Shown piece after piece: positions 1 through 64,000 of a DNA stretch of 64,000 bases. A program made the translations under genes and the position numbers. The notes below the pieces were generated by a model. It searched no databases, was not told the origin of the DNA, and saw only the letters and a program-made list of their open reading frames with translations. Numbering within the stretch: position 1 is the stretch's first letter; the number at the start of each line of letters is the position of its first letter. Source of the stretch: Mucispirillum schaedleri. Lineage in GTDB: Bacteria > Chrysiogenota > Deferribacteres > Deferribacterales > Mucispirillaceae. The stretch is taken from positions 1 through 64,000 of the forward strand of contig CASEIN010000062.1 in assembly GCA_949287985.1 (NCBI GenBank). The letters run 5' to 3'.

Positions 1-152
1 ATTTCCTTGATGGTACCACCTAACAGGTCTTTTAAGGCTTCTTGAATATCATTAGCTGATTTAATATCATATTCTGATAATAAATTCGCTATTATTTGAC
101 GCTTACCCTCCGTCATTACTACTTTGTGTACTGGTTTCTTCCTTTGTGCCAT
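1..152 (-). CDS. IS256-family transposase, N-terminal fragment cut by window edge
   Basis: The minus strand from the ATG at 152 reads MAQRKKPVHKVVMTEGKR, followed by a segment containing DIQEALKDLLGGTIKE. This matches the well-conserved N-terminus of IS256-family (mutator-type) DDE transposases. Only about 50 residues are visible, and the catalytic DDE core would lie beyond base 1. AAGGAGCTTAAGC just upstream of the ATG supplies a ribosome binding site. The reading frame is intact as far as it goes. Identification rests on recognising the N-terminal sequence pattern. Confidence 0.8.
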   Translation of the reverse strand, partial: MAQRKKPVHKVVMTEGKRQIIANLLSEYDIKSANDIQEALKDLLGGTIKE

Positions 153-202
153 GCTTAAGCTCCTTTCATATTTTTTAGTATATCATAGAAAACTTAAGTT
201 TG

Positions 203-232
203 CACTATTTACAGACTTTTTTTCACAGGCTC
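203..232 (-). repeat. candidate terminal inverted repeat of the IS256-type element
   Basis: On the minus strand this stretch begins GAGCCTGTGAAAAAAAGTCT and sits about 50 bases upstream of the transposase start, where an IS256-type terminal repeat is expected. The partner repeat is outside the window, so this remains a positional guess. Confidence 0.4.
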
Positions 233-350
233 TTAATATTATTTCTAAATTTATCTTTAATCTATCTTAATTTAATACTTGTTTTCTATATTCTTTTATT
301 TTATATTTATATACATACTTTATCTAATACATAACTTTAGGATATATTTT

Positions 351-920
351 ATGAATCAAGATAGTTCAAAAATTTTTCCTTTATATATTGTTATTACATT
401 TTCTATTGTTTTAGTTTTTATAAACTATGCTGTTTTTCATTTTTTTGCACATGATAGTAGTGTCCAATACAGCATAGAAAATAATAATATTAATGATATT
501 CTGCTTATTAATTTATTAAGTTTTATTTTAATACCATTGTTTAATTTAACTAATAAATATTTTCCATGTAGTTTTTTTGCTAATAAATATGTTTTCTATA
601 TACTTATTATTTCATTTTTATTATTTTATATTCTAAATTATATATATTTTACAAACACAATGAATGTAAACTCAAGCTTTCCTTTTACTTTATTTGCCCC
701 TTATATATTTCCTTTTACCTTACTTGTCCTTTATATATTTCCTTTTATTATTTATGCTTTGTATAAAATTAGATACTATAATCATTTTTATAATATTAAA
801 CATTATTCATTGAAATTTAATCTACTAACTCTTTTAATCCATATAGCTGCAATTATACTATCATTTATAATTTTTTTAGTTGTATTATCTACTGTAGTTA
901 TAACTGGCTTTATGTCTTAG
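351..920 (+). CDS. small polytopic membrane protein of unknown function
   Basis: The protein is about 189 residues and very hydrophobic (Phe, Ile, Leu, Tyr rich), with four to five likely membrane spans separated by short Asn- and Lys-bearing loops. No family is recognised. A TTG start at 279 is possible, but the ATG at 351 is preferred because AGGA lies about 10 bases upstream and the longer form adds only another hydrophobic run. It sits alone between the insertion sequence and the converging minus-strand block. An internal 30-base direct repeat (681-748) encodes two copies of a ten-residue motif beginning FPFT and ending YI. Its base composition is even more AT-rich than its neighbours. 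Confidence 0.5.
   Translation: MNQDSSKIFPLYIVITFSIVLVFINYAVFHFFAHDSSVQYSIENNNINDILLINLLSFILIPLFNLTNKYFPCSFFANKYVFYILIISFLLFYILNYIYFTNTMNVNSSFPFTLFAPYIFPFTLLVLYIFPFIIYALYKIRYYNHFYNIKHYSLKFNLLTLLIHIAAIILSFIIFLVVLSTVVITGFMS
681..748 (+). repeat. 30-base direct repeat inside membrane protein gene
   Basis: Two near-identical 30-base units (681-710 and 711-740), each beginning CCTTTTAC and ending TTATATATTT, are followed by the first bases of a third at 741-748. They encode FPFTLFAPYI and FPFTLLVLYI, then FPFII, within one predicted membrane segment. Confidence 0.75.
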
Positions 921-928
921 ATTATATT

Positions 929-1183
929 TTATGGGAACATTTCTTTGAAAAAAGATTTTTTCTTCTCTTCCTGTTTTTTAGGCTCTTTTTCTTTTACTTC
1001 TTTTTTATTTTCTTCATAGCTGCTTGTGCCATTCATATTTTCTATTGGCAGCTCATGTAATGATACAGATATTTCACTAACTTCTATATCTGCAATTTCT
1101 GAAAGTAAATTTCGCATTTCACTTATTAATCTTTTCTTTTGCGAACTTGAAATACTTGGTAAATCTATTGAAATATGTGCCAT
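929..1183 (-). CDS. tautomerase-like small protein lacking Pro1, with charged tail
   Basis: The protein has 84 residues. Residues 1-50 (MAHISIDLPSISSSQKKRL, ending around VSVSL-type strand ISVSLHELPIENM) resemble a 4-oxalocrotonate tautomerase subunit: beta strand, helix, beta strand with the usual spacing. The catalytic N-terminal proline that follows Met in this family is replaced by Ala-His, so tautomerase activity by the usual mechanism is unlikely. Residues 55-84 are a Lys/Glu-rich tail ending FFKEMFP. AAGGAAAAG precedes the ATG. It lies directly downstream of ftsK on the same strand, 49 bases away, and may be co-transcribed. Function unknown; the family assignment is tentative. Confidence 0.5.
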   Translation of the reverse strand: MAHISIDLPSISSSQKKRLISEMRNLLSEIADIEVSEISVSLHELPIENMNGTSSYEENKKEVKEKEPKKQEEKKKSFFKEMFP

Positions 1184-1232
1184 TATCTTTTCCTTATCTT
1201 TTAATAACTTTTCCTATCTTTTTATAACTTTC

Positions 1233-3791
1233 CTATTTTTTTATAACTTTTCTAGGTTTTGCCGTGCCATCGCTTGGCTCTAATATTCCACGAGCTTCCA
1301 TCATTTCCACAATTCTTGCTGCCCTGTTATAGCCGATTTTAAAAACACGCTGTATCATAGAAATTGATGCTGTGCCTTTATCCATTACTAAATCTACTGC
1401 ATCATTATATAATGCATCAGTTTCGCCATCATCTTCTTTTCCTGCACTGCTTCCTTCTTTAACTTCCTGCACCATTGCCATATTATAATCTGGCTTGCCA
1501 TATTCTGCCTGCAAGTATTCCACAATACCGCGTACTTCATCATCTGATACAAATGCTCCATGTATCCTGATTGCATCACTTGTGCCAGGTGGTATAAAAA
1601 GGCTGTCCCCCATACCTAAAAGTGTATCTGCTCCGTTTTGGTCAATGATTACCCTTGAATCATTTTTTTGAGATACTTTAAATGAAAGTCTAGCAGGCAT
1701 ATTTGCTTTAATTAAACCTGTAATTACATTTGTTGTAGGCCTTTGTGTTGCTATAATTAAATGAATACCCACAGCACGTGCCATTTGTGCAATACGTGCA
1801 ATACTCATTTCCACATCTTTTCCTGCAACCATCATAAGGTCTGCAAATTCATCTACTATAACTACTAAATATGGCATTTTTTCAGCAGTTTCATCATCTT
1901 TTATTAGTTCATTATAGCCATCTAAATTTCTTACTTTTTTCTCTGCTAAAAGTGTATATCGCCTTGTCATCTCAGCTACTACGTTTTTTAATACACTTGC
2001 TGCAAGCCTTGTATCTGTTACAACTGGCGCCATTAAGTGTGGTATACCTTCATATATACTTAATTCCACCATTTTTGGATCTATCATTATAAATTTTACT
2101 TCTTCAGGTGAAGCTTTAAATAATATTGAGCATATCATTGTATTGATACCTACAGATTTACCACTGCCTGTTGTTCCTGCCACAAGTAAATGGGGCATTT
2201 TTTTAATATCAGACATATATGGTTTGCCTATAACATCTTTTCCTAATGCTACCGTTAATGGTGATTTTGAGTTTTTAAATTCTGGTGTTTTTAAAAGCTC
2301 TTTAATAGATACTGCCTGTCTATTTTTATTAGGTATTTCTATACCTACTGCATTTTTCCCAGGGATTGGGGCAATTATCCTAATTGATAATGCACTTAAA
2401 CTTAAAGCTAAATCATTTTCTAATGCTGCGATTTTAGAAACTCTTGTTCCTGCTGATGGTTCAAATTCAAACATAGTAACAACAGGACCTGGCTGAATTG
2501 CTCTTACTGTGCCTGAAATTCCAAAATCTAATAACTTATCAGTTAAAAGCTCACCTTGAGCTTTCATTTCTTTCTCACTAACTTGGACTATCTTACTTTT
2601 ATTATCCTGCAATATACCAAGTGGAATATTGTAATTTGCAAAAAGCACTGCTTTTGCTTTTTCCATTTTCCTTATTTCTATATCATCTTGGTTTGTTTCT
2701 GATTTTATTTCTTCTTTATTTTCAGCATATGGCTCATCCATATTATTTTCTTCATATGCCTGCCTTATTTCCACATTTTCTTTTACTTCTTCTTTATTTT
2801 CTTCTACATTATTTTGCTGTTCTTCTGTATTTGTTTTATCATGCTCTACATCAACATCAATAATATTGCCTTCTTTTTTTATTTCTTCGCTGTTATTTGA
2901 TATAAACTGGATACTTGATATTGCTTCTAGCTCATCTTTATCAAGAAGTTTTTCAGGCTGTTTTGTATCCTTTACGCCTATTGCGTTATTTTTTATATTT
3001 TCTTCTTTACTTTCTATGCCAAAAAGTTTTGTTTTTATTTTAGTAATAAAAGCGTGTATTCTTTCTTTTATTGTTTCTTCATCTATTTCTTCATCTTCAT
3101 ATACTTCTTCATATTCTTCCTGCTTCTCTTTCTTTTTAGAAGCAAAAATATTTTTAATTACTGAGAAAAATGCTCTTATATACTTAAATAATACTCTAAA
3201 ACCATGCCCCATATCTGAAAATGATATGGAAAAAAGCAGCATACTAAAGGCAACAGTTAGTACTAAAAATACTATTATACCTCCAACCCTGCCTACAAGG
3301 CTCATAATAAAGCTGCTGCCTAATGCTCCTAAAGTTGCTCCTGCTGGCTGTTTAGTAAAATAAAAATCTAAACCACCTATTAATCCACTTATTATAGATA
3401 AACTTATGATTACACCCATACCATAAATAAAACCTAAAACAGGTGCCATCATAAAAGTTAACCCTTTTTTATATCTGTATATTAATATGGATATGTATAT
3501 GGATAGAAATGGAATAAAAAGTGCTGTCCAGCCAAAAAGTATTCCTAAAAAATCTGCAACGTATGCACCAGTTTTTCCAAATAAATTTGCTGGTTTTATA
3601 TCATTATATTTTGAAAATTCTATTGTAGAATAGCCAGGGTCTGCTTCAGAATATGATGTTAATGATAAAAAGAAAAATATAGCTACAAGCCCAAAAAACA
3701 ATAAGAGTATATCTGATGATATACTTTTACTGCCACTGCCGCCTGTTTTTCTTACCTTTTCTTTTTTTATTGTATTCTTACGTTTTCTCAT
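1233..3791 (-). CDS. ftsK: DNA translocase FtsK/SpoIIIE
   Basis: The 852-residue protein pumps chromosomal DNA through the closing septum and supports terminus resolution. The N-terminal ~210 residues contain four hydrophobic membrane segments. Residues ~220-380 form a Glu/Lys-rich linker. The motor domain follows, with Walker A GTTGSGKS near residue 540, Walker B VVIVDEFADLMM and the ATQRP motif. The last ~65 residues (VMDKGTASISMIQRVFKIGYN) are the winged-helix gamma domain that reads orientation sequences. The start overlaps the end of uppP by an ATGA junction, which suggests translational coupling. Length and domain order are normal for the family. Confidence 0.95.
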   Translation of the reverse strand: MRKRKNTIKKEKVRKTGGSGSKSISSDILLLFFGLVAIFFFLSLTSYSEADPGYSTIEFSKYNDIKPANLFGKTGAYVADFLGILFGWTALFIPFLSIYISILIYRYKKGLTFMMAPVLGFIYGMGVIISLSIISGLIGGLDFYFTKQPAGATLGALGSSFIMSLVGRVGGIIVFLVLTVAFSMLLFSISFSDMGHGFRVLFKYIRAFFSVIKNIFASKKKEKQEEYEEVYEDEEIDEETIKERIHAFITKIKTKLFGIESKEENIKNNAIGVKDTKQPEKLLDKDELEAISSIQFISNNSEEIKKEGNIIDVDVEHDKTNTEEQQNNVEENKEEVKENVEIRQAYEENNMDEPYAENKEEIKSETNQDDIEIRKMEKAKAVLFANYNIPLGILQDNKSKIVQVSEKEMKAQGELLTDKLLDFGISGTVRAIQPGPVVTMFEFEPSAGTRVSKIAALENDLALSLSALSIRIIAPIPGKNAVGIEIPNKNRQAVSIKELLKTPEFKNSKSPLTVALGKDVIGKPYMSDIKKMPHLLVAGTTGSGKSVGINTMICSILFKASPEEVKFIMIDPKMVELSIYEGIPHLMAPVVTDTRLAASVLKNVVAEMTRRYTLLAEKKVRNLDGYNELIKDDETAEKMPYLVVIVDEFADLMMVAGKDVEMSIARIAQMARAVGIHLIIATQRPTTNVITGLIKANMPARLSFKVSQKNDSRVIIDQNGADTLLGMGDSLFIPPGTSDAIRIHGAFVSDDEVRGIVEYLQAEYGKPDYNMAMVQEVKEGSSAGKEDDGETDALYNDAVDLVMDKGTASISMIQRVFKIGYNRAARIVEMMEARGILEPSDGTAKPRKVIKK

Positions 3792-4573
3792 AGAAAGATT
3801 ACCACTATAAGCCCTAATATTAAGCAGTATATTGCAAATATTTTTAATTTTGCTCGTCTTATAAATTCCATCATTATTCCTATAACTACAAAACCTGAAA
3901 TAAATGCAGCTATCATTCCTGCCCCATAAGTTACAAGCATAGAATTATCAAATGTAACATCTTTAATTTGTAATATCATTGCTCCAAGTATTGCAGGAAC
4001 TGATAATAAAAAAGAAAACTCTGCTGCTTCCTGCCTTTCTATGCCTAATATGGTGCTTACTGCTATTGTTGTCCCACTGCGGGATATACCCGGTGTTACA
4101 GCAATTCCTTGTGCTATACCTATTATTATACTTCTTGGAGTATCTATTTTATCTCTTCCTTGGAAATAGTCTGATATTACAAGTAATATTGATGTTATAA
4201 TTAATGCATAACCTACAAATATTATTGTGCTAAAATAGTGAAGCATGTATTTTTCAAAAAGAAGCCCTATAATTGCTGTTGGAATTGATGCAATTATTAT
4301 ACCCCATAGAAAACGTTTATTTTCAAAGTAATCTTTTTGAAATCTTTTCATAAAAATTCCAAAAAAAGCTTTTATTATTAAAAATACTCGCTGTCTAAAA
4401 TATATTAATACCACAAGTAATGTTGCCACATGAAGCATAACATCAAACAGCATATTTGGCTCATGCATTTCAAATAAATATTTACCTATTGCCAAATGAC
4501 CAGAACTACTTACAGGTAAAAACTCTGTTAAACCTTGTAATATGCCTAAAATTACTGCTTCAATTACTGACAT
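3788..4573 (-). CDS. uppP: undecaprenyl-diphosphatase (UppP/BacA)
   Basis: This integral membrane enzyme removes a phosphate from undecaprenyl diphosphate to recycle the lipid carrier for peptidoglycan and LPS O-antigen synthesis. The two family motifs are present: GLTEFLPVSSSGHL near the N-terminus and PGISRSGTT in the middle. The ~261 residues form about seven or eight hydrophobic spans, the usual size. The ATG at 4573 is chosen over an upstream GTG (4585) because GGAGAG lies at ideal distance before it. The gene is 14 bases downstream of the RNase J stop and overlaps ftsK by four bases, so these genes form a probable operon. Confidence 0.95.
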   Translation of the reverse strand: MSVIEAVILGILQGLTEFLPVSSSGHLAIGKYLFEMHEPNMLFDVMLHVATLLVVLIYFRQRVFLIIKAFFGIFMKRFQKDYFENKRFLWGIIIASIPTAIIGLLFEKYMLHYFSTIIFVGYALIITSILLVISDYFQGRDKIDTPRSIIIGIAQGIAVTPGISRSGTTIAVSTILGIERQEAAEFSFLLSVPAILGAMILQIKDVTFDNSMLVTYGAGMIAAFISGFVVIGIMMEFIRRAKLKIFAIYCLILGLIVVIFL

Positions 4574-4587
4574 TTTTCTCTCCACAA

Positions 4588-6222
4588 CTATCTATGTATA
4601 TCTATTATTTTTATTATAGGTTTCTTTGTAAACCTTTTTTTAAAAAATCTTTTTATGATTACTTCTGCATATTCTTTAAATTCTTCGCGTGTCTCATCTA
4701 TTTCTATATTATTATATTCGATTAATTGTTCTTTTAATTCGTTAATATATTCTTCTTTTAAATTAAAACCTTCTATTTCTACTATTAAATTATTTTTTTC
4801 TATACTCTTATTCTTCTCTGCCGTATTTACTACCATAACTATACCATTTATTGCAAGTCTTTTTCTTAATTTTAGTTTTTCTATATCCATTATTTCATTC
4901 ATATTTAAATCAACATACATTTTTCCTGCTGGTATTTCTTCTTTATTTATTAGTATTTTATTCTCAAATATTAACTTTTGACCTGCTAGAAAAAAAATAA
5001 TATTTTCTTCGTTCATTCCCTGTTCTTTTGCTAAATCTATATGGGCTGCCAAATGTTGAACTTCACCGTGTATTGGTATTAAATATTTTGGTCTTATTAT
5101 ATTTAACAACATTCTCCCATCATCTTTTGATGCATGGCCTGATACATGTATTATTTCATTATTAGCTGTTATTATCTTTCCACCTTTTTTATATACATTA
5201 TTTATTATATTAATTATACGGTGTTCATTACCGGGGATTATTCTTGATGAAAATATAAATAAATCGTTTTGCTTGACTTTTATATTAGAATAATCATCTT
5301 CTGAAATTTTTGTAATAACACTTGCTCCCTCCCCTTGAGAACCAGTGGCTATGAAACATAACCTATTATTTTCATATTTTTCCATTTGCTTTCTTGATAT
5401 TATATTTTCATCATTTAAACGTATTTTACCATGTTTTCTGGCTATATCTACATTTCTAATTAATGATGAGCCTTCAAGTATAACCTTTCTGTTATATTTT
5501 TCAGCTATATTTATTACAGTTTGAATACGCTCTGTATTTGATGCAAATGTTGTAAAAAATATTCTGCCATTATGCTCTTTAAATATTTTTTCTATATTAT
5601 TAATTACCTCTTTCTCGCCTTTTGTATAACCTTTTTTAATAATATTTGTTGAATCTGCAAGCATACAGTCTATACCATCATTACCCATTTCTATAAATTC
5701 TTTTAAGGGAAAAGGGTTACTGCTTACAGGTGCTGAATCGATTTTATAATCTGAAATATGCAGAAAACTCATTTGGTTTTCTACCTTTATTTTTAAAGCG
5801 TATGTTCCATGGATTGAATGGCTTATTGGATATGGCGTTATTTCAAAATCACCCCATTCAAAAGGTTTAAAATCTTCAAAATATACTTTATGTGGCTCTA
5901 TATTAAATTCTTTTAATCTATTAATCATTACATCATAAGCATATCTTCCTGAAGCCACAATAATATTAGGGTATTTTTCTAATAAAAAACCTGTTGCACC
6001 AATATGGTCCTCATGAGCATGTGTTATGACTAATATTATTTCTTTATTGCTTATTTGTTCTAGATAGGAAAAATCTGGAATGATTAAATCTACACCAGGG
6101 TCATCATTTTTTGTAAATTTAACGCCACAGTCTACTATTAATGCATATCTATCTGTTTCATAGATATACATATTCATTCCTATTTCTCCAGCACCACCAA
6201 GGCTAGATACAGATATTCTCAT
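4588..6222 (-). CDS. rnj: ribonuclease J
   Basis: The ~544-residue enzyme is a metallo-beta-lactamase/beta-CASP ribonuclease with endonuclease and 5'-exonuclease activity in RNA decay and maturation. The metal-binding motif HAHEDHIGA is near residue 70, HSIHG near 135 and the beta-CASP motif HVSGHA near 370. A C-terminal ~110-residue extension is Lys/Glu rich. The ATG at 6222 overlaps the ispF stop in a TGATG junction and has GGAG upstream; the TTG three bases earlier is less likely. Having RNase J in a Gram-negative gene set is notable but known in several phyla. Confidence 0.93.
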   Translation of the reverse strand: MRISVSSLGGAGEIGMNMYIYETDRYALIVDCGVKFTKNDDPGVDLIIPDFSYLEQISNKEIILVITHAHEDHIGATGFLLEKYPNIIVASGRYAYDVMINRLKEFNIEPHKVYFEDFKPFEWGDFEITPYPISHSIHGTYALKIKVENQMSFLHISDYKIDSAPVSSNPFPLKEFIEMGNDGIDCMLADSTNIIKKGYTKGEKEVINNIEKIFKEHNGRIFFTTFASNTERIQTVINIAEKYNRKVILEGSSLIRNVDIARKHGKIRLNDENIISRKQMEKYENNRLCFIATGSQGEGASVITKISEDDYSNIKVKQNDLFIFSSRIIPGNEHRIINIINNVYKKGGKIITANNEIIHVSGHASKDDGRMLLNIIRPKYLIPIHGEVQHLAAHIDLAKEQGMNEENIIFFLAGQKLIFENKILINKEEIPAGKMYVDLNMNEIMDIEKLKLRKRLAINGIVMVVNTAEKNKSIEKNNLIVEIEGFNLKEEYINELKEQLIEYNNIEIDETREEFKEYAEVIIKRFFKKRFTKKPIIKIIDIHR

Positions 6223-6704
6223 CAAGCTCCCTTAATTATTAAAGATGTTGCAAGAGCTGCTATTCCTTCCCCTCTGCCAGTAAAGCCCATTTTTTCTGTT
6301 GTTGTGGCTTTTATTGTAATTGAAGTAGTTTTTATTCCCATTATTTCTGCTAAAACTCTTTGCATTTCTGGGATATATGGAGCAAGTTTTGGCTCTTGCG
6401 CTATTATTTCTGCATCAATATGCGATATACGCCAGTCATCATAATATATCATTTCTGATACGCGTGCTAATAATATTTTAGAGTCTATATCTTTATATTC
6501 TTCCTCTGTATCAGGAAAAAGCATACCAATATCTTTACCAAATGCAGGCCCTGCAAGACTATCTATTACAGCATGGATTAATACATCTGCATCGCTGTGA
6601 CCTAAAAGCCCTTTATCGTGTGGTATTTCTATACCACCAATAATCAGCTTACGCGAACTGTCAAACCTGTGTGAATCAAAGCCTATGCCACATTTAATGT
6701 CCAT
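6222..6704 (-). CDS. ispF: 2-C-methyl-D-erythritol 2,4-cyclodiphosphate synthase
   Basis: IspF cyclises CDP-methylerythritol 2-phosphate in the MEP isoprenoid pathway and works as a cytoplasmic trimer. The 160 residues are the standard length. Signature pieces are GIGFDSHRF at the start, with metal-binding Asp and His, GHSDADVLIHAVIDSL with the zinc-binding His, and GFTGRGEGIAA at the C-terminus. IspD, often adjacent or fused, is not seen here. The stop codon overlaps the RNase J start by one base, which suggests coupling. Upstream of uppP, it supplies precursors for the same lipid carrier, a plausible functional link. Confidence 0.95.
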   Translation of the reverse strand: MDIKCGIGFDSHRFDSSRKLIIGGIEIPHDKGLLGHSDADVLIHAVIDSLAGPAFGKDIGMLFPDTEEEYKDIDSKILLARVSEMIYYDDWRISHIDAEIIAQEPKLAPYIPEMQRVLAEIMGIKTTSITIKATTTEKMGFTGRGEGIAALATSLIIKGA

Positions 6705-6725
6705 AAACCACCCTGTATACAGTTA

Positions 6726-8015
6726 TTATTTACTTTCTTCAGGCTTTAATATATATACAGCCTTACTTCCTTTAAATATTTCTGCAGCTTTTATTAAATC
6801 TTCTTTTTTAATATGTTTTAGCACATCTACATACTTTTCATAATAATCAGCACCAAGTCCCATTGTTTCAAAAAATGCCATTGTCCATGCAAGGCTGCCG
6901 TTTGACTGGGTTTCCATTAATGATGAACCTAGTATTGATTTTTTTGCTTTTTCTATTTCCTGCTCTGTTATTGTATCTTTTAAATTAAAGTTAATTTCTT
7001 CTATTTTATTTATTGCTGATTCTACATTTTTATAATCTAATCCCATAGATATAAAAAACCTTGATGAACAATATCTTGATGGATAGCCTGCTCCAACAGC
7101 ATATGCATAGCTTGAGTTTTTACGTATTTCTGTAAAATATCTGGAACTCATGCCGCCACCTAATATATCAGTTAATACTTTTAGTGCAGCATAGTCTTCA
7201 CTTCTTGCATCTGGTGCATTATAGCCAATATATACTTTTGACTGTTTTATTCTAGAATCTGTTACTTCTTTACGTTTGTCTTCTGTAATTAGGCTGTTTG
7301 TGCAGTCATATTCATATGGGCTGCCCTTATCCAGCTTTGAAAGAGTATTTGATAATTTTTTTTCAAGCTCATTATTAAAGTTACCTGCTATTACTGCTAC
7401 TATATATGATGATTTAATATTTACTTTATAGTAACTTTCTATATCTTCATATTTTATATTTTTTACAGAACTTTCTTCTCCTTCTAAAGGCATTGCATAA
7501 GGCGAACCTTCAAATGCTAGAGCCATAAAACCGTTTTGTGCAATTAGGTTTGGATTATCAAGAGATGTTTTTAATTCATCTAAATGCTGCACTTTTTCTC
7601 TTTCAAATATTTCTTTATCAAATACAGGGTTTACTAGAAATGTTTCAAAATCACTATATACTTTATCTAGTTCATTTGTTGGTATTGAAAGTCGGACTTC
7701 AAAAGCAAAAGGGGATACTTTTGCACTTATATTACCACCGTAATATTCTACAGTTTCAAGTATTTTATTGCTTTTTACCCAAACTCTTGAAAACAATGCT
7801 CCAATACCATTATTTTCCTGCTTTTCAGCAAATAAACCACCTTTTACCATTAATTGTATAGTTACTGTTTTTGTAAAATCTCTTTTTTTGGTTACAATAG
7901 TTGCACCTGTGCTATTATCTGCCATCTTACCTTTCTCCGAAAGAAATACCATTACCGTCATGTTTGCTAATATTAATACAACTATGACTATTATTAAAAC
8001 TTTTAATTTATTCAT
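6726..8015 (-). CDS. M16-family zinc peptidase homologue lacking the active-site motif, membrane-anchored
   Basis: The protein has 429 residues with one N-terminal transmembrane anchor (residues 5-26) followed by an M16 (pitrilysin/processing peptidase) fold. Family hallmarks include KVQHLDELKTSLDNPNLIA, the R/Y region NSSYAYAVGAGY and ILGGGMSSRYFTEIR. The zinc-binding HxxEH is absent; the equivalent position reads GIGALFSRVW. It therefore looks like a non-catalytic M16 subunit. Such subunits usually pair with an active one, but no partner is present in the window. It is two bases downstream of purN and probably co-transcribed with the purine genes. The periplasmic location is inferred from the anchor. 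Confidence 0.8.
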   Translation of the reverse strand: MNKLKVLIIVIVVLILANMTVMVFLSEKGKMADNSTGATIVTKKRDFTKTVTIQLMVKGGLFAEKQENNGIGALFSRVWVKSNKILETVEYYGGNISAKVSPFAFEVRLSIPTNELDKVYSDFETFLVNPVFDKEIFEREKVQHLDELKTSLDNPNLIAQNGFMALAFEGSPYAMPLEGEESSVKNIKYEDIESYYKVNIKSSYIVAVIAGNFNNELEKKLSNTLSKLDKGSPYEYDCTNSLITEDKRKEVTDSRIKQSKVYIGYNAPDARSEDYAALKVLTDILGGGMSSRYFTEIRKNSSYAYAVGAGYPSRYCSSRFFISMGLDYKNVESAINKIEEINFNLKDTITEQEIEKAKKSILGSSLMETQSNGSLAWTMAFFETMGLGADYYEKYVDVLKHIKKEDLIKAAEIFKGSKAVYILKPEESK

Positions 8016-8017
8016 TT

Positions 8018-8626
8018 TTATTTCCTAATAGTTATTTTTCTACCTTCTAATATTACTTTCCCAGAAGTAATAAGTGATACAGCTTCAGAATATGCTATGT
8101 GTTCCTGCTTTAATATACGTTCAGAAAGAGTTTCCTCTGTATCATCATCATATACTTCTACTACTTTTTGTAATATTATTGCTCCACTATCCATTCCACC
8201 ATCTACAAAATGCACTGTGCAGCCACTATATTTTACACCATATTCTAATGCCTGTTTCTGTGCATGAAGCCCTTTAAATGATGGCAGTAATGCTGGGTGA
8301 ATGTTTATGATTTTATTTTCATAAGCTGAAATTAATTCATCTGTAACAATACGCATATAACCTGCTAAACATATTAGCTCTATATTATATTGTTTTAATG
8401 ATTTAACAATTAACCTATCATACTCCTGCCTGTCTTTATATTCTTTTGATGGAATAACTATAACAGGTATGTTTTCTTTTTTTGCATAATCTAAGCCTAA
8501 TGCATCTTCTTTATTTGAAAATACGACACTTATTTCTGCATTTTTAATTACACCTTTTTTTATATTTTCATGCAGTGCAATAAAATTACTGCCTCTGCCT
8601 GAAATAAATACTGCTATATTAATCAA
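8018..8626 (-). CDS. purN: phosphoribosylglycinamide formyltransferase
   Basis: PurN transfers a formyl group from 10-formyl-THF to GAR in purine synthesis. Recognisable motifs are FISGRGSNFIAL (phosphate-binding loop), LAGYMRIV, NIHPALLPSFKG with the catalytic His, and GCTVHFVDGGMDSG with the catalytic Asp. No ATG is available. A TTG at 8626 is chosen because AAAGG lies eight bases upstream; another TTG at 8632 is too close to it. The start overlaps the purM stop by eight bases, as often seen for purM-purN. About 202 residues, normal. Confidence 0.93.
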   Translation of the reverse strand: MINIAVFISGRGSNFIALHENIKKGVIKNAEISVVFSNKEDALGLDYAKKENIPVIVIPSKEYKDRQEYDRLIVKSLKQYNIELICLAGYMRIVTDELISAYENKIINIHPALLPSFKGLHAQKQALEYGVKYSGCTVHFVDGGMDSGAIILQKVVEVYDDDTEETLSERILKQEHIAYSEAVSLITSGKVILEGRKITIRK

Positions 8627-9683
8627 TATCAATACCTTTTATTTTAACATCATTACTGCCTTTGACTGTTTTTCCTATAACGAATGCTTTCTCGCCTTTT
8701 TCTGCTGCTGCATCTATTACTTTTTCCTTATCACTTTCTGCAACTACAAATATATAGCCTATACCCATATTAAATACACGGTAAAGCTCATGTTCATCAA
8801 TATCTGAAATCTCTTTAAATTTTGCTATTACTTTTGGTAATTCTACTTGAGATACATCAATTTCTGCTGAAATATCTTTAGGAAGAACACGTGGAATATT
8901 ATCATAAAACCCACCACCAGTAATGTGAACCATACCTTTTACATTAACTTTGCTGACTACATGCTGCACAACTGATGAATATATTTTAGTTGGTATTAGT
9001 AATGCATCTGCCACTGTTACATTATCATAAAATATATCACTTCCACGTAAACCCATATCATTAAATAATACATTTCTTAGTAATGAATAACCATTACTGT
9101 GAAAACCAGAACTGGAAAGCCCAATTATTACATCATTTTCTTTTATGTTTGAGCCATCTATAATTTTTTTCCTATCTATTACGCCAACTGCAAAGCCTGC
9201 TAAATCAAAATCATTATTGCTGTATAACCCTGGCATTTCAGCAGTCTCTCCACCAAGTAATGCACAGCCTGCCTGCCTGCAGCCTTCTGATACCCCAATA
9301 ACTACATCTTTCATTGTTTCAGGTATAAGCCTGCCTACTGCTACATAATCAAGAAAAAATAATGGTTTTGCACCTGTCACAAGTAAATCATTAACACTCA
9401 TAGCTACTAAATCTATACCTACTGTGTCATATTTTTCACTCATTAATGCAACTTTCAATTTAGTTCCAACGCCATCTGCTCCTGAAACTAAAACAGGTTC
9501 TTCCATATTTTTAAATTCTGCTAAACTAAAAAGCCCTGCAAAACCACCTATACCACCTATAACACCATTTATTTTTGTGCTTTCTACTGATGATTTTATT
9601 AGTGATACAAATCTATTCCCTTCATCTATATTAACGCCACTTTGCTTGTATCCTGTTTTTTGAGTTTCACCATACCTACTCAT
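8619..9683 (-). CDS. purM: phosphoribosylformylglycinamidine cyclo-ligase
   Basis: PurM closes the imidazole ring to give AIR in purine biosynthesis. The 354 residues contain GADGVGTKLKVA, DLVAMSVNDLLVTGAKPLFFLDY, ALLGGETAEMPGLY and HITGGGFYDNIPRVLP, all classic for the family. Its start overlaps the last bases of the response-regulator gene by eight bases and its end overlaps purN. The order regulator-purM-purN looks like one transcriptional unit. PurC is elsewhere in the window (56252-57127), so the pathway genes are split. Confidence 0.95.
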   Translation of the reverse strand: MSRYGETQKTGYKQSGVNIDEGNRFVSLIKSSVESTKINGVIGGIGGFAGLFSLAEFKNMEEPVLVSGADGVGTKLKVALMSEKYDTVGIDLVAMSVNDLLVTGAKPLFFLDYVAVGRLIPETMKDVVIGVSEGCRQAGCALLGGETAEMPGLYSNNDFDLAGFAVGVIDRKKIIDGSNIKENDVIIGLSSSGFHSNGYSLLRNVLFNDMGLRGSDIFYDNVTVADALLIPTKIYSSVVQHVVSKVNVKGMVHITGGGFYDNIPRVLPKDISAEIDVSQVELPKVIAKFKEISDIDEHELYRVFNMGIGYIFVVAESDKEKVIDAAAEKGEKAFVIGKTVKGSNDVKIKGIDID

Positions 9684-12162
9684 CGTTTTTTAACCTTTCT
9701 ATTTCTTCCTTAATATATTTTTCTGCAATTGCTGGCACAATATTGCGAACTATATCCTTCATATTTGCTGCAATTACTTCTTTTACTGCTTCTTCAAGGA
9801 AATATTTGTCTATTGCATTTCCAAGCATACGCATAATTTCATCTCTGCTAATTGTAACTGTTATACCACCAAACCTGTCAGATGTGTCTGCTTTATATTC
9901 TTGGGCCTCTTTTACTGGTGTTGCTGCCTCATCTACTGTATTCATTACTGGAGCAACTGGCATAACAGGCTCTTGTGCAATACTTATTTCCTCATCTTTT
10001 GCTGCCATATCTTCTTCGGAAATATTATTATCTAACCCACTAAAATCCAACTGTTCATCACCTGCAGTATCTTCCATAGCAGGTGATTCTATTGTTGGCT
10101 CTTCAAAAGACAGCGGTTCATCTACACTTTCAGAAGCTGTTTCATCTAATGAAATTACAGGGCTTTCTTCAGCAGCTGCATCACTTGTATCTTCTTCTGG
10201 GAAAAATGACATTGCATCATTTTCTTCTGATGCTCCAATATTTTCTAGATTGATGTCATCACTTTCTGATGCACTACCTTCATCAAATCCAAAACTTAAT
10301 GGCTCTGCCTGTTCTTCACTGTTTTCCTGCACGCTAAATGTATCATCAGTCATATCTGGTATTACTAATTGTTCATCTGCACTTTCTTCCACAAGTGGCA
10401 TATCAATATTTACTTGTTCACCTGGTTCTGATAAACCAAAATCTAAATCAGGTGTATCTGACGATGTGCTTTCTTCACTTATACTAAATACTGGTTCTTC
10501 ATCTACCTGTTCTGCTGCATTTACAGGTTCATTTTCAACTGTTGGTGCATCACTTAACCAGCCATCATCTTCAAACAGTGGTTTTTCTTCTACAGTTTCT
10601 TCTGTTGGAGCAAATAAATCTCCACTCATATCAATATTTACTGGCTCTTCACTTGCTGTATCCTTATCTATTCCACTAGCAAATAAGTCATCTTGAACTA
10701 TCGGTGCTTCATCTTCTACAGCAGGCATATTTATGCTGACTGGTTTTTCTACTTCATCATTTGAGCCAAAGTCAATATTTGGAATTTCAACACTTTCTTC
10801 AGCAGCAGGTGCTGTTTCTAATAAATCCTGCATTTCATCAGTTGATGTATCATCAATATCTGGAAAATCAGGAAATTCCTGAAGCATTTCACCACCATTA
10901 TCATCAACTGGTGCTAAATTTTCCTGCATTAAGTAATCGTCTGAAATAGTTGCTGCATCATCAATATCTGGAAGTATTGGACTATGAACTGCTTTTATAG
11001 GATCAGGCATTTCTATTGCATCTTCTGATGGAGTTTCACTGTTTTCTGGCATTAAATCCATAGCAGCAGGTTCTGCTGCCTGTTCTTCTTCTAGCTCATT
11101 ACTTTTACTTACTACTAATGGTTCATCTAAATCAATACTGCTAAGTGGTAAATCATCTGCTATATGGCTTCCATCATCTTCATTATCTTCATCTTCTTCT
11201 AAATCGTTAAGAGAAACCATATTATTAACAGCAGTTAACATGCTGTCATCAGTAGCAGCAACTGAAATATGCGGTTTTACTGCCGGTATTTCTTCTGCAG
11301 GCTCTTCATCTATAATAGGTGTAACAATAGGAGCAGGAATTGTGCCTGCCACACTTGCTGGTTCTTCATCTACAATAGGTGTAACAATAGGAGCAGGAAT
11401 TGTGCCTGCCACACTTGCTGGTTCTTCATCTATAATAGGTGTAACAATAGGTGCAGGAATTGTGCCTGCCACACTTGCAGGTTCTTCATCTATAATAGGT
11501 GTAACAGTAGGTGCAGGAATTGTGCCTGCCACACTTGCAGATTCTTCATCTACAACAGGTGTAACAGTAGGTGCAGGAATTGTGCCTGCTACACTTGCTG
11601 GTTCTGTTTGGTCTAATTCTTCCACATAACCTTTATCTGTTAAATCATCAATCTGCACTTCTTCTAAATTTTCAAGATATTCTTCTTTTGTAATCACATC
11701 GCCACTATCCTGTGGGGCAGCTGCTGCAGATTTATTGATATAATCATCATTATCACGGGCAAAATCAGCCTCAGCAATACGCTCTACAATACCTGCAGGC
11801 ATCATATCCACTTCTGATGATAATTTTTCATTAAGAGATTGAGAATCAAACGGTTTTACAAGGTAATCATCTGCTTTAGTTTTTTCTAAATCTGTTTCAT
11901 CAAATCTATCAAAAGCACCAACAAGTAAAATAATAGTTGCATGTTTTTGCTGCTGTTTTAGTTCTGATATATATTCTGATATAATTATATTATCTAATTT
12001 ATTATCGAGTAAAATGTAATCAAACTGTTCTGACTGTAGTTTTAATGCAGCATCTTCTTTTGAAAATACTTTAACAATATCATACCTATCAAAATCAATT
12101 GAAAGATCAATAACTCTGTGGATTGTAATGCTATCATCAATAAGAAGTACTTTACTTTTCAT
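9676..12162 (-). CDS. response regulator receiver protein with long acidic repeat linker and helical C-terminus
   Basis: The ~828-residue protein begins with a CheY-like receiver domain (residues 1-120): acidic DDS triad, phospho-acceptor DYILLDNKLD and a conserved Lys in YLVKPFDS. A ~640-residue linker rich in Glu, Asp, Pro and Ser follows and carries five 20-residue repeats (PASVAGTIPAP). The final ~65 residues are a helical domain containing IVPAIAEKYIKEEIERL. There is no DNA-binding domain, so it is probably a signalling or scaffold protein. Layout and C-terminus recall PopZ-like polar organisers and deltaproteobacterial regulators of unknown role; this is inference. The ATG at 12162 is preferred over the TTG at 12174 because GAGGT precedes it. 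Confidence 0.75.
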   Translation of the reverse strand: MKSKVLLIDDSITIHRVIDLSIDFDRYDIVKVFSKEDAALKLQSEQFDYILLDNKLDNIIISEYISELKQQQKHATIILLVGAFDRFDETDLEKTKADDYLVKPFDSQSLNEKLSSEVDMMPAGIVERIAEADFARDNDDYINKSAAAAPQDSGDVITKEEYLENLEEVQIDDLTDKGYVEELDQTEPASVAGTIPAPTVTPVVDEESASVAGTIPAPTVTPIIDEEPASVAGTIPAPIVTPIIDEEPASVAGTIPAPIVTPIVDEEPASVAGTIPAPIVTPIIDEEPAEEIPAVKPHISVAATDDSMLTAVNNMVSLNDLEEDEDNEDDGSHIADDLPLSSIDLDEPLVVSKSNELEEEQAAEPAAMDLMPENSETPSEDAIEMPDPIKAVHSPILPDIDDAATISDDYLMQENLAPVDDNGGEMLQEFPDFPDIDDTSTDEMQDLLETAPAAEESVEIPNIDFGSNDEVEKPVSINMPAVEDEAPIVQDDLFASGIDKDTASEEPVNIDMSGDLFAPTEETVEEKPLFEDDGWLSDAPTVENEPVNAAEQVDEEPVFSISEESTSSDTPDLDFGLSEPGEQVNIDMPLVEESADEQLVIPDMTDDTFSVQENSEEQAEPLSFGFDEGSASESDDINLENIGASEENDAMSFFPEEDTSDAAAEESPVISLDETASESVDEPLSFEEPTIESPAMEDTAGDEQLDFSGLDNNISEEDMAAKDEEISIAQEPVMPVAPVMNTVDEAATPVKEAQEYKADTSDRFGGITVTISRDEIMRMLGNAIDKYFLEEAVKEVIAANMKDIVRNIVPAIAEKYIKEEIERLKNDE
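11301..11600 (-). repeat. five tandem 60-base repeats in the response-regulator linker
   Basis: Five consecutive 60-base units (11301, 11361, 11421, 11481 and 11541) are nearly identical; each contains GCAGGAATTGTGCCTGCCAC on the plus strand. They encode a 20-residue unit with PASVAGTIPAP, Ile/Thr-Val-Thr-Pro and two acidic residues. Unit differences are mostly single substitutions that keep the frame. Whole-unit length means copy-number change would not break the gene. Confidence 0.95.
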
Positions 12163-12195
12163 ATATGACCTCAAAGAAATATTATAAGTTATATT

Positions 12196-12224
12196 AGCAT
12201 AACATTATATAATAAAAAAAGCAA
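12196..12224 (-). promoter_or_regulatory. possible sigma70 promoter for the response-regulator/purM/purN unit
   Basis: The minus strand has TTGCTT, a 17-base spacer and TATGCT, about 35 bases before the chosen ATG at 12162. A second TATAAT-like box lies nearer the gene. The DNA is very AT-rich, so chance matches are likely. Confidence 0.35.
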
Positions 12225-12279
12225 ATTTTATTTATTATTTTTATTTGTTTTTACCAACATTATTTCATTATTGTATTTT

Positions 12280-13302
12280 TTATTTTCTTTTTATATACAT
12301 TGCATCTCCATAACTGAAAAATTTATATCCATTTTCTATTGCTGTTTTATATGATTTCATTATTAAATCATACCCACCCAGTGCACTCACCATTGCTAAA
12401 AGTGTTGATTTTGGTAGATGAAAATTTGTTATCATATTATCTACCACTTTAAATTTATATGGCTCTATTATAAAAATATCTGAATAATATTCACCTGATT
12501 TTATTTTTCCATTATTATCTGCTGCAGTTTCTAAAGCACGCACTGATGTAGAACCTATGGCAGTTAATTTTTTACCCTGTATTTTTAACTTATTTATTTT
12601 TTCTGCCATTTCATCAGATATGAAAAAGTGTTCTTTATGCATTATGTGGTCTTCCATATATTTTGTTTTTACTGGTCTAAACGTGCCTATACCAACATCT
12701 AATGTTATCTCTAATATCTCAATACCTTTAGATTTTATTTTTTCAAGTAATTCATTAGTAAAATGAAGCCCTGCAGTTGGCGCAGCACAAGATGTTTTAC
12801 ATTTTGCATATACCGTTTGATAATCGCTGTAATCCTGCTTATTATCCTGCCTTTCAATATATGGAGGCAAGGGAACATGACCAGATTTATCCATTATTTC
12901 TTCTATATCATGTTCACTTTCTATAAGCCATATTCCTTCATTATCTTTTTCTAATAATGTAAATTTATAGTCATCGGCTAATAAATTATCACCACTTTTA
13001 AAACTGCCTCTTACAAGCCCGTAAAAATGCGTTGTATCTAGTATATTTGTAATAAATACTTCACTTTTACCACCAGTAACTTTTTTTGCATATAGCCTTG
13101 CGTTACGAACTTTAGTATTATTTACCACTAAAAAAGTGTTATTATCTAACATATCATATATATCAGAAAAAATATGGTGGGTAATCAAATTATTTTGAAC
13201 ATCTACCTGCATAAGACGGCACTTATCCCGCATTTCTGCAGGATAAAGTGCAATTAATTCTTTTGGAAGCTCATAATCAAATTTATCAACTAATGTGTGC
13301 AT
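12280..13302 (-). CDS. queA: S-adenosylmethionine:tRNA ribosyltransferase-isomerase
   Basis: QueA adds the ribose-derived ring of SAM to 7-aminomethyl-7-deazaguanine in tRNA, the penultimate step to queuosine. The 340 residues carry the family motifs FDYELPKELIALYPAE, CAAPTAGLHFT, LDVGIGTFRPV, AIGSTSVRALE and TNFHLPKSTLLAMVSA. The length is typical. It starts where thrC ends (one-base overlap) and is the last gene before the 117-base gap upstream of the response regulator. Other queuosine genes such as tgt are not in the window. Confidence 0.95.
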   Translation of the reverse strand: MHTLVDKFDYELPKELIALYPAEMRDKCRLMQVDVQNNLITHHIFSDIYDMLDNNTFLVVNNTKVRNARLYAKKVTGGKSEVFITNILDTTHFYGLVRGSFKSGDNLLADDYKFTLLEKDNEGIWLIESEHDIEEIMDKSGHVPLPPYIERQDNKQDYSDYQTVYAKCKTSCAAPTAGLHFTNELLEKIKSKGIEILEITLDVGIGTFRPVKTKYMEDHIMHKEHFFISDEMAEKINKLKIQGKKLTAIGSTSVRALETAADNNGKIKSGEYYSDIFIIEPYKFKVVDNMITNFHLPKSTLLAMVSALGGYDLIMKSYKTAIENGYKFFSYGDAMYIKRK

Positions 13303-14687
13303 TATTTGGCATTCTTTGCTATAAAATCTTTTAATAATGACTCATCAGGATTAATTCTTTCAGAACGTTTTTGTCTTTCTTCAAGGTTTTGTAAACCTGA
13401 TGGCATTTCTGGCCAAACACTTAGCACTTCATGTATAACTTCAGGAAATTTAGCAGGGTGAGCAGTTGACAAACAAACTGTATTATCTGCCACCAGTTCC
13501 ATTTGCTCAGCAGCATGAACGGCACATGCAGTATGAGGGTCAATTACATAATCTGACTGAGAAAACACCTGCCTAATTGTGTTTTTCATTTCTTCATCAC
13601 TGGTTTCCCCTGCAATAAAATCACGCTGCAGCTGCCCTAAAAGATGACCACGTATATCTATTTCTTTCTCTGTTTTTAACCTGTCCATCGCTTCGCTGAC
13701 TTTTGCACAGTCTTCATTATATAAGTAATATAAGTAGCGTTCAAAATTGCTGGCAATTTGTATATCCATAGCTGGACTAATAGTTGGGTGCACTCTTTCT
13801 ATACTATAATCACCAAATTTTACAGTTCTTGTTAGTATATTGTTACGGTTAGTTGCAATCATTAATTTTGTAATAGGAAGCCCCATTTTTTTTGCCATAT
13901 AACCTGCAAAAACATTACCAAAATTACCAGTTGGAACTACTACATTTATATCATCTCCAACTCTACGCACTGTTTTAAAATATATCCAAAAATAGTAAAC
14001 TATTTGTGCTAATATTCTTGCAAAATTTATTGAGTTTACAGCACCTAAACTATATTCATCTTTAAATTCTAAATCACTAAATACATCTTTAACAAGACTT
14101 TGGCAGTTATCAAAGCTGCCTGTTACTTCTATACAAAATACATTAGGTGATTCTGTTGTAGTCATTTGCAATTCTTGAATATTACTAACTCTATTTGATG
14201 GGTAAAGCATAAAAATATTTATATTTTTCTTACCCTTAACTCCATAAATAGCAGCACTGCCAGTATCACCACTTGTAGCACCTAAAATATTTAATTTTTG
14301 CTTTCTTTTTTCAAGTATATATTCAAATAAATTACCTAAAAACTGTAATGCAATATCTTTGAATGAATATGTTGGCCCATGATATAATTCTGCAATTCTC
14401 ATACCTGCTGCTTTCCTAACTGGTATCATATTAACAGTATCAAACCTGCTGTATGTTTTTTGAATAATCTGCATTAAATCTCCAGAAGGAATACCCTCTT
14501 GAAACCTGCTGATTATTTCATACGCTAATTTTGTGTATGGAAGTTCTGATAAATGTTTTAAATCTTTTTCATTAAAAAGTGGTATTTTTTCAGGTATTAG
14601 CAAGCCACCATCACTTGCAAGCCCCATCATGACAGCTTCTTCAAAAGATATGCCACTTACTCCACCTCTGGTGCTTTTATATCTCAT
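13302..14687 (-). CDS. thrC: threonine synthase
   Basis: ThrC is a PLP enzyme that converts O-phosphohomoserine to threonine. Features include the N-terminal TRGGVSGISFEEAVMMGLA, the PLP-lysine motif GPTYSFKDIALQ near residue 107, the phosphate loop GATSGDTGSAA and VPTGNFGNVFAGYMAKKMG. About 461 residues place it in the long bacterial/fungal form. The ATG at 14687 is chosen over 14702 because GGAG lies seven bases upstream. A good promoter match precedes it (14725-14753), and the upstream ndk gene ends in its own terminator, so thrC-queA likely form a separate unit. Confidence 0.95.
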   Translation of the reverse strand: MRYKSTRGGVSGISFEEAVMMGLASDGGLLIPEKIPLFNEKDLKHLSELPYTKLAYEIISRFQEGIPSGDLMQIIQKTYSRFDTVNMIPVRKAAGMRIAELYHGPTYSFKDIALQFLGNLFEYILEKRKQKLNILGATSGDTGSAAIYGVKGKKNINIFMLYPSNRVSNIQELQMTTTESPNVFCIEVTGSFDNCQSLVKDVFSDLEFKDEYSLGAVNSINFARILAQIVYYFWIYFKTVRRVGDDINVVVPTGNFGNVFAGYMAKKMGLPITKLMIATNRNNILTRTVKFGDYSIERVHPTISPAMDIQIASNFERYLYYLYNEDCAKVSEAMDRLKTEKEIDIRGHLLGQLQRDFIAGETSDEEMKNTIRQVFSQSDYVIDPHTACAVHAAEQMELVADNTVCLSTAHPAKFPEVIHEVLSVWPEMPSGLQNLEERQKRSERINPDESLLKDFIAKNAK

Positions 14688-14724
14688 ATTAGTCTCCTGC
14701 ATTCTATATTAATCTTCTACGATT

Positions 14725-14753
14725 ACTATATAATTAATTTAATATTACTGCAA
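14725..14753 (-). promoter_or_regulatory. sigma70-type promoter for thrC-queA
   Basis: The minus strand reads TTGCAG, a 17-base spacer and TATAGT, ending about 38 bases before the thrC ATG. It lies between the ndk terminator and thrC, where a promoter is needed. Confidence 0.6.
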
Positions 14754-14828
14754 GAATAATTTATTTTCTTATATATACTTTATTTTTTATCTTTTTTATA
14801 CTTTTCTACCAAATAATTAATTAATAAA

Positions 14829-14863
14829 CAAAAAAACCCGTCTTATTATTCCAAAAGACGGGT
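14829..14863 (-). terminator. intrinsic terminator downstream of ndk
   Basis: On the minus strand a perfect nine-pair stem (ACCCGTCTT pairing with AAGACGGGT, arms at 14836-14844 and 14855-14863) is followed by TTTTTTTG. It starts about 23 bases after the ndk stop, a textbook Rho-independent terminator. Confidence 0.92.
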
Positions 14864-14885
14864 AGCAAATAATATATTATATTAA

Positions 14886-15302
14886 TTACATTAATTCTAT
14901 GCCACTAAAGAAAAATGCAACTTCTTCTGCTGCAGTTTCTGGTGCATCTGAACCATGCACTGCATTATTATCAATATTTTTACCATATAATTTACGAAGT
15001 GTATTAGCTTCTGCTGCTTCTGGGTTAGTAGCTCCCATTAATGCTCTCCAGCCTTTAATAGCATCTTCTTTTTCAAGGCACATTACAATACAAGGACCAG
15101 AGCTCATGAAATTTGTTAAATCATTATAGAATGGACGCTCTCTATGAACAAAATAAAATTTTTCTGCAATAGCTTTTGTCATATGAATTTTTTTCATAGC
15201 TTTAATTGTAAAACCTTCAGCCTCAATTCTATCAATAATTTTACCTGCATTTTTTGCAGCAACTGCATCTGGCTTAATAATTGCAAAAGTTTTTTCTAAC
15301 AT
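14886..15302 (-). CDS. ndk: nucleoside diphosphate kinase
   Basis: Ndk exchanges gamma-phosphates between nucleoside tri- and diphosphates. The 138 residues begin MLEKTFAIIKPDAVAAKN and contain the active-site histidine motif NAVHGSDAPETA near residue 116; the full-length single domain is normal. AAGGAG precedes the ATG at ideal distance. It is followed by a strong terminator. The 84-base gap separates it from the cupin gene upstream, which may read through into it. Confidence 0.96.
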   Translation of the reverse strand: MLEKTFAIIKPDAVAAKNAGKIIDRIEAEGFTIKAMKKIHMTKAIAEKFYFVHRERPFYNDLTNFMSSGPCIVMCLEKEDAIKGWRALMGATNPEAAEANTLRKLYGKNIDNNAVHGSDAPETAAEEVAFFFSGIELM

Positions 15303-15386
15303 CTAATTCTCCTTTTATTTTATAATCTCATATCTTTACTATGTTTTATTATATATTTCAAGTTTTTTTATAACTATTTTATACAA

Positions 15387-15728
15387 TTAACCAATTATTA
15401 CAGCTATAAAATCTAATGTGCCGTTTTTTGAAGCAAGCCCGTGATATTCTCCTTTATTACAAAGCATAACATCATTAACTCCCACTTCTACTTCTTTACC
15501 GTTATCGTTATATATACCTTGCCCTTCTGTAATAATATATATTTCTAAATCATCTACATGCTGGTGGTATCCAATAGCAGAATCCACATCTAATCTCATA
15601 TGATTAAATGCTTTTACTTTCCCTTCTATTGATTTTAGTATTTCATAAGGGAAGTTATTTGCTATACCTTTACCATTTCTTGGTGCAGCCATTTCCATAG
15701 GGTTAATGTCTTGAAATTTTGTTACCAT
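15387..15728 (-). CDS. small cupin-domain protein
   Basis: The 113-residue single-cupin protein has a beta-barrel pattern YHQHVDDLEIYIITEGQG (metal-ligand His-X-His and Glu) and a second motif GDxxLCNKGEYHGLA-like with His. Such proteins bind a metal or a small sugar or carboxylate ligand, but the substrate cannot be told from sequence. GGAGG lies just before the ATG, a strong initiation site. It is 17 bases downstream of the S4-domain gene, so it is probably the end of the mfd-ppiC-surA-S4 unit. Confidence 0.75.
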   Translation of the reverse strand: MVTKFQDINPMEMAAPRNGKGIANNFPYEILKSIEGKVKAFNHMRLDVDSAIGYHQHVDDLEIYIITEGQGIYNDNGKEVEVGVNDVMLCNKGEYHGLASKNGTLDFIAVIIG

Positions 15729-15745
15729 AATATTTCCTCCAATTT

Positions 15746-16018
15746 TTAAAACTCTATTTCTTTCGTTTTATATTCTAAAACTTTTATAAATTTATCCACA
15801 TCTTTTTTTGGTATAGAGTTTTTCTCCATATCCTGTAGAACTTCTATTTTCTTATAATAGTTCCACATATCTATTTCTATAATGTCACCCTGCTTAATAT
15901 TGCACGATGGTTTTGCCTGCCTGCCATTTACTTTTATAAACCCTTCATCTGATGCTTCATTAGCTACTGTCCTTCGTTTTATTAACTGAACAGTTTTTAA
16001 AAATTTATCAAGTCGCAT
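15746..16018 (-). CDS. S4-domain RNA-binding protein (RqcP/Hsp15-like)
   Basis: The 90-residue protein starts MRLDKFLKTVQLIKRRT, the S4 RNA-binding fold, with GFIKVNGRQAKPSCNIKQGD completing the domain. Short stand-alone S4 proteins of this type (RqcP/YabR-neighbour and Hsp15 groups) bind the large ribosomal subunit, often in rescue of stalled nascent chains. The precise subgroup is not certain. Its start overlaps the surA stop by one base, so it is coupled to the folding-factor genes. Confidence 0.8.
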   Translation of the reverse strand: MRLDKFLKTVQLIKRRTVANEASDEGFIKVNGRQAKPSCNIKQGDIIEIDMWNYYKKIEVLQDMEKNSIPKKDVDKFIKVLEYKTKEIEF

Positions 16019-16959
16019 TATTTAACCTTAAACTTATCTGCTGCACGCAGGACAACAACAGAATCTCTACTTTTTTTCATCCATTTCTCAACAGCCTCAT
16101 TAAAAAGCTGTTCTCCAATAGCTGCCCTTATTTTTTCCCTTACTGCTTCGTCCATTTCATATTTGCTTTTAAATTTTTTCAGAAAACATACTGCCCATTT
16201 ATCTTCATATTTAAAAGGCTTTGTAAGGCTGCCTTCTTTCGTATTTTTTAGTGCTTTTTCCATTTCTAAAGGCATATATGTAGCGTCCTGCATACCTAAG
16301 TACCCACCTTTTGATGCACTTGTATCAAGCGAATATTTTTTTGCCTCATCTTCAAAAGATGCACCTTTTTTTATTCTGCTTATTACCTTATTAATATCTG
16401 ATTTACTTTGCATAGTAATCATACTTATTTCATACATATCTTTTAAGCCAAACTCATCTTGCTTTTTATCTGCCATATTCATTATATCTTCTTCTGTAAT
16501 AACTATTTGTGGAACATTTATTTTACTGCGTAATATAAGCTGGCTTTTTATTTGGTAGCGATACTGCTTTAAGCTCAGATTTTGTGCTGCAAGTGTTTTT
16601 TCAAAATCTGCCATACTTAATTTATTACTTGCTGCAATTTCATTTACTGCTCTATCCACGTCCTTATCACTAATGCGTATGCCATCTTTTTCTGCAGCTA
16701 TCTCCATTACATACATATCTATTAAAAAATTTAATGCCTGCTCTTTATATGCTTTTAGCTGTTCTTCCTTAATTTTTTCATCTTTAATAGCTATAATCTG
16801 CTTGTAAACTGCAGGGTTTAGCATTTCTATATCATATGATGTAATAATCTTACTGCCTACATGAGCCTCTATCTTATCTATCACTTCTGCTTTTGATGGT
16901 ATAGTCAGAAAGCTTAATATCAGAAAGATGCTCAATAACTGCATTTTTATAAAGTTCAT
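16018..16959 (-). CDS. SurA-like periplasmic peptidyl-prolyl isomerase/chaperone
   Basis: The 313-residue secreted protein starts with a cleavable signal peptide (hydrophobic QLLSIFLILSFLTIPSKA). A SurA N-terminal chaperone region follows (EAHVGSKIITSYDIE), then a parvulin PpiC domain around residues 170-265 (ISMITMQSK, SLDTSASKGGYLGM). It likely escorts outer-membrane proteins across the periplasm. The ATG at 16959 has GAGGA eight bases upstream. The first 86 bases, encoding the whole signal peptide, overlap the end of the upstream ppiC gene in another frame. It is shorter than E. coli SurA (one parvulin domain rather than two). Confidence 0.85.
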   Translation of the reverse strand: MNFIKMQLLSIFLILSFLTIPSKAEVIDKIEAHVGSKIITSYDIEMLNPAVYKQIIAIKDEKIKEEQLKAYKEQALNFLIDMYVMEIAAEKDGIRISDKDVDRAVNEIAASNKLSMADFEKTLAAQNLSLKQYRYQIKSQLILRSKINVPQIVITEEDIMNMADKKQDEFGLKDMYEISMITMQSKSDINKVISRIKKGASFEDEAKKYSLDTSASKGGYLGMQDATYMPLEMEKALKNTKEGSLTKPFKYEDKWAVCFLKKFKSKYEMDEAVREKIRAAIGEQLFNEAVEKWMKKSRDSVVVLRAADKFKVK

Positions 16960-17848
16960 TTACTAATTCCTCTATTTTTTTATTTTGTTCTTTATTATAT
17001 AATGAAAAATGTATATCTGTTTTTAATTCATCATAAGATGCCTGTTTTGCCTGACCGTATTCTTTCACAAGGAAAATATGGTATCCATACTCGCTTTTTA
17101 TAATATCACTATATTCTCCAGCTCTTAATTTAAATGCTTCAGAAAATATTTCAGGGTATACTGTATCTTCAACCATACCTAAATCGCCACCGTCTTCTTT
17201 TTCAGGACCTTCTGAATATCTTGAAGCTACCTCGTTAAAAGAAAGACCACGGTTAAGCTCTGCCATTGCTTTTTCTGCCTGCTGCTTATCTGTTGTAAAT
17301 ATTTGAAATAAATGAGCCTTCTTTGATACTGGCATGCTGCTGTAATTATCATTATAAGCTTTCATTATTTCATCTTCACTAATGTCTATATTTGTATTAA
17401 TTGTATCATAAATTAATGTTTCTATCATAAATTTTTCACGTAACATACTTGATAATGCATTAGCATCTGTATTATACGAACCAGAATATACTTTTAAATC
17501 CTGAGTGCCTGATTCTGTTAAGAATGAATCTGTAACTGCGTTTATTTTTTTTTCATCAACTGTTATATTACGCCTTTGAGCTTCCTGTAATAATAGCTTA
17601 TGTTCAATAAAGCCATCTACTAAATATTTTTTTATATCTGCATTTTTGTAGTCTTCTTCATTCATTTCTCTAATTGCTACACCTGCAAAATTAAAAAAAT
17701 CTGTATCGTAGTATGTTTGACCATTAATTTTTAAATAGGCCGTTTTATTATCCTGCACTACTTCTTCTTCTTTCTTTTTTGAAAAAAGATTACAGCCTGT
17801 AAATAATGCTAGCACTACAATAAGTCCAACTAAACTGAAACGTCTCAT
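16874..17848 (-). CDS. PpiC-type peptidyl-prolyl isomerase lipoprotein (PrsA-like)
   Basis: The 324-residue protein has a lipoprotein signal ending LFTGC (Cys about residue 19), so it is probably membrane-tethered. A SurA_N-like helical region (TVDEKKINAVTDSFLTE) precedes a parvulin domain, residues ~180-270 (KAHLFQIFTT, RYSEGPEKEDGGDLGMV, GYHIFLVKE). It likely helps fold exported proteins together with the adjacent SurA-like protein. AAGGAG precedes the ATG. It lies 14 bases downstream of mfd. The long 86-base overlap with the next gene suggests strong translational linkage. Confidence 0.87.
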   Translation of the reverse strand: MRRFSLVGLIVVLALFTGCNLFSKKKEEEVVQDNKTAYLKINGQTYYDTDFFNFAGVAIREMNEEDYKNADIKKYLVDGFIEHKLLLQEAQRRNITVDEKKINAVTDSFLTESGTQDLKVYSGSYNTDANALSSMLREKFMIETLIYDTINTNIDISEDEIMKAYNDNYSSMPVSKKAHLFQIFTTDKQQAEKAMAELNRGLSFNEVASRYSEGPEKEDGGDLGMVEDTVYPEIFSEAFKLRAGEYSDIIKSEYGYHIFLVKEYGQAKQASYDELKTDIHFSLYNKEQNKKIEELVNELYKNAVIEHLSDIKLSDYTIKSRSDR

Positions 17849-17862
17849 TTACTCTCCTTATT

Positions 17863-20800
17863 TTACTTGTTTGATGTTAATGTATATAACTCACCAAAAA
17901 AATCTAATACTGACTGAAGTATATTACTACTGTCAATAGATAAACTTATTTCATATTCTGAATTAAACCTGTATATTATTTTTCTATTTCCAGCACATTT
18001 TCCAATATATTCAGGGTTTAGCCTTGTTTCTTTTACAAACTGAACTTTTACTGCCCCTGCTTTAGATATTGTAAGTTTTTCTGCACCAAGCAGGCAGGCG
18101 TAATTTTTTATAACCATTATATATGACAGATTAATTATTTCCTGCCTTATATCACCATAACCTGCCTCTATTTCCTTAAGCAGCTCTATTCTACTATCAT
18201 TATCATAAATTGCAGCAAATCGTCTATAAAAATCAAACCTAATACGTGGATTTTCTATATAATCTGCTGGAATAAAGTATGCAATATTAGAATTTATCTC
18301 CGTATCTGATATATTTGTATAATCTCCACGCATTTCCTGCACTGCTTCTTCTATCATTGCAACATATAGTTCATAACCTACACGCACCACAAAACCAGAC
18401 TGTTCTGCACCTAATATATTTCCTGCCCCTCTTAACTGTAAGTCATACATTGCTATCTTAAAGCCACTTCCTAAATCTGATAACTGCTGGATTATAGAAA
18501 GCCTTTTTTGTGCAACAGGGTTAATGCGGGAAAAATCATGGACAGATAAATAGCAGTAACCACGCTTATTACTTCTACCAACACGCCCTTTTAACTGGTA
18601 TAATTGTGCAAGCCCAAAATGAGCAGCATTGTTTATTATTATTGTATTTACATTTGGAATGTTAATGCCGTTTTCAATAATTGTTGTTGCCACAAGTATA
18701 TCTATTTCTCCACTATAAAATGAAGATAAAATATTTTCCATTGTTTTTGCGTCCATTTGTCCATGGGCATAATCTACTTTTGCTAATGGCAGTGCCATTT
18801 TAATTTCTTGAGCTACTTCATGAATATCTGATACTTTATTGTGTAAAAAAAATACCTGCCCACCACGTTCTAATTCGTTTCTAATAGCTTTAATTCTTTC
18901 ATCTAGCCCATTAATTACTTTTACCACAACAGGCAGCCTGTTTTCTGGTGGTGTTTCTATTATACTCATATCCCTAATGCCTGAAAGAGAAAGCTGTAAT
19001 GTTCTTGGTATTGGAGTTGCTGTCATTGTAAGAGTATCTACATTTCTTTTAATAGAAGCTATTTTTTCCTTATGGCTAACTCCAAACCTTTGCTCTTCAT
19101 CTATTATTAAAAGCCCTAAATCTTTAAATATTAAATCTTTTGATAATATTTTATGAGTGCCAATTAATATATCAATGCTTCCTTCTTCTACTTTTTTATA
19201 TATTTCTTTTACTTCACTATTTGTTTTAAAACGTGATACAAACTCAATATTAACAGGCAATCCTTTAAACCGTTCTATAAATGTTTCATAATGCTGTCTT
19301 GCTAAAATTGTGGTAGGCACTAGCACTGCCACCTGTTTAGAACACGCTGCTGCCTTACATGCTGCACGCATGGCAACTTCTGTTTTTCCAAAACCAACAT
19401 CACCACAAATCAACCTTTCCATTGGAATACTGCTTTCCATATCCCTATATACATCATATATTGCTGAAAGCTGGTCTTCTGTTTCATTATACATAAACTT
19501 TCGTTCAAATACTTCTGTTAATACACCATCATCATTAAATGCAAAACCTTTTTTCGCTTTTCTCTCTGCATAAAGCCTAAGTAAATCTTCTGCTATATGT
19601 TTTGCACTTTCTTTTGCATGCTTTTTAAGTTTCTGCCATGCAGAACTTTTTAAGCTGTTTAGTTTTGGTTTACTGTCCTGCAGTCCAATATATTTTTGAA
19701 TTTGTCCAATAGAGTGAAGTGGAACGTATAATATATCATCTCCATCATATAATATACATAAGAAATCTCCTTCCACCCCACCTATTACCATTTGTTTTAT
19801 ACCCTGATATATACCTATACCATGGTTTACATGGACAACATAATCGCCTTCTTCTAAATCTGAAAGTTTTGTATTAAATGCATCTTTCTTTTTAGGTTTT
19901 GGCTTCCGTTTCGTAAACCCAAAAATATCTATATCTGATATTAAGGCAAGCTTATCCTTTTTACTTATAAACCCACCTGTTATTTGCTTTTTATAAATAT
20001 ATACATCTACTTTTTCTGCTTCATCTATATGGCTAATCTCTTTTGGGAAAATATCATAATCCCTTAAAAAATCTTTAAATATCCCTGCAAATTTTTCACT
20101 TTCAACACAGTATACTATTTTTATTTTTTCTTTTAACAGGCTTAATATTACTTGTGCAGCATTTGTCATAGACTGGTATAGATTTTTCTTTTCAAATGCA
20201 AAACGAGTATTTGTACTTGAATATTCCAGTCCCTGACTTGATACGCTGTCAGTTATTTCAGATATTATATAAGTATCATTTTTACTTATATATTCTACTG
20301 CCTTATATGCTTCAATAAAATTTAAAAGCTGTTTTTCATTTTCTGCAGATGATTTTATTATCTCATAGTAACCATAAATACTTTCCTGCATACTGCTCAT
20401 TAAACATGCAGTGCTGTATTTATCAAAATATTCAAATATATTTGACTGCTCTATATTTAAAAATGGTGCAAGCCAGTGATAGCCTGCAAACTTACCATAA
20501 GTTTCTGCCTTTTCTTTTAAACTTTCATCAACCTTTTCTTGAAATTCACTGGTGGAAATAAGTAAATCTGTTACTGGAAGTAAATCTAATTTTTCATATG
20601 ATTTTATTCTGCTTTGTGTTTCTTTATTATACTCATATATATTTTCTATTTCATCATCAAAATATTCTATTCTTATTGGGTTTTCGTTATTAATAGGATA
20701 AATATCTGCTAAATCACCACGAAAGGTATATTCACCAGCGTCTGTTACATATTCCACATGGATATATCCTAATTTATCCAGTGATTCTTCCAACTTTTCT

Positions 20801-21177
20801 CGTCCATAAATACTGCCTTTTTCAAGCTTTATAATACTATTTAAAAAATCATTTTTTGAAGGTATCTTTTTTAAAGCCCCATAGGGTGATATTAATAAGA
20901 TAAAATCATTATTTTTAGCGATATTATATAGAGTTTGGCTTCTTTTTGCCATTATATCATTAAGTGGCCTTGCCTCTTCAAAAGGGTTTTGGCTGTATGA
21001 TGGAAACTGGTATACATCAATACTGCTTAATAATGACATTTCATTATATATAGATTCCATAACAGATTTATTTTCAGGAAGTAAAACTATTAAAGGAACA
21101 CCTGCTTTTTTCTTACTTATTGCATAAAATGCAGCAGATGCTCCCCATGCATTATGGTATTCTTCAAATACACCCAT
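17863..21177 (-). CDS. mfd: transcription-repair coupling factor Mfd
   Basis: Mfd removes stalled RNA polymerase from damaged template and recruits UvrA. The 1104 residues show a UvrB-like N-terminal module (SLLSSIDVYQFPSYSQNPFEE), a Tudor-like RNA polymerase interaction domain (DYVVHVNHGIGIYQG near 445), RecG-like translocase motifs (Walker A CGDVGFGKTEVAMRA near 590, DEEQ box IDEEQRFGV, TATPIPRTL, QLKGRVGRS) and the C-terminal D7 region. It is slightly shorter than the ~1150 of E. coli. It is only two bases downstream of gmhA, within one probable operon. Confidence 0.96.
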   Translation of the reverse strand: MGVFEEYHNAWGASAAFYAISKKKAGVPLIVLLPENKSVMESIYNEMSLLSSIDVYQFPSYSQNPFEEARPLNDIMAKRSQTLYNIAKNNDFILLISPYGALKKIPSKNDFLNSIIKLEKGSIYGREKLEESLDKLGYIHVEYVTDAGEYTFRGDLADIYPINNENPIRIEYFDDEIENIYEYNKETQSRIKSYEKLDLLPVTDLLISTSEFQEKVDESLKEKAETYGKFAGYHWLAPFLNIEQSNIFEYFDKYSTACLMSSMQESIYGYYEIIKSSAENEKQLLNFIEAYKAVEYISKNDTYIISEITDSVSSQGLEYSSTNTRFAFEKKNLYQSMTNAAQVILSLLKEKIKIVYCVESEKFAGIFKDFLRDYDIFPKEISHIDEAEKVDVYIYKKQITGGFISKKDKLALISDIDIFGFTKRKPKPKKKDAFNTKLSDLEEGDYVVHVNHGIGIYQGIKQMVIGGVEGDFLCILYDGDDILYVPLHSIGQIQKYIGLQDSKPKLNSLKSSAWQKLKKHAKESAKHIAEDLLRLYAERKAKKGFAFNDDGVLTEVFERKFMYNETEDQLSAIYDVYRDMESSIPMERLICGDVGFGKTEVAMRAACKAAACSKQVAVLVPTTILARQHYETFIERFKGLPVNIEFVSRFKTNSEVKEIYKKVEEGSIDILIGTHKILSKDLIFKDLGLLIIDEEQRFGVSHKEKIASIKRNVDTLTMTATPIPRTLQLSLSGIRDMSIIETPPENRLPVVVKVINGLDERIKAIRNELERGGQVFFLHNKVSDIHEVAQEIKMALPLAKVDYAHGQMDAKTMENILSSFYSGEIDILVATTIIENGINIPNVNTIIINNAAHFGLAQLYQLKGRVGRSNKRGYCYLSVHDFSRINPVAQKRLSIIQQLSDLGSGFKIAMYDLQLRGAGNILGAEQSGFVVRVGYELYVAMIEEAVQEMRGDYTNISDTEINSNIAYFIPADYIENPRIRFDFYRRFAAIYDNDSRIELLKEIEAGYGDIRQEIINLSYIMVIKNYACLLGAEKLTISKAGAVKVQFVKETRLNPEYIGKCAGNRKIIYRFNSEYEISLSIDSSNILQSVLDFFGELYTLTSNK

Positions 21178-21179
21178 TT

Positions 21180-21761
21180 TTATCCTGAATATTTACCAAA
21201 CATTTTTTCATCAACAAGCCCGCAAATAATGTGTGCTGCTAATATATGAAGTTCTTGGATACGTGCTGTCCTTTTATGTTTTACTATTAATAAATGGTCA
21301 CAAAGCCCAACCATTTTGCCACCATCTCTACCTGCAAAACCTATTGTAACAGCTTCTTCTCTTAATGCTCTTTTTAAGCCTCTAATGACATTTTCAGAAT
21401 TGCCGCTTGTGGAAATGCCCCATACTACATCGCCTTCATTAACTAAAGCTGCCACCTGCTTTTCAAATACTTCATCATAGGAATAATCATTACCAATGGC
21501 TGTAATTGCTGAAGTGTTGCCTGTTAATGCTATAGCTGGTAAAGTAGGGCGTTCCATTTCAAACCTGCCTACAAATTCTGCTGCAATATGTAATGCATCT
21601 GATGCTGAACCACCATTGCCCATTAATATTACCTTGTTGCCTCTTTTAAAACATTCCACTATTTCTAATGCTATTTTTTCTATTATTTCAACATTATCAA
21701 GAGCAAATTCTTTATGTGCATTAATAGATTCTTCTAATATATCTTTTATATACTCTTTCAT
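21180..21761 (-). CDS. gmhA: sedoheptulose-7-phosphate isomerase
   Basis: GmhA makes D-glycero-D-manno-heptose 7-phosphate, the first step to ADP-heptose for the LPS inner core. It is a 193-residue SIS-domain protein with LMGNGGSASDALHIAAEFVGRF-type phosphate loop (quoted part GNGGSASDALHIAAEF), ISTSGNSENV and ARIQELHILAAHIICGLVD. AAGGAG precedes the ATG. The two heptosyltransferases at 25471-27507 fit the same pathway. It appears to be the first gene of the gmhA-mfd-ppiC-surA-S4-cupin run. Confidence 0.94.
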   Translation of the reverse strand: MKEYIKDILEESINAHKEFALDNVEIIEKIALEIVECFKRGNKVILMGNGGSASDALHIAAEFVGRFEMERPTLPAIALTGNTSAITAIGNDYSYDEVFEKQVAALVNEGDVVWGISTSGNSENVIRGLKRALREEAVTIGFAGRDGGKMVGLCDHLLIVKHKRTARIQELHILAAHIICGLVDEKMFGKYSG

Positions 21762-21814
21762 ATAAGCTCCTTATACCAAATAAAATAATAAATATTTTAC
21801 AAAATAGCAAGGAT

Positions 21815-21848
21815 AATAAAAAAGCCTTATATATTTTCTATATAAGGC
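21815..21848 (-). terminator. intrinsic terminator downstream of the FmdB-type gene
   Basis: On the minus strand, GCCTTATAT and ATATAAGGC (arms 21824-21832 and 21840-21848) form a nine-pair stem followed by TTTTTTATTATCC. It ends the zinc-ribbon gene's transcript and separates it from gmhA. Confidence 0.85.
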
Positions 21849-21909
21849 ATGAATTTCTTAACCATATTAAAAGAAATAAAACTGTATTTCTTCATATAAA
21901 AATATTGTA

Positions 21910-22149
21910 TTATTTATTTACAGGGCAGGCACCACCTGCACAGCATGAACCAGTGGCACATGCTGGAGCAGCATTTTTATCAGTATTATAAAAACCACTG
22001 CCTGTTAAATGGTAACTTGTAACAGATACTTTTCGATCTGCCTGCCCTTTACAGCTTGGACATTCTGTTGTCCTTTCTTCACTAGTAATACTTTGCATTT
22101 TTTCAAACTCATTACCACAGGAGCTGCATTTGTATTCATAAATTGGCAT
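21910..22149 (-). CDS. FmdB-family zinc-ribbon protein
   Basis: The 79-residue protein starts MPIYEYKCSSCGNEFE, with a second Cys pair in TECPSCKG, the zinc ribbon of the FmdB/CxxC_CxxC_SSSS family. The C-terminus is Cys- and Ala-rich (CATGSCCAGGACPVNK), adding further possible metal ligands. These proteins are widespread but of unclear function, proposed as regulators. GAGGG precedes the ATG. It appears to be a single-gene unit with its own terminator and a possible promoter at 22180-22207. Confidence 0.88.
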   Translation of the reverse strand: MPIYEYKCSSCGNEFEKMQSITSEERTTECPSCKGQADRKVSVTSYHLTGSGFYNTDKNAAPACATGSCCAGGACPVNK

Positions 22150-22179
22150 AATATTCCCTCAAACTATTTAATATCATGA

Positions 22180-22207
22180 AATATATTATTTATTTTAATT
22201 TATGCAA
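22180..22207 (-). promoter_or_regulatory. possible promoter for the FmdB-type gene
   Basis: The minus strand shows TTGCAT, a 16-base spacer and TATATT about 30 bases before the ATG at 22149. AT-rich background makes this tentative. Confidence 0.3.
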
Positions 22208-22216
22208 GTATAAATT

Positions 22217-22693
22217 TTACTGACCTGCTAAATCTTCACACACAATATATACAGGGTGTCCAATAAATGTAATAGAGCCTAATCCATAACCAATATTGCC
22301 ATCTACTGCCCCAAGGTTTGCAACACCCTGATACTGGGTATTCATATAAAATTTACTGCCAATAATAGCATTATAACCTTCTTTTTCTGCTATACTTTGT
22401 GCATCGTTAATTAAATCACCCTGATATGAGTGGATTATTTTACTAAAGTTTTTATTATTATTAAATTCTTCACGTTCTGGTGCTCTAAACTCTGTAGTAG
22501 AACGGATTACTGATGGACGTATTTTTATTATTTCACAGCCTGTTACGGGGTATGTATCTAAAAAAAATACACCTAAAAACTCTTTATTTTTACTATTATT
22601 ATTTATACTTTTCTTTACTGATTCATCGCTTTGTGCCAAAGCACTAAATACTAATAAAAAACAAAGTGAAAATGCTAAAAATATTCTTTTCAT
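22217..22693 (-). CDS. secreted protein of unknown function, possibly YbjQ-like fold
   Basis: The 158-residue protein has a clear signal peptide (FLAFSLCFLLVFSALAQS). The mature part has a strand-helix-strand pattern: ITxYPVTGCEIIKI-like strand, a helix NDAQSIAEKEGYNAIIGSKF, then a Gly-rich strand NIGYGLGSITFIGHPVYI. The 'AxxxGYNAIIG' segment recalls YbjQ/UPF0145 heavy-metal-binding-like domains, but the similarity is weak and untested. GAAGGGG precedes the ATG. It is 15 bases downstream of the NTF2-like gene and likely co-transcribed with hflX. Confidence 0.55.
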   Translation of the reverse strand: MKRIFLAFSLCFLLVFSALAQSDESVKKSINNNSKNKEFLGVFFLDTYPVTGCEIIKIRPSVIRSTTEFRAPEREEFNNNKNFSKIIHSYQGDLINDAQSIAEKEGYNAIIGSKFYMNTQYQGVANLGAVDGNIGYGLGSITFIGHPVYIVCEDLAGQ

Positions 22694-22708
22694 AAACTGC
22701 CCCTTCTA

Positions 22709-23059
22709 TCATTTTTTATATGATGTTTCTCTTTTTTCGTTTATTATTTTCCAAACATTATCTTCTTTTATAAAAAACGCTTTTGCATAATATGTTATTA
22801 TATCACCATCTTCCAAGTTTTCAACATTTTCCATAAATAATATTTCTGCCCATTCATTATTATATAAAACTTTATAAATTTCAACATTAACAGGCGATAC
22901 AACTTCTATTAATTTAAAAAAATGTTCCCTATACACTTCTACACTGGGAAAAAATTGCCTAAATTCGCTGTCAATACTGTAAATATCGTATATTTTCTCA
23001 TAATCTTTATTTTTAAAGTGATTTATTCTATCTTTTATTATATTTTCTATACTATTCAT
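22709..23059 (-). CDS. small NTF2/SnoaL-like protein
   Basis: The 116-residue cytoplasmic protein has the alpha+beta order of NTF2-like folds: an N-terminal helix (IIKDRINHFKNKDYEKIYDIY), a second helix, then long antiparallel strands ending ITYYAKAFFIKEDNVWKIINE. The 'FxKEDNxWKI' ending is typical. No catalytic residues can be assigned. It starts within the last eight bases of hflX, so it is translationally coupled to it. Confidence 0.5.
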   Translation of the reverse strand: MNSIENIIKDRINHFKNKDYEKIYDIYSIDSEFRQFFPSVEVYREHFFKLIEVVSPVNVEIYKVLYNNEWAEILFMENVENLEDGDIITYYAKAFFIKEDNVWKIINEKRETSYKK

Positions 23060-24698
23060 CTAAACTTCCCAAGCCTTCTTTAAAGAAATAATAGCTTATT
23101 TTTACAAGCATATTATCAAAACTTTTTCTATTCAAGGCTGATACATATACTGCATTAGGATATTCTTTTTCTATTTCTTCCAACTGCTCACTGCTGATTT
23201 TATCTATTTTATTAAATACAATAAGTCTTTCTTTTTCTAATAAATTCATTTCTTCTAGCACTTTTTCAACGGATTTTATATGCTTTCTAAAATGTTTATC
23301 ACTAATATCTACAACGTGTAAAAACATATCAGCATTATGCAGTTCTTCTAATGTAGATTTAAATGCACCTGCTAAATTTGCAGGTAAATCCCTTATAAAA
23401 CCTACTGTATCTGTAATTATTACATCTTTTTCTTTTGGAAAACGTATCCTTTTACTTGATGTATCAAGTGTTGCAAAAAGCAGGTTATCTGCATATACAT
23501 CTGATTTTGTTAAGCTGTTTAGTAGTGTTGATTTACCTGCATTTGTATAACCAATAATAGATACTACAGGCAGTGAATTTTTTTCTCGTTTTGCTCTTTG
23601 TATATCACGCGCCTGCTCTGCTTTTTTTAGCTTATCATTTAAAAAAGCTATTCGTTCAGTTATTCTTCGTTTATCAATTTCAAGCTTAGTTTCCCCCGGT
23701 CCTCTACCACCAATACCACCTGTAAGACGTGATAAACTATCATCTTTCACATTTAAACGTGGAAGAATATATTTCAACTGGGCAAGCTCCACACGTATTT
23801 TTCCTTCATTACTTACTGCCCTGCGTGCAAATATATCTAAAATAAGCTGAGTTCTATCTAATATTTTTAACTCTGTAAATTCTGATACTGCTCGTGACTG
23901 CGATGGAGATAAACTGTTATCATAAACAATATATTCAGCTCCTGATAATAATGCTTTAATAACTGCTTCCCTTAATTTCCCAGGCCCTACAACGTATTTT
24001 GGGTGAATTTCTTTTTTTATCTGCGGCATTCTTGCAATTATAAAAAGCCCTGCACTTCGTGCTAATTCCTCTAATTCATCAAGGTATATTTCACTTTCTT
24101 CCTTGCTTTTAAATACACCAGTTAATACTGCATATTCCCCTGTTTTTGCAGTATGAAGCCCTATGGTTTTTCTTTCTATTTCATCATCTAATGCTTCAAT
24201 AAATAATGGATAGTCTGTTTTTTGATTGTATGGGTCGCTGTCTTCTAAATATCCAAACTTGGTTTCTATATCATTTATATCTGGTGGCAGTATGTAGGAA
24301 GTATCTAGTGATTTTGGCAACCCTTTATTATCCATAGCACATGCTGTAACACTATCAAGCCTTAATAATGCTAAATCTGCCAAATCGTCATGGTCAAGCC
24401 CATCGCCTTTTGGGTGAGTATGTATTAACCTTAAGCCCCTTAACCTGCCTGGCGCTAATTTAAATCTTGATAAAACTGGAATTGTTATGTCTTCTGCTGT
24501 GCCTGCAAGAACATATTCTATTTTTCCTGCCCTGTCTATTAATAAACCAAGCTGCCTGCCTGTTTCATAGGAATAAAAACAAAGCTGTTTTAATATATCT
24601 ATGGAAATCAATTCTCTGCCATGGTTTTTCTTGTGCAGGAATTTTTCTATCTGTTTAATTGTTTTTTGGGATATACCCTCTAAATTACCGTATAATAT
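23052..24698 (-). CDS. hflX: GTPase HflX, probable non-canonical start
   Basis: HflX is a ribosome-associated GTPase that splits stalled or idle ribosomes. Visible are the HflX N-domain (GRQLGLLIDRAG, IHTHPKGDGLDHDDLADLALL, YVVGPGKLREAV), the Gly-rich linker (LTGGIGGRGPGETKLE) and G domain motifs GYTNAGKST, DTVGFIRDLP and NKIDK. The first normal start codon in frame is TTG at 24611, but 29 further codons upstream encode LYGNLEGISQKTIKQIEKFL, which matches the usual HflX beginning YGNL.G. That extension has no ATG, GTG or TTG and is closed by an in-frame TAA. The start is given at ATA 24698, with AAAAGGA eight bases before it. Confidence 0.85.
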   Translation of the reverse strand: MLYGNLEGISQKTIKQIEKFLHKKNHGRELISIDILKQLCFYSYETGRQLGLLIDRAGKIEYVLAGTAEDITIPVLSRFKLAPGRLRGLRLIHTHPKGDGLDHDDLADLALLRLDSVTACAMDNKGLPKSLDTSYILPPDINDIETKFGYLEDSDPYNQKTDYPLFIEALDDEIERKTIGLHTAKTGEYAVLTGVFKSKEESEIYLDELEELARSAGLFIIARMPQIKKEIHPKYVVGPGKLREAVIKALLSGAEYIVYDNSLSPSQSRAVSEFTELKILDRTQLILDIFARRAVSNEGKIRVELAQLKYILPRLNVKDDSLSRLTGGIGGRGPGETKLEIDKRRITERIAFLNDKLKKAEQARDIQRAKREKNSLPVVSIIGYTNAGKSTLLNSLTKSDVYADNLLFATLDTSSKRIRFPKEKDVIITDTVGFIRDLPANLAGAFKSTLEELHNADMFLHVVDISDKHFRKHIKSVEKVLEEMNLLEKERLIVFNKIDKISSEQLEEIEKEYPNAVYVSALNRKSFDNMLVKISYYFFKEGLGSLDE

Positions 24699-24725
24699 AT
24701 GTTTTTCCTTTTAGTTTTTTTTATG

Positions 24726-24754
24726 CTTATACAATGATATCTTTATTTTTTCAA
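24726..24754 (-). promoter_or_regulatory. sigma70-type promoter for hflX
   Basis: The minus strand reads TTGAAA, a 17-base spacer and TATAAG. A transcript starting about seven bases later would have a leader of about 20 bases containing AAAAGGA just before ATA 24698, consistent with translation beginning there rather than at TTG 24611. Confidence 0.6.
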
Positions 24755-24768
24755 CACTTATTATTTAA

Positions 24769-24797
24769 TTGACTTATGAATATTCTTTATTTATATA
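24769..24797 (+). promoter_or_regulatory. sigma70-type promoter, predicted start at the rluA-type ATG
   Basis: TTGACT, a 17-base spacer and TATATA. The -10 box ends six bases before the ATG at 24804, so transcription would begin at or next to the start codon. No ribosome binding site is visible. It lies back-to-back with the hflX promoter. Confidence 0.55.
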
Positions 24798-24803
24798 CTT
24801 TTT

Positions 24804-25493
24804 ATGAATTTAATATATAAAGAAATTTATAAAGATAACAATTATCTTATAATCTATAAAGAACATGGTGTTCATGTAATAAATGATAGGCAAATGCAGC
24901 ATACTCCATTAATTGATATTCTTCGAAAGAAATATGGAAGCCAAATATATGTATGCCACAGGCTTGATGCTGGCACTGCTGGACTTATGGTTTTTGCTTG
25001 TAATAAAAATGCTCATACATATATTTCAAAACTTTTTGAAGAAAATAAAGTGCAAAAATATTATCTTGCCGTTGCTTCTTCTGCCATATATAACCAAACA
25101 GTTATGCTGCCTATTGCTAAAAAAAACCATGGCAGGTATGGTATTAACTTTAAAAGTGGTAAAAAAGCCATTACTTCATTTTATAATATTTCTTCAAATA
25201 GTAATGCATCATTAATTCTTGCAAAACTCTATACTGGAAGAACTCATCAAATTAGAATTCATCTTAAAGCTTTAAAAGCTCCACTTTATTATGATTTTTT
25301 ATATAATAAAAAAATTGATGATAAAAGGCTTTCTTTAGAATGTATCTATTTAAGTTTTTATGATAAATTTACTAATAAAACTCTTTCATTTACATCAGAA
25401 ATTTCTTTTTTTATGGATAATTTAATTAAAACTCTTGAATTATCTCATAAATTTGTGTATCAATATCTCTATGAAAATAAAGAAGAATTATAA
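24804..25493 (+). CDS. RluA-family pseudouridine synthase
   Basis: The 229-residue protein isomerises uridine to pseudouridine in rRNA or tRNA. The catalytic-aspartate motif is CHRLDAGTAGLMVFA, and YTGRTHQIRIHLKALKAPLYYD is the second family motif (quoted part GRTHQIRIHLKAL). It is a short form without an S4 domain, as in RluA/RluE-like enzymes, so the target base is unknown. No Shine-Dalgarno sequence precedes the ATG, and the promoter places the 5' end at the ATG, which suggests leaderless translation. It overlaps the first heptosyltransferase gene by 23 bases. Confidence 0.88.
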   Translation: MNLIYKEIYKDNNYLIIYKEHGVHVINDRQMQHTPLIDILRKKYGSQIYVCHRLDAGTAGLMVFACNKNAHTYISKLFEENKVQKYYLAVASSAIYNQTVMLPIAKKNHGRYGINFKSGKKAITSFYNISSNSNASLILAKLYTGRTHQIRIHLKALKAPLYYDFLYNKKIDDKRLSLECIYLSFYDKFTNKTLSFTSEISFFMDNLIKTLELSHKFVYQYLYENKEEL

Positions 25494-26529
25494 TAATATT
25501 TTAGTTTTTAATCCTGCATTTTTAGGGGATACTGTTATTACTACCCCGCTGCTTAAAGCTTTAAGAGCATTATATCCTAATGCTAAAATATCGTTTTGTG
25601 TTCGCCCAGAACATGCTAAATTATTTTATAACCTTCCATTTATTGATAATGTTATTTTGTTTGATAAAAGAAACACCCAAAAAGGATTTTCAGGCATTTT
25701 AAAATTTGCCAATGAATTATCTAATTTTAAATTTGATTTGATAATTAACCTGCATTTATCACTGCGTTCTACTACTTTACTTTCACTTATTAAAGATACA
25801 TATCTTATAGGCTATTCTACTGCTGTTTTAAGCTATTTATTTAATAAGCGTATAGAAAAAAAGCAGGAACTTTGTGAAGTAGAGCGTAATTTAATGTTTT
25901 TAAGTGTTTTATGTGATGATTTTTCACTTGATGAGGCAAAAAAATTAGGTGCAGGATTAGAAACATATGTTGATAAAAATATATATAGTAATACTACTTC
26001 ATATTTTTCATCTACTTCTCCCAATAAAAAAGTTGTAGGTATTGCACCAGGTAGTGTTTGGGCTACAAAAAGATATCCTACTGCAAGTTATATTAAAGTT
26101 GCAGAAATGTTATATGAAAATGGGTATGCCATAGCATTATTTGGTGGTAAAGATGATATAGAAAGTCTTGATGAATTTGCCTCATCTTTTAAGTATCCAT
26201 ACTATGATTTTGCCTGCAAAACTTCATTAAGTGAGCTTCCTGCAATTATTAAATCAGCTGATTTATTACTTGTAAATGATAGCGGACTTATGCATATTGC
26301 ATGCTCAGTAGATACTCCATGTGTTGCAGTATTTGGACCTACTACAAAACAGCTTGGCTTTTTCCCTTATGATGAAAAGAGTATTGTTGTGGAAAATAAT
26401 AATATATCATGCAGACCTTGTGGTAAACATGGTGGTGATAAATGCCCTAAAAAGCATTTTCAATGTATGATGGATATTGATGCAGAACAAGTGTTTAATG
26501 CTGCACTTTCTATTTTAAATAAGGGTTAA
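25471..26529 (+). CDS. glycosyltransferase family 9 ADP-heptose:LPS heptosyltransferase
   Basis: The ~352-residue protein is a GT-B fold enzyme (WaaC/WaaF group). It begins with NILVFNPAFLGDTVITTPLL, the typical acceptor-site motif with Asp, and the C-terminal half holds VGIAPGSVWATKRYP and LVNDSGLMHIACSVDTPCVAVFGPT, the ADP-heptose-binding motif. The C-terminus has a Cys-rich RPCGKHGGDKCPKKHFQCM. It probably adds heptose to the LPS inner core at the cytoplasmic membrane face. The ATG at 25471 is chosen because the longer form (25435) adds 12 non-conserved residues inside the upstream gene. Three bases before the next gene. Confidence 0.88.
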   Translation: MKIKKNYNNILVFNPAFLGDTVITTPLLKALRALYPNAKISFCVRPEHAKLFYNLPFIDNVILFDKRNTQKGFSGILKFANELSNFKFDLIINLHLSLRSTTLLSLIKDTYLIGYSTAVLSYLFNKRIEKKQELCEVERNLMFLSVLCDDFSLDEAKKLGAGLETYVDKNIYSNTTSYFSSTSPNKKVVGIAPGSVWATKRYPTASYIKVAEMLYENGYAIALFGGKDDIESLDEFASSFKYPYYDFACKTSLSELPAIIKSADLLLVNDSGLMHIACSVDTPCVAVFGPTTKQLGFFPYDEKSIVVENNNISCRPCGKHGGDKCPKKHFQCMMDIDAEQVFNAALSILNKG

Positions 26530-26532
26530 ATA

Positions 26533-27507
26533 ATGGCTGATATATTAATAATTCGCTTTAGTTCTTTAGGTGATATAGTTTTAACAACAGGTGTTATAAA
26601 ATACGTTTCTGAAAATTCAAAAGAAAAACTTAATATTGATTTTCTTACTTCATCTCATTTTGCAGGTATTTTGCAAGACTTTCCTTATATCCGTAATGTA
26701 TATTGTATTAATAAAGGCGATTCATTAATAAAACTAAATGAAGTAATATCCACTATGCCTAACTATGATTATATTTTTGATTTACATGATAATATTCGTT
26801 CTTTATTTACTCGCATTATTTCTAATTCTAAAAATTTTGTTTATAATAAAAATGCTTTTGCAAGAAGATTATTCGTTAAATTTAGACTTTGTAAATCACT
26901 ATTAAAAGAACATACAGTTATAAAATATTTTAAACCTTTTATGAAAGCATTTAATTTACAAATGCCAGCTCTTGAACAGTTAAGGCCTTATTTTCCTGCA
27001 CAATCAGTTGTAAAAAATAATAAGCTTAAGCATATTGTAGTCCACCCATTTGCATCAAAATATACAAAACAATGGCCATTTTTTTCAGAACTTGCTTCTG
27101 CACTTATTGATGATGGTATACTTGTTACTGTAATAGGTGACGGCAGTATTGATTTACCCTCCCATGTGGTTGATAAAACAGGCAAAATTTCACTTTCTGC
27201 CTTAAAAGAATATATTTCTACAGCAGATGTTTTTATTACTACTGATTCTGGACCACTTCATATAGGAGTTGCCCTAAATGTGCCTACTATTGCCATATTT
27301 GGCTCAACAACAAAAGAATTAGGATTTTATCCTAGCTTTAATAATGTGAAAGTAGTAGAATATATCGGGTTAAAATGCAGGCCATGCCACATACATGGAC
27401 TTAATAAATGCCCAAAAAAACATTTTAAATGTATGATGGATATTGGTGTGGAAGAAATTAGATATCATATAAACAGCTCTCTATATTCTTCCCAAAAAGG
27501 TGATTAA
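26533..27507 (+). CDS. second glycosyltransferase family 9 heptosyltransferase
   Basis: The 324-residue GT-B enzyme is paralogous to its upstream neighbour: N-terminal ILIIRFSSLGDIVLTTGV, C-terminal FITTDSGPLHIGVALNVPTIAIFGST and the same Cys-rich ending CRPCHIHGLNKCPKKHFKCM. The shared end motif suggests tandem duplication with divergence in acceptor choice (heptosyltransferase I versus II). Which is which cannot be told. With gmhA it points to a heptose-containing LPS core. It abuts the next gene (TAA directly followed by ATG). Confidence 0.87.
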   Translation: MADILIIRFSSLGDIVLTTGVIKYVSENSKEKLNIDFLTSSHFAGILQDFPYIRNVYCINKGDSLIKLNEVISTMPNYDYIFDLHDNIRSLFTRIISNSKNFVYNKNAFARRLFVKFRLCKSLLKEHTVIKYFKPFMKAFNLQMPALEQLRPYFPAQSVVKNNKLKHIVVHPFASKYTKQWPFFSELASALIDDGILVTVIGDGSIDLPSHVVDKTGKISLSALKEYISTADVFITTDSGPLHIGVALNVPTIAIFGSTTKELGFYPSFNNVKVVEYIGLKCRPCHIHGLNKCPKKHFKCMMDIGVEEIRYHINSSLYSSQKGD

Positions 27508-28077
27508 ATGAATAAATTTATTTTCCTTATTCTTCTTATTATTCCTTTATCATTATCTGCTCAAAATGCATTTGAGTATAAATTTATTAATAACTATAAA
27601 GCAATGGATTCTCAAATGGCAATAGAATATATTTATAGAGTAATAAATCCTAAATTTCCAGGCAATACCCATTTAAAAACTGAAACTATTAAACTTGATA
27701 GAGAAAATCTTATAATGATTAGCCTTTATTATGCAGAATATGATGGCGCTACTCGTGGAGAAAGTAAGTATTTTATTTCCTTTTGGAAACAGCATTATGG
27801 ATATATTGAATGTGTTGGTTCAAATATTTTAAATGTTTATGACCCACAGGTTACTATTGCAAATAATATTATTACAATTAAAGGTAAAAGACGTTATGAG
27901 CCATTAGCAACTTATTATTATTCATTTATATATAAAAATAACATTTTTCTTTATAATAATATTTTTAGTGTATATATTGATGCTGATAATAAAACTATTT
28001 CTAAATACCACTACTCATCAGATAATAACTCAATTAAAATGAACTCCATATTTGCAGATGAGCTTATTAAGGACTAA
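27508..28077 (+). CDS. secreted protein of unknown function, paralogue of the next gene
   Basis: The 189-residue protein has a cleavable signal peptide (FIFLILLIIPLSLSAQ). The mature part is mostly predicted beta strands rich in Tyr, Ile and Asn, for example SKYFISFWKQHYGYIECVGS and YSFIYKNNIFLYNN. No family is recognised. Its middle and C-terminal half align by eye with the following gene (YFISFWKQ against YITIWLQQ, IECVGSNILNVY against LIASNEIYSIYG), suggesting a distant tandem duplication. It follows the heptosyltransferase without a gap and is likely periplasmic. Confidence 0.55.
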   Translation: MNKFIFLILLIIPLSLSAQNAFEYKFINNYKAMDSQMAIEYIYRVINPKFPGNTHLKTETIKLDRENLIMISLYYAEYDGATRGESKYFISFWKQHYGYIECVGSNILNVYDPQVTIANNIITIKGKRRYEPLATYYYSFIYKNNIFLYNNIFSVYIDADNKTISKYHYSSDNNSIKMNSIFADELIKD

Positions 28078-28080
28078 ATT

Positions 28081-28719
28081 ATGAGATTTTTTATTTGCTT
28101 ATTTTTTTTATTTGTTTCATTTAATTTATACGCATCAGAATTTTTTAATCCAGAAAAATATTCTTCACATATTCTATCGCTTAATGAAGCTTTAAATTAC
28201 CATTTTTCTTCTGCAAACATTTTAAAATATAATATTTCTTCTTATGATGAATATGAAAAACTATTATCTTCTAACAGCACTTTAAATTTATCACTTGATT
28301 ATACTACACTTGATTTTTCTATTGGAGATTTTAACTATAAAGTTTTACTTTTAGTAGGCACAAGCAATGATACAATGATGCGACCTGATGGCAGTGGTGC
28401 AGGCTATATTACTATATGGTTGCAGCAAAACGATAAATTTAAACTTATTGCTTCCAATGAAATATATTCTATATACGGTGTATCTTTATCTTTTGATGAA
28501 GAAAATCAGGTAATAGAAATAGATTCTCCTATGGGCCAGTGTGAAACTGTTTTCTTTAGAACTACTCTTTCTATTAAAAATCATCAAGTTTACTATAATA
28601 CTGTGGACATAAGCTTTCTAACTACTGAAAATACTATGAAAACTAATATTATATATAGTAATAAGAAAGATCAACCAATATTGTTAAATGATAAAAACGG
28701 ACTTACTTTTAACTATTAA
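28081..28719 (+). CDS. secreted protein of unknown function, paralogue of the previous gene
   Basis: The 212-residue protein has a signal peptide (FFICLFFLFVSFNLYAS). The mature sequence is beta-rich, with VLLLVGTSNDTMMRPDGSG, GYITIWLQQNDKFKLIASN and TTLSIKNHQVYYNTVDISF. It resembles the upstream protein in the order of strands and spacing. Three bases separate the two genes. It ends the plus-strand LPS-related unit; no clear plus-strand terminator follows. Function unknown. Confidence 0.55.
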   Translation: MRFFICLFFLFVSFNLYASEFFNPEKYSSHILSLNEALNYHFSSANILKYNISSYDEYEKLLSSNSTLNLSLDYTTLDFSIGDFNYKVLLLVGTSNDTMMRPDGSGAGYITIWLQQNDKFKLIASNEIYSIYGVSLSFDEENQVIEIDSPMGQCETVFFRTTLSIKNHQVYYNTVDISFLTTENTMKTNIIYSNKKDQPILLNDKNGLTFNY

Positions 28720-29055
28720 ATATTATAACTTATTATTATCTTTATTATCTTTTTATTAATTTTATCATTTAGTTATTATTAAATAATTTAAATTTTTCAT
28801 TTACTATTTATTCTATATGTTCTTATTTACTTAATTTTCTGTATTTCTATTTTTTAAATATAAAATATAAATTTTTATAATATTACATTTAGATTATATT
28901 AGCTATTATTCTTTATAATTATATTTGATTCTTATATCAATATAAAGTTCTTACTTTTTGATATTTTAATATGTTTGTTTTTCATACTTGTAAAAGAACA
29001 GTTATATTATTTTTGTTTTAAAAATAATGGGGAGCTTATGCTCCCCATGTGTTAT
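28720..29055. other. 336-base AT-rich convergent intergenic region
   Basis: The region lies between convergent genes and is strongly T-rich on the plus strand. It holds the minus-strand terminator hairpin at 29027-29048 at its right end. No ORF with a start and coding character, and no RNA gene, was seen. Confidence 0.7.
29012..29048 (-). terminator. terminator hairpin downstream of the MltD-type gene
   Basis: ATGGGGAGC and GCTCCCCAT (29027-29035 and 29040-29048) form a nine-pair stem with a four-base loop. On the minus strand it is followed by TATTTTTAAAAC, a modest U-tract. It starts eight bases after the gene's stop, and might also slow plus-strand transcripts. Confidence 0.75.
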
Positions 29056-30639
29056 TTATCTTGAGTTTTTCTTTATTGTAAGCATTCTGCCTGCATAAAT
29101 ATTATTACCTGCAATTTTATTTGCTTTTTTAATACTTGATACTGATGTGTTAAATTTTTTAGCAATAGACCATAGAGAATCACCACTTCGAACTCTATAT
29201 TTTACAGCAACCTGCCTTGATTTTTTCTTAGATGCATAACGAACATTGCTGTAACCATCTTTTGTAACCATTATATATTGACCTGGGTATATTCTACTTG
29301 GTCGTATATTTGGGTTTAATTTTTGTAAGTCTTTTAATCTCATGTTATGGTTATGGGCAATTGCTATAAATGTATCACCTTTTCTTACTTTATAGTATTT
29401 CGGATCAATTTTACCTAAAACTTGTGCAAAAGCATTATCTATTTTGCTATTTGTCATATCTGGTATTGGTATAAATACTTTTCTTGATGTTAAAAGAGTT
29501 TCCCGACTTATACCATTAACTCTTAAAATATCTTCTTTTTTAACACCATATTTTTTTGCAATAGAAGCAACTTCCTCGCCACGTTTACCTTCATATATTT
29601 TATATCTTGCTCTTTCATCTTTGCTGGCTGCAGCAATAATTGCCTGAGCCTGCTTATCTTTTTTATAAGGAACTCTTATTGTATATTCTCTTGGTGGTGT
29701 TAATGGCAGTTTTAATGCTGGGTTTAAATCTCTCATTACATCATAACTTACATCTAACTCATCAGCAAGCCAGTATATATTTGTGCTTGCAGGTGCTTTT
29801 ATAGAAGAAAAAAGCATTGGCATATCTGTTGGTGGTGTAAATCCATATTTTAAATAGTTTTTATAGATGATTAATTGTGCTAAATATTTTGGCACATAAT
29901 CTCTTGTTTCTAATTTTAGTGTATTTCTGCTTGAAATTTTAAAGAAATCATTTGTGTCATGTTTTTTTATGGCTTTTGCCATACGTGTTGGTCCTGCATT
30001 GTATGCTGCAAGTGCAAGATACCAGTCACCAAAACGTTCATATAATGCTTTTAAATATTTGGCAGCTGCACGTGTTGCTTTTTCAAAATCCCTGCGTTCA
30101 TCTATCCAAAAATCCTGCTCCATACCATACATCTTACCAGTGCCCTGCATAAACTGCCACATACCTGTTGCTCCAGCATGGCTTACTGCATGAGTATTAT
30201 AACCACTTTCTGTAAATGCAAGCACAACTAAATCACTAGGTAGTCCTTCCTGTAAAAATATATCACGGACAAGATACATATATTTATTTGACCTGTTAAG
30301 CCAGCTTTGAGTAGTAGAAGGCACTCTTTCAGTAAAATACTGAATATAGGCATTTACTCTGCCTGTCATTGCCATTGGCACATTAAACTCTTTAAATTCC
30401 TTATAATATGTTTCACCACTATCTACATTTTCTGCCTGGTATGATGAATAAATAGTCAAATCTGGAAGTGGTAGAATATGCTCGTCAATTGCTGTAAATA
30501 TTTCATAATATTCTCCCTTTTCCTTACTTACTCTGCCTGCCTCTCTTAATGTTTCTTTAGCCTGCTGATTTCCTGTTCCTGCACAGCTTGTAATTAATAA
30601 TGCTGTTATTAATGCTAAACTTAACTTGCCTTTTTTCAT
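29056..30639 (-). CDS. MltD-like lytic transglycosylase lipoprotein with three LysM domains
   Basis: The ~527-residue enzyme cleaves peptidoglycan glycan strands to anhydro products. It has a lipoprotein-type signal with LLITSC, then an SLT domain: catalytic Glu in FTESGYNTHAVSHAGATGMW and a second motif AALAAYNAGPTRM-like (quoted part YNAGPTRM). Three LysM repeats follow: YKIYEGKRGEEVASIAKKY, YKVRKGDTFIAIAHNHN and YRVRSGDSLWSIAKKFN. The ATG at 30639 has AAAGGA upstream; the alternative GTG at 30654 immediately follows the previous stop. It works at the outer membrane or periplasm and is grouped with an LppC-like lipoprotein, another peptidoglycan-related factor. Confidence 0.92.
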   Translation of the reverse strand: MKKGKLSLALITALLITSCAGTGNQQAKETLREAGRVSKEKGEYYEIFTAIDEHILPLPDLTIYSSYQAENVDSGETYYKEFKEFNVPMAMTGRVNAYIQYFTERVPSTTQSWLNRSNKYMYLVRDIFLQEGLPSDLVVLAFTESGYNTHAVSHAGATGMWQFMQGTGKMYGMEQDFWIDERRDFEKATRAAAKYLKALYERFGDWYLALAAYNAGPTRMAKAIKKHDTNDFFKISSRNTLKLETRDYVPKYLAQLIIYKNYLKYGFTPPTDMPMLFSSIKAPASTNIYWLADELDVSYDVMRDLNPALKLPLTPPREYTIRVPYKKDKQAQAIIAAASKDERARYKIYEGKRGEEVASIAKKYGVKKEDILRVNGISRETLLTSRKVFIPIPDMTNSKIDNAFAQVLGKIDPKYYKVRKGDTFIAIAHNHNMRLKDLQKLNPNIRPSRIYPGQYIMVTKDGYSNVRYASKKKSRQVAVKYRVRSGDSLWSIAKKFNTSVSSIKKANKIAGNNIYAGRMLTIKKNSR

Positions 30640-30654
30640 TGTTCCTTTTTCCAC

Positions 30655-32229
30655 CTATGGAAGCAATTCTTCACCTTCGTATTCCTTCGGTTTATATCTT
30701 GCTTTTTCTATTAATTTATTTCCATTTGAATATAGTAATACAGCAGGTCTAATAGCATAACCATCAACTATCTTTTCAATACCTGTTATATATTTTCCAT
30801 CTTTATTTTTATTTACCACTTTATTTATATAAGTGATAATATCATAACCTAATGCGCCCTTACCACTTAATGGCATACCATAGAAACTTTTAAAATCTGC
30901 TGCCACTCGTTTATATTCTGGATCATCTACCAAATATGATGATGTTAAAATATATGTTCCTCTAAAGTAACTTTTCTGGTCATCAGATATATCATATTCT
31001 GGTATATATGCTGTCATTATTAACACATCTTGCCTTGTTGCATTAACCTGATAGTATTTTGCAATAGGTAAAACTTCAAGTATCTCTTTTTCATCTGCAA
31101 TAATAATTATTATATATGAGCTTTTACTACTGCCTTGTAATACGTTTCTCATTTCTGATTGATGGTCTTTTATATCTATTGTAAAAGCTTTTTTACCCTT
31201 GCTTTGAAAACTATCAGCAATTATCTTGCCATGTGATTTATATTTTTCTGAAGTAACTATTACTGCCATGCTTTTATTTGTTACAATATTAAGTCCTGTG
31301 GCTACTTCACTAAGCTGTAAATAATCAACCCCTAGGTTTGATTTTACTCCACCTATAAATAAGTCGTAATTATTTAACCTAAGTAACATATCTGACCTGC
31401 TTTTTTCATCTGCTGCAAAATCTGATACTGGTTCTAACTGGTAATTATTATTATATTTACCCATACCATATATTATACCTGAAGCAACATCATCAAATAT
31501 ATCACCACCTGCAATTTTTATTTTTGCATCTGGGTCTAAATCAATATTTTTTATTTCTTCGCTTTTTGTATCTTTTCCATCAATATTATCAACAGCTCCA
31601 CCTATTCCCAATGCTTTTAAATAATCTTCATAGGACATATCATCTGTAACAATTGGTAAATCTTGGTTTTTTATTTCTTTAGCTGCTATTTCTTCAAATT
31701 TCTTTTTACCATTTATTGCCACATCTATACATGAATTAATTTCTCCATCGCCAATAACAAGCACTCCATACTGGTTACAGTATATTTGCATAACTCTCAT
31801 ATATACTGGTGTTCTTCTCATTTCTTTTACTTGGTTACTTAAATTAATAGCTGCTCCCTTTTCACCTTCCCTTAAAAGAGATTCCATTTTCCAAAGCTTA
31901 CCAAATATACTCATTTCTTCATTTAAATGTTTTGAATTATAACTTTTATCAATTAATAACTTACCGTAATTTTCATCACCATAATATAAGTAATATGAGC
32001 CTAATAATAATGTTGCAGAATCTGCCACAAATAAATCAGGGTTTACAGTCAACTCCCTTAATTTAACAATATCTTGGTTTTGTAACTGCCTTGCAGCATA
32101 ATATTCTGGGTAAAATGTTTTACCAGATTTTCCTATTAGCCCACAACCAGATAATACTACAACTAAACTAATGGCTAATAATACAGTAAGTGCGTGTAAT
32201 TGGTTCATCAATCCTAATATTCCTAACAT
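30655..32229 (-). CDS. LppC/LpoA-like periplasmic-binding-fold lipoprotein
   Basis: The 524-residue lipoprotein has a lipobox VVLSGC near residue 29. An N-terminal helical (TPR-like) region holds pairs such as SATLLLGSYYLYYGDENYGK. A type-1 periplasmic-binding fold occupies residues ~250-500, with SMAVIVTSEKYKSHGKIIAD, SSYIIIIIADEKEILEVLP and RGTYILTSSYLVDDPEYKRV. This layout matches penicillin-binding-protein activators (LpoA/LppC); amino-acid receptors share the fold, so the assignment is moderate. GAGAGG precedes the ATG at 32229. It overlaps the end of rsmG by 62 bases in another frame and abuts the MltD-like gene. Confidence 0.7.
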   Translation of the reverse strand: MLGILGLMNQLHALTVLLAISLVVVLSGCGLIGKSGKTFYPEYYAARQLQNQDIVKLRELTVNPDLFVADSATLLLGSYYLYYGDENYGKLLIDKSYNSKHLNEEMSIFGKLWKMESLLREGEKGAAINLSNQVKEMRRTPVYMRVMQIYCNQYGVLVIGDGEINSCIDVAINGKKKFEEIAAKEIKNQDLPIVTDDMSYEDYLKALGIGGAVDNIDGKDTKSEEIKNIDLDPDAKIKIAGGDIFDDVASGIIYGMGKYNNNYQLEPVSDFAADEKSRSDMLLRLNNYDLFIGGVKSNLGVDYLQLSEVATGLNIVTNKSMAVIVTSEKYKSHGKIIADSFQSKGKKAFTIDIKDHQSEMRNVLQGSSKSSYIIIIIADEKEILEVLPIAKYYQVNATRQDVLIMTAYIPEYDISDDQKSYFRGTYILTSSYLVDDPEYKRVAADFKSFYGMPLSGKGALGYDIITYINKVVNKNKDGKYITGIEKIVDGYAIRPAVLLYSNGNKLIEKARYKPKEYEGEELLP

Positions 32230-32755
32230 TTAAACCTCTCTTTTGTAATACAGGCTTTGCTTCTATAAGTTCTTGTTGCAGCTTTTCGCCTTTATACATT
32301 ATCCATTTTGTATTATTATGTGATATATTTCTTGTATTTTTAAGTAACTCTTTTACAGTAGATACTCCCCTTGCTGTAATAATATCATATTTTCTGTCTT
32401 TTATATTTTCAACTCTAGTATTTAATACTTCTACATTTTTAAGTTCAAGTTCATTTGCTGCCTGTTCTAAAAACTTACATTTTTTACCAATACTTTCTAT
32501 TAAAGTAATAGAAATATCTGGGTAATATATGGCAAGGACAATACCCGGAAAACCACCACCACTGCCAATATCTGCTAATTTTCCTTCTGGCTTGCCATAT
32601 TCTAAAAAGTAATATATGCTGTCGTAATAATGTTTTAAATAAAATTCATCACGCTCTTTTATGGCAGTTAAGTTTATTTGGCAGTTTATATGCATATTAT
32701 AAAAATATGCAAGTTTTTTTTCTATTATTTCATCAGTTTTTAATATTTTATCCAT
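32168..32755 (-). CDS. rsmG: 16S rRNA (guanine527-N7)-methyltransferase
   Basis: RsmG (GidB) methylates G527 of 16S rRNA using SAM. The 195 residues include the helical N-terminus with INLTAIKERDEFYLKHYYDS, the SAM loop KLADIGSGGGFPGIVLAI, ITLIESIGKKCKFLEQAANEL and ITARGVSTVKELL. This is the normal length. The start overlaps the mnmG stop by eight bases, the classic gidA-gidB pairing found near many bacterial origins. The 3' end overlaps the LppC-like gene by 62 bases. Confidence 0.95.
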   Translation of the reverse strand: MDKILKTDEIIEKKLAYFYNMHINCQINLTAIKERDEFYLKHYYDSIYYFLEYGKPEGKLADIGSGGGFPGIVLAIYYPDISITLIESIGKKCKFLEQAANELELKNVEVLNTRVENIKDRKYDIITARGVSTVKELLKNTRNISHNNTKWIMYKGEKLQQELIEAKPVLQKRGLNVRNIRIDEPITRTYCIISH

Positions 32756-34616
32756 TATTTTTATACTCTTTATTAATTGCTATCTCTAAAATAGAGCATA
32801 CAGAAAAGCTCATTCCCGGTATTCTTAAAGCCTGCCCTATGGTTTTTGGCCTTATTTTACTAAGCTTTTCCACATATTCTCGTCTTAGCCCTGCAATTTG
32901 TGTGTAATCTATGTTATCGGGTATTTTTTTATTCTCTAAAGATTGATATTTTTTTATATCCTCTTCCTGCAAGCTTATATATCCTTCATATTTTATTATT
33001 GTTTCCACCTGCTTTGCACTTCTTCCTGTAAGTGATGTCAGCCCCATATCCAAAATCATATTAATATTTGTTTCTGGCCGCTTTAAAAATTCATAGCATG
33101 ATATACCACGCTCTAAATTTATACCATATTTTTCCAGCTTTTCTCTATTATCTTTTAACCTTATTGTTTCGTTCTTAAATTTTTCAACTTCTTTATATAC
33201 TTCATCTTTTTCTTTTATAAACCTTTCATATCTTGTTTTTGATATTAATCCAAATTTATATCCATAATCTATTAATCTATATTCTGCATTATCTTCCCTT
33301 AGATGAAGCCTGTATTCTCCACGGGAAGTAAACATTCTATATGGCTCATCTACTCCCTTAGTAATTAAATCATCAGTTAGCACTCCAATATAGCTTTCAT
33401 TTCTTCCCAATATAAAATGTTCTTTATTATCAATAATTAAGACTGCATTTATACCAGCCATAAGTCCTTGACATGCTGCCTCTTCATATCCACTTGTTCC
33501 ATTTATTTGCCCTGCAAAATAAAGACCTTTTACTAATTTAGTTTCATATGTTCCATAAAGAATAGTTGGTTGATATGCTTCATATTCTATGGCATATGCT
33601 GGGCGTATAAACTCACATTTTTCTAACCCCTTAATTGTTCTATATGCTTTAAGCTGTGCATCCACTGGAAGCGATGTGGAAAACCCGTTAGGGTATACTT
33701 CCATACTATCATAACCTTCACGTTCTAAAATTATTTGATGACGGTTTCTTTCAGGAAATTTTGCTATTTTATCTTCCATACTTGGGCAGTATCTTGGACC
33801 TATTCCCTTATCTTTTGAGTTATAATAAATACTTCTATGGATATTTTCTTTAACTATTTTATGGGTTTCTTCATTAGTGTATGTTGCATAGCACTTAATT
33901 TGTGGCAGTGGAAATTCTGTATTTTCAAATGAAAATGGAATTTTTTCACCCTGCATTTCATATACTTCTAATTTTGAATAGTCAATTGTCCTATAATCTA
34001 TCCTTGCTGGTGTTCCTGTTTTTAACCTTACAGGTATAAAACCTATTTCCTGTAATGATTTTGCAAGAGCAATTGATGGCAGTTCATATGTTCTTCCTGC
34101 CCTATATGATGTTTCACCAATAAACACTTTACCATTTAAAAATGTTCCTGTAGCAACTATTATCTTCCTACAGGAAAATATTTCCCCCCATATATCTTCT
34201 ACTGCTTTTACTTCATTTTTTTCAATTATTATTTTACTTACTTCACCTTGTTTTACATCTAAATTATCTTGAGTTTGTAATATATTAACCATACGGCTCA
34301 TATATCTTTTTTTATCAGCCTGTGCTCTTGAACTCTGTGCTGCTGCACCTTTTTTGCTGTTTAACATTTGAAATTGAATACATGATGCATCAATATTTTT
34401 TGCCATTTCACCACCTAATGCATCAATATCTTTTACAAGGTTACCTTTAGCAAGCCCTCCAATTGCAGGGTTACAGCTCATTTGTGCAATACTATCTACT
34501 GTAGAAGTTAAAAGTAGTGTTTTTGCTCCCATTCTAGATGCTGCAAGTGCTGCTTCACAGCCTGCATGTCCACCACCAATAACTATGATATCATATTTTT
34601 TATTTATCATATCCAT
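32748..34616 (-). CDS. mnmG: tRNA uridine 5-carboxymethylaminomethyl modification enzyme, copy 1
   Basis: With MnmE, MnmG installs the (carboxymethyl)aminomethyl group on wobble U34 of several tRNAs. It is an FAD enzyme of ~622 residues: dinucleotide loop IIVIGGGHAGCEAALAASRM, catalytic-Cys motif MSCNPAIGGLAKGNLVKD, second Cys in GPRYCPSMEDKIAKF, RLKTGTPARID, GTSGYEEAACQGLMAG and the C-terminal KIRPKTIGQALRIPG that contacts MnmE. It pairs with rsmG, the canonical arrangement. Start chosen at ATG 34616; GTG 34625 or ATG 34610 are possible. A second full-length copy lies at 36397-38250. Confidence 0.94.
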   Translation of the reverse strand: MDMINKKYDIIVIGGGHAGCEAALAASRMGAKTLLLTSTVDSIAQMSCNPAIGGLAKGNLVKDIDALGGEMAKNIDASCIQFQMLNSKKGAAAQSSRAQADKKRYMSRMVNILQTQDNLDVKQGEVSKIIIEKNEVKAVEDIWGEIFSCRKIIVATGTFLNGKVFIGETSYRAGRTYELPSIALAKSLQEIGFIPVRLKTGTPARIDYRTIDYSKLEVYEMQGEKIPFSFENTEFPLPQIKCYATYTNEETHKIVKENIHRSIYYNSKDKGIGPRYCPSMEDKIAKFPERNRHQIILEREGYDSMEVYPNGFSTSLPVDAQLKAYRTIKGLEKCEFIRPAYAIEYEAYQPTILYGTYETKLVKGLYFAGQINGTSGYEEAACQGLMAGINAVLIIDNKEHFILGRNESYIGVLTDDLITKGVDEPYRMFTSRGEYRLHLREDNAEYRLIDYGYKFGLISKTRYERFIKEKDEVYKEVEKFKNETIRLKDNREKLEKYGINLERGISCYEFLKRPETNINMILDMGLTSLTGRSAKQVETIIKYEGYISLQEEDIKKYQSLENKKIPDNIDYTQIAGLRREYVEKLSKIRPKTIGQALRIPGMSFSVCSILEIAINKEYKNNG

Positions 34617-35009
34617 TATATTCACTTATATTTTTCAGCTTTCTTTATTTTATTAATTTCATATCTTTTTCTTAATGATAAGTTTATATATATTCTTATA
34701 AAATTTATCAATTAGTCAATATTTTTCTTATTTTTTCTTAATTTTTTAAAAGCATTTTCGTTTTTATTTAATCTTTTATAAATAATGTTTCACCAATAAC
34801 AATATTATTTGTTTTTTCTATTCTATTTTCTATACTTTTCTTATTTCATATTTTTATTTTATTCGTAAGTTTTATTTAAAACATATCTTATATTATATCC
34901 TACATATTTTGTATTTAATATACCTATGTAATTTTTATTTTTGATATTTTTTAATAGTTTTATGCTTTCTATCAATTCTTAACATACTTATTATATATAG
35001 TGTTTTGTT
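34617..35009. other. gene-poor AT-rich spacer between mnmG copy 1 and the small membrane proteins
   Basis: About 390 bases, strongly T-rich on the plus strand. One sequence at 34788 resembles half of a parS site (TGTTTCAC) but the other half is degenerate. No RNA gene, ORF or convincing terminator was seen. Confidence 0.6.
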
Positions 35010-35258
35010 TTAACTTTCAATTCTTAGTAATACTGCTGTTATAATTGCTATAACTACTGCCATTATAAAACTATTTCTTTGGCTTTTTCCACGCCAAATA
35101 TAAGTAAAAGTAAACAGCACCATAAATAATATTATTAAATATATATGATGATAGCCTGTATCCATCATACTTCTAATAGCAGCTGCTAACACACCTGTTA
35201 TGGTAACAAGTGAAAGTATAAAAAATAATATTATTTTAAATGCTTTAAACTTATTCAT
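35010..35258 (-). CDS. small three-span membrane protein, unknown function
   Basis: The 82-residue protein is almost entirely hydrophobic, with three likely spans: FKIILFFILSLVTITGVLAA, IYLIILFMVLFTFTYIW and a C-terminal SFIMAVVIAIITAVLL. Basic residues (RGKSQR) lie between spans 2 and 3. No family is recognised. It is 19 bases downstream of another membrane protein gene on the same strand, so the two probably form a pair. They lie in the interval between the two mnmG copies. Confidence 0.5.
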   Translation of the reverse strand: MNKFKAFKIILFFILSLVTITGVLAAAIRSMMDTGYHHIYLIILFMVLFTFTYIWRGKSQRNSFIMAVVIAIITAVLLRIES

Positions 35259-35277
35259 AAACTTCTTCTATATCTCA

Positions 35278-35790
35278 TTAATATGTAGGCCACAATAATG
35301 CTACAACTAACATAAACAATATAAGTAATATATTTTGTATATTACTTAATATATATGCGATGATGCCACATACTATTCCTTCTACTTCTACTGACTTTAT
35401 CTTTTCATCTTTATTTTCTGTTTTATTTGTTTCTTTATATGTAATTTTATGTATCAATGCTTCTATTAACAATATTAATAGAAGTATTATTATATTATTT
35501 ATATAACCTATAAAAGGAATTACTCTTATTATTACTACAGTCATTACTACATTAACTATTCCAATATATAATAAAAATCTGTAATAATTTTCTTTTACTT
35601 TTTTATCATTTTTATATATTCTTATTGCTATAATTATTAGAAATAATCCTATACTTGTTATTATATTAATCTCATCTGCAAGTGATTTATTAGTAACATC
35701 ATTTATCTCATCTGTAAATGCATATGTAATTGGTATTAAATATACAGTATATGGTAAATACCTGTTTATTATATTTTCTTTTTTATTCAT
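35278..35790 (-). CDS. 170-residue polytopic membrane protein, unknown function
   Basis: Four or five hydrophobic segments (for example SIGLFLIIIAIRIY, VVMTVVIIRVIPFIGY, NIIILLLILLIEALI and a C-terminal ILLILFMLVVALLW) are separated by a charged loop rich in Lys, Glu and Asn (residues ~118-135). No family is recognised. Codon use is extremely AT-rich. It is followed by the 82-residue membrane protein gene and preceded by the 606-base gene-poor region that carries a parS site. Confidence 0.5.
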   Translation of the reverse strand: MNKKENIINRYLPYTVYLIPITYAFTDEINDVTNKSLADEINIITSIGLFLIIIAIRIYKNDKKVKENYYRFLLYIGIVNVVMTVVIIRVIPFIGYINNIIILLLILLIEALIHKITYKETNKTENKDEKIKSVEVEGIVCGIIAYILSNIQNILLILFMLVVALLWPTY

Positions 35791-36396
35791 ATCTCCCTCT
35801 TTTTTTCTATATCTTTTTATTGTTCTATTTTATTTGTTTTCTATATACTCCATAATTTTTATATTATAATATTTTTACAAACAATAAGCCATTGTAACAA
35901 TCATACATCATACCCTATGATTACTTATAATATTACTTTTTATTGTAACTTTCTATTTAAATCTTTTTCAACTATTATTTCATGTTTTATATTTCTATTT
36001 TTTTCATCTATAACTTATATTCTATATAATATAATCATAGTGGAAGGAAATTGTGCTATATTTATTTAATATAAAAATGTAATTGCCACTTATATTACTA
36101 CTTACAATATTGCTTTATTATAATTTTTTTATATTTTTATATTTATGTTTAATAATATGCTAACCCATATTATTTATAAAAATACTACAACTATTTTTCA
36201 TTAATAGCATCTATATTTTTGTAATATCTTATAGTTTATATTTACCTTCATAAGTATTAAAAATATTATATTTATTTCTTTATTCCATATTTTCCTAAAT
36301 TGTTTCACGTGAAACATTTTTAAAACAATCCAACATACATTTTATTAAAAACAGCACTCAAACCAATACTTGTATATAAATTATAATTTAAAAACA
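35791..36396. other. 606-base gene-free AT-rich region, candidate replication-origin zone
   Basis: No ORF of coding character is visible. The left part is T-rich on the plus strand (35821-35880: T 35, A 17; 36181-36300: T 60, A 41). Immediately after the parS site it becomes A-rich (36317-36396: A 40, T 29). Intergenic DNA stays A-rich to the right across the rest of the window. Such a reversal is expected at a replication origin. No DnaA box matching TTATCCACA was found here, so the origin call is inference from composition. Confidence 0.45.
36301..36316. promoter_or_regulatory. parS centromere-like site 1 (perfect match)
   Basis: TGTTTCACGTGAAACA is a perfect 16-base palindrome identical to the ParB/Spo0J binding consensus. 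It lies 81 bases beyond the end of the second mnmG. Confidence 0.95.
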
Positions 36397-38250
36397 TTAT
36401 TTGCTTTTATTATATTTATATATTTCCACTGCTAAAACTGATATAGCTGTTTTTGTAAGCCCCGGTATTCTTAAAGCCTGCCCTAATGTTTTTGGTTTTA
36501 TTTCTTTTAACTTTTCTGAATACTCATGCCTTAACCCTGAAATATTATCAAAGGAAAAACCATCTGGTATTTCTATATTTTCTAAATCATCTTCCTGTTT
36601 CATACTTGATATATACCCAGAATATTTTACTTTTATTTCAACCTGCCTTGCCTGCCTGCCTGTTAATCCGCCACCTATAAAAGTAAGAATATCATTATAA
36701 TTTAGTTGTGGACGTTTAAGTAATTCTTCTGCTTTAAATGACTGACTTATCTCTACATCATACTCTTTTAACATGCTATCTATTTCATCTGTTTTTTTAA
36801 TAAGTGTATTTTTAAGTCTTTCTATTTCCTGCTCTATTTCTTCCTGCTCTTTTTTAAATCTATCATATCTGGTTTTACTTATGAGCCCAAACTTATACCC
36901 ATATTCTATTAATCGTTCTTCTGCATTATCTTCTCTTGTTAAAAGCCTATATTCACTACGAGAAGTAAACATTCTATAAGGTTCTGTAACACCTTTTAAC
37001 ACTAAATCGTCAGTTAAAACACCAATATAACTTTCATTTCTACCTAATATGAAAGAGTCTTTTTTATCAAGAGATAATACTGCATTAACTCCAGCCATAA
37101 ATCCTTGTGCTGCTGCCTCTTCGTATCCACTTGTACCGTTTACCTGCCCAGCAAAATATAGCCCTTTAACTTTTTTACTTTCATAACTGTGATATAGGTT
37201 TGTTGGCTGAAAAGCATCATACTGTATAGCATATGCTGGGCGAATAAACTTAGCTTTTTCCATTCCCTTAACTGTTCTATATGCTTTAATTTGAGCCTCA
37301 ACAGGTATAGAGCATGAGAAACCATTTACATGCACTTCTTTTGTATTAAGTCCTTCAGGTTCTATTACTAATTTATGACCTGTTTTTTCAGGAAATTTTA
37401 AAACTTTATCTTCCATACTTGGGCAGTACCTAGGACCATTACTTTCCCTTGCACCATTATAAAACATACTTTCTTCAGCAGCTTTACGTATTACTTCATG
37501 AGTAGCTTCATTTGTATATGTTCCATAACACTCAATTTGTGGAAGTGTAATTTCAGTAGTTTCTGTAGAAAAGGGTATTATAACATCATCACTTTTATAA
37601 ACTTCTAAACCCTCAAAATTAAGGCTGTCTATATGAAGCCTTGCTGGTGTATCTGTCTTTAATCTTATTGGTTCAAACCCAATTTTTTTAAGTGATAATG
37701 AAAGTGATGTAGATGAAGGCTCATACATTCTACCTGCACTCATCACATTATCGCCAATAAATATTTCACCACCAATAAAAGTACCACCACATATTACTAT
37801 TTTTTTGCATCTAAAATGTTGGCCACACTCAGTGGTAACTCCATTAACTTCACCTTTTTCAACTAGAATATCTTTCACTATACCCTGTTTTACAGAAAGG
37901 GATTGAGTATTAAAAATAATATGTTGAAAACGTTCTTTATATAAATATTTATCTGCCTGAGCTCTTGAGCACCAAACTGCAGGACCTTTTCTTTTATTTA
38001 ACACTCTAAACTGGATACCTGTGGCATCAATATTTTTACCCATTTCACCACCTAAGGCATCCATATCTTTAACTAGATTACCCTTACCAATTCCACCAAT
38101 AGCAGGGTTACATGGCATTAATGCAATATTATCTATAGATATTGTAAGCAGTAAAGTATCTGCCCCCATTCTAGCAGCTGCAAGAGATGCTTCACAACCT
38201 GCATGACCTGCACCTATAACTATAACATCATAAATCTTTTCAAAAATCAT
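36397..38250 (-). CDS. mnmG: MnmG paralogue, copy 2
   Basis: The ~617-residue FAD protein has the full MnmG layout: VIVIGAGHAGCEASLAAARM, MPCNPAIGGIGKGNLVKDMD, GPRYCPSMEDKVLKF, GTSGYEEAAAQGFMAG and the C-terminal EIKPKTLGQALRIPG. Both catalytic cysteines are kept. One usually invariant position differs: RLKTDTPARL, where other MnmG proteins have KTGTP. It shares long identical stretches with copy 1 (GRNESYIGVLTDDL and YGYKFGLISKTRY), pointing to duplication within the lineage. The ATG at 38250 has AAAGG nearby and replaces a longer frame from 38352 whose extra 34 residues are not conserved. It is bracketed by two parS sites and has no rsmG beside it. Confidence 0.88.
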   Translation of the reverse strand: MIFEKIYDVIVIGAGHAGCEASLAAARMGADTLLLTISIDNIALMPCNPAIGGIGKGNLVKDMDALGGEMGKNIDATGIQFRVLNKRKGPAVWCSRAQADKYLYKERFQHIIFNTQSLSVKQGIVKDILVEKGEVNGVTTECGQHFRCKKIVICGGTFIGGEIFIGDNVMSAGRMYEPSSTSLSLSLKKIGFEPIRLKTDTPARLHIDSLNFEGLEVYKSDDVIIPFSTETTEITLPQIECYGTYTNEATHEVIRKAAEESMFYNGARESNGPRYCPSMEDKVLKFPEKTGHKLVIEPEGLNTKEVHVNGFSCSIPVEAQIKAYRTVKGMEKAKFIRPAYAIQYDAFQPTNLYHSYESKKVKGLYFAGQVNGTSGYEEAAAQGFMAGVNAVLSLDKKDSFILGRNESYIGVLTDDLVLKGVTEPYRMFTSRSEYRLLTREDNAEERLIEYGYKFGLISKTRYDRFKKEQEEIEQEIERLKNTLIKKTDEIDSMLKEYDVEISQSFKAEELLKRPQLNYNDILTFIGGGLTGRQARQVEIKVKYSGYISSMKQEDDLENIEIPDGFSFDNISGLRHEYSEKLKEIKPKTLGQALRIPGLTKTAISVLAVEIYKYNKSK

Positions 38251-38567
38251 AAAATACCTTTTAGAAAAAAATTTATTAATCATAAATAAATAATCTATTT
38301 TTGTAAAGAATTTTATAAAAATATAAAAATAAAAATGGAAGTTATAAAGCATTAGAATAAATAAAATCTGTTTTCTGCAACCGTAAATAAAGGAAAATTT
38401 AAAATTGTTTCACGTGAAACAATTTATAAAGACAATTAAATAAACAGTAGAATTATATAGGTAAATACAATATAGTAATATAATATGAAATAAGCAAGAA
38501 ATATTAAAAAAATAATATACAAATGATAACAAAAATAATATAATGGTACGAAAAGATAAGGAAAAAA
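38251..38567. other. 317-base divergent spacer with second parS
   Basis: The spacer is A-rich on the plus strand (38251-38340: A 50, T 31), between minus-strand mnmG copy 2 and a plus-strand methyltransferase gene. It contains the second perfect parS at 38406-38421. No DnaA box, RNA gene or clear promoter consensus was found. Confidence 0.7.
38406..38421. promoter_or_regulatory. parS centromere-like site 2 (perfect match)
   Basis: A second TGTTTCACGTGAAACA, within a slightly longer palindrome (AAATTG before, CAATTT after). It lies 2105 bases from site 1, with only mnmG copy 2 between. Confidence 0.95.
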
Positions 38568-39248
38568 ATGGAAAGAAATATAATAATTAACAGATTAATG
38601 GGACCAGACTGCACAATTATTTTAAATGAATTATTAGAGGGATATGAGAATAATGATGAAATAAGGATACTTGATTTAGGTTGTGGTAAAGGCTTAACAT
38701 CAATATATTTAGCAGAAAAATATAAAAATGCAGTAATATTTGCAGTAGATTTATGGGTAGATGCAAATGACAATTATATATTTTTTAAAGAAAACAATTT
38801 AGATAATAGAATAATACCACTAAACTGCAATGCAGAAAAACTACCCTTTGCCGAAAATTATTTTGATATAATAGTAAGCATAGATGCATACCATTATTTT
38901 GGAACAGATAAATTATTTTTTAAAGAAAAAATAAAACCTTATTTAAAAGATAATGGTCTTATATTTATAGCTGTACCAGGTATGAAAGATGATTATGAAA
39001 AAGTACCACAAGATTTAAAAGGATTTATAAGTGATGAAGATTTTAGGTTTTTTAAAAGCATAAAATATTATGAAAATATTTTAAAAGAAAATATAAAAGA
39101 AATAAAGATAGAAGAAATGAAATGCTTTAATGAAGCGTGGGACAGCTGGCTTGCAACAGATAACCCATATGCAGTAAATGATATAGAACTTTTAAAAGCA
39201 GATAATGGAAAATTCTTAAATCTTATTGGTATTAAAGGAAAAATCTGA
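38568..39248 (+). CDS. class I SAM-dependent methyltransferase
   Basis: The 226-residue protein has the Rossmann SAM motif ILDLGCGKGLTSIYLAEKY, the acidic loop IFAVDLWVDAND and motif IV/post-I segments LPFAENYFDIIVSIDAYHYF. It resembles small-molecule methyltransferases of the Methyltransf_11/25 type, but the substrate is unknown. AAGGA lies before the ATG. It is a single plus-strand gene directly beside parS site 2, facing away from mnmG copy 2. Confidence 0.8.
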   Translation: MERNIIINRLMGPDCTIILNELLEGYENNDEIRILDLGCGKGLTSIYLAEKYKNAVIFAVDLWVDANDNYIFFKENNLDNRIIPLNCNAEKLPFAENYFDIIVSIDAYHYFGTDKLFFKEKIKPYLKDNGLIFIAVPGMKDDYEKVPQDLKGFISDEDFRFFKSIKYYENILKENIKEIKIEEMKCFNEAWDSWLATDNPYAVNDIELLKADNGKFLNLIGIKGKI

Positions 39249-39385
39249 CTGACTTTAAATTTTGCTCTGTATTGAGATTTAGAGTATTTATACTAATAAA
39301 TTTAAAAAAAATGGCTTAGAACTAAAAATATGAATTAGTAAATATAACTGATTGATAAATAAACATAAATTAAAGGATAAGTAAT

Positions 39386-40249
39386 ATGTGGATAGTTTAT
39401 GCATCCCTTTCTGCCATAGCAGCAGGCATAACAACTATATTTTTAAAGAAAGGAGTACGCACAACTAATACAAGTGTGGCTTTAGCTTTAAGAACATTAG
39501 TAGTTTTAATATTTAGTATTATAATTGTGGCAATAGTAGGCTCACAAGGTCAAACATATTTAATAGATAAAAAAACATGGTTGTTTTTAGTATTGTCTGG
39601 GCTTTCAACTGGAGCTGGCTGGTATTACTATTATAAAGCACTGCAAATTGGTAATGTAAAAAATGTTTCACCTTTAAGTAAATCAAGCTTAGTATTAACT
39701 ATTATACTTTCATTTATATTATTAAATGAAGAAATATCCTTACAAAAATTAATATCGCTTATTATAATCACCATTGGCACATATTATATAATAGATTATA
39801 AAAAAACAGATGATGAGAAAAGTAATAATAAATGGATAATATATGCTATGATTTCAGTAATTTTTTCAGCACTTACACCAATATTTGGAAAAGTAGGAAT
39901 AGAGAATGTGGAATCAAATTTAGGCAGTGCCATAAGAACTTTTGTTGTGGTAATTGCTGCATGGCTTTTAGTAGTAATTAAAAAAGAATATAAAGAAATA
40001 AAAAATGTGGATAAATCTGAAATAAAGTTTATAGTGCTTGCAGGTATTACAGGTGGCTCAAGCTGGCTTTTATATTATAAAGCACTGCAAGATGGACCAA
40101 CTTCAGCAGTAGCAGCCATAGATAAATTAAGTGTGCTTGTAGCTGTAGTTCTATCCTACTTCATATTCAATGAAAAAATGAAAGCAAAAGAAGTTATAGG
40201 GCTGCTGTTAATACTTGTAGGCACAATAGGGCTTGCTTTTAAGATATAA
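39386..40249 (+). CDS. EamA/DMT-superfamily transporter
   Basis: The 287-residue protein has ten predicted membrane helices in two EamA repeats (1-137 and 149-287). Each has the conserved helix-3 segment: STGAGWYYYYKALQIGNV and TGGSSWLLYYKALQDGPTS. It likely exports or imports a small metabolite across the inner membrane; the substrate cannot be predicted. AAAGGA precedes the ATG. It converges with the minus-strand repeat-protein gene, only eight bases from that gene's stop, with no terminator between them. Confidence 0.85.
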   Translation: MWIVYASLSAIAAGITTIFLKKGVRTTNTSVALALRTLVVLIFSIIIVAIVGSQGQTYLIDKKTWLFLVLSGLSTGAGWYYYYKALQIGNVKNVSPLSKSSLVLTIILSFILLNEEISLQKLISLIIITIGTYYIIDYKKTDDEKSNNKWIIYAMISVIFSALTPIFGKVGIENVESNLGSAIRTFVVVIAAWLLVVIKKEYKEIKNVDKSEIKFIVLAGITGGSSWLLYYKALQDGPTSAVAAIDKLSVLVAVVLSYFIFNEKMKAKEVIGLLLILVGTIGLAFKI

Positions 40250-40257
40250 ATGAAATA

Positions 40258-42617
40258 CTATTCACTAATTTTTTTAAGATGTGATGAATTAATATATCCA
40301 GATATTGCTTTACTGCCATCCGTTACGCCATCTGGAAAATAGATTACTTTTGTATAGTTATCTGAACTATTATTATTGTAGTCCATAATATTATCCCATA
40401 CAATATCAATATTAAAATTAACAGAATATACTACACTGCCATTTTTTATATTAGTAATTACTTTACCATTAGGGAAATCAAACAATGCAGCAGAACCATT
40501 TTTAGAAGATATATTATAATAACTAATTGAAATATTTTCATTATCACTAGATTTATAAGCTTCCATATTATAATATGTAATATCTTTAGCACCTTTTATT
40601 TGGATATTATCTACAAACAAATTATGAATATCAGAATCAACTATAAATATTGTATTTTGTGAAAGAGTAACTTCTACATTATAAGAAACTTTACCTAAAT
40701 ATCCTTTATTTAACAAATTAGAGTAAATAGAATTATTAACCTTATAATTTAGCGGATAAACAATAATATCTTTACTTAAAAAATCATTAAAACTAAAAGA
40801 CACATTACCAGATTTTGAATCAACTAGGATTTTACCTTGTATAGTAACTGGAGTAGATGAAGTATATCTATAATTACAACTCCCTATTTTTGCATCTTTA
40901 ATAAACTTATTGGCATCATATATACCATAAAGATTATTAATAAATAAATCATTGTCATTACTATGCATAAAAGCACTTTGTGAAAAATCAAGTTTAAAAT
41001 TAGAGAAATTTTTTGATGATAAAATACTTTTTAAAGTATTATTACAAGATGAAATAAGAGTATCATCATATAATTTATCATATATGACAAAATCTTTTAA
41101 ATATTTATTAATTATTTTATAATAATTATCATCACTAATATAATAATATAAACTATTAATAAAGTACACATCAAAGGAAACATCATCTCTCATAATAAAA
41201 TTATCACTAAGCAAAAACGATACATATCTATCTACAAGCGTTTGTAATTTTTGATTTTTTACATAATTTAAACGCTTAATATAAACATCTTCGCCTATAA
41301 AATCATATAATATATCAAATATCTCTTTATAAGATAGTGTATTAATATTTTCAATATTATTAACCCATTCAACAATATTAGAATAATCAGCATCACGATT
41401 TATCTCTGATGAATAGATATAACCAAATACAGGTTTTGTGCTGTTTTTAGGAAAATATGTTACAAAAAACCAGTTATTAGATATAGGTTTTGAAAAACCT
41501 AATATTTTATAATAGTTATATAAATATCTAGCTGGTGGATAACCTTCTCCAAGCCTGTAACCATCTATACCCGGCTCTTTATAACCTTCATAAAAATAAA
41601 CTTTATCATCAGATGAATCATTATGATTAATTTGGTAAACAATTTTACCATTAGGTTTATCTCTTAAATTTGTATAACTATCTTTTGCAGTAAGTTCATA
41701 TGTTTCTATAACATCTGAAAAAGCATAACTTTCTATATCAGTTTCATCATAATACTTAATGTTTTGTACACTGTTAATATTTAAGTCTTTTACATATATT
41801 GATACAATATCTCCTACTGATGACTTTACTATTTTAATAACACTATCTTTATCAAGTATAAAATCAACGTTAAAAGTTATCTCACCAACTGCACCTGTTT
41901 GAAGATAATTTTTAGGTATTTTAGTATTAAGTTTATAGTTTATGGGAACAATAAAAAATTTACTAAAATCAATATCTAAATTATTAGCTTTAAATGATGT
42001 TTTAAAGTAATTAGGAGCATTTGTATTGTCTTGATTATATAAATTAGAGACTGTAAGAGTTCCACTTAATTTTAATGGTTTATTATAAGTAAATTTAAAT
42101 GAACATATTGAAAAACCTTCGCCATCAATACCACAAAATTTAGTTTTATCAATTTTATAGTAACTTATAAATTTTTCATCTAATTCTTTTAACTCATTGT
42201 TATAATGCCCCAAAGTATCATTATCAATACTTGAGTATTGATAATGATACAATTCAGATTTCTTATTTTTAACAATATCCTTTATAATATTTTTTTAAAT
42301 TGATTATATTTATCATCTTTCAAAATTGGTCTTATATTTTTTGAAAGTTTAAGATTATCCTTAGGAGAAACAGTATTAGAATCACTAGCTGTTAATAAAA
42401 TATATTTATCAATTAATAATTTTAAATTATCAGTATTGCCACATTTATTATGGTAATCTATATAATAATCGTTTAAAAAATAATAAATTTCTTCATCATC
42501 ATTAGAGTTAATTAAATTTTGAATCGCTTGATTAGAATTTTGACAGTAATCAACGTTGTTTTGGGCATAAGTGATAAAAGGTATTAAAAATATAATTATT
42601 ATAAGAAATTTTTTCAT
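40258..42617 (-). pseudogene. secreted two-repeat protein split by one frameshift in an A7 tract
   Basis: Two frames, 42617-42282 (111 residues with signal peptide IIIIFLIPFITYAQ) and 42252-40258 (664 residues, no ATG), appear to be one gene. Adding one base in the A7 run on the coding strand (42290-42296) joins them into ~786 residues. The joined product contains two ~370-residue repeats, each a helical part, a beta domain and an SH3-like end: GAVGEITFNVDFIL against GYLGKVSYNVEVTL, DKPNGKIVYQI against DFPNGKVITNI. The repeat alignment runs straight across the joint (KYNQFKKNIIKDIV against NYYKIINKYLKDFV). A real mutation, a phase-variable tract or a sequence error are all possible. No family recognised; probably periplasmic or surface-located. 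Confidence 0.8.
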
Positions 42618-42686
42618 AGTAATAACCTAATATAATATTTACTACATATATTAAATATACTAATAAAAATAAATTAAAACAAGATA

Positions 42687-44039
42687 TTATTTACCAATGC
42701 AAAATGATGAAAATACAATATCTAGTACTTTTTCAGTATAGTTATCCCCTGTTATTTCTGAAATTAGATTAATTGCCCTTTCTAAATCAATACAGAGCAT
42801 ATCAATAGGGTAGATATATATTGATGATGAGATTTTTTCTATTATTTCTTTTACTTCTAAAAGCAGAGTATAATGCCTTTGGGTTATGGCTGTGGCAGAA
42901 GTTTTTATATGATTATTAGAAATGCTTACGCGAGATTTAATAAGTTCTACAAACTTATCCATATTTTCATTATTTTTAGCAGATATATAAATATCTGCCT
43001 CACTGAAATTATCAGCACTTCCTATATCTATTTTATTACCAATTATAATTCTATTACTTTTTGATGTAATATCAAGAAGATATTTATCTTCGGAAGTTAT
43101 TGGTTTTGAAATATCAAGTATTAAAAATACAATATCAGAGTTATTTATTTTTTCTATACTTTTATCTATGCCTATTTTTTCCACATATTCTGAAGATGAG
43201 TGAATTCCTGCGGTATCAGTAATATGTACAGGAATACCGCCAATATATAAGTTTTCCTTAATAAAATCTCTTGTTGTGCCTGCAATATCAGAAACTATTG
43301 CCCTTTCTTCTTTTAAAAGTGCATTTAAAAGGGATGATTTACCAACATTTGGTTTGCCTGCAATAACAATATCTATACCCTTATTATGCATTCTATAGCT
43401 TTTATAACTTTCAAGGAGATTATCAATATTTTTAATAACTTCTAAGCTGTTTTCTTTTAATACTTCACTTTCAGAATCAAGAGTATCTTCATCTGGAAAA
43501 TCAATTTTTGCTTCCATAATAGCTTTCATTTTTAAAAGCTTATCTTTAATAAAATCAAGGTTATTTTTAAGGCTGCCATGAAGCTGATTATAAGCAGAAT
43601 GAACGCCATCAATTGATTTTGCAGAGATTAATTCTTGAATAGATTCTGCCTGAGTTAAATCTATTTTACCATTTAAAAAAGCACGTTTAGAAAATTCGCC
43701 GCCTTCTGCATTTCTAATGCCTAGCTTATAAATGCCAGATAAAGCAGCATTAACTAAAACAGGGTTTCCATGAAAAGAAATCTCCACCACATCTTCCCCT
43801 GTAAAAGAATGTGGTGCTTTAAAATAAACTGCCAGCACATCATCATATAAATCTTCATCTTTTATATTAAATTTATATAATGATACATAATTAGGTTTAA
43901 TATTTGCAATATCAACACTAGAGCCGCCCTTTTCCATTAAAGAAAAAACTTTTAATGCATCACTTCCTGATATTCTAATACTAATAACAGGGCTTACTAC
44001 AAGCGGCGTAATAGGGGCAGCAATAGTGTCATTAATCAT
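42687..44039 (-). CDS. mnmE: tRNA modification GTPase MnmE
   Basis: MnmE (TrmE) is the GTPase partner of MnmG in wobble-uridine modification. The 450 residues show the N-terminal THF-binding domain (TIAAPITPLVVSPVISIRIS), the helical domain and an inserted G domain with GKPNVGKSSLLNALL, DIAGTTRDF, DTAGI and NKIDI, ending in the canonical C-terminal FCIGK. The length is normal. It is two bases downstream of folD, which supplies methylene-THF for the same reaction, a meaningful neighbour. With two MnmG copies nearby, only one MnmE is present in this window. Confidence 0.96.
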   Translation of the reverse strand: MINDTIAAPITPLVVSPVISIRISGSDALKVFSLMEKGGSSVDIANIKPNYVSLYKFNIKDEDLYDDVLAVYFKAPHSFTGEDVVEISFHGNPVLVNAALSGIYKLGIRNAEGGEFSKRAFLNGKIDLTQAESIQELISAKSIDGVHSAYNQLHGSLKNNLDFIKDKLLKMKAIMEAKIDFPDEDTLDSESEVLKENSLEVIKNIDNLLESYKSYRMHNKGIDIVIAGKPNVGKSSLLNALLKEERAIVSDIAGTTRDFIKENLYIGGIPVHITDTAGIHSSSEYVEKIGIDKSIEKINNSDIVFLILDISKPITSEDKYLLDITSKSNRIIIGNKIDIGSADNFSEADIYISAKNNENMDKFVELIKSRVSISNNHIKTSATAITQRHYTLLLEVKEIIEKISSSIYIYPIDMLCIDLERAINLISEITGDNYTEKVLDIVFSSFCIGK

Positions 44040-44040
44040 A

Positions 44041-44892
44041 TTATAATTTCTCTATAAATTTAAATGCCTTTAATGTATTTTGCATTAATGTAGTAATAGT
44101 CATAGGCCCAACACCACCGGGAACTGGGGTAATGTATGAGCATTTATCTTTTACATCTTCAAAATCCACATCACCACAGAGTTTGCCGTCAACTCTGTTA
44201 ATACCAACATCTATTACAACAGCACCATCTTTAACAAATTCTTTTTTAATAAACTTAGCTTTACCAATAGCAGCAACTAAAATATCAGCTTTAGCACAAA
44301 CACCGCTTAAATCTTTTGTTTTAGAATGGCATACTGTAACAGTAGCATTAGCTTTTAAAAGCATAGCAGCAATTGGCTTTCCAACAATATTACTTCTGCC
44401 AACAACTACAGCGTTTTTGCCAGCTATATCAATACCATAATCAGCCATCATATTCATAACTCCAAAAGGAGTGCAAGGCATAAGGCAGTCTTCACCAATA
44501 TTTAATAGCCCTACATTATATGGGTGAAAGCCGTCTACATCTTTTTCTGCCTTTATAGCACGTAAAATAGTTTTTTCATCGCAGGCAGAAGGAAGTGGCA
44601 GCTGCACTAATATACCATGTATTTTTTCATCATTATTAAATTTTTCAACAAGTTTTAATACATCACTAGTTGTAACATCAGCACTAATTCTTTCAACAAC
44701 AGAATAAAAACCACATTCTATTGCTGCCTTTTCTTTAGAATTAACATAAACTGAGCTTGCAGCATCATCACCTGCTAAAATAACAGCAATGCCGGGAGCT
44801 TTACCTGTTTTTTCTTTTAAAGCTGATGTTTCTTCTTTTATATTTTGCCTAAATTTAGCAGATAATGCTTTACCATCAAGAATTACTGCCAT
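44041..44892 (-). CDS. folD: bifunctional methylenetetrahydrofolate dehydrogenase/cyclohydrolase
   Basis: FolD interconverts 5,10-methylene-THF, methenyl-THF and 10-formyl-THF. The ~283 residues include YVNSKEKAAIECGF with catalytic Lys and Tyr, ILVQLPLPSACDE, VVGRSNIVGKPIAAMLL (NADP site) and ITPVPGGVGPMTITTLM. The ATG at 44892 has GGGGAAG upstream and starts at the conserved MAVILDGKALSAKF; a longer frame from 44964 is rejected. It overlaps the gyrA end by 17 bases. One-carbon products feed PurN (8018-8626) and MnmE. Confidence 0.95.
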   Translation of the reverse strand: MAVILDGKALSAKFRQNIKEETSALKEKTGKAPGIAVILAGDDAASSVYVNSKEKAAIECGFYSVVERISADVTTSDVLKLVEKFNNDEKIHGILVQLPLPSACDEKTILRAIKAEKDVDGFHPYNVGLLNIGEDCLMPCTPFGVMNMMADYGIDIAGKNAVVVGRSNIVGKPIAAMLLKANATVTVCHSKTKDLSGVCAKADILVAAIGKAKFIKKEFVKDGAVVIDVGINRVDGKLCGDVDFEDVKDKCSYITPVPGGVGPMTITTLMQNTLKAFKFIEKL

Positions 44893-47350
44893 TATCTTCC
44901 CCCTGAATTTCTTCTTCATTTTCACTGTCATCTTTTGGTACAACAGTAAATGAAATAATTTCATCGCCTGATGTATTCATTAATCTTGTTCCTTGAGTAT
45001 TTCTACCAATAACTGATACTTCAGAAGCAGAAATTCTTATAGTTTTACCGTTTTTAGTAATAAGCATAATATCATCTTCTTCTGGAGCTATCTGCCTTAC
45101 ACCAACCACAAGCCCTGTTTTAGAAGTAAGTTTCATTAATTTTAAACCTTTACCACCACGAGATTGCAGCCTGTATTCATCTTTATCAGTACCTTTTCCA
45201 TAACCAAGTGAAGTAACAGCTAAAAGAGGCCTTGCTTCTTCCACAACTTCAGCAGATACAACCACATCATCTCTTTCAAGCATAATGCCTCTTACACCTG
45301 TAGCAGTTCTACCCATAGGGCGTACATCTTCTACGCTAAACTGAATAGTTTTTCCATCCCTTGTTGCAAGAAATACTTTATCATCATCACCTGTTAAAAG
45401 AGTTGTCACTATTTCATCATTATCTCTTAAATTAAGAGCAATAATACCACTTCTACCACTTTTAAATTCTACAGTTTTAACTCTTTTTACAACACCATAT
45501 TTAGTAGCAAAGAAAATAGATTTTGTTTCATCTTTTTCAGGCAGTGTTAAAAATGATGCAATTTTTTCATTTTCATCTAAAGTTAAAAGGTTAGAAATAT
45601 GCCTGCCTTTAGAATCTCTTGACTGCTCTGGTATTTGGTAAACTTTTAAGAAATGAACTTTACCTTTTGTAGTAAATATAAAAAGGTGGCTTTTATTTGT
45701 AGTATATATTATTTCTTCTACAAAATCTTCGCTTTTATTAGCAGCACCAATTTTACCTTTTCCACCTCTTTTTTGAGCTGTAAAGTTATTAAGTAAAGTT
45801 CTTTTAATGTAACCGTTATGAGTGATAGTAACCACCATTTCATCGTTTGGTATTAAATCTTCATAGTCAATATCATCAATGCTGTCAGCAATTTCTGTTT
45901 TTCTTTCATCGCCATATCTGTTTTTAATATCGACTATTTCTTCCCTAATAACACTCATAAGTTTAGATTTAGAATTAAGTATAGAGTTATAATATTCTAT
46001 ATCTTTTTTAAGCTGTTCATATTCTTCGTTTAATTTATCAATCTCCAAACCTGTAATTTTAGCAAGACGCATATCTAAAATAGCTTGAGACTGAATATCT
46101 GATAAATCAAACCTTTCCATTAATGCTTTTTTAGCTGTTGGAGTATCTTTTGATTCTTTAATAATTTTAACTACTTCATCAATATTATTAACGGCTATTC
46201 TTAAGCCTTCAACAATATGCATTCTTTCTTCGGCTTTCATAAGTTTATAGCGTGTTCTTCTAGTTACAACTTCTATTCTATGGTTTAAAAACTCAGTTAA
46301 TATATTTTCTAAAGATAAGATTTGCGGTCTACCGCCAACAAGGGCAACCATATTAAAACCAAAAGATGATTCTAATGCAGTAAACTTATATAACCTGTTT
46401 AATATAACTTCAGCAGATTCGCCTTTTTTAACATCTATTAATATTTTTATACCTTTCATACTAGATACATCTCTAATATCAGTAATGCCCGGTATTTTCT
46501 TTTCATTAACAAGCTCTGCAATTTTTTCAACAAGTGCAGATTTATTTACTTGGTATGGGATTTCAGTAATAACAATCTGCTCTTTACCGCCTTTAATTTC
46601 TACAATTTCAGCTCTTGCTCTAATACGGATACTTGCTCTGCCTGTTTTATAAGCATTTATAATATCCCCTTTTCCCATAATAATACCGCTTGTAGGAAAA
46701 TCTGGACCTTTAATAATATTAAATAAACCTTCTTCAGTATAGTTTTCTTCATCTATCATATATAAAAGACCGTCCATAACTTCAGTTAAGTTATGTGGTG
46801 GAATATTTGTTGCCATACCAACAGCAATACCAGAAATACCGTTTATTAAAAGGTTAGGTATTTTTGTAGGGAAAACTGTAGGTTCTGTCATAGAGCCGTC
46901 ATAGTTTGGCATAAAATCTACTGTGTTACAGTCAATATCTGCCATAAGCTCATCACTAATTCTAGCCATTCTAGCTTCTGTATAACGAGATGCTGCAGCA
47001 CTATCCCCATCTATTGAACCAAAGTTACCTTGACCAATAACAAGTGGATATCTCATAGAGAAATCTTGAGCTAAACGAACTAAAGCATCATAAATTGCAC
47101 TATCGCCATGTGGGTGAAGTTTACCCATAGTATCCCCAACAATTCTGGCAGATTTCTTATTAGGCTTATTATACTGCACACCCATTTCGTTCATTGTAAA
47201 AAGCACACGCCTGTGAACCGGTTTTAAACCGTCCCTAACATCAGGAAGAGCTCTTCCTGCAATAACGCTCATGGCATAATCTAAATAACTGTTTTTAAGG
47301 GTATCTTCTATTGATACATCTTGAATATTTTTATTAATTATTTCGCTCAT
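44876..47350 (-). CDS. gyrA: DNA gyrase subunit A
   Basis: GyrA cuts and rejoins DNA during supercoiling. The 824 residues contain the N-terminal winged-helix domain, the quinolone-determining segment LHPHGDSAIYDALVRL with Ser and Asp in the susceptible-type positions, and the catalytic Tyr in AASRYTEARM. A coiled coil and six-bladed C-terminal beta-pinwheel follow, with the GyrA box QRGGKGKIG. The tail is acidic (EDDSENEEEIQGEDNG), as in many gyrases. Ten bases downstream of gyrB. Confidence 0.97.
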   Translation of the reverse strand: MSEIINKNIQDVSIEDTLKNSYLDYAMSVIAGRALPDVRDGLKPVHRRVLFTMNEMGVQYNKPNKKSARIVGDTMGKLHPHGDSAIYDALVRLAQDFSMRYPLVIGQGNFGSIDGDSAAASRYTEARMARISDELMADIDCNTVDFMPNYDGSMTEPTVFPTKIPNLLINGISGIAVGMATNIPPHNLTEVMDGLLYMIDEENYTEEGLFNIIKGPDFPTSGIIMGKGDIINAYKTGRASIRIRARAEIVEIKGGKEQIVITEIPYQVNKSALVEKIAELVNEKKIPGITDIRDVSSMKGIKILIDVKKGESAEVILNRLYKFTALESSFGFNMVALVGGRPQILSLENILTEFLNHRIEVVTRRTRYKLMKAEERMHIVEGLRIAVNNIDEVVKIIKESKDTPTAKKALMERFDLSDIQSQAILDMRLAKITGLEIDKLNEEYEQLKKDIEYYNSILNSKSKLMSVIREEIVDIKNRYGDERKTEIADSIDDIDYEDLIPNDEMVVTITHNGYIKRTLLNNFTAQKRGGKGKIGAANKSEDFVEEIIYTTNKSHLFIFTTKGKVHFLKVYQIPEQSRDSKGRHISNLLTLDENEKIASFLTLPEKDETKSIFFATKYGVVKRVKTVEFKSGRSGIIALNLRDNDEIVTTLLTGDDDKVFLATRDGKTIQFSVEDVRPMGRTATGVRGIMLERDDVVVSAEVVEEARPLLAVTSLGYGKGTDKDEYRLQSRGGKGLKLMKLTSKTGLVVGVRQIAPEEDDIMLITKNGKTIRISASEVSVIGRNTQGTRLMNTSGDEIISFTVVPKDDSENEEEIQGEDNGSNS

Positions 47351-47360
47351 CTAACCACCA

Positions 47361-49730
<2,370 letters not shown>

Positions 49731-49743
49731 TTATCCTTATATA

Positions 49744-50754
49744 TTAATTTAATTTAATTGTATTTTTAAAATTTAATTTTGAATTATCAACACCTGTATA
49801 TAAAACCTGCCTGCCTGTTGAAAACAAATCCTTAATAAATGAAGCTCTGCCACTATCAAGAGCAGCCTCAAAATCATCTAAAAGAGTAATTATACTTATT
49901 TTTCTATTTTCTTCAATAATTTTTATAAAAGAATATAATGAAAGTAGAGAAAATGTCTTTTTTTGTCCAGTAGATGAGAATTTTTCTATTACTTTATTAT
50001 CAAGCTCCATTTCTATTTTATCCCTATGAACGCCATACAGTATCTTTTTTATAATTTTTTCTTTATTTAATAAACTTTCATCTAAAATATTACTGCTGTA
50101 TTTTATAAAAACTTTTTCATATTTAAATTCCAGCCTGTTATAAACATTATTAAGATAATTATTTAATTCTTCTACCATTTTATTACGTTTACTATATATT
50201 GTATTTGATAAACTAATTATTTTTTCATTAAGCACATCTATATATGTATAATCAATATTATCTTTTTCCAGTTCTGCTGTTTTTTGTGATAAAATTCTGG
50301 TGTATGTTTTTATATCATAAATATGTTTTTTATCATAGTAAAAAATGAACCTGTCTAAAAAATTTCTTCTATCAATTTGGTCTTTAGAAAGTATACCTAA
50401 ATTTTCAGGTGTATAAAAAGCAATAGGATAGTTATAGATAAAATCAGCAATATTTTCTATTTCATCACCATTATACATTGTAGAGCGTTTATTTTTATAT
50501 AGGCATATAATATTTGAATTATAGTTTTCTTCTGCAATATCACTTTCTATACGAAAAAAATCGCTGTTAAAATTGATTATAGATGAAAATGGTTGTTTTT
50601 TAAAACTTTTAACACCAAATAATATGTATAAAGCTTCTAAAATTGATGTTTTACCAGTGCCATTTTCACCTATAAATATAGTTTCATCTTCTAAGTCATA
50701 TTTTGAAGAAATATGATTTCTAAAGTTATTTAGTTTTAAATTTAATACCTGCAT
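49744..50754 (-). CDS. recF: DNA replication and repair protein RecF
   Basis: RecF is an SMC-like ATPase that loads RecA at gaps via RecOR. The 336 residues have Walker A FIGENGTGKTSILEALYIL, the YTPENLGILSKDQIDRRNFLD region, the signature FSSTGQKKTFSLLSLYSF and Walker B ITLLDDFEAALD. It begins directly where dnaN ends (adjacent stop and start) and is part of dnaN-recF-gyrB-gyrA. Length slightly short of the 357 residues in E. coli but complete. Confidence 0.94.
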   Translation of the reverse strand: MQVLNLKLNNFRNHISSKYDLEDETIFIGENGTGKTSILEALYILFGVKSFKKQPFSSIINFNSDFFRIESDIAEENYNSNIICLYKNKRSTMYNGDEIENIADFIYNYPIAFYTPENLGILSKDQIDRRNFLDRFIFYYDKKHIYDIKTYTRILSQKTAELEKDNIDYTYIDVLNEKIISLSNTIYSKRNKMVEELNNYLNNVYNRLEFKYEKVFIKYSSNILDESLLNKEKIIKKILYGVHRDKIEMELDNKVIEKFSSTGQKKTFSLLSLYSFIKIIEENRKISIITLLDDFEAALDSGRASFIKDLFSTGRQVLYTGVDNSKLNFKNTIKLN

Positions 50755-51864
50755 TTATATTTTATCTATTGATATAGGAACAACTAAATATCTGTAGTTA
50801 GTATCATTAGGTGTTACAAGAACTGGCGAACGTTTATCTGCCATTTCTAATATAAATTCTTCAGTATCAATATTAACTAATATTTCATTTAAATGTTTTG
50901 CATTTAATATGATTTCAAAAGGTTCAGAGTTATATTCTATAACATCAATTGTTTCAGAACCTTCACCATATATAGTTTCTAATGATGATATTTTTAAATT
51001 AGAATTATCAAAATTTAATATAATACCCGGTGTTTCATCACTTGTAATAGCAGAAATCCTTTTAGATGCATCAATAAATGATTTTCTATCAAGTTTTGCT
51101 TTTATAGGGTAGTCGTTATTAAATAATCTTTCAATGTTTTTAATAAACTTTTCTATTAATTTAGAATATATGATTATATTGTCATGTTTGAAAGAAATTT
51201 GTTTTCTATCAGTTTGTATTTCTATATCGCCTTTAGCTTCAAATATTCTTAATATTTCAGTAATAGTTTTCTTAGGAATATTAATCATAAAATCATTAGA
51301 ATATTCTGCATCAATATTAGTTGAAGCTATTGCTATACGCTGCATGCCTGTTGCAAATGTTTCTACTATATCTCTATTTATTCTAACCTGCGCACCAGTA
51401 TATTCCAGCTTTGTAGAATCATTTGATATACAAAAGTATGTTCTTTTCATAAGATTTATAAAATTAGCTGCATCAATTTTAATAAAATATTCTGGTATAA
51501 TATCACTAATTGATGGGAAGTTTTCAGATGATAATGTGGATAACTTAAATTTTGATTTACCACATATTGCATTAAGCCTTGTATCATCATATTGAAAATC
51601 AATTAAAGCTCCATCTGGAAGCTCTTTAATAATATCTAAAAGTTTTCTACAGCTAACTGTAACTCTACCTTCTTTTTCTACAGAGTTTGGTTCAAAAAAA
51701 CATGAAAAACCCATTTGATAGTTAGTAGCTTTTATGTTTACAGTATTGTTTTCTACTTCAATATAAATGTTTTGAAGTATATCATTTAAACCTTTAGGAT
51801 TAGTAAAGCTGTTAGCATACTGTAAATATTTTAAAATATCTTCTTTAAGAACTTTAAATTGCAT
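50755..51864 (-). CDS. dnaN: DNA polymerase III beta sliding clamp
   Basis: DnaN forms the ring that tethers replicative polymerase to DNA. The 369 residues form three clamp domains, starting MQFKVLKEDILKYLQYANSF and ending LVTPNDTNYRYLVVPISI, close to the family's usual ending where the C-terminal residues contact clients. Sequence is divergent from E. coli but clamp-like throughout. It lies downstream of dnaA across a 318-base spacer and directly before recF. A DnaA-box-like TGTGGATAA occurs within the gene at 51535-51543. Confidence 0.94.
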   Translation of the reverse strand: MQFKVLKEDILKYLQYANSFTNPKGLNDILQNIYIEVENNTVNIKATNYQMGFSCFFEPNSVEKEGRVTVSCRKLLDIIKELPDGALIDFQYDDTRLNAICGKSKFKLSTLSSENFPSISDIIPEYFIKIDAANFINLMKRTYFCISNDSTKLEYTGAQVRINRDIVETFATGMQRIAIASTNIDAEYSNDFMINIPKKTITEILRIFEAKGDIEIQTDRKQISFKHDNIIIYSKLIEKFIKNIERLFNNDYPIKAKLDRKSFIDASKRISAITSDETPGIILNFDNSNLKISSLETIYGEGSETIDVIEYNSEPFEIILNAKHLNEILVNIDTEEFILEMADKRSPVLVTPNDTNYRYLVVPISIDKI

Positions 51865-51926
51865 TTTAACCTCATATTAATATATGTGTGTTTCTTATAT
51901 ATAAATAGTTGTTGTTATTATAGTAG

Positions 51927-51935
51927 TGTGGATAA
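51927..51935 (-). promoter_or_regulatory. DnaA box (perfect)
   Basis: TTATCCACA on the minus strand, 63 bases upstream of the dnaN start. Confidence 0.8.
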
Positions 51936-52157
51936 CTACCATTAACCTTAAAAAGTATATATTTTATAATGAATTTAATCAATAATAAAATGTTATAACT
52001 TTCATTAATTTTAAAAAATTATTAAAAAAATTTCAAGTAATTTATTAAAAAACATAATTTTTAATTAAAATTTTAAAAAAAAAATAAGTATGTTGAAAAC
52101 TTTTTCTTTTAAAAACTTTTATAACTTTATAATTTATTGATACATATAGTAATATTA

Positions 52158-52177
52158 TGTGGATAAAATGTGTATAA
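52158..52177 (-). promoter_or_regulatory. paired DnaA boxes, one perfect and one variant
   Basis: On the minus strand TTATACACA (52169-52177) and TTATCCACA (52158-52166) are in the same orientation two bases apart, immediately after the dnaA stop codon. Confidence 0.75.
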
Positions 52178-52182
52178 CTTTC

Positions 52183-53541
52183 TTATACAGAAAACATTTT
52201 CATTTTATTACTTAATTCATTTAGAGTATTAACTATATATGTGTTATTATTACTTATATCTTTTTCTATTTTAGTTATGGAGTTTTTTATAGTTGAGTGG
52301 TCTCTATTAAAAATATCTCCAATACCTTTAAGTGAAGACGGTGTATTTTTATATATTAGGTATATGGCAAGATTTCTAGGTATAACAATATTTTGCGAAC
52401 GGCTTGGTGATTTTAAATCAACAAGTTTTATGTTAAAGTATTCAGATATTATATCTATTATATTTTGTGGTGTTAAAGTTTTATCTCTTTTTACAAGCAT
52501 TGATGCTATATGGTTTTGTAAAAAGTCAATAGTCAGCTCCACATTATGAAATTTAGACTGAACAAAAGCAGTTTTAGCAGCACCAAGCAAATCCCTTGTG
52601 CTGTCAGATTTAATGTTTTCAGCCAAATAGTATATTATATCATCAGTCATAAATATACCATACTGGGAAGAAAAGCTTTTTAATATAGCCACCTTTTCTT
52701 CAACTGAAGGTGTGCCAATATGGGCAATCAAACCACCAGCAAAACGGCTTTTTAACCTTTTATCCATATTTATGCTTTCATCAGGTGATGAGTTAGATGT
52801 TAAAATTATCTGCTTTTCATTACTATGTAGCTTTGAAAATAAAAAGAAAAATTCTTCTGTTGTAGCATGGTTTCTTGATATAATCTGCACATCATCAAAA
52901 AGCAGCACATCTAAAGAGCAGTATTTTTCCTTAAATTCTGCCATTTTATTTTTTGTAAGTGATGAAACAAATTCATCTCTAAAATGTTCTCCAGTAATAC
53001 ATAAAATTTTCTTTTTAGGAAAATTAAGCCTTATATAGTTACCAACTGCATGCATAAGGTGAGTTTTTCCAAGCCCCACATCACCATAAATATATATAGG
53101 ATTATTAAGCTTATCAAACCCTTTAGCAGCACTTAAACATGCTGAATGAGCAAATGAATTTGACTTACCAGCCACAAATGTATCAAAAGTATAATCTTTA
53201 TTAAGTGGTATACTGTATGAATCATAATTATCATTATTTTTTATAACTTCAGAAACAACATTTTCCTGCACTTCTTTTTTCGGCTGTTTTGCACCTTTAA
53301 GTGTAATTTTAATATCACAGTCAAGATGGTAAAACTCTTTTAAAGCAGATTTTAATTTAGTTAAATATTTATCTTCCACCCAGTTTTTTATAAACTTATT
53401 ATCAGCCTGTAATGTTATTACATTTGATTCAAAGGATAGAATTTTTAAATCTTTTATCCATTTAAAAAATTCTGCGTCCTGCATTTTACCTTTAATATCA
53501 GATAATATAGTATCCCACGAAGCATCAAATTTATTATTCAT
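52183..53541 (-). CDS. dnaA: chromosomal replication initiator DnaA
   Basis: DnaA is an AAA+ protein that melts the replication origin. The 452 residues include N-terminal domain I (WDTILSDIKGKMQDAEFFKW), Walker A YGDVGLGKTHLMHAVGNY, Walker B LLFDDVQ, the sensor region, and domain IV with the signature FNRDHSTIKNSI that binds DnaA boxes. Normal length. Instead of being first in its unit, it follows by eight bases a beta-barrel gene, itself linked to an orphan PEP-swivel gene and purC, an unusual upstream context. Confidence 0.97.
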   Translation of the reverse strand: MNNKFDASWDTILSDIKGKMQDAEFFKWIKDLKILSFESNVITLQADNKFIKNWVEDKYLTKLKSALKEFYHLDCDIKITLKGAKQPKKEVQENVVSEVIKNNDNYDSYSIPLNKDYTFDTFVAGKSNSFAHSACLSAAKGFDKLNNPIYIYGDVGLGKTHLMHAVGNYIRLNFPKKKILCITGEHFRDEFVSSLTKNKMAEFKEKYCSLDVLLFDDVQIISRNHATTEEFFFLFSKLHSNEKQIILTSNSSPDESINMDKRLKSRFAGGLIAHIGTPSVEEKVAILKSFSSQYGIFMTDDIIYYLAENIKSDSTRDLLGAAKTAFVQSKFHNVELTIDFLQNHIASMLVKRDKTLTPQNIIDIISEYFNIKLVDLKSPSRSQNIVIPRNLAIYLIYKNTPSSLKGIGDIFNRDHSTIKNSITKIEKDISNNNTYIVNTLNELSNKMKMFSV

Positions 53542-53549
53542 TTTATCAC

Positions 53550-54470
53550 CTAAAAAAAAGCAGTAATATTTATACCAGCAGAATAACCTATACCTGTTGA
53601 TGAATTACTAAAAAGTTTGACCTCTTTAGAAGTATACCTGTGGCTGTCTGCAATAAATTCTATAAAAGGGCTAATACGAACAGTATCTTTTATTGTTAAT
53701 GCATAACGAAACCTTATGGATATTGTATCGGTATAATACTTTTCCTGCTCTGTATAATATACATCCTTTATCATACTAGAAAGTCTATACATGTCATTTT
53801 CCATTTCTGCCTGAAACTGCAGCATATTATTTTTATTAATGCCTAAATTATAAGAAAAAAACATGTCTAAAACTGGCACATATTTAAATTCTACAGAGCT
53901 GTATTTTAAAAAATCTACTTTTATATAAGTTAAAGGCATACCAAAAATAACATGAAGCCCTGGTTTTGAATACTCATATCTTATAACAGGTAAAGGATAG
54001 CCACCTAAAAATGACCTGCTTGTAGAATATTCTATACCTAAATAAAGTCTTGAATAATAAGCCAGTGCTTTACCGTTTATATTTTCATATTCTGTAATAT
54101 GCTGGAAAACTTTAAAAGCATAAAATACATCAAAATCTATTAAATTAAGTGAAGTCATAGGCTTATCACTATTAGATGAAAGCCCAATACCTGCCCAGTG
54201 GCTGCCTGCCTTATATGCGTATGTTAAACCTAATTTAGTAAGTGTATCGTTTCCTAAAATTTGTTGAAATTCATATCCGAACTGATGAGGCGTGCTTGTA
54301 TGAAGCCCAGAAACTTCTATTGCATGAGTATCATGTTTTGCAGTATCAAGCCACCTGTATTTAAAATCAACACCTTCATATGGAGTATATAATGCATTTG
54401 ATGCATAAACATATGAATAAGAAAATAATATCAGTATTAAAAATAATAATTTTTTAGTCATCTTGCTCAT
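53550..54470 (-). CDS. predicted outer-membrane beta-barrel protein
   Basis: The 306-residue protein has a signal peptide (LLFLILILFSYSYVYA). The mature sequence shows alternating hydrophobic and aromatic strands (for example LTYAYKAGSHWAGIGLSS, RYEYSKPGLHVIFGMPLTYI, YTDTISIRFRYALTI) and ends in a terminal aromatic residue (GINITAFF), the typical outer-membrane insertion signal. It is probably a small barrel of about 12 strands; the function is not known. It overlaps the end of the PEP-swivel gene by 17 bases and precedes dnaA by eight bases. Start at 54470 or the second ATG at 54461. Confidence 0.65.
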   Translation of the reverse strand: MSKMTKKLLFLILILFSYSYVYASNALYTPYEGVDFKYRWLDTAKHDTHAIEVSGLHTSTPHQFGYEFQQILGNDTLTKLGLTYAYKAGSHWAGIGLSSNSDKPMTSLNLIDFDVFYAFKVFQHITEYENINGKALAYYSRLYLGIEYSTSRSFLGGYPLPVIRYEYSKPGLHVIFGMPLTYIKVDFLKYSSVEFKYVPVLDMFFSYNLGINKNNMLQFQAEMENDMYRLSSMIKDVYYTEQEKYYTDTISIRFRYALTIKDTVRISPFIEFIADSHRYTSKEVKLFSNSSTGIGYSAGINITAFF

Positions 54471-56232
54471 CTATTTGAAATAACGTATTTTTCTCAATAG
54501 CAATATTTTTTAGGAATAAAGAACCAAATCTTACACCTGCCCATAACGGAATATTATTTAAAACAGCAAATTCAGCAGCATGAGAAAATGGTGATATATT
54601 TTCCACTAATAACCCTTTTGCTGTTTTATAATTATTTAATTTTGTAACAGGCAGATTATAAGCAGCAATAATTTTATCACTATAATCTTCAAGATTTAAA
54701 TTAGTTTCTATTTTACCACTACATTCAATTCTATTTAAACCATATGCTGCAAATGCTTCTCTCTCTTTATATTTTATAATCATATCTTCAGCAATATGTG
54801 GAGTATCTGATATATCAAACCCATATATTTCAGGTGGCATAACTTGTGCAGCATATCGTTTATTACGCCATTTTCTAAAACATATTATATCACTTGTTTC
54901 GCCAAAAAGTGTATCTTTTAACATTCTTCTTATTTCATCATGGTCAAGATAGTATATATCATTCTCATTAACAAGCTTGTTTTTATTTATACCTATTTCA
55001 GTAAGATTTTTAAAAGCTTCTTTAGATTTTACTATAAATTCAGATGCTGTTAAATAAAGCTCATCTCTCATATCTAAAAGCTTATGCATATTTTTTATAG
55101 CTTTTTTTAATTTAGAGGTTCTAGAAAATATGGAAAATCTTTTCATATGGACTTTTATTTTATCCACCTTTTTTTCCACATTAAACACTACCTTTTCCAC
55201 AGGGCTTTCAAAATCCAAATATTTTGGCAGTAAAAATTCTTCTTCACTATAAAATATAGAGTTGGTTCTTGTTTTATATACAGCATTTAATACAAGTGAT
55301 ATATTAGGATACTTTTTTAATAAAGTAGATAAGTTATTCATAAATTCAATAGATAAATATTCGTATACAATAACCATCTGCACTATATAATCATAAAAAG
55401 ATTTATTAGAAACCATATTTGCATCTAATGAAGCAATACTTTCTTTAATACTTTCAAGCACTTCTTTTATTTCTTCAAAAGTAACAGGGAAAAAGTTTCT
55501 ATTTAACTTATCAAGCTTTGAATATCCCATTTTTAAAAACAGATTAGGTGCATAACTTCTTCTATAAAGGGACTTATTAAGCCCAATAGTATGCATCATT
55601 TTTTCAAAACCAGTTAAATTTATATAAAGCCTTCCATATAAAGGAACTATTGATGGAGATGTGGTTTTTAAATTACATGAAACAAATATAGGGTTTAAAA
55701 TATCTAACACTTCACTAAATATTGATGTTGATAAGTGGGATAAAACCTGTGGAAAATATGTTGCAAAATAAGAATTAGATAAAATAATTTCTTCATCATA
55801 CATTCTAGATTTTGGCTCACTATATTCATTAGATGAAAGAGGCCTTGGTATAGTATAATCTCTAGCATCATCATTTTGTGATACTTCATGCACTATTTCT
55901 GCATTTCTTACATAGCAGTTATCTTCACACAAATAAATATCCATAAGTAATGGTGCATTAACCACTCTTTCAGCTTTAAATATTGTATCTATTAAAGTAT
56001 TAATATCAAAAGATGATAAAGGGTGCTTATTTCTAATATTTCTAGTATTATCTTGATACTGCCCTTTTAATATAATAAACTCATAATCTTCTGTAACAGC
56101 ATGGAAAAAACCAAAATTATTATGGTAATGTGGGTGAATTTTAAGTTCTATGCCGTCTTGCTGGTCACTATATATTTTAATGCCGTTTTGACTTAATGTT
56201 TCAAAAATATTGGAAGCTAAAATTTCACCCAT
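54454..56232 (-). CDS. PEP-utilising swivel-domain protein without ATP-grasp domain
   Basis: The 592-residue protein's last ~60 residues (GLLVENISPFSHAAEFAV, then NNIPLWAGVRFG) match the phosphohistidine swivel domain of PEP synthase, pyruvate phosphate dikinase and rifampicin phosphotransferase. The swivel His is about residue 551. The middle region (PRPLSSNEY, LYGRLYINLTGFEKMM) resembles the part just before the swivel in those enzymes. The N-terminal ~120 residues do not show the ATP-grasp nucleotide-binding fold. It may be a degenerate or partner-dependent phosphotransferase. It is 19 bases downstream of purC and overlaps the beta-barrel gene. Family inference only. Confidence 0.55.
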   Translation of the reverse strand: MGEILASNIFETLSQNGIKIYSDQQDGIELKIHPHYHNNFGFFHAVTEDYEFIILKGQYQDNTRNIRNKHPLSSFDINTLIDTIFKAERVVNAPLLMDIYLCEDNCYVRNAEIVHEVSQNDDARDYTIPRPLSSNEYSEPKSRMYDEEIILSNSYFATYFPQVLSHLSTSIFSEVLDILNPIFVSCNLKTTSPSIVPLYGRLYINLTGFEKMMHTIGLNKSLYRRSYAPNLFLKMGYSKLDKLNRNFFPVTFEEIKEVLESIKESIASLDANMVSNKSFYDYIVQMVIVYEYLSIEFMNNLSTLLKKYPNISLVLNAVYKTRTNSIFYSEEEFLLPKYLDFESPVEKVVFNVEKKVDKIKVHMKRFSIFSRTSKLKKAIKNMHKLLDMRDELYLTASEFIVKSKEAFKNLTEIGINKNKLVNENDIYYLDHDEIRRMLKDTLFGETSDIICFRKWRNKRYAAQVMPPEIYGFDISDTPHIAEDMIIKYKEREAFAAYGLNRIECSGKIETNLNLEDYSDKIIAAYNLPVTKLNNYKTAKGLLVENISPFSHAAEFAVLNNIPLWAGVRFGSLFLKNIAIEKNTLFQIDEQDD

Positions 56233-56251
56233 TAATAATCACCTTAATATA

Positions 56252-57127
56252 TTATTTAATTAATAAATCAGCTATTTCTCTATATCTTTTAGAAGTTTCA
56301 TCAGATATATTTTTAGGAAGCACAGGTCCAGGAGCCTGTTTATTCCAGTCTAGAGTTTCAAGGTAGTTTCTAACTATTTGTTTATCCATACTATCCTGCA
56401 CTTTGCCCGGAGTATATTTATCAGCAAACCAAAAGCGGGAAGAATCAGGAGTTAAAACTTCATCAATTAAAATAACTTTACCATCAAAAAGCCCAAACTC
56501 AAGTTTTGTATCTGCAATGATTATACCTTTTGTAAGAGCAAGTTCTGATGCAAATTTGTATATAGCAATAGTATAATCTTTCATTTGGTTTGCATAATCA
56601 GTGCCTACTATTTCGCACATTTTTTCAAAAGAAATACTTTCATCATGGCCAACATCTGCTTTAGTAGATGGTGTAAATATTGGTTCAGGCAGTTTATCAG
56701 CCTCTTTTAAACCAGCAGGAAGTTTTATACCACAAACAGAGCCAGTTTGTAAATAATCTTTCATACCAGAGCCTGTAATATAGCCACGAACAACACATTC
56801 TGCTAAAAGTGGTTTAGCTTTTTTAACAAGCATACTTCTACCTTCAAGCACATCTTTATATTTATGGCATACTTCAGGCATTTTTGAAACATCTGTAGTA
56901 ATAAGATGGTTATCTATAATATGGCTTGTTTTATCAAACCAAAATTTTGAAAGTTCAGTTAATACTTTTCCTTTTCCTTCTATTCCTTCAGGTAAAATAA
57001 CATCAAAAGCAGAAAGCCTGTCAGTTGATACAATTAAAAGTTTATCATCTAAATCATAAATATCTCTAACTTTTCCTCTGCCAACAAGTTTTAAATCTGG
57101 AAACTCTGTTTGCATAACTATGTTCAT
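56252..57127 (-). CDS. purC: SAICAR synthetase
   Basis: PurC condenses CAIR with aspartate in purine synthesis. The ~291 residues contain [20 protein letters not shown] with the ATP site, [46 protein letters not shown] and [12 protein letters not shown]. It is the longer form related to yeast Ade1 and some bacterial PurC, rather than the ~240-residue E. coli type. ATG 57127 has GAGGTG at ideal distance; a longer frame from 57166 is rejected. First gene of the purC-swivel-barrel-dnaA run. Confidence 0.94.
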
Positions 57128-57310
57128 AAAATCACCTCGCAAAATATATTGATAATATTTTTCCACACTAAAATCAAGAAAATTAATTTTTCAGCCCACA
57201 TTTTATATATAAAATAATAGAATAATTTAAAAAAAATAATATACAGCATTATATAAAACAAAAAATATATGCAATAATATGGTAAATAATAAAAAAAATT
57301 AACTATTTAC

Positions 57311-57339
57311 TTGAAAAATAAAAAAATATAGTTTATATT
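57311..57339 (+). promoter_or_regulatory. sigma70-type promoter for the Lrp-type regulator gene
   Basis: TTGAAA, a 17-base spacer and TATATT end 23 bases before the ATG at 57363, with GAGGTG between them as ribosome binding site. Confidence 0.65.
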
Positions 57340-57362
57340 CAGTAAGATAAGTGAGGTGCATC

Positions 57363-57812
57363 ATGGCATTAGACTCAATTGACGTGCAGATTTTAAATAT
57401 GCTGATAGAAAATGGCAGAATATCTTATACAGATATTGCCAAAGAAGTTGGCATGAAACCACCATCTGTTATTGACCGTATTAAAAAAATGGAGATGGAC
57501 GGCTTAATATACGACTACACTGCCCGTGTAGATTACAGGAAAATGGGCTATGACATGGTTGCTTTCATTGGTGTTGTTATGGATAACCCTGTATATATTG
57601 ATGATTCTGAAAATATTTTTAAAAATATTGATGAAGATATTGTAGAATGTTACCACGTTACAGGTGATTTTACACTATTATTAAAAGTAATAACAAAAAA
57701 TACAAATACATTAGCAGGAATAATCCGTAAATTAAGGGAATTACCGGGTGTTGCAAGCACAAATACTATATTAGTATTTTCTACAATGATTAATAGAGTT
57801 CATAAGGTGTAA
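57363..57812 (+). CDS. Lrp/AsnC-family transcriptional regulator
   Basis: The ~149-residue protein has an N-terminal helix-turn-helix (DSIDVQILNMLIENGRISYT, IAKEVGMKPPSVIDRIKKME) and a C-terminal RAM/AsnC effector domain (VVMDNPVYIDDSENI, VECYHVTGDFTLLLKVITKN). It likely binds an amino acid and controls metabolism genes; the ligand is unknown. ATG 57363 follows GAGGTG; an earlier in-frame start at 57351 overlaps that site. It is divergent from purC across a 235-base AT-rich spacer and is followed six bases later by a glycosyltransferase gene. Confidence 0.92.
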   Translation: MALDSIDVQILNMLIENGRISYTDIAKEVGMKPPSVIDRIKKMEMDGLIYDYTARVDYRKMGYDMVAFIGVVMDNPVYIDDSENIFKNIDEDIVECYHVTGDFTLLLKVITKNTNTLAGIIRKLRELPGVASTNTILVFSTMINRVHKV

Positions 57813-57818
57813 GCATTT

Positions 57819-58589
57819 GTGAGTGATATTTCTGTTATTATACCAGTATATAATAGAGATAGTTCTTTAAAAGATGCAGTAGAAAGCGTATTATTACAAA
57901 CATATAAGCCATCGGAAATAATTATTATTGACGATGGCTCTTTTATTTCTGCAAAAGATATTTTAAAAAATTATTTAAGCCATGTAAAAATAATCAGCCA
58001 CAAAAGTAATATGGGTGTTAGTGCAGCACGTAATACTGGTGTTATAAACAGCAGTTCAAAGTATATTGCTTTTCTTGATTCAGACGATATTTTCCTTCCA
58101 AATAAACTTGAAATGCAGCTTAAGTTTATGAAAGATAATAGTTATAAAATAAGCCATACAAATGAGTTTTGGTATAGAATTGATAAATGGGTAAATCAGG
58201 TAAAATCAAGCCAGAGATATGGTGGAAAAATTTTAGAAAAAATTTTAGATAAATGTAGAATAAGCCCGTCATCATTAATGGTAGAAAAAGATATATTTGA
58301 AAAAACAGGGCTTTTTGATACTTCGCTTAAAGTATGTGAAGATTATGATATATCTTTAAGGTTTGCATTATTTTATAATATTGGTTACTTAGATAAAAAA
58401 TTAATTATAAAACGTGCTGTTGAAGAAAACAGTTTAAGTGCATCTATTAATCATATAGAGCATATAAGATATAATATATTAAAAAATTTTTATGAAAAAT
58501 ATAAAGATAAATTAAATAAAGATGAAAGTAATGCAATATTAAAAGAAATAGATAGAAAAACAAGTATAATCAAGCCAGAATATAGATAA
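57819..58589 (+). CDS. family 2 glycosyltransferase
   Basis: The 256-residue GT-A enzyme begins ISVIIPVYNRDSSLKDAVES, then IIIIDDGS, AARNTGV and the DxD-type metal motif YIAFLDSDDIFLPNKL. It lacks membrane helices and probably transfers a sugar to a cell-surface glycan such as LPS or a capsule; the acceptor is unknown. It uses a GTG start at 57819, with AAGGTG about 10 bases before. It is likely co-transcribed with the Lrp-type regulator. Confidence 0.9.
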   Translation: MSDISVIIPVYNRDSSLKDAVESVLLQTYKPSEIIIIDDGSFISAKDILKNYLSHVKIISHKSNMGVSAARNTGVINSSSKYIAFLDSDDIFLPNKLEMQLKFMKDNSYKISHTNEFWYRIDKWVNQVKSSQRYGGKILEKILDKCRISPSSLMVEKDIFEKTGLFDTSLKVCEDYDISLRFALFYNIGYLDKKLIIKRAVEENSLSASINHIEHIRYNILKNFYEKYKDKLNKDESNAILKEIDRKTSIIKPEYR

Positions 58590-58747
58590 TTTATATACTA
58601 GCCATTCCTTTTTTAAAACATTGACACTTTAAAAACATATGTAATATTAATGGAGATATAATAATTAATAATTGAATAAATAAATAATATTGTGATAGTG
58701 TATTGCAATTTATAAAAAAGAAATCATATGCAGGAGAATTACAGCTT

Positions 58748-61585
58748 ATGAAAATAATTAAATTATTTTGTTCGGTATATGTAACAATAGCTCTTCTTGC
58801 ACTTTATGGAATATTATGTGCAGTAGCTACATTTATTGAAGCAGATGCAGCATATGGCACCAGTGCTGCTCAAGATTTAATATACAGAACAGCTTTTTTT
58901 AATATTGTCCATTTCCTATTGCTTGCAAATTTAATAGGAGTATTTGTTTTAAGAAAATTTTGGAAAACTAAAAAATATTACAGTATGGTTCTTCATATAT
59001 CATTTATTGTAATATTACTAGGTGCAGCAATTACAAGATTTTACGGTTTTGAAGGCCTTATGCATATAAGGGAAGGAAACGCATCTGACAGTATTGCCAC
59101 ATTAGATGAATATGTTAATATTGGTGCAGTAGTTGATGGCGAATTTTACAGTTATAAATTTCCAGTAAGGTTTAACAGTGTTACGCAGACTCATTTTAAT
59201 GAAGTTATACCTTTTCAAGGTAAAGAATTAGTAGTTAAATTTAATACATATAAGCAAGGTGGCAAACAAAATTTTGATGTAATAAATATTACAGCCACAT
59301 ACGGTGGAGATTCTGCTACTTTAGACCTGCCGCAAAGCTATCTTGATGCTCAAATCGGTCAAGCTGCAAGATTAGGTGGTATAGATTTTCAATTTATATG
59401 GGGACCTGCTCAGCTTAGTATGCCATTTAAAATTCATTTAGATGATTTTATATTAACAAGATATCCAGGTTCTGAAAGCCCATCATCATATAAATCAAAA
59501 ATTACAGTTACAAACTACGAAGATAACTCTAATTTTTCATATGAAATATTTATGAATAATGTGCTTGATTATAAAGGTTACAGGTTTTTCCAGTCATCAT
59601 ATGATACAGATGAAAAAGGAACAATTTTAAGTGTTAATAAAGACCCTGGTAAAATTCCAACATATATTGGTTACTTTTTATTAACAGTAGGCTTTTTATG
59701 GAGCTTTTTTGGAAAACACAGTAGAATATGGCAGTTAAGCAATTATTTGAAAAAGCAAAATTTATATGCTTTATTAATTGGTATTTCTTCTGTATTTTTC
59801 ATGCTTGCTGGTAATGTTTATGCTCAAGAAAATACAGGAAACCAAAACGGTTACCAAGGTAATGTATTTGTATATCATGAAAAAAGAACACCAGAAGAAA
59901 TAGAGGCATTAAATAAAAAAGAAATCGATGCATTATCATCAAATATAAGCAAAAATATGAAAGACCATTCTGGTAAACTTGCAAAAATATTAGTTCAAGA
60001 TTATCAGGGCAGGATTAAGCCTTTAGATACATTAGCATTAGATATTCTTCACAAGCTTATAAGAAAAGAAAGTTATAATGGTATGAATCATGTGGAAATA
60101 TTTTTAGGTATGATGTTATACCGTGATACTTTTGAGAAAATGAAAATGTTTCCTATAAAAACAAAAGAATTAAAAAAGCTTTTAGGAATAGAACCTGATG
60201 AAGAATATGTTGCATTTAAAGATGTATTTGATGCTGCAGGTAAATATAAATTAAGTGATGCAGTAAATGAAGCAAATAAAGTAAGCCCATATAATAGAAA
60301 CCAGTTTGAAAAAGAGCTTATTAAATTTAATGAACAGATGAATATTGCTTATACAGTATATAATGCACAAATGTTTTTAATAATACCAGATATTACAGGT
60401 AAAACAACTGGTTTTTTAACACCAGATGAGGCAGTTCATACTTTTGATGCACAAAACTCTAATGAAATAAAAAATATTCTGCAAAATTACTTAAATGGTG
60501 TAAGAGATGGCATAGCAAATAATAACTGGGCAGAGGCAGATAAAAACCTTGATTTATTAATCCAGTATCAAAAAACTCACGGTGCAAAAATACTGCCGCC
60601 TGATACCAAAGTAAGTGTAGAAATATTTATGAATTCTTTTAATCCATTTAAGAATTTAACATTAGTATATATATTACTTGGTATAGTTTTATTTGGTTTT
60701 GTAATAACAGCCATCTTACAAAACAAACCTGTTAATAAAATAGCAGGAAAAGTAATTATTATATTATCTATTATAGCAGTAGCACTGCATACACTTGGTT
60801 TAATATTAAGGTGGTATATAGCAGGCTATGCTCCATGGAGTAATGCTTATGAATCAATGATATATATCGCATGGGCAGGTGCAGCAGCAGGTCTTATTTT
60901 CTTTAGAAAATCGCTTCTTGCAATTGCAGGCACTAATTTTGTGGCAGGTATCACATTATTTGTAGCAAATTTAGGTTTTATGGACCCACAGATTGGAACA
61001 CTTGTGCCAGTGCTTAAATCATACTGGTTAAATATACACGTATCAGTTATTACAGCAAGTTACAGCTTTTTTGGTTTATCATTTGTGCTTGGTGTTGTAG
61101 TAATGGTGCTGTTTATTTTAAGAAGTGATAAAAGAAAGCATATTGACCAAAGTATTTTAAATGTTAATGCTATTAATGAGATTAGCTTAATTTTAGGTTT
61201 AGGCTTACTTACTGTTGGAACATTTTTAGGTGGCGTTTGGGCAAATGAAAGCTGGGGGCGTTACTGGGGCTGGGACCCAAAAGAAACCTGGTCATTAATT
61301 ACTGTTGTAGCATATACTATTGTTCTGCATTTAAGGTTAATTAAACCTTTAAATAAACCATATATTTTTACAGTAGCTACAACACTTGGTTTTTATACAG
61401 TCCTAATGACATATTTTGGTGTAAATTTTTATTTAAGTGGTAAGCATTCATATGCATCAGGCGAGCCAGTACCTATTCCAACATTCTTATATGTAATGGT
61501 TGGGCTGCATATATTATTAATTGTTCTTTCTTATAGAAAAAGAAATATTGAAAATGCATCTCTTAGTGAGAAAGAAGAAAATTAA
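58748..61585 (+). CDS. fused ResB-CcsA cytochrome c biogenesis protein
   Basis: The ~945-residue membrane protein combines both halves of the system II heme lyase. Residues 1-345 are ResB/CcsB-like (four membrane segments and a large periplasmic part, YRFFQSSYDTDEKG). A long periplasmic region follows at ~370-650. Residues ~650-945 are CcsA-like with eight spans and the heme-handling WWD-type motif WGRYWGWDPKETWS near 840, plus conserved His residues. It exports heme and joins it to CxxCH apocytochromes. Such fusions occur in Epsilonproteobacteria and some other phyla. ATG 58748 is preferred over TTG 58703 because GGAG lies before it. Confidence 0.93.
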   Translation: MKIIKLFCSVYVTIALLALYGILCAVATFIEADAAYGTSAAQDLIYRTAFFNIVHFLLLANLIGVFVLRKFWKTKKYYSMVLHISFIVILLGAAITRFYGFEGLMHIREGNASDSIATLDEYVNIGAVVDGEFYSYKFPVRFNSVTQTHFNEVIPFQGKELVVKFNTYKQGGKQNFDVINITATYGGDSATLDLPQSYLDAQIGQAARLGGIDFQFIWGPAQLSMPFKIHLDDFILTRYPGSESPSSYKSKITVTNYEDNSNFSYEIFMNNVLDYKGYRFFQSSYDTDEKGTILSVNKDPGKIPTYIGYFLLTVGFLWSFFGKHSRIWQLSNYLKKQNLYALLIGISSVFFMLAGNVYAQENTGNQNGYQGNVFVYHEKRTPEEIEALNKKEIDALSSNISKNMKDHSGKLAKILVQDYQGRIKPLDTLALDILHKLIRKESYNGMNHVEIFLGMMLYRDTFEKMKMFPIKTKELKKLLGIEPDEEYVAFKDVFDAAGKYKLSDAVNEANKVSPYNRNQFEKELIKFNEQMNIAYTVYNAQMFLIIPDITGKTTGFLTPDEAVHTFDAQNSNEIKNILQNYLNGVRDGIANNNWAEADKNLDLLIQYQKTHGAKILPPDTKVSVEIFMNSFNPFKNLTLVYILLGIVLFGFVITAILQNKPVNKIAGKVIIILSIIAVALHTLGLILRWYIAGYAPWSNAYESMIYIAWAGAAAGLIFFRKSLLAIAGTNFVAGITLFVANLGFMDPQIGTLVPVLKSYWLNIHVSVITASYSFFGLSFVLGVVVMVLFILRSDKRKHIDQSILNVNAINEISLILGLGLLTVGTFLGGVWANESWGRYWGWDPKETWSLITVVAYTIVLHLRLIKPLNKPYIFTVATTLGFYTVLMTYFGVNFYLSGKHSYASGEPVPIPTFLYVMVGLHILLIVLSYRKRNIENASLSEKEEN

Positions 61586-61610
61586 AAATATAAGTAAAAT
61601 AGAAAATTTA

Positions 61611-61640
61611 CCCTGCCTTATTATAAGGCAGGGTTTTTTT
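61611..61640 (+). terminator. intrinsic terminator of ccsBA
   Basis: CCCTGCCTTA and TAAGGCAGGG form a ten-pair stem with a three-base loop (61611-61633), followed by TTTTTTT. It lies 26 bases after the ccsBA stop and may partly serve def from the other side. Confidence 0.95.
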
Positions 61641-61810
61641 GTATTAAATTGAAAATATAAATTAATCTGAAAATAAAATGATATATTTAGTTAACAGCAT
61701 ATATGAAAATATAATACTAATAAAATACAAAATTAATAGTATGGATTATACTATAATAAATAGAAGTTAAAATACATATTGCTATTATAAATAACAAAGC
61801 AAGCAAATAT

Positions 61811-62335
61811 TTATTCTTCTGTTACTTTATAATCACCACTATTTATTCTTTTTTTAATATGTTTTTTGATGGTTTCTCTTTTAGTATTTGGCAGCCTGTC
61901 TATAAAAAGAGTGCCTTCTAAATGGTCAGACTCATGCTGCAAGATACGAGAAAGCCTGTCAGTTGCTTCTATTATTTTTTCATTACCGTATCTATCCTGG
62001 TATTTAACTTTTACTTTCATATATCTTTTTACAAAAGCATATTCTCCGGGAATAGAAAGGCAGCCTTCTTCTTCTAATATTTCACCTTCTTTTTCAATAA
62101 ATTCAGGGTTTATTATTTCCATAGGGTTGTTTACATTCGGTTCTGGCAAATCATCAAGCACAAAAAGTCTTAATGACAGCCCAACTTGTGGAGCAGCTAA
62201 ACCAAGCCCCTTTGCTTCATACATAGTTTCAAGCATATTATCTAAAAGTGTATGCAGTTCTTCATTAAACTCTGTAACAGGTTTTGCCTTTTGGCGTAAT
62301 ATTTCATTGGGAAAAGTTTTTATTTCTAGTATCAT
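61811..62335 (-). CDS. def: peptide deformylase
   Basis: Def removes the formyl group from new proteins. The 174 residues have all three motifs: GLGLAAPQVG, EEGCLSIPGE with the metal-binding Cys, and QHESDHLEGTLF with the two His and catalytic Glu. The length is standard. It lies four bases downstream of the DUF721 gene in the obgE unit. The usual partner fmt is not in the window. Confidence 0.96.
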   Translation of the reverse strand: MILEIKTFPNEILRQKAKPVTEFNEELHTLLDNMLETMYEAKGLGLAAPQVGLSLRLFVLDDLPEPNVNNPMEIINPEFIEKEGEILEEEGCLSIPGEYAFVKRYMKVKVKYQDRYGNEKIIEATDRLSRILQHESDHLEGTLFIDRLPNTKRETIKKHIKKRINSGDYKVTEE

Positions 62336-62339
62336 ATGG

Positions 62340-62786
62340 TTATCCTTTTAATATCCAGTTATCAAAATTATTTTGGTGAAAAAAATTTGTAAGAAACTCT
62401 TTAAAATATTCACCTAAAACTTTATTATCAAACCTTTGAGCATAATTATTTATATAACTTTCTGCTCGTTTAGATATATTATAGTTAATAATATTTTTTT
62501 TATCAAGTTTTTCATATTTTGGTAATAATTTAAAAATAATCTTGTTTACATCAAACCCATTATTATGTAAAAGCTCCATAAATTCCTGTTCCATATAAAG
62601 CATTTCACTATACCATATATTATCATGCACATTTATAGTAAGTATTTTTTTTAAAGGGTCAAAATCATAGGGAGTAGTAACATTTTTAATGTCATCAATA
62701 ACAGAAGAATACCATATTTTATAAATAAGCTTCATTTGAGCAACAGCAACATTGCTACTGTTTAATATCTGGCTGATTTTCTTCAT
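62340..62786 (-). CDS. DUF721 (DciA-like) protein
   Basis: The 148-residue protein's pattern IWYSSVIDDIKNVTTPYDF followed by ILTINVHDNIWYSEMLYMEQ matches DUF721, the family that includes DciA, which helps load the replicative helicase in bacteria without DnaC. Residue-level assignment to true DciA is uncertain. Its start overlaps the end of obgE by 32 bases in another frame, so it is translationally linked to it. Confidence 0.75.
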   Translation of the reverse strand: MKKISQILNSSNVAVAQMKLIYKIWYSSVIDDIKNVTTPYDFDPLKKILTINVHDNIWYSEMLYMEQEFMELLHNNGFDVNKIIFKLLPKYEKLDKKNIINYNISKRAESYINNYAQRFDNKVLGEYFKEFLTNFFHQNNFDNWILKG

Positions 62787-63786
62787 ATTCTGCTCTATTT
62801 TCTTTTACTTTTTGTGCAGTATAATCAATTAATTCGCTTGTCCCATTATGGCTTATAGAAGATATTTTAAAAAGAGTAAGTTTATTTTTTGCTACATATT
62901 CTTCAAATTCTTTTAAGTTTTCTTCATTACAAGAGTCTATTTTTGTAGCAGTAACTATTTCCATTCTATTTTCAAACCCACTGTTATATAAAGTTAATTC
63001 TTTTCTAATAGTTTCATATCGTTTTACCATAGATTCTTCACTTGATGAATCAATAAAGTGCAGTAAAATAGAAGTTCTTTCAATATGGCGTAAAAATTGG
63101 TGGCCAAGCCCTGAGCCTGTATGGGCATCTTCAATAAGACCTGGCATATCAGCAATAACAAAGCTGCCACCATGACCGTCTTTTACCACACCTAAATTAG
63201 GTGTTAAGGTAGTAAAAGGATAATCTGCTATTTTTGGTTTAGCAGCAGATACAACAGAGATAAAAGTAGATTTTCCAGCATTAGGAAATCCTATTATACC
63301 TACATCAGCTAGAAGTTTTAATTCTAATTCTACTTCTAATTCTTCACCATCTTTACCATCTTCTGCATATCTTGGAGCACGCTGTTCAGGTGTTGCAAAG
63401 CACATATTACCTCTACCACCTCTGCCACCACGAGCCACAAGCAATTTTTCATCATGGTGAATAATATCTGCTATAATATCACCAGTTTCTTTATTTTTTA
63501 TAATTGTCCCCAGTGGCACAGGAAGAATTAGGTCTGCACCAGCTTTACCATGCATATCACTGCCTTTTCCTTTTTCGCCATCTTCTGCTTTATATATTGA
63601 TTTATAGCGAAAATCCATAAGAGTATGGCGAGCTTTATCACCTATGAAGTAAATATTAGCTCCATTACCACCGTTGCCACCATTGGGGCCGCCTTTAGGA
63701 ACATATTTTTCTCTGCGAAAACTAATGCAGCCATCACCACCTTTACCTGCTTTTAGTTTTATTGTTGCTGTATCTATAAATTTCAT
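62755..63786 (-). CDS. obgE: Obg GTPase (ribosome/CgtA type)
   Basis: ObgE is an essential GTPase in 50S assembly and stress control. The 343 residues begin with the Gly-rich Obg fold (AGKGGDGCISFRREKYVPKG), then a G domain with GFPNAGKSTFISVV, DMPGLIEDAHTGSGLGHQFL, TKIDSC-type NKxD (TKID) and a C-terminal SAS-like region. The length is standard. It follows rpmA after a hairpin terminator, in the standard rplU-rpmA-obg order, although rplU lies beyond the window. Confidence 0.96.
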   Translation of the reverse strand: MKFIDTATIKLKAGKGGDGCISFRREKYVPKGGPNGGNGGNGANIYFIGDKARHTLMDFRYKSIYKAEDGEKGKGSDMHGKAGADLILPVPLGTIIKNKETGDIIADIIHHDEKLLVARGGRGGRGNMCFATPEQRAPRYAEDGKDGEELEVELELKLLADVGIIGFPNAGKSTFISVVSAAKPKIADYPFTTLTPNLGVVKDGHGGSFVIADMPGLIEDAHTGSGLGHQFLRHIERTSILLHFIDSSSEESMVKRYETIRKELTLYNSGFENRMEIVTATKIDSCNEENLKEFEEYVAKNKLTLFKISSISHNGTSELIDYTAQKVKENRAEYEENQPDIKQ

Positions 63787-63804
63787 TATTCTTACTCAAA
63801 AGAT

Positions 63805-63835
63805 ATAAAAAAAGCCGGTATTTTATAACCGGCTT
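63805..63835 (-). terminator. hairpin terminator between rpmA and obgE
   Basis: AAGCCGGT and ACCGGCTT (63812-63819 and 63828-63835) pair perfectly; on the minus strand the hairpin is followed by TTTTT and more T-rich DNA. It may be a partial terminator allowing ribosomal protein gene expression to exceed obgE. Confidence 0.88.
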
Positions 63836-63858
63836 AATATTCATTTTATTATTAATAA

Positions 63859-64000
63859 TTAAGATGCTTTTTCAGCTTCAATAGTAACAAAATGGCCAAG
63901 TCTGCCTTTATCTACAAACTTAACATAGCCAGGAATAAGAGCAAATAAAGTATCATCTTTACCGATACCAACGCCTTCACCTGGTTTATATTTTGTTCCA
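63859..64000 (-). CDS. rpmA: 50S ribosomal protein L27, C-terminal part (window edge)
   Basis: The minus strand reads [20 protein letters not shown] followed by [16 protein letters not shown] and ends [11 protein letters not shown], the L27 C-terminal half. L27 lies at the peptidyl-transferase centre. Only 46 residues are visible; the N-terminus is beyond base 64000. The stop is followed by the hairpin at 63812-63835. Confidence 0.9.

Follow-up and report, generated by a model that had tools for sequence, protein, structure and literature searches.

Where does translation of the gene for the ribosome-splitting GTPase HflX begin in Mucispirillum schaedleri, in which the conserved N-terminus of the protein is encoded without a canonical start codon? 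The question was raised by a 64,000-nucleotide stretch of this species (positions 1 to 64,000 of contig CASEIN010000062.1, assembly GCA_949287985.1), hereafter called the window, for which an original prediction, made from the DNA alone, had proposed that hflX starts at an AUA codon. The codons AUA, AUU and AUC, here collectively AUH, are start codons that initiation factor IF3 discriminates against. To our knowledge very few bacterial genes have AUH starts, and only in infC is such a start conserved as deeply as the one described below.

The hflX locus in the window

When read from the AUA codon, hflX occupies positions 23052-24698 on the minus strand, within an open frame at 23052-24710, and encodes 548 amino acids. 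The product contains the N-terminal, middle and GTPase domains of the HflX GTPases (TIGR03156; PF13167, PF16360 and PF01926), with scores of 86.3 bits for GTP-bdg_N, 97.7 for GTP-bdg_M and 76.8 for MMR_HSR1, all above the curated cut-offs, and its homologues are of the TIGR03156 type. Judged by these domains, it is a complete, long-form HflX. The first domain begins at residue 205, and the extension of about 204 residues in front of it (24087-24698, minus strand) was matched by no Pfam model; it contains a conserved HTH(P/L) motif and a conserved DD..DLALLRLD stretch. The divergent neighbour of hflX, at 24780-25493, appears to be an RluA-type pseudouridine synthase-like gene.

Starting from the in-frame TAA that closes the hflX frame upstream (24713-24711), the minus strand continues AAG GAA AAA CAT ATA TTA TAC GGT AAT TTA GAG GGT, where ATA is the proposed start codon (24698-24696). 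A Shine-Dalgarno sequence, AAGGA, is located 7 nt 5' of the AUA (24706-24710, minus strand) and is found in register in nearly all orthologues. Upstream of TTG 24611 the frame contains no ATG, GTG or TTG and a single CTG, at 24638. Since no other start yields the conserved N-terminus, AUA 24698 is very probably the start of hflX. AUH starts of the infC type are recognized by the lack of a canonical start for a conserved N-terminus and by an AUH codon with an in-register Shine-Dalgarno sequence that is conserved among orthologues, and hflX displays both features. Among the 53 genes called in the window, it is the only one with a convincing AUH start.

Further upstream there is a promoter-like pair on the minus strand (24754-24726), consisting of a -35 element TTGAAA (24749-24754) and a -10 element TATAAG (24726-24731) separated by a spacer of 17 nt. 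The pair was not listed by our automatic promoter scan because the scan demands a T as the last base of the -10 element. Folding of the leader revealed no strong structure (z-score 0), which rules out an mRNA hairpin that masks the start. The original prediction had correctly noted the absence of ATG, GTG and TTG codons for the N-terminus and the TAA just upstream, as well as the Shine-Dalgarno sequence and the promoter, but the Shine-Dalgarno spacing is 7 nt rather than eight. The -10 element ends 27 nt before the ATA.

Conservation of the start codon

We aligned the locus from ten genomes of the genus Mucispirillum, an alignment that is gapless from the hflX start codon onwards. Four genomes start hflX with ATA, four with ATT and two (G008 and G009) with ATG, always at the same position. 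All ten have AAGGA, reduced to AGG in G004, 7-8 nt upstream of the start, and the promoter pair, with TATAAG or TATATA as its -10 element and the same 17 nt spacer, 25-28 nt before it. In codons 2-29 the numbers of variable sites at the first, second and third codon positions were 6, 6 and 20, a pattern that identifies this N-terminal segment as coding.

To extend the comparison, we examined the start codon in 41 Deferribacterota genomes with a long HflX, of which 37 had ATA, ATT or ATC and four had ATG. The codon ATC was assigned, by an automatic rule, in one genome only. The ATG cases were the two Mucispirillum species and two members of the sister order (G043 and G044), in all of which ATG occupies the same codon. 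The spacing between the Shine-Dalgarno sequence and the start was 4-10 nt in the Deferribacterota and mostly 4-10 nt across orthologues. In a more distant family, represented by three genomes (G040-G042), HflX is short and its likely start is GTG, TTG or ATG.

The N-terminus encoded in the window also matches homologues in other families and in the Nitrospirota. With a search centred on a Nitrospiraceae record (L041) that sequence similarity had brought up, we identified the long N-terminus in 141 of 148 Nitrospirota genomes and read the start codon in 90 of these, namely the best 30 matches and 60 spread down the remaining ranking. A uniform rule assigned an AUH start to 83 of the 90 (29 ATT, 28 ATA and 26 ATC), three of which are doubtful (L106, L113 and L166), so that the count is about 80-83, while the others had ATG (four), TTG (two) or GTG (one). 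In 75 of the 90, the nine codons preceding the anchor motif included no canonical start, and in L127 and L133 the AUH codon is directly abutted by a stop codon. Most of the AUH loci have a strong Shine-Dalgarno sequence of the GGAGG type. The long HflX genes that we read outside the two phyla, from Fusobacterium in a plasmid collection and from a metagenomic contig (L358) in a set of viral contigs, start with ATG, and none was found in the phage collection. In E. coli K-12, hflX starts at TTG, also a weak codon (L357 around 673).

The survey strongly supports the proposed start at ATA 24698: the corresponding codon is AUH, with a Shine-Dalgarno sequence in register, in 37 of the 41 Deferribacterota genomes and in about 80-83 of the 90 from Nitrospirota. 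Nearly all relatives examined have kept the AUH class, and the feature spans two phyla. An ATG at this position in other strains had been named as an observation that would count against an AUA start; ATG is indeed present in two of the ten congeners, but since it occupies exactly the same codon it confirms the position of the start and leaves the reading for the species of the window unchanged. Gene finders that accept only ATG, GTG and TTG would truncate HflX in both phyla, because most of the genomes lack all three codons ahead of the conserved N-terminus.

Start codons of other genes

We also examined the start codons of control genes. Of 29 infC loci from genomes of both phyla that could be read, 27 started with ATA, ATT or ATC in a tally made by eye, including the one in the window's own genome (TGGAGGTGTGCCATACCG). 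Across these loci (L187-L216; L199 in the genome of the window) the codon was ATA in nearly all sampled genomes. The AUH states of hflX and infC are imperfectly linked: infC starts with ATG in G123 and G170, where hflX has AUH, and the reverse is seen in G009. For der we counted only the rows from 17 Deferribacterota genomes, one of which (L411) was read by eye, as several Nitrospirota rows seem to be matches to the second G domain; 16 of the 17 start with ATG and one with TTG, and none with AUH.

For a genome-wide control, we scored about 1670 genes in 2.0 Mb of the single-contig congener G006, the last 0.35 Mb lying outside this segment, by a combination of coding signal, Shine-Dalgarno sequence and start codon. 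Convincing AUH starts were obtained for three genes, dxs, hflX and a uvrD/pcrA helicase, and the remaining high scorers were judged by eye to be internal or weak. The dxs gene appears to start with ATA or ATC, with GGAG upstream, in the genus Mucispirillum and in one neighbouring genus (G011), and with ATG in the other families of the order (L322 in the genome of the window, L319, L320, L321, L325 and G006:C1:101092). Likewise, the uvrD/pcrA-type helicase gene appears to start with ATT behind a strong Shine-Dalgarno sequence in six of six Mucispirillum genomes, and with ATG in other families (L341 in the genome of the window, L337-L340 and G006:C1:1865042). The AUH starts of these two genes are thus limited to near relatives, unlike that of hflX.

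A model for IF3-sensitive expression of HflX

It is known that HflX splits 70S ribosomes and that IF3 stops the free 30S subunit from rejoining the 50S subunit (PMC9067457). As summarized in later papers, a change of the infC start from AUU to AUG abolishes the autocontrol by IF3 (Butler et al. 1987; via PMC1780047, PMC5472188), and in S. aureus infC starts with AUA (PMC13009471). We suggest that hflX is controlled by the same logic. The mRNA would begin at the sigma-70-type promoter with a leader of about 20 nt, and AAGGA would guide initiation in the cell to AUA 24698. Discrimination by IF3 against AUH on the 30S subunit would keep the output of HflX low, and the output would rise when IF3 becomes limiting. 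The limiting element would be the start codon rather than a hairpin, since the leader is without a strong fold. Since AUH is also the start of infC in these lineages, the anti-association activity of IF3 and the splitting activity of HflX may both be set by one gauge, the ratio of free IF3 to 30S subunits.

Taken as a whole, an AUA-started hflX with a low output that responds to IF3 through its AUH codon is the best explanation of the data, with a probability of about 0.75. Its regulatory part, control of HflX expression by IF3, is plausible from the comparative analysis and is strengthened by the use of the same codon class for infC in the same genomes.

It is also conceivable, albeit somewhat improbable, that the AUH codon merely fixes HflX at a constitutively low level, with no meaningful response to IF3. 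The same sequence data would fit, E. coli hflX itself has the weak start TTG, and there is a precedent in E. coli pcnB, which is limited by its AUU start according to a secondary account (Binns and Masters 2002, via PMC1780047). On the other hand, discrimination by IF3 is general to AUH codons, so that some IF3 sensitivity is to be expected, and the codon class is shared with infC of the same lineages.

Evolution of the start codon and alternative starts

A strong Shine-Dalgarno sequence could make the start codon nearly irrelevant, in which case AUH would drift neutrally. To quantify the codon changes, we inferred a FastTree protein tree from 130 HflX sequences and counted start-codon changes by parsimony. 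There were at least 20 changes among ATA, ATT and ATC and at least 8 between AUH and canonical codons. This ratio, 8 of 28 changes, is close to the neutral expectation and would not by itself reject drift at the third position, and the GGAGG-type sites at most AUH loci fit the same idea. However, with the exception of the two sister-order genomes and a GTG/ATG pair of the Nitrospirota, canonical hflX starts were placed at isolated tips of the tree without any spread, and start codons of other genes are stable, as seen from the roughly three AUH starts among the 1670 genes of G006 and from der, with ATG or TTG in 17 of 17 genomes. We therefore consider neutral drift unlikely. The persistence of AUH in hflX across two phyla, together with the scarcity of such starts among other genes, points to selection. 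The trait is not essential, given that hflX starts with ATG, GTG or TTG in two species of Mucispirillum and roughly nine further genomes.

A true start at TTG 24611 or CTG 24638, with the conserved peptide upstream not being made, is very improbable. TTG is a normal start codon, and gene finders limited to ATG, GTG and TTG would pick it or a later one. But the first in-frame canonical start, TTG 24611 (24609-24611, minus strand), has no Shine-Dalgarno sequence, occurs in the species of the window and in none of the nine congeners, and would cost 29 conserved codons, and the upstream peptide is under coding constraint and matches homologues from other families and from the Nitrospirota. Both TTG 24611 and CTG 24638 were consequently rejected. 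Finally, the window stems from a draft genome of 79 contigs, but a sequencing or assembly error, with an ATG misread at this codon or a start lost through a missed base, the latter raised with the original prediction, has a negligible chance. It is already refuted by the comparison, in which more than 100 further assemblies, among them the single-contig or near-complete genomes G006, G020, G023 and G028, have AUH at this position.

Relation to known systems

The AUA start of hflX resembles that of infC in its codon class, its in-register Shine-Dalgarno sequence, its deep conservation and its presence in the same genomes. The difference is that infC mediates a feedback of IF3 on itself, whereas hflX does not encode IF3, so that its control would be that of another gene. 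In Streptomyces, sigR is repressed by IF3 through its GTC start (PMC5472188), which likewise couples a non-canonical start outside infC to IF3, although the codon is not AUH and both the gene and the phylum are different. Like hflX, E. coli pcnB, as described in the secondary account, is a single chromosomal gene limited by its start codon, but its product is not a ribosome factor. The S. aureus genes ccpN (AUA) and cvfC1 (AUU) also combine a conserved AUH codon with a strong Shine-Dalgarno sequence, and are expressed in poor medium at about 10% of the level with AUG (PMC13009471); as described, their conservation is narrower and the genes are unrelated. A ribosome-associated GTPase that needs AUU for its full length is similar to hflX, but was proposed in two scattered species with no conserved pattern. 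In a literature search whose scope stopped short of most subscription journals, we found no paper that links hflX to a non-canonical start.

From sequence comparison, hflX thus appears to be a further AUH-started gene beside infC, with an unusual depth of conservation. The conservation of AUH across two phyla suggests a long-lived translational control of hflX. More tentatively, and at somewhat less than even odds, HflX and IF3 may constitute a conserved translational module whose IF3-sensitive AUH starts set both factors and so tune ribosome splitting to free IF3 per 30S subunit, and which either predates the split of the Deferribacterota and Nitrospirota or arose in both. That the second gene with a phylum-wide AUH start acts on the ribosome suggests that IF3-sensitive initiation may serve to tune ribosome splitting in these bacteria.
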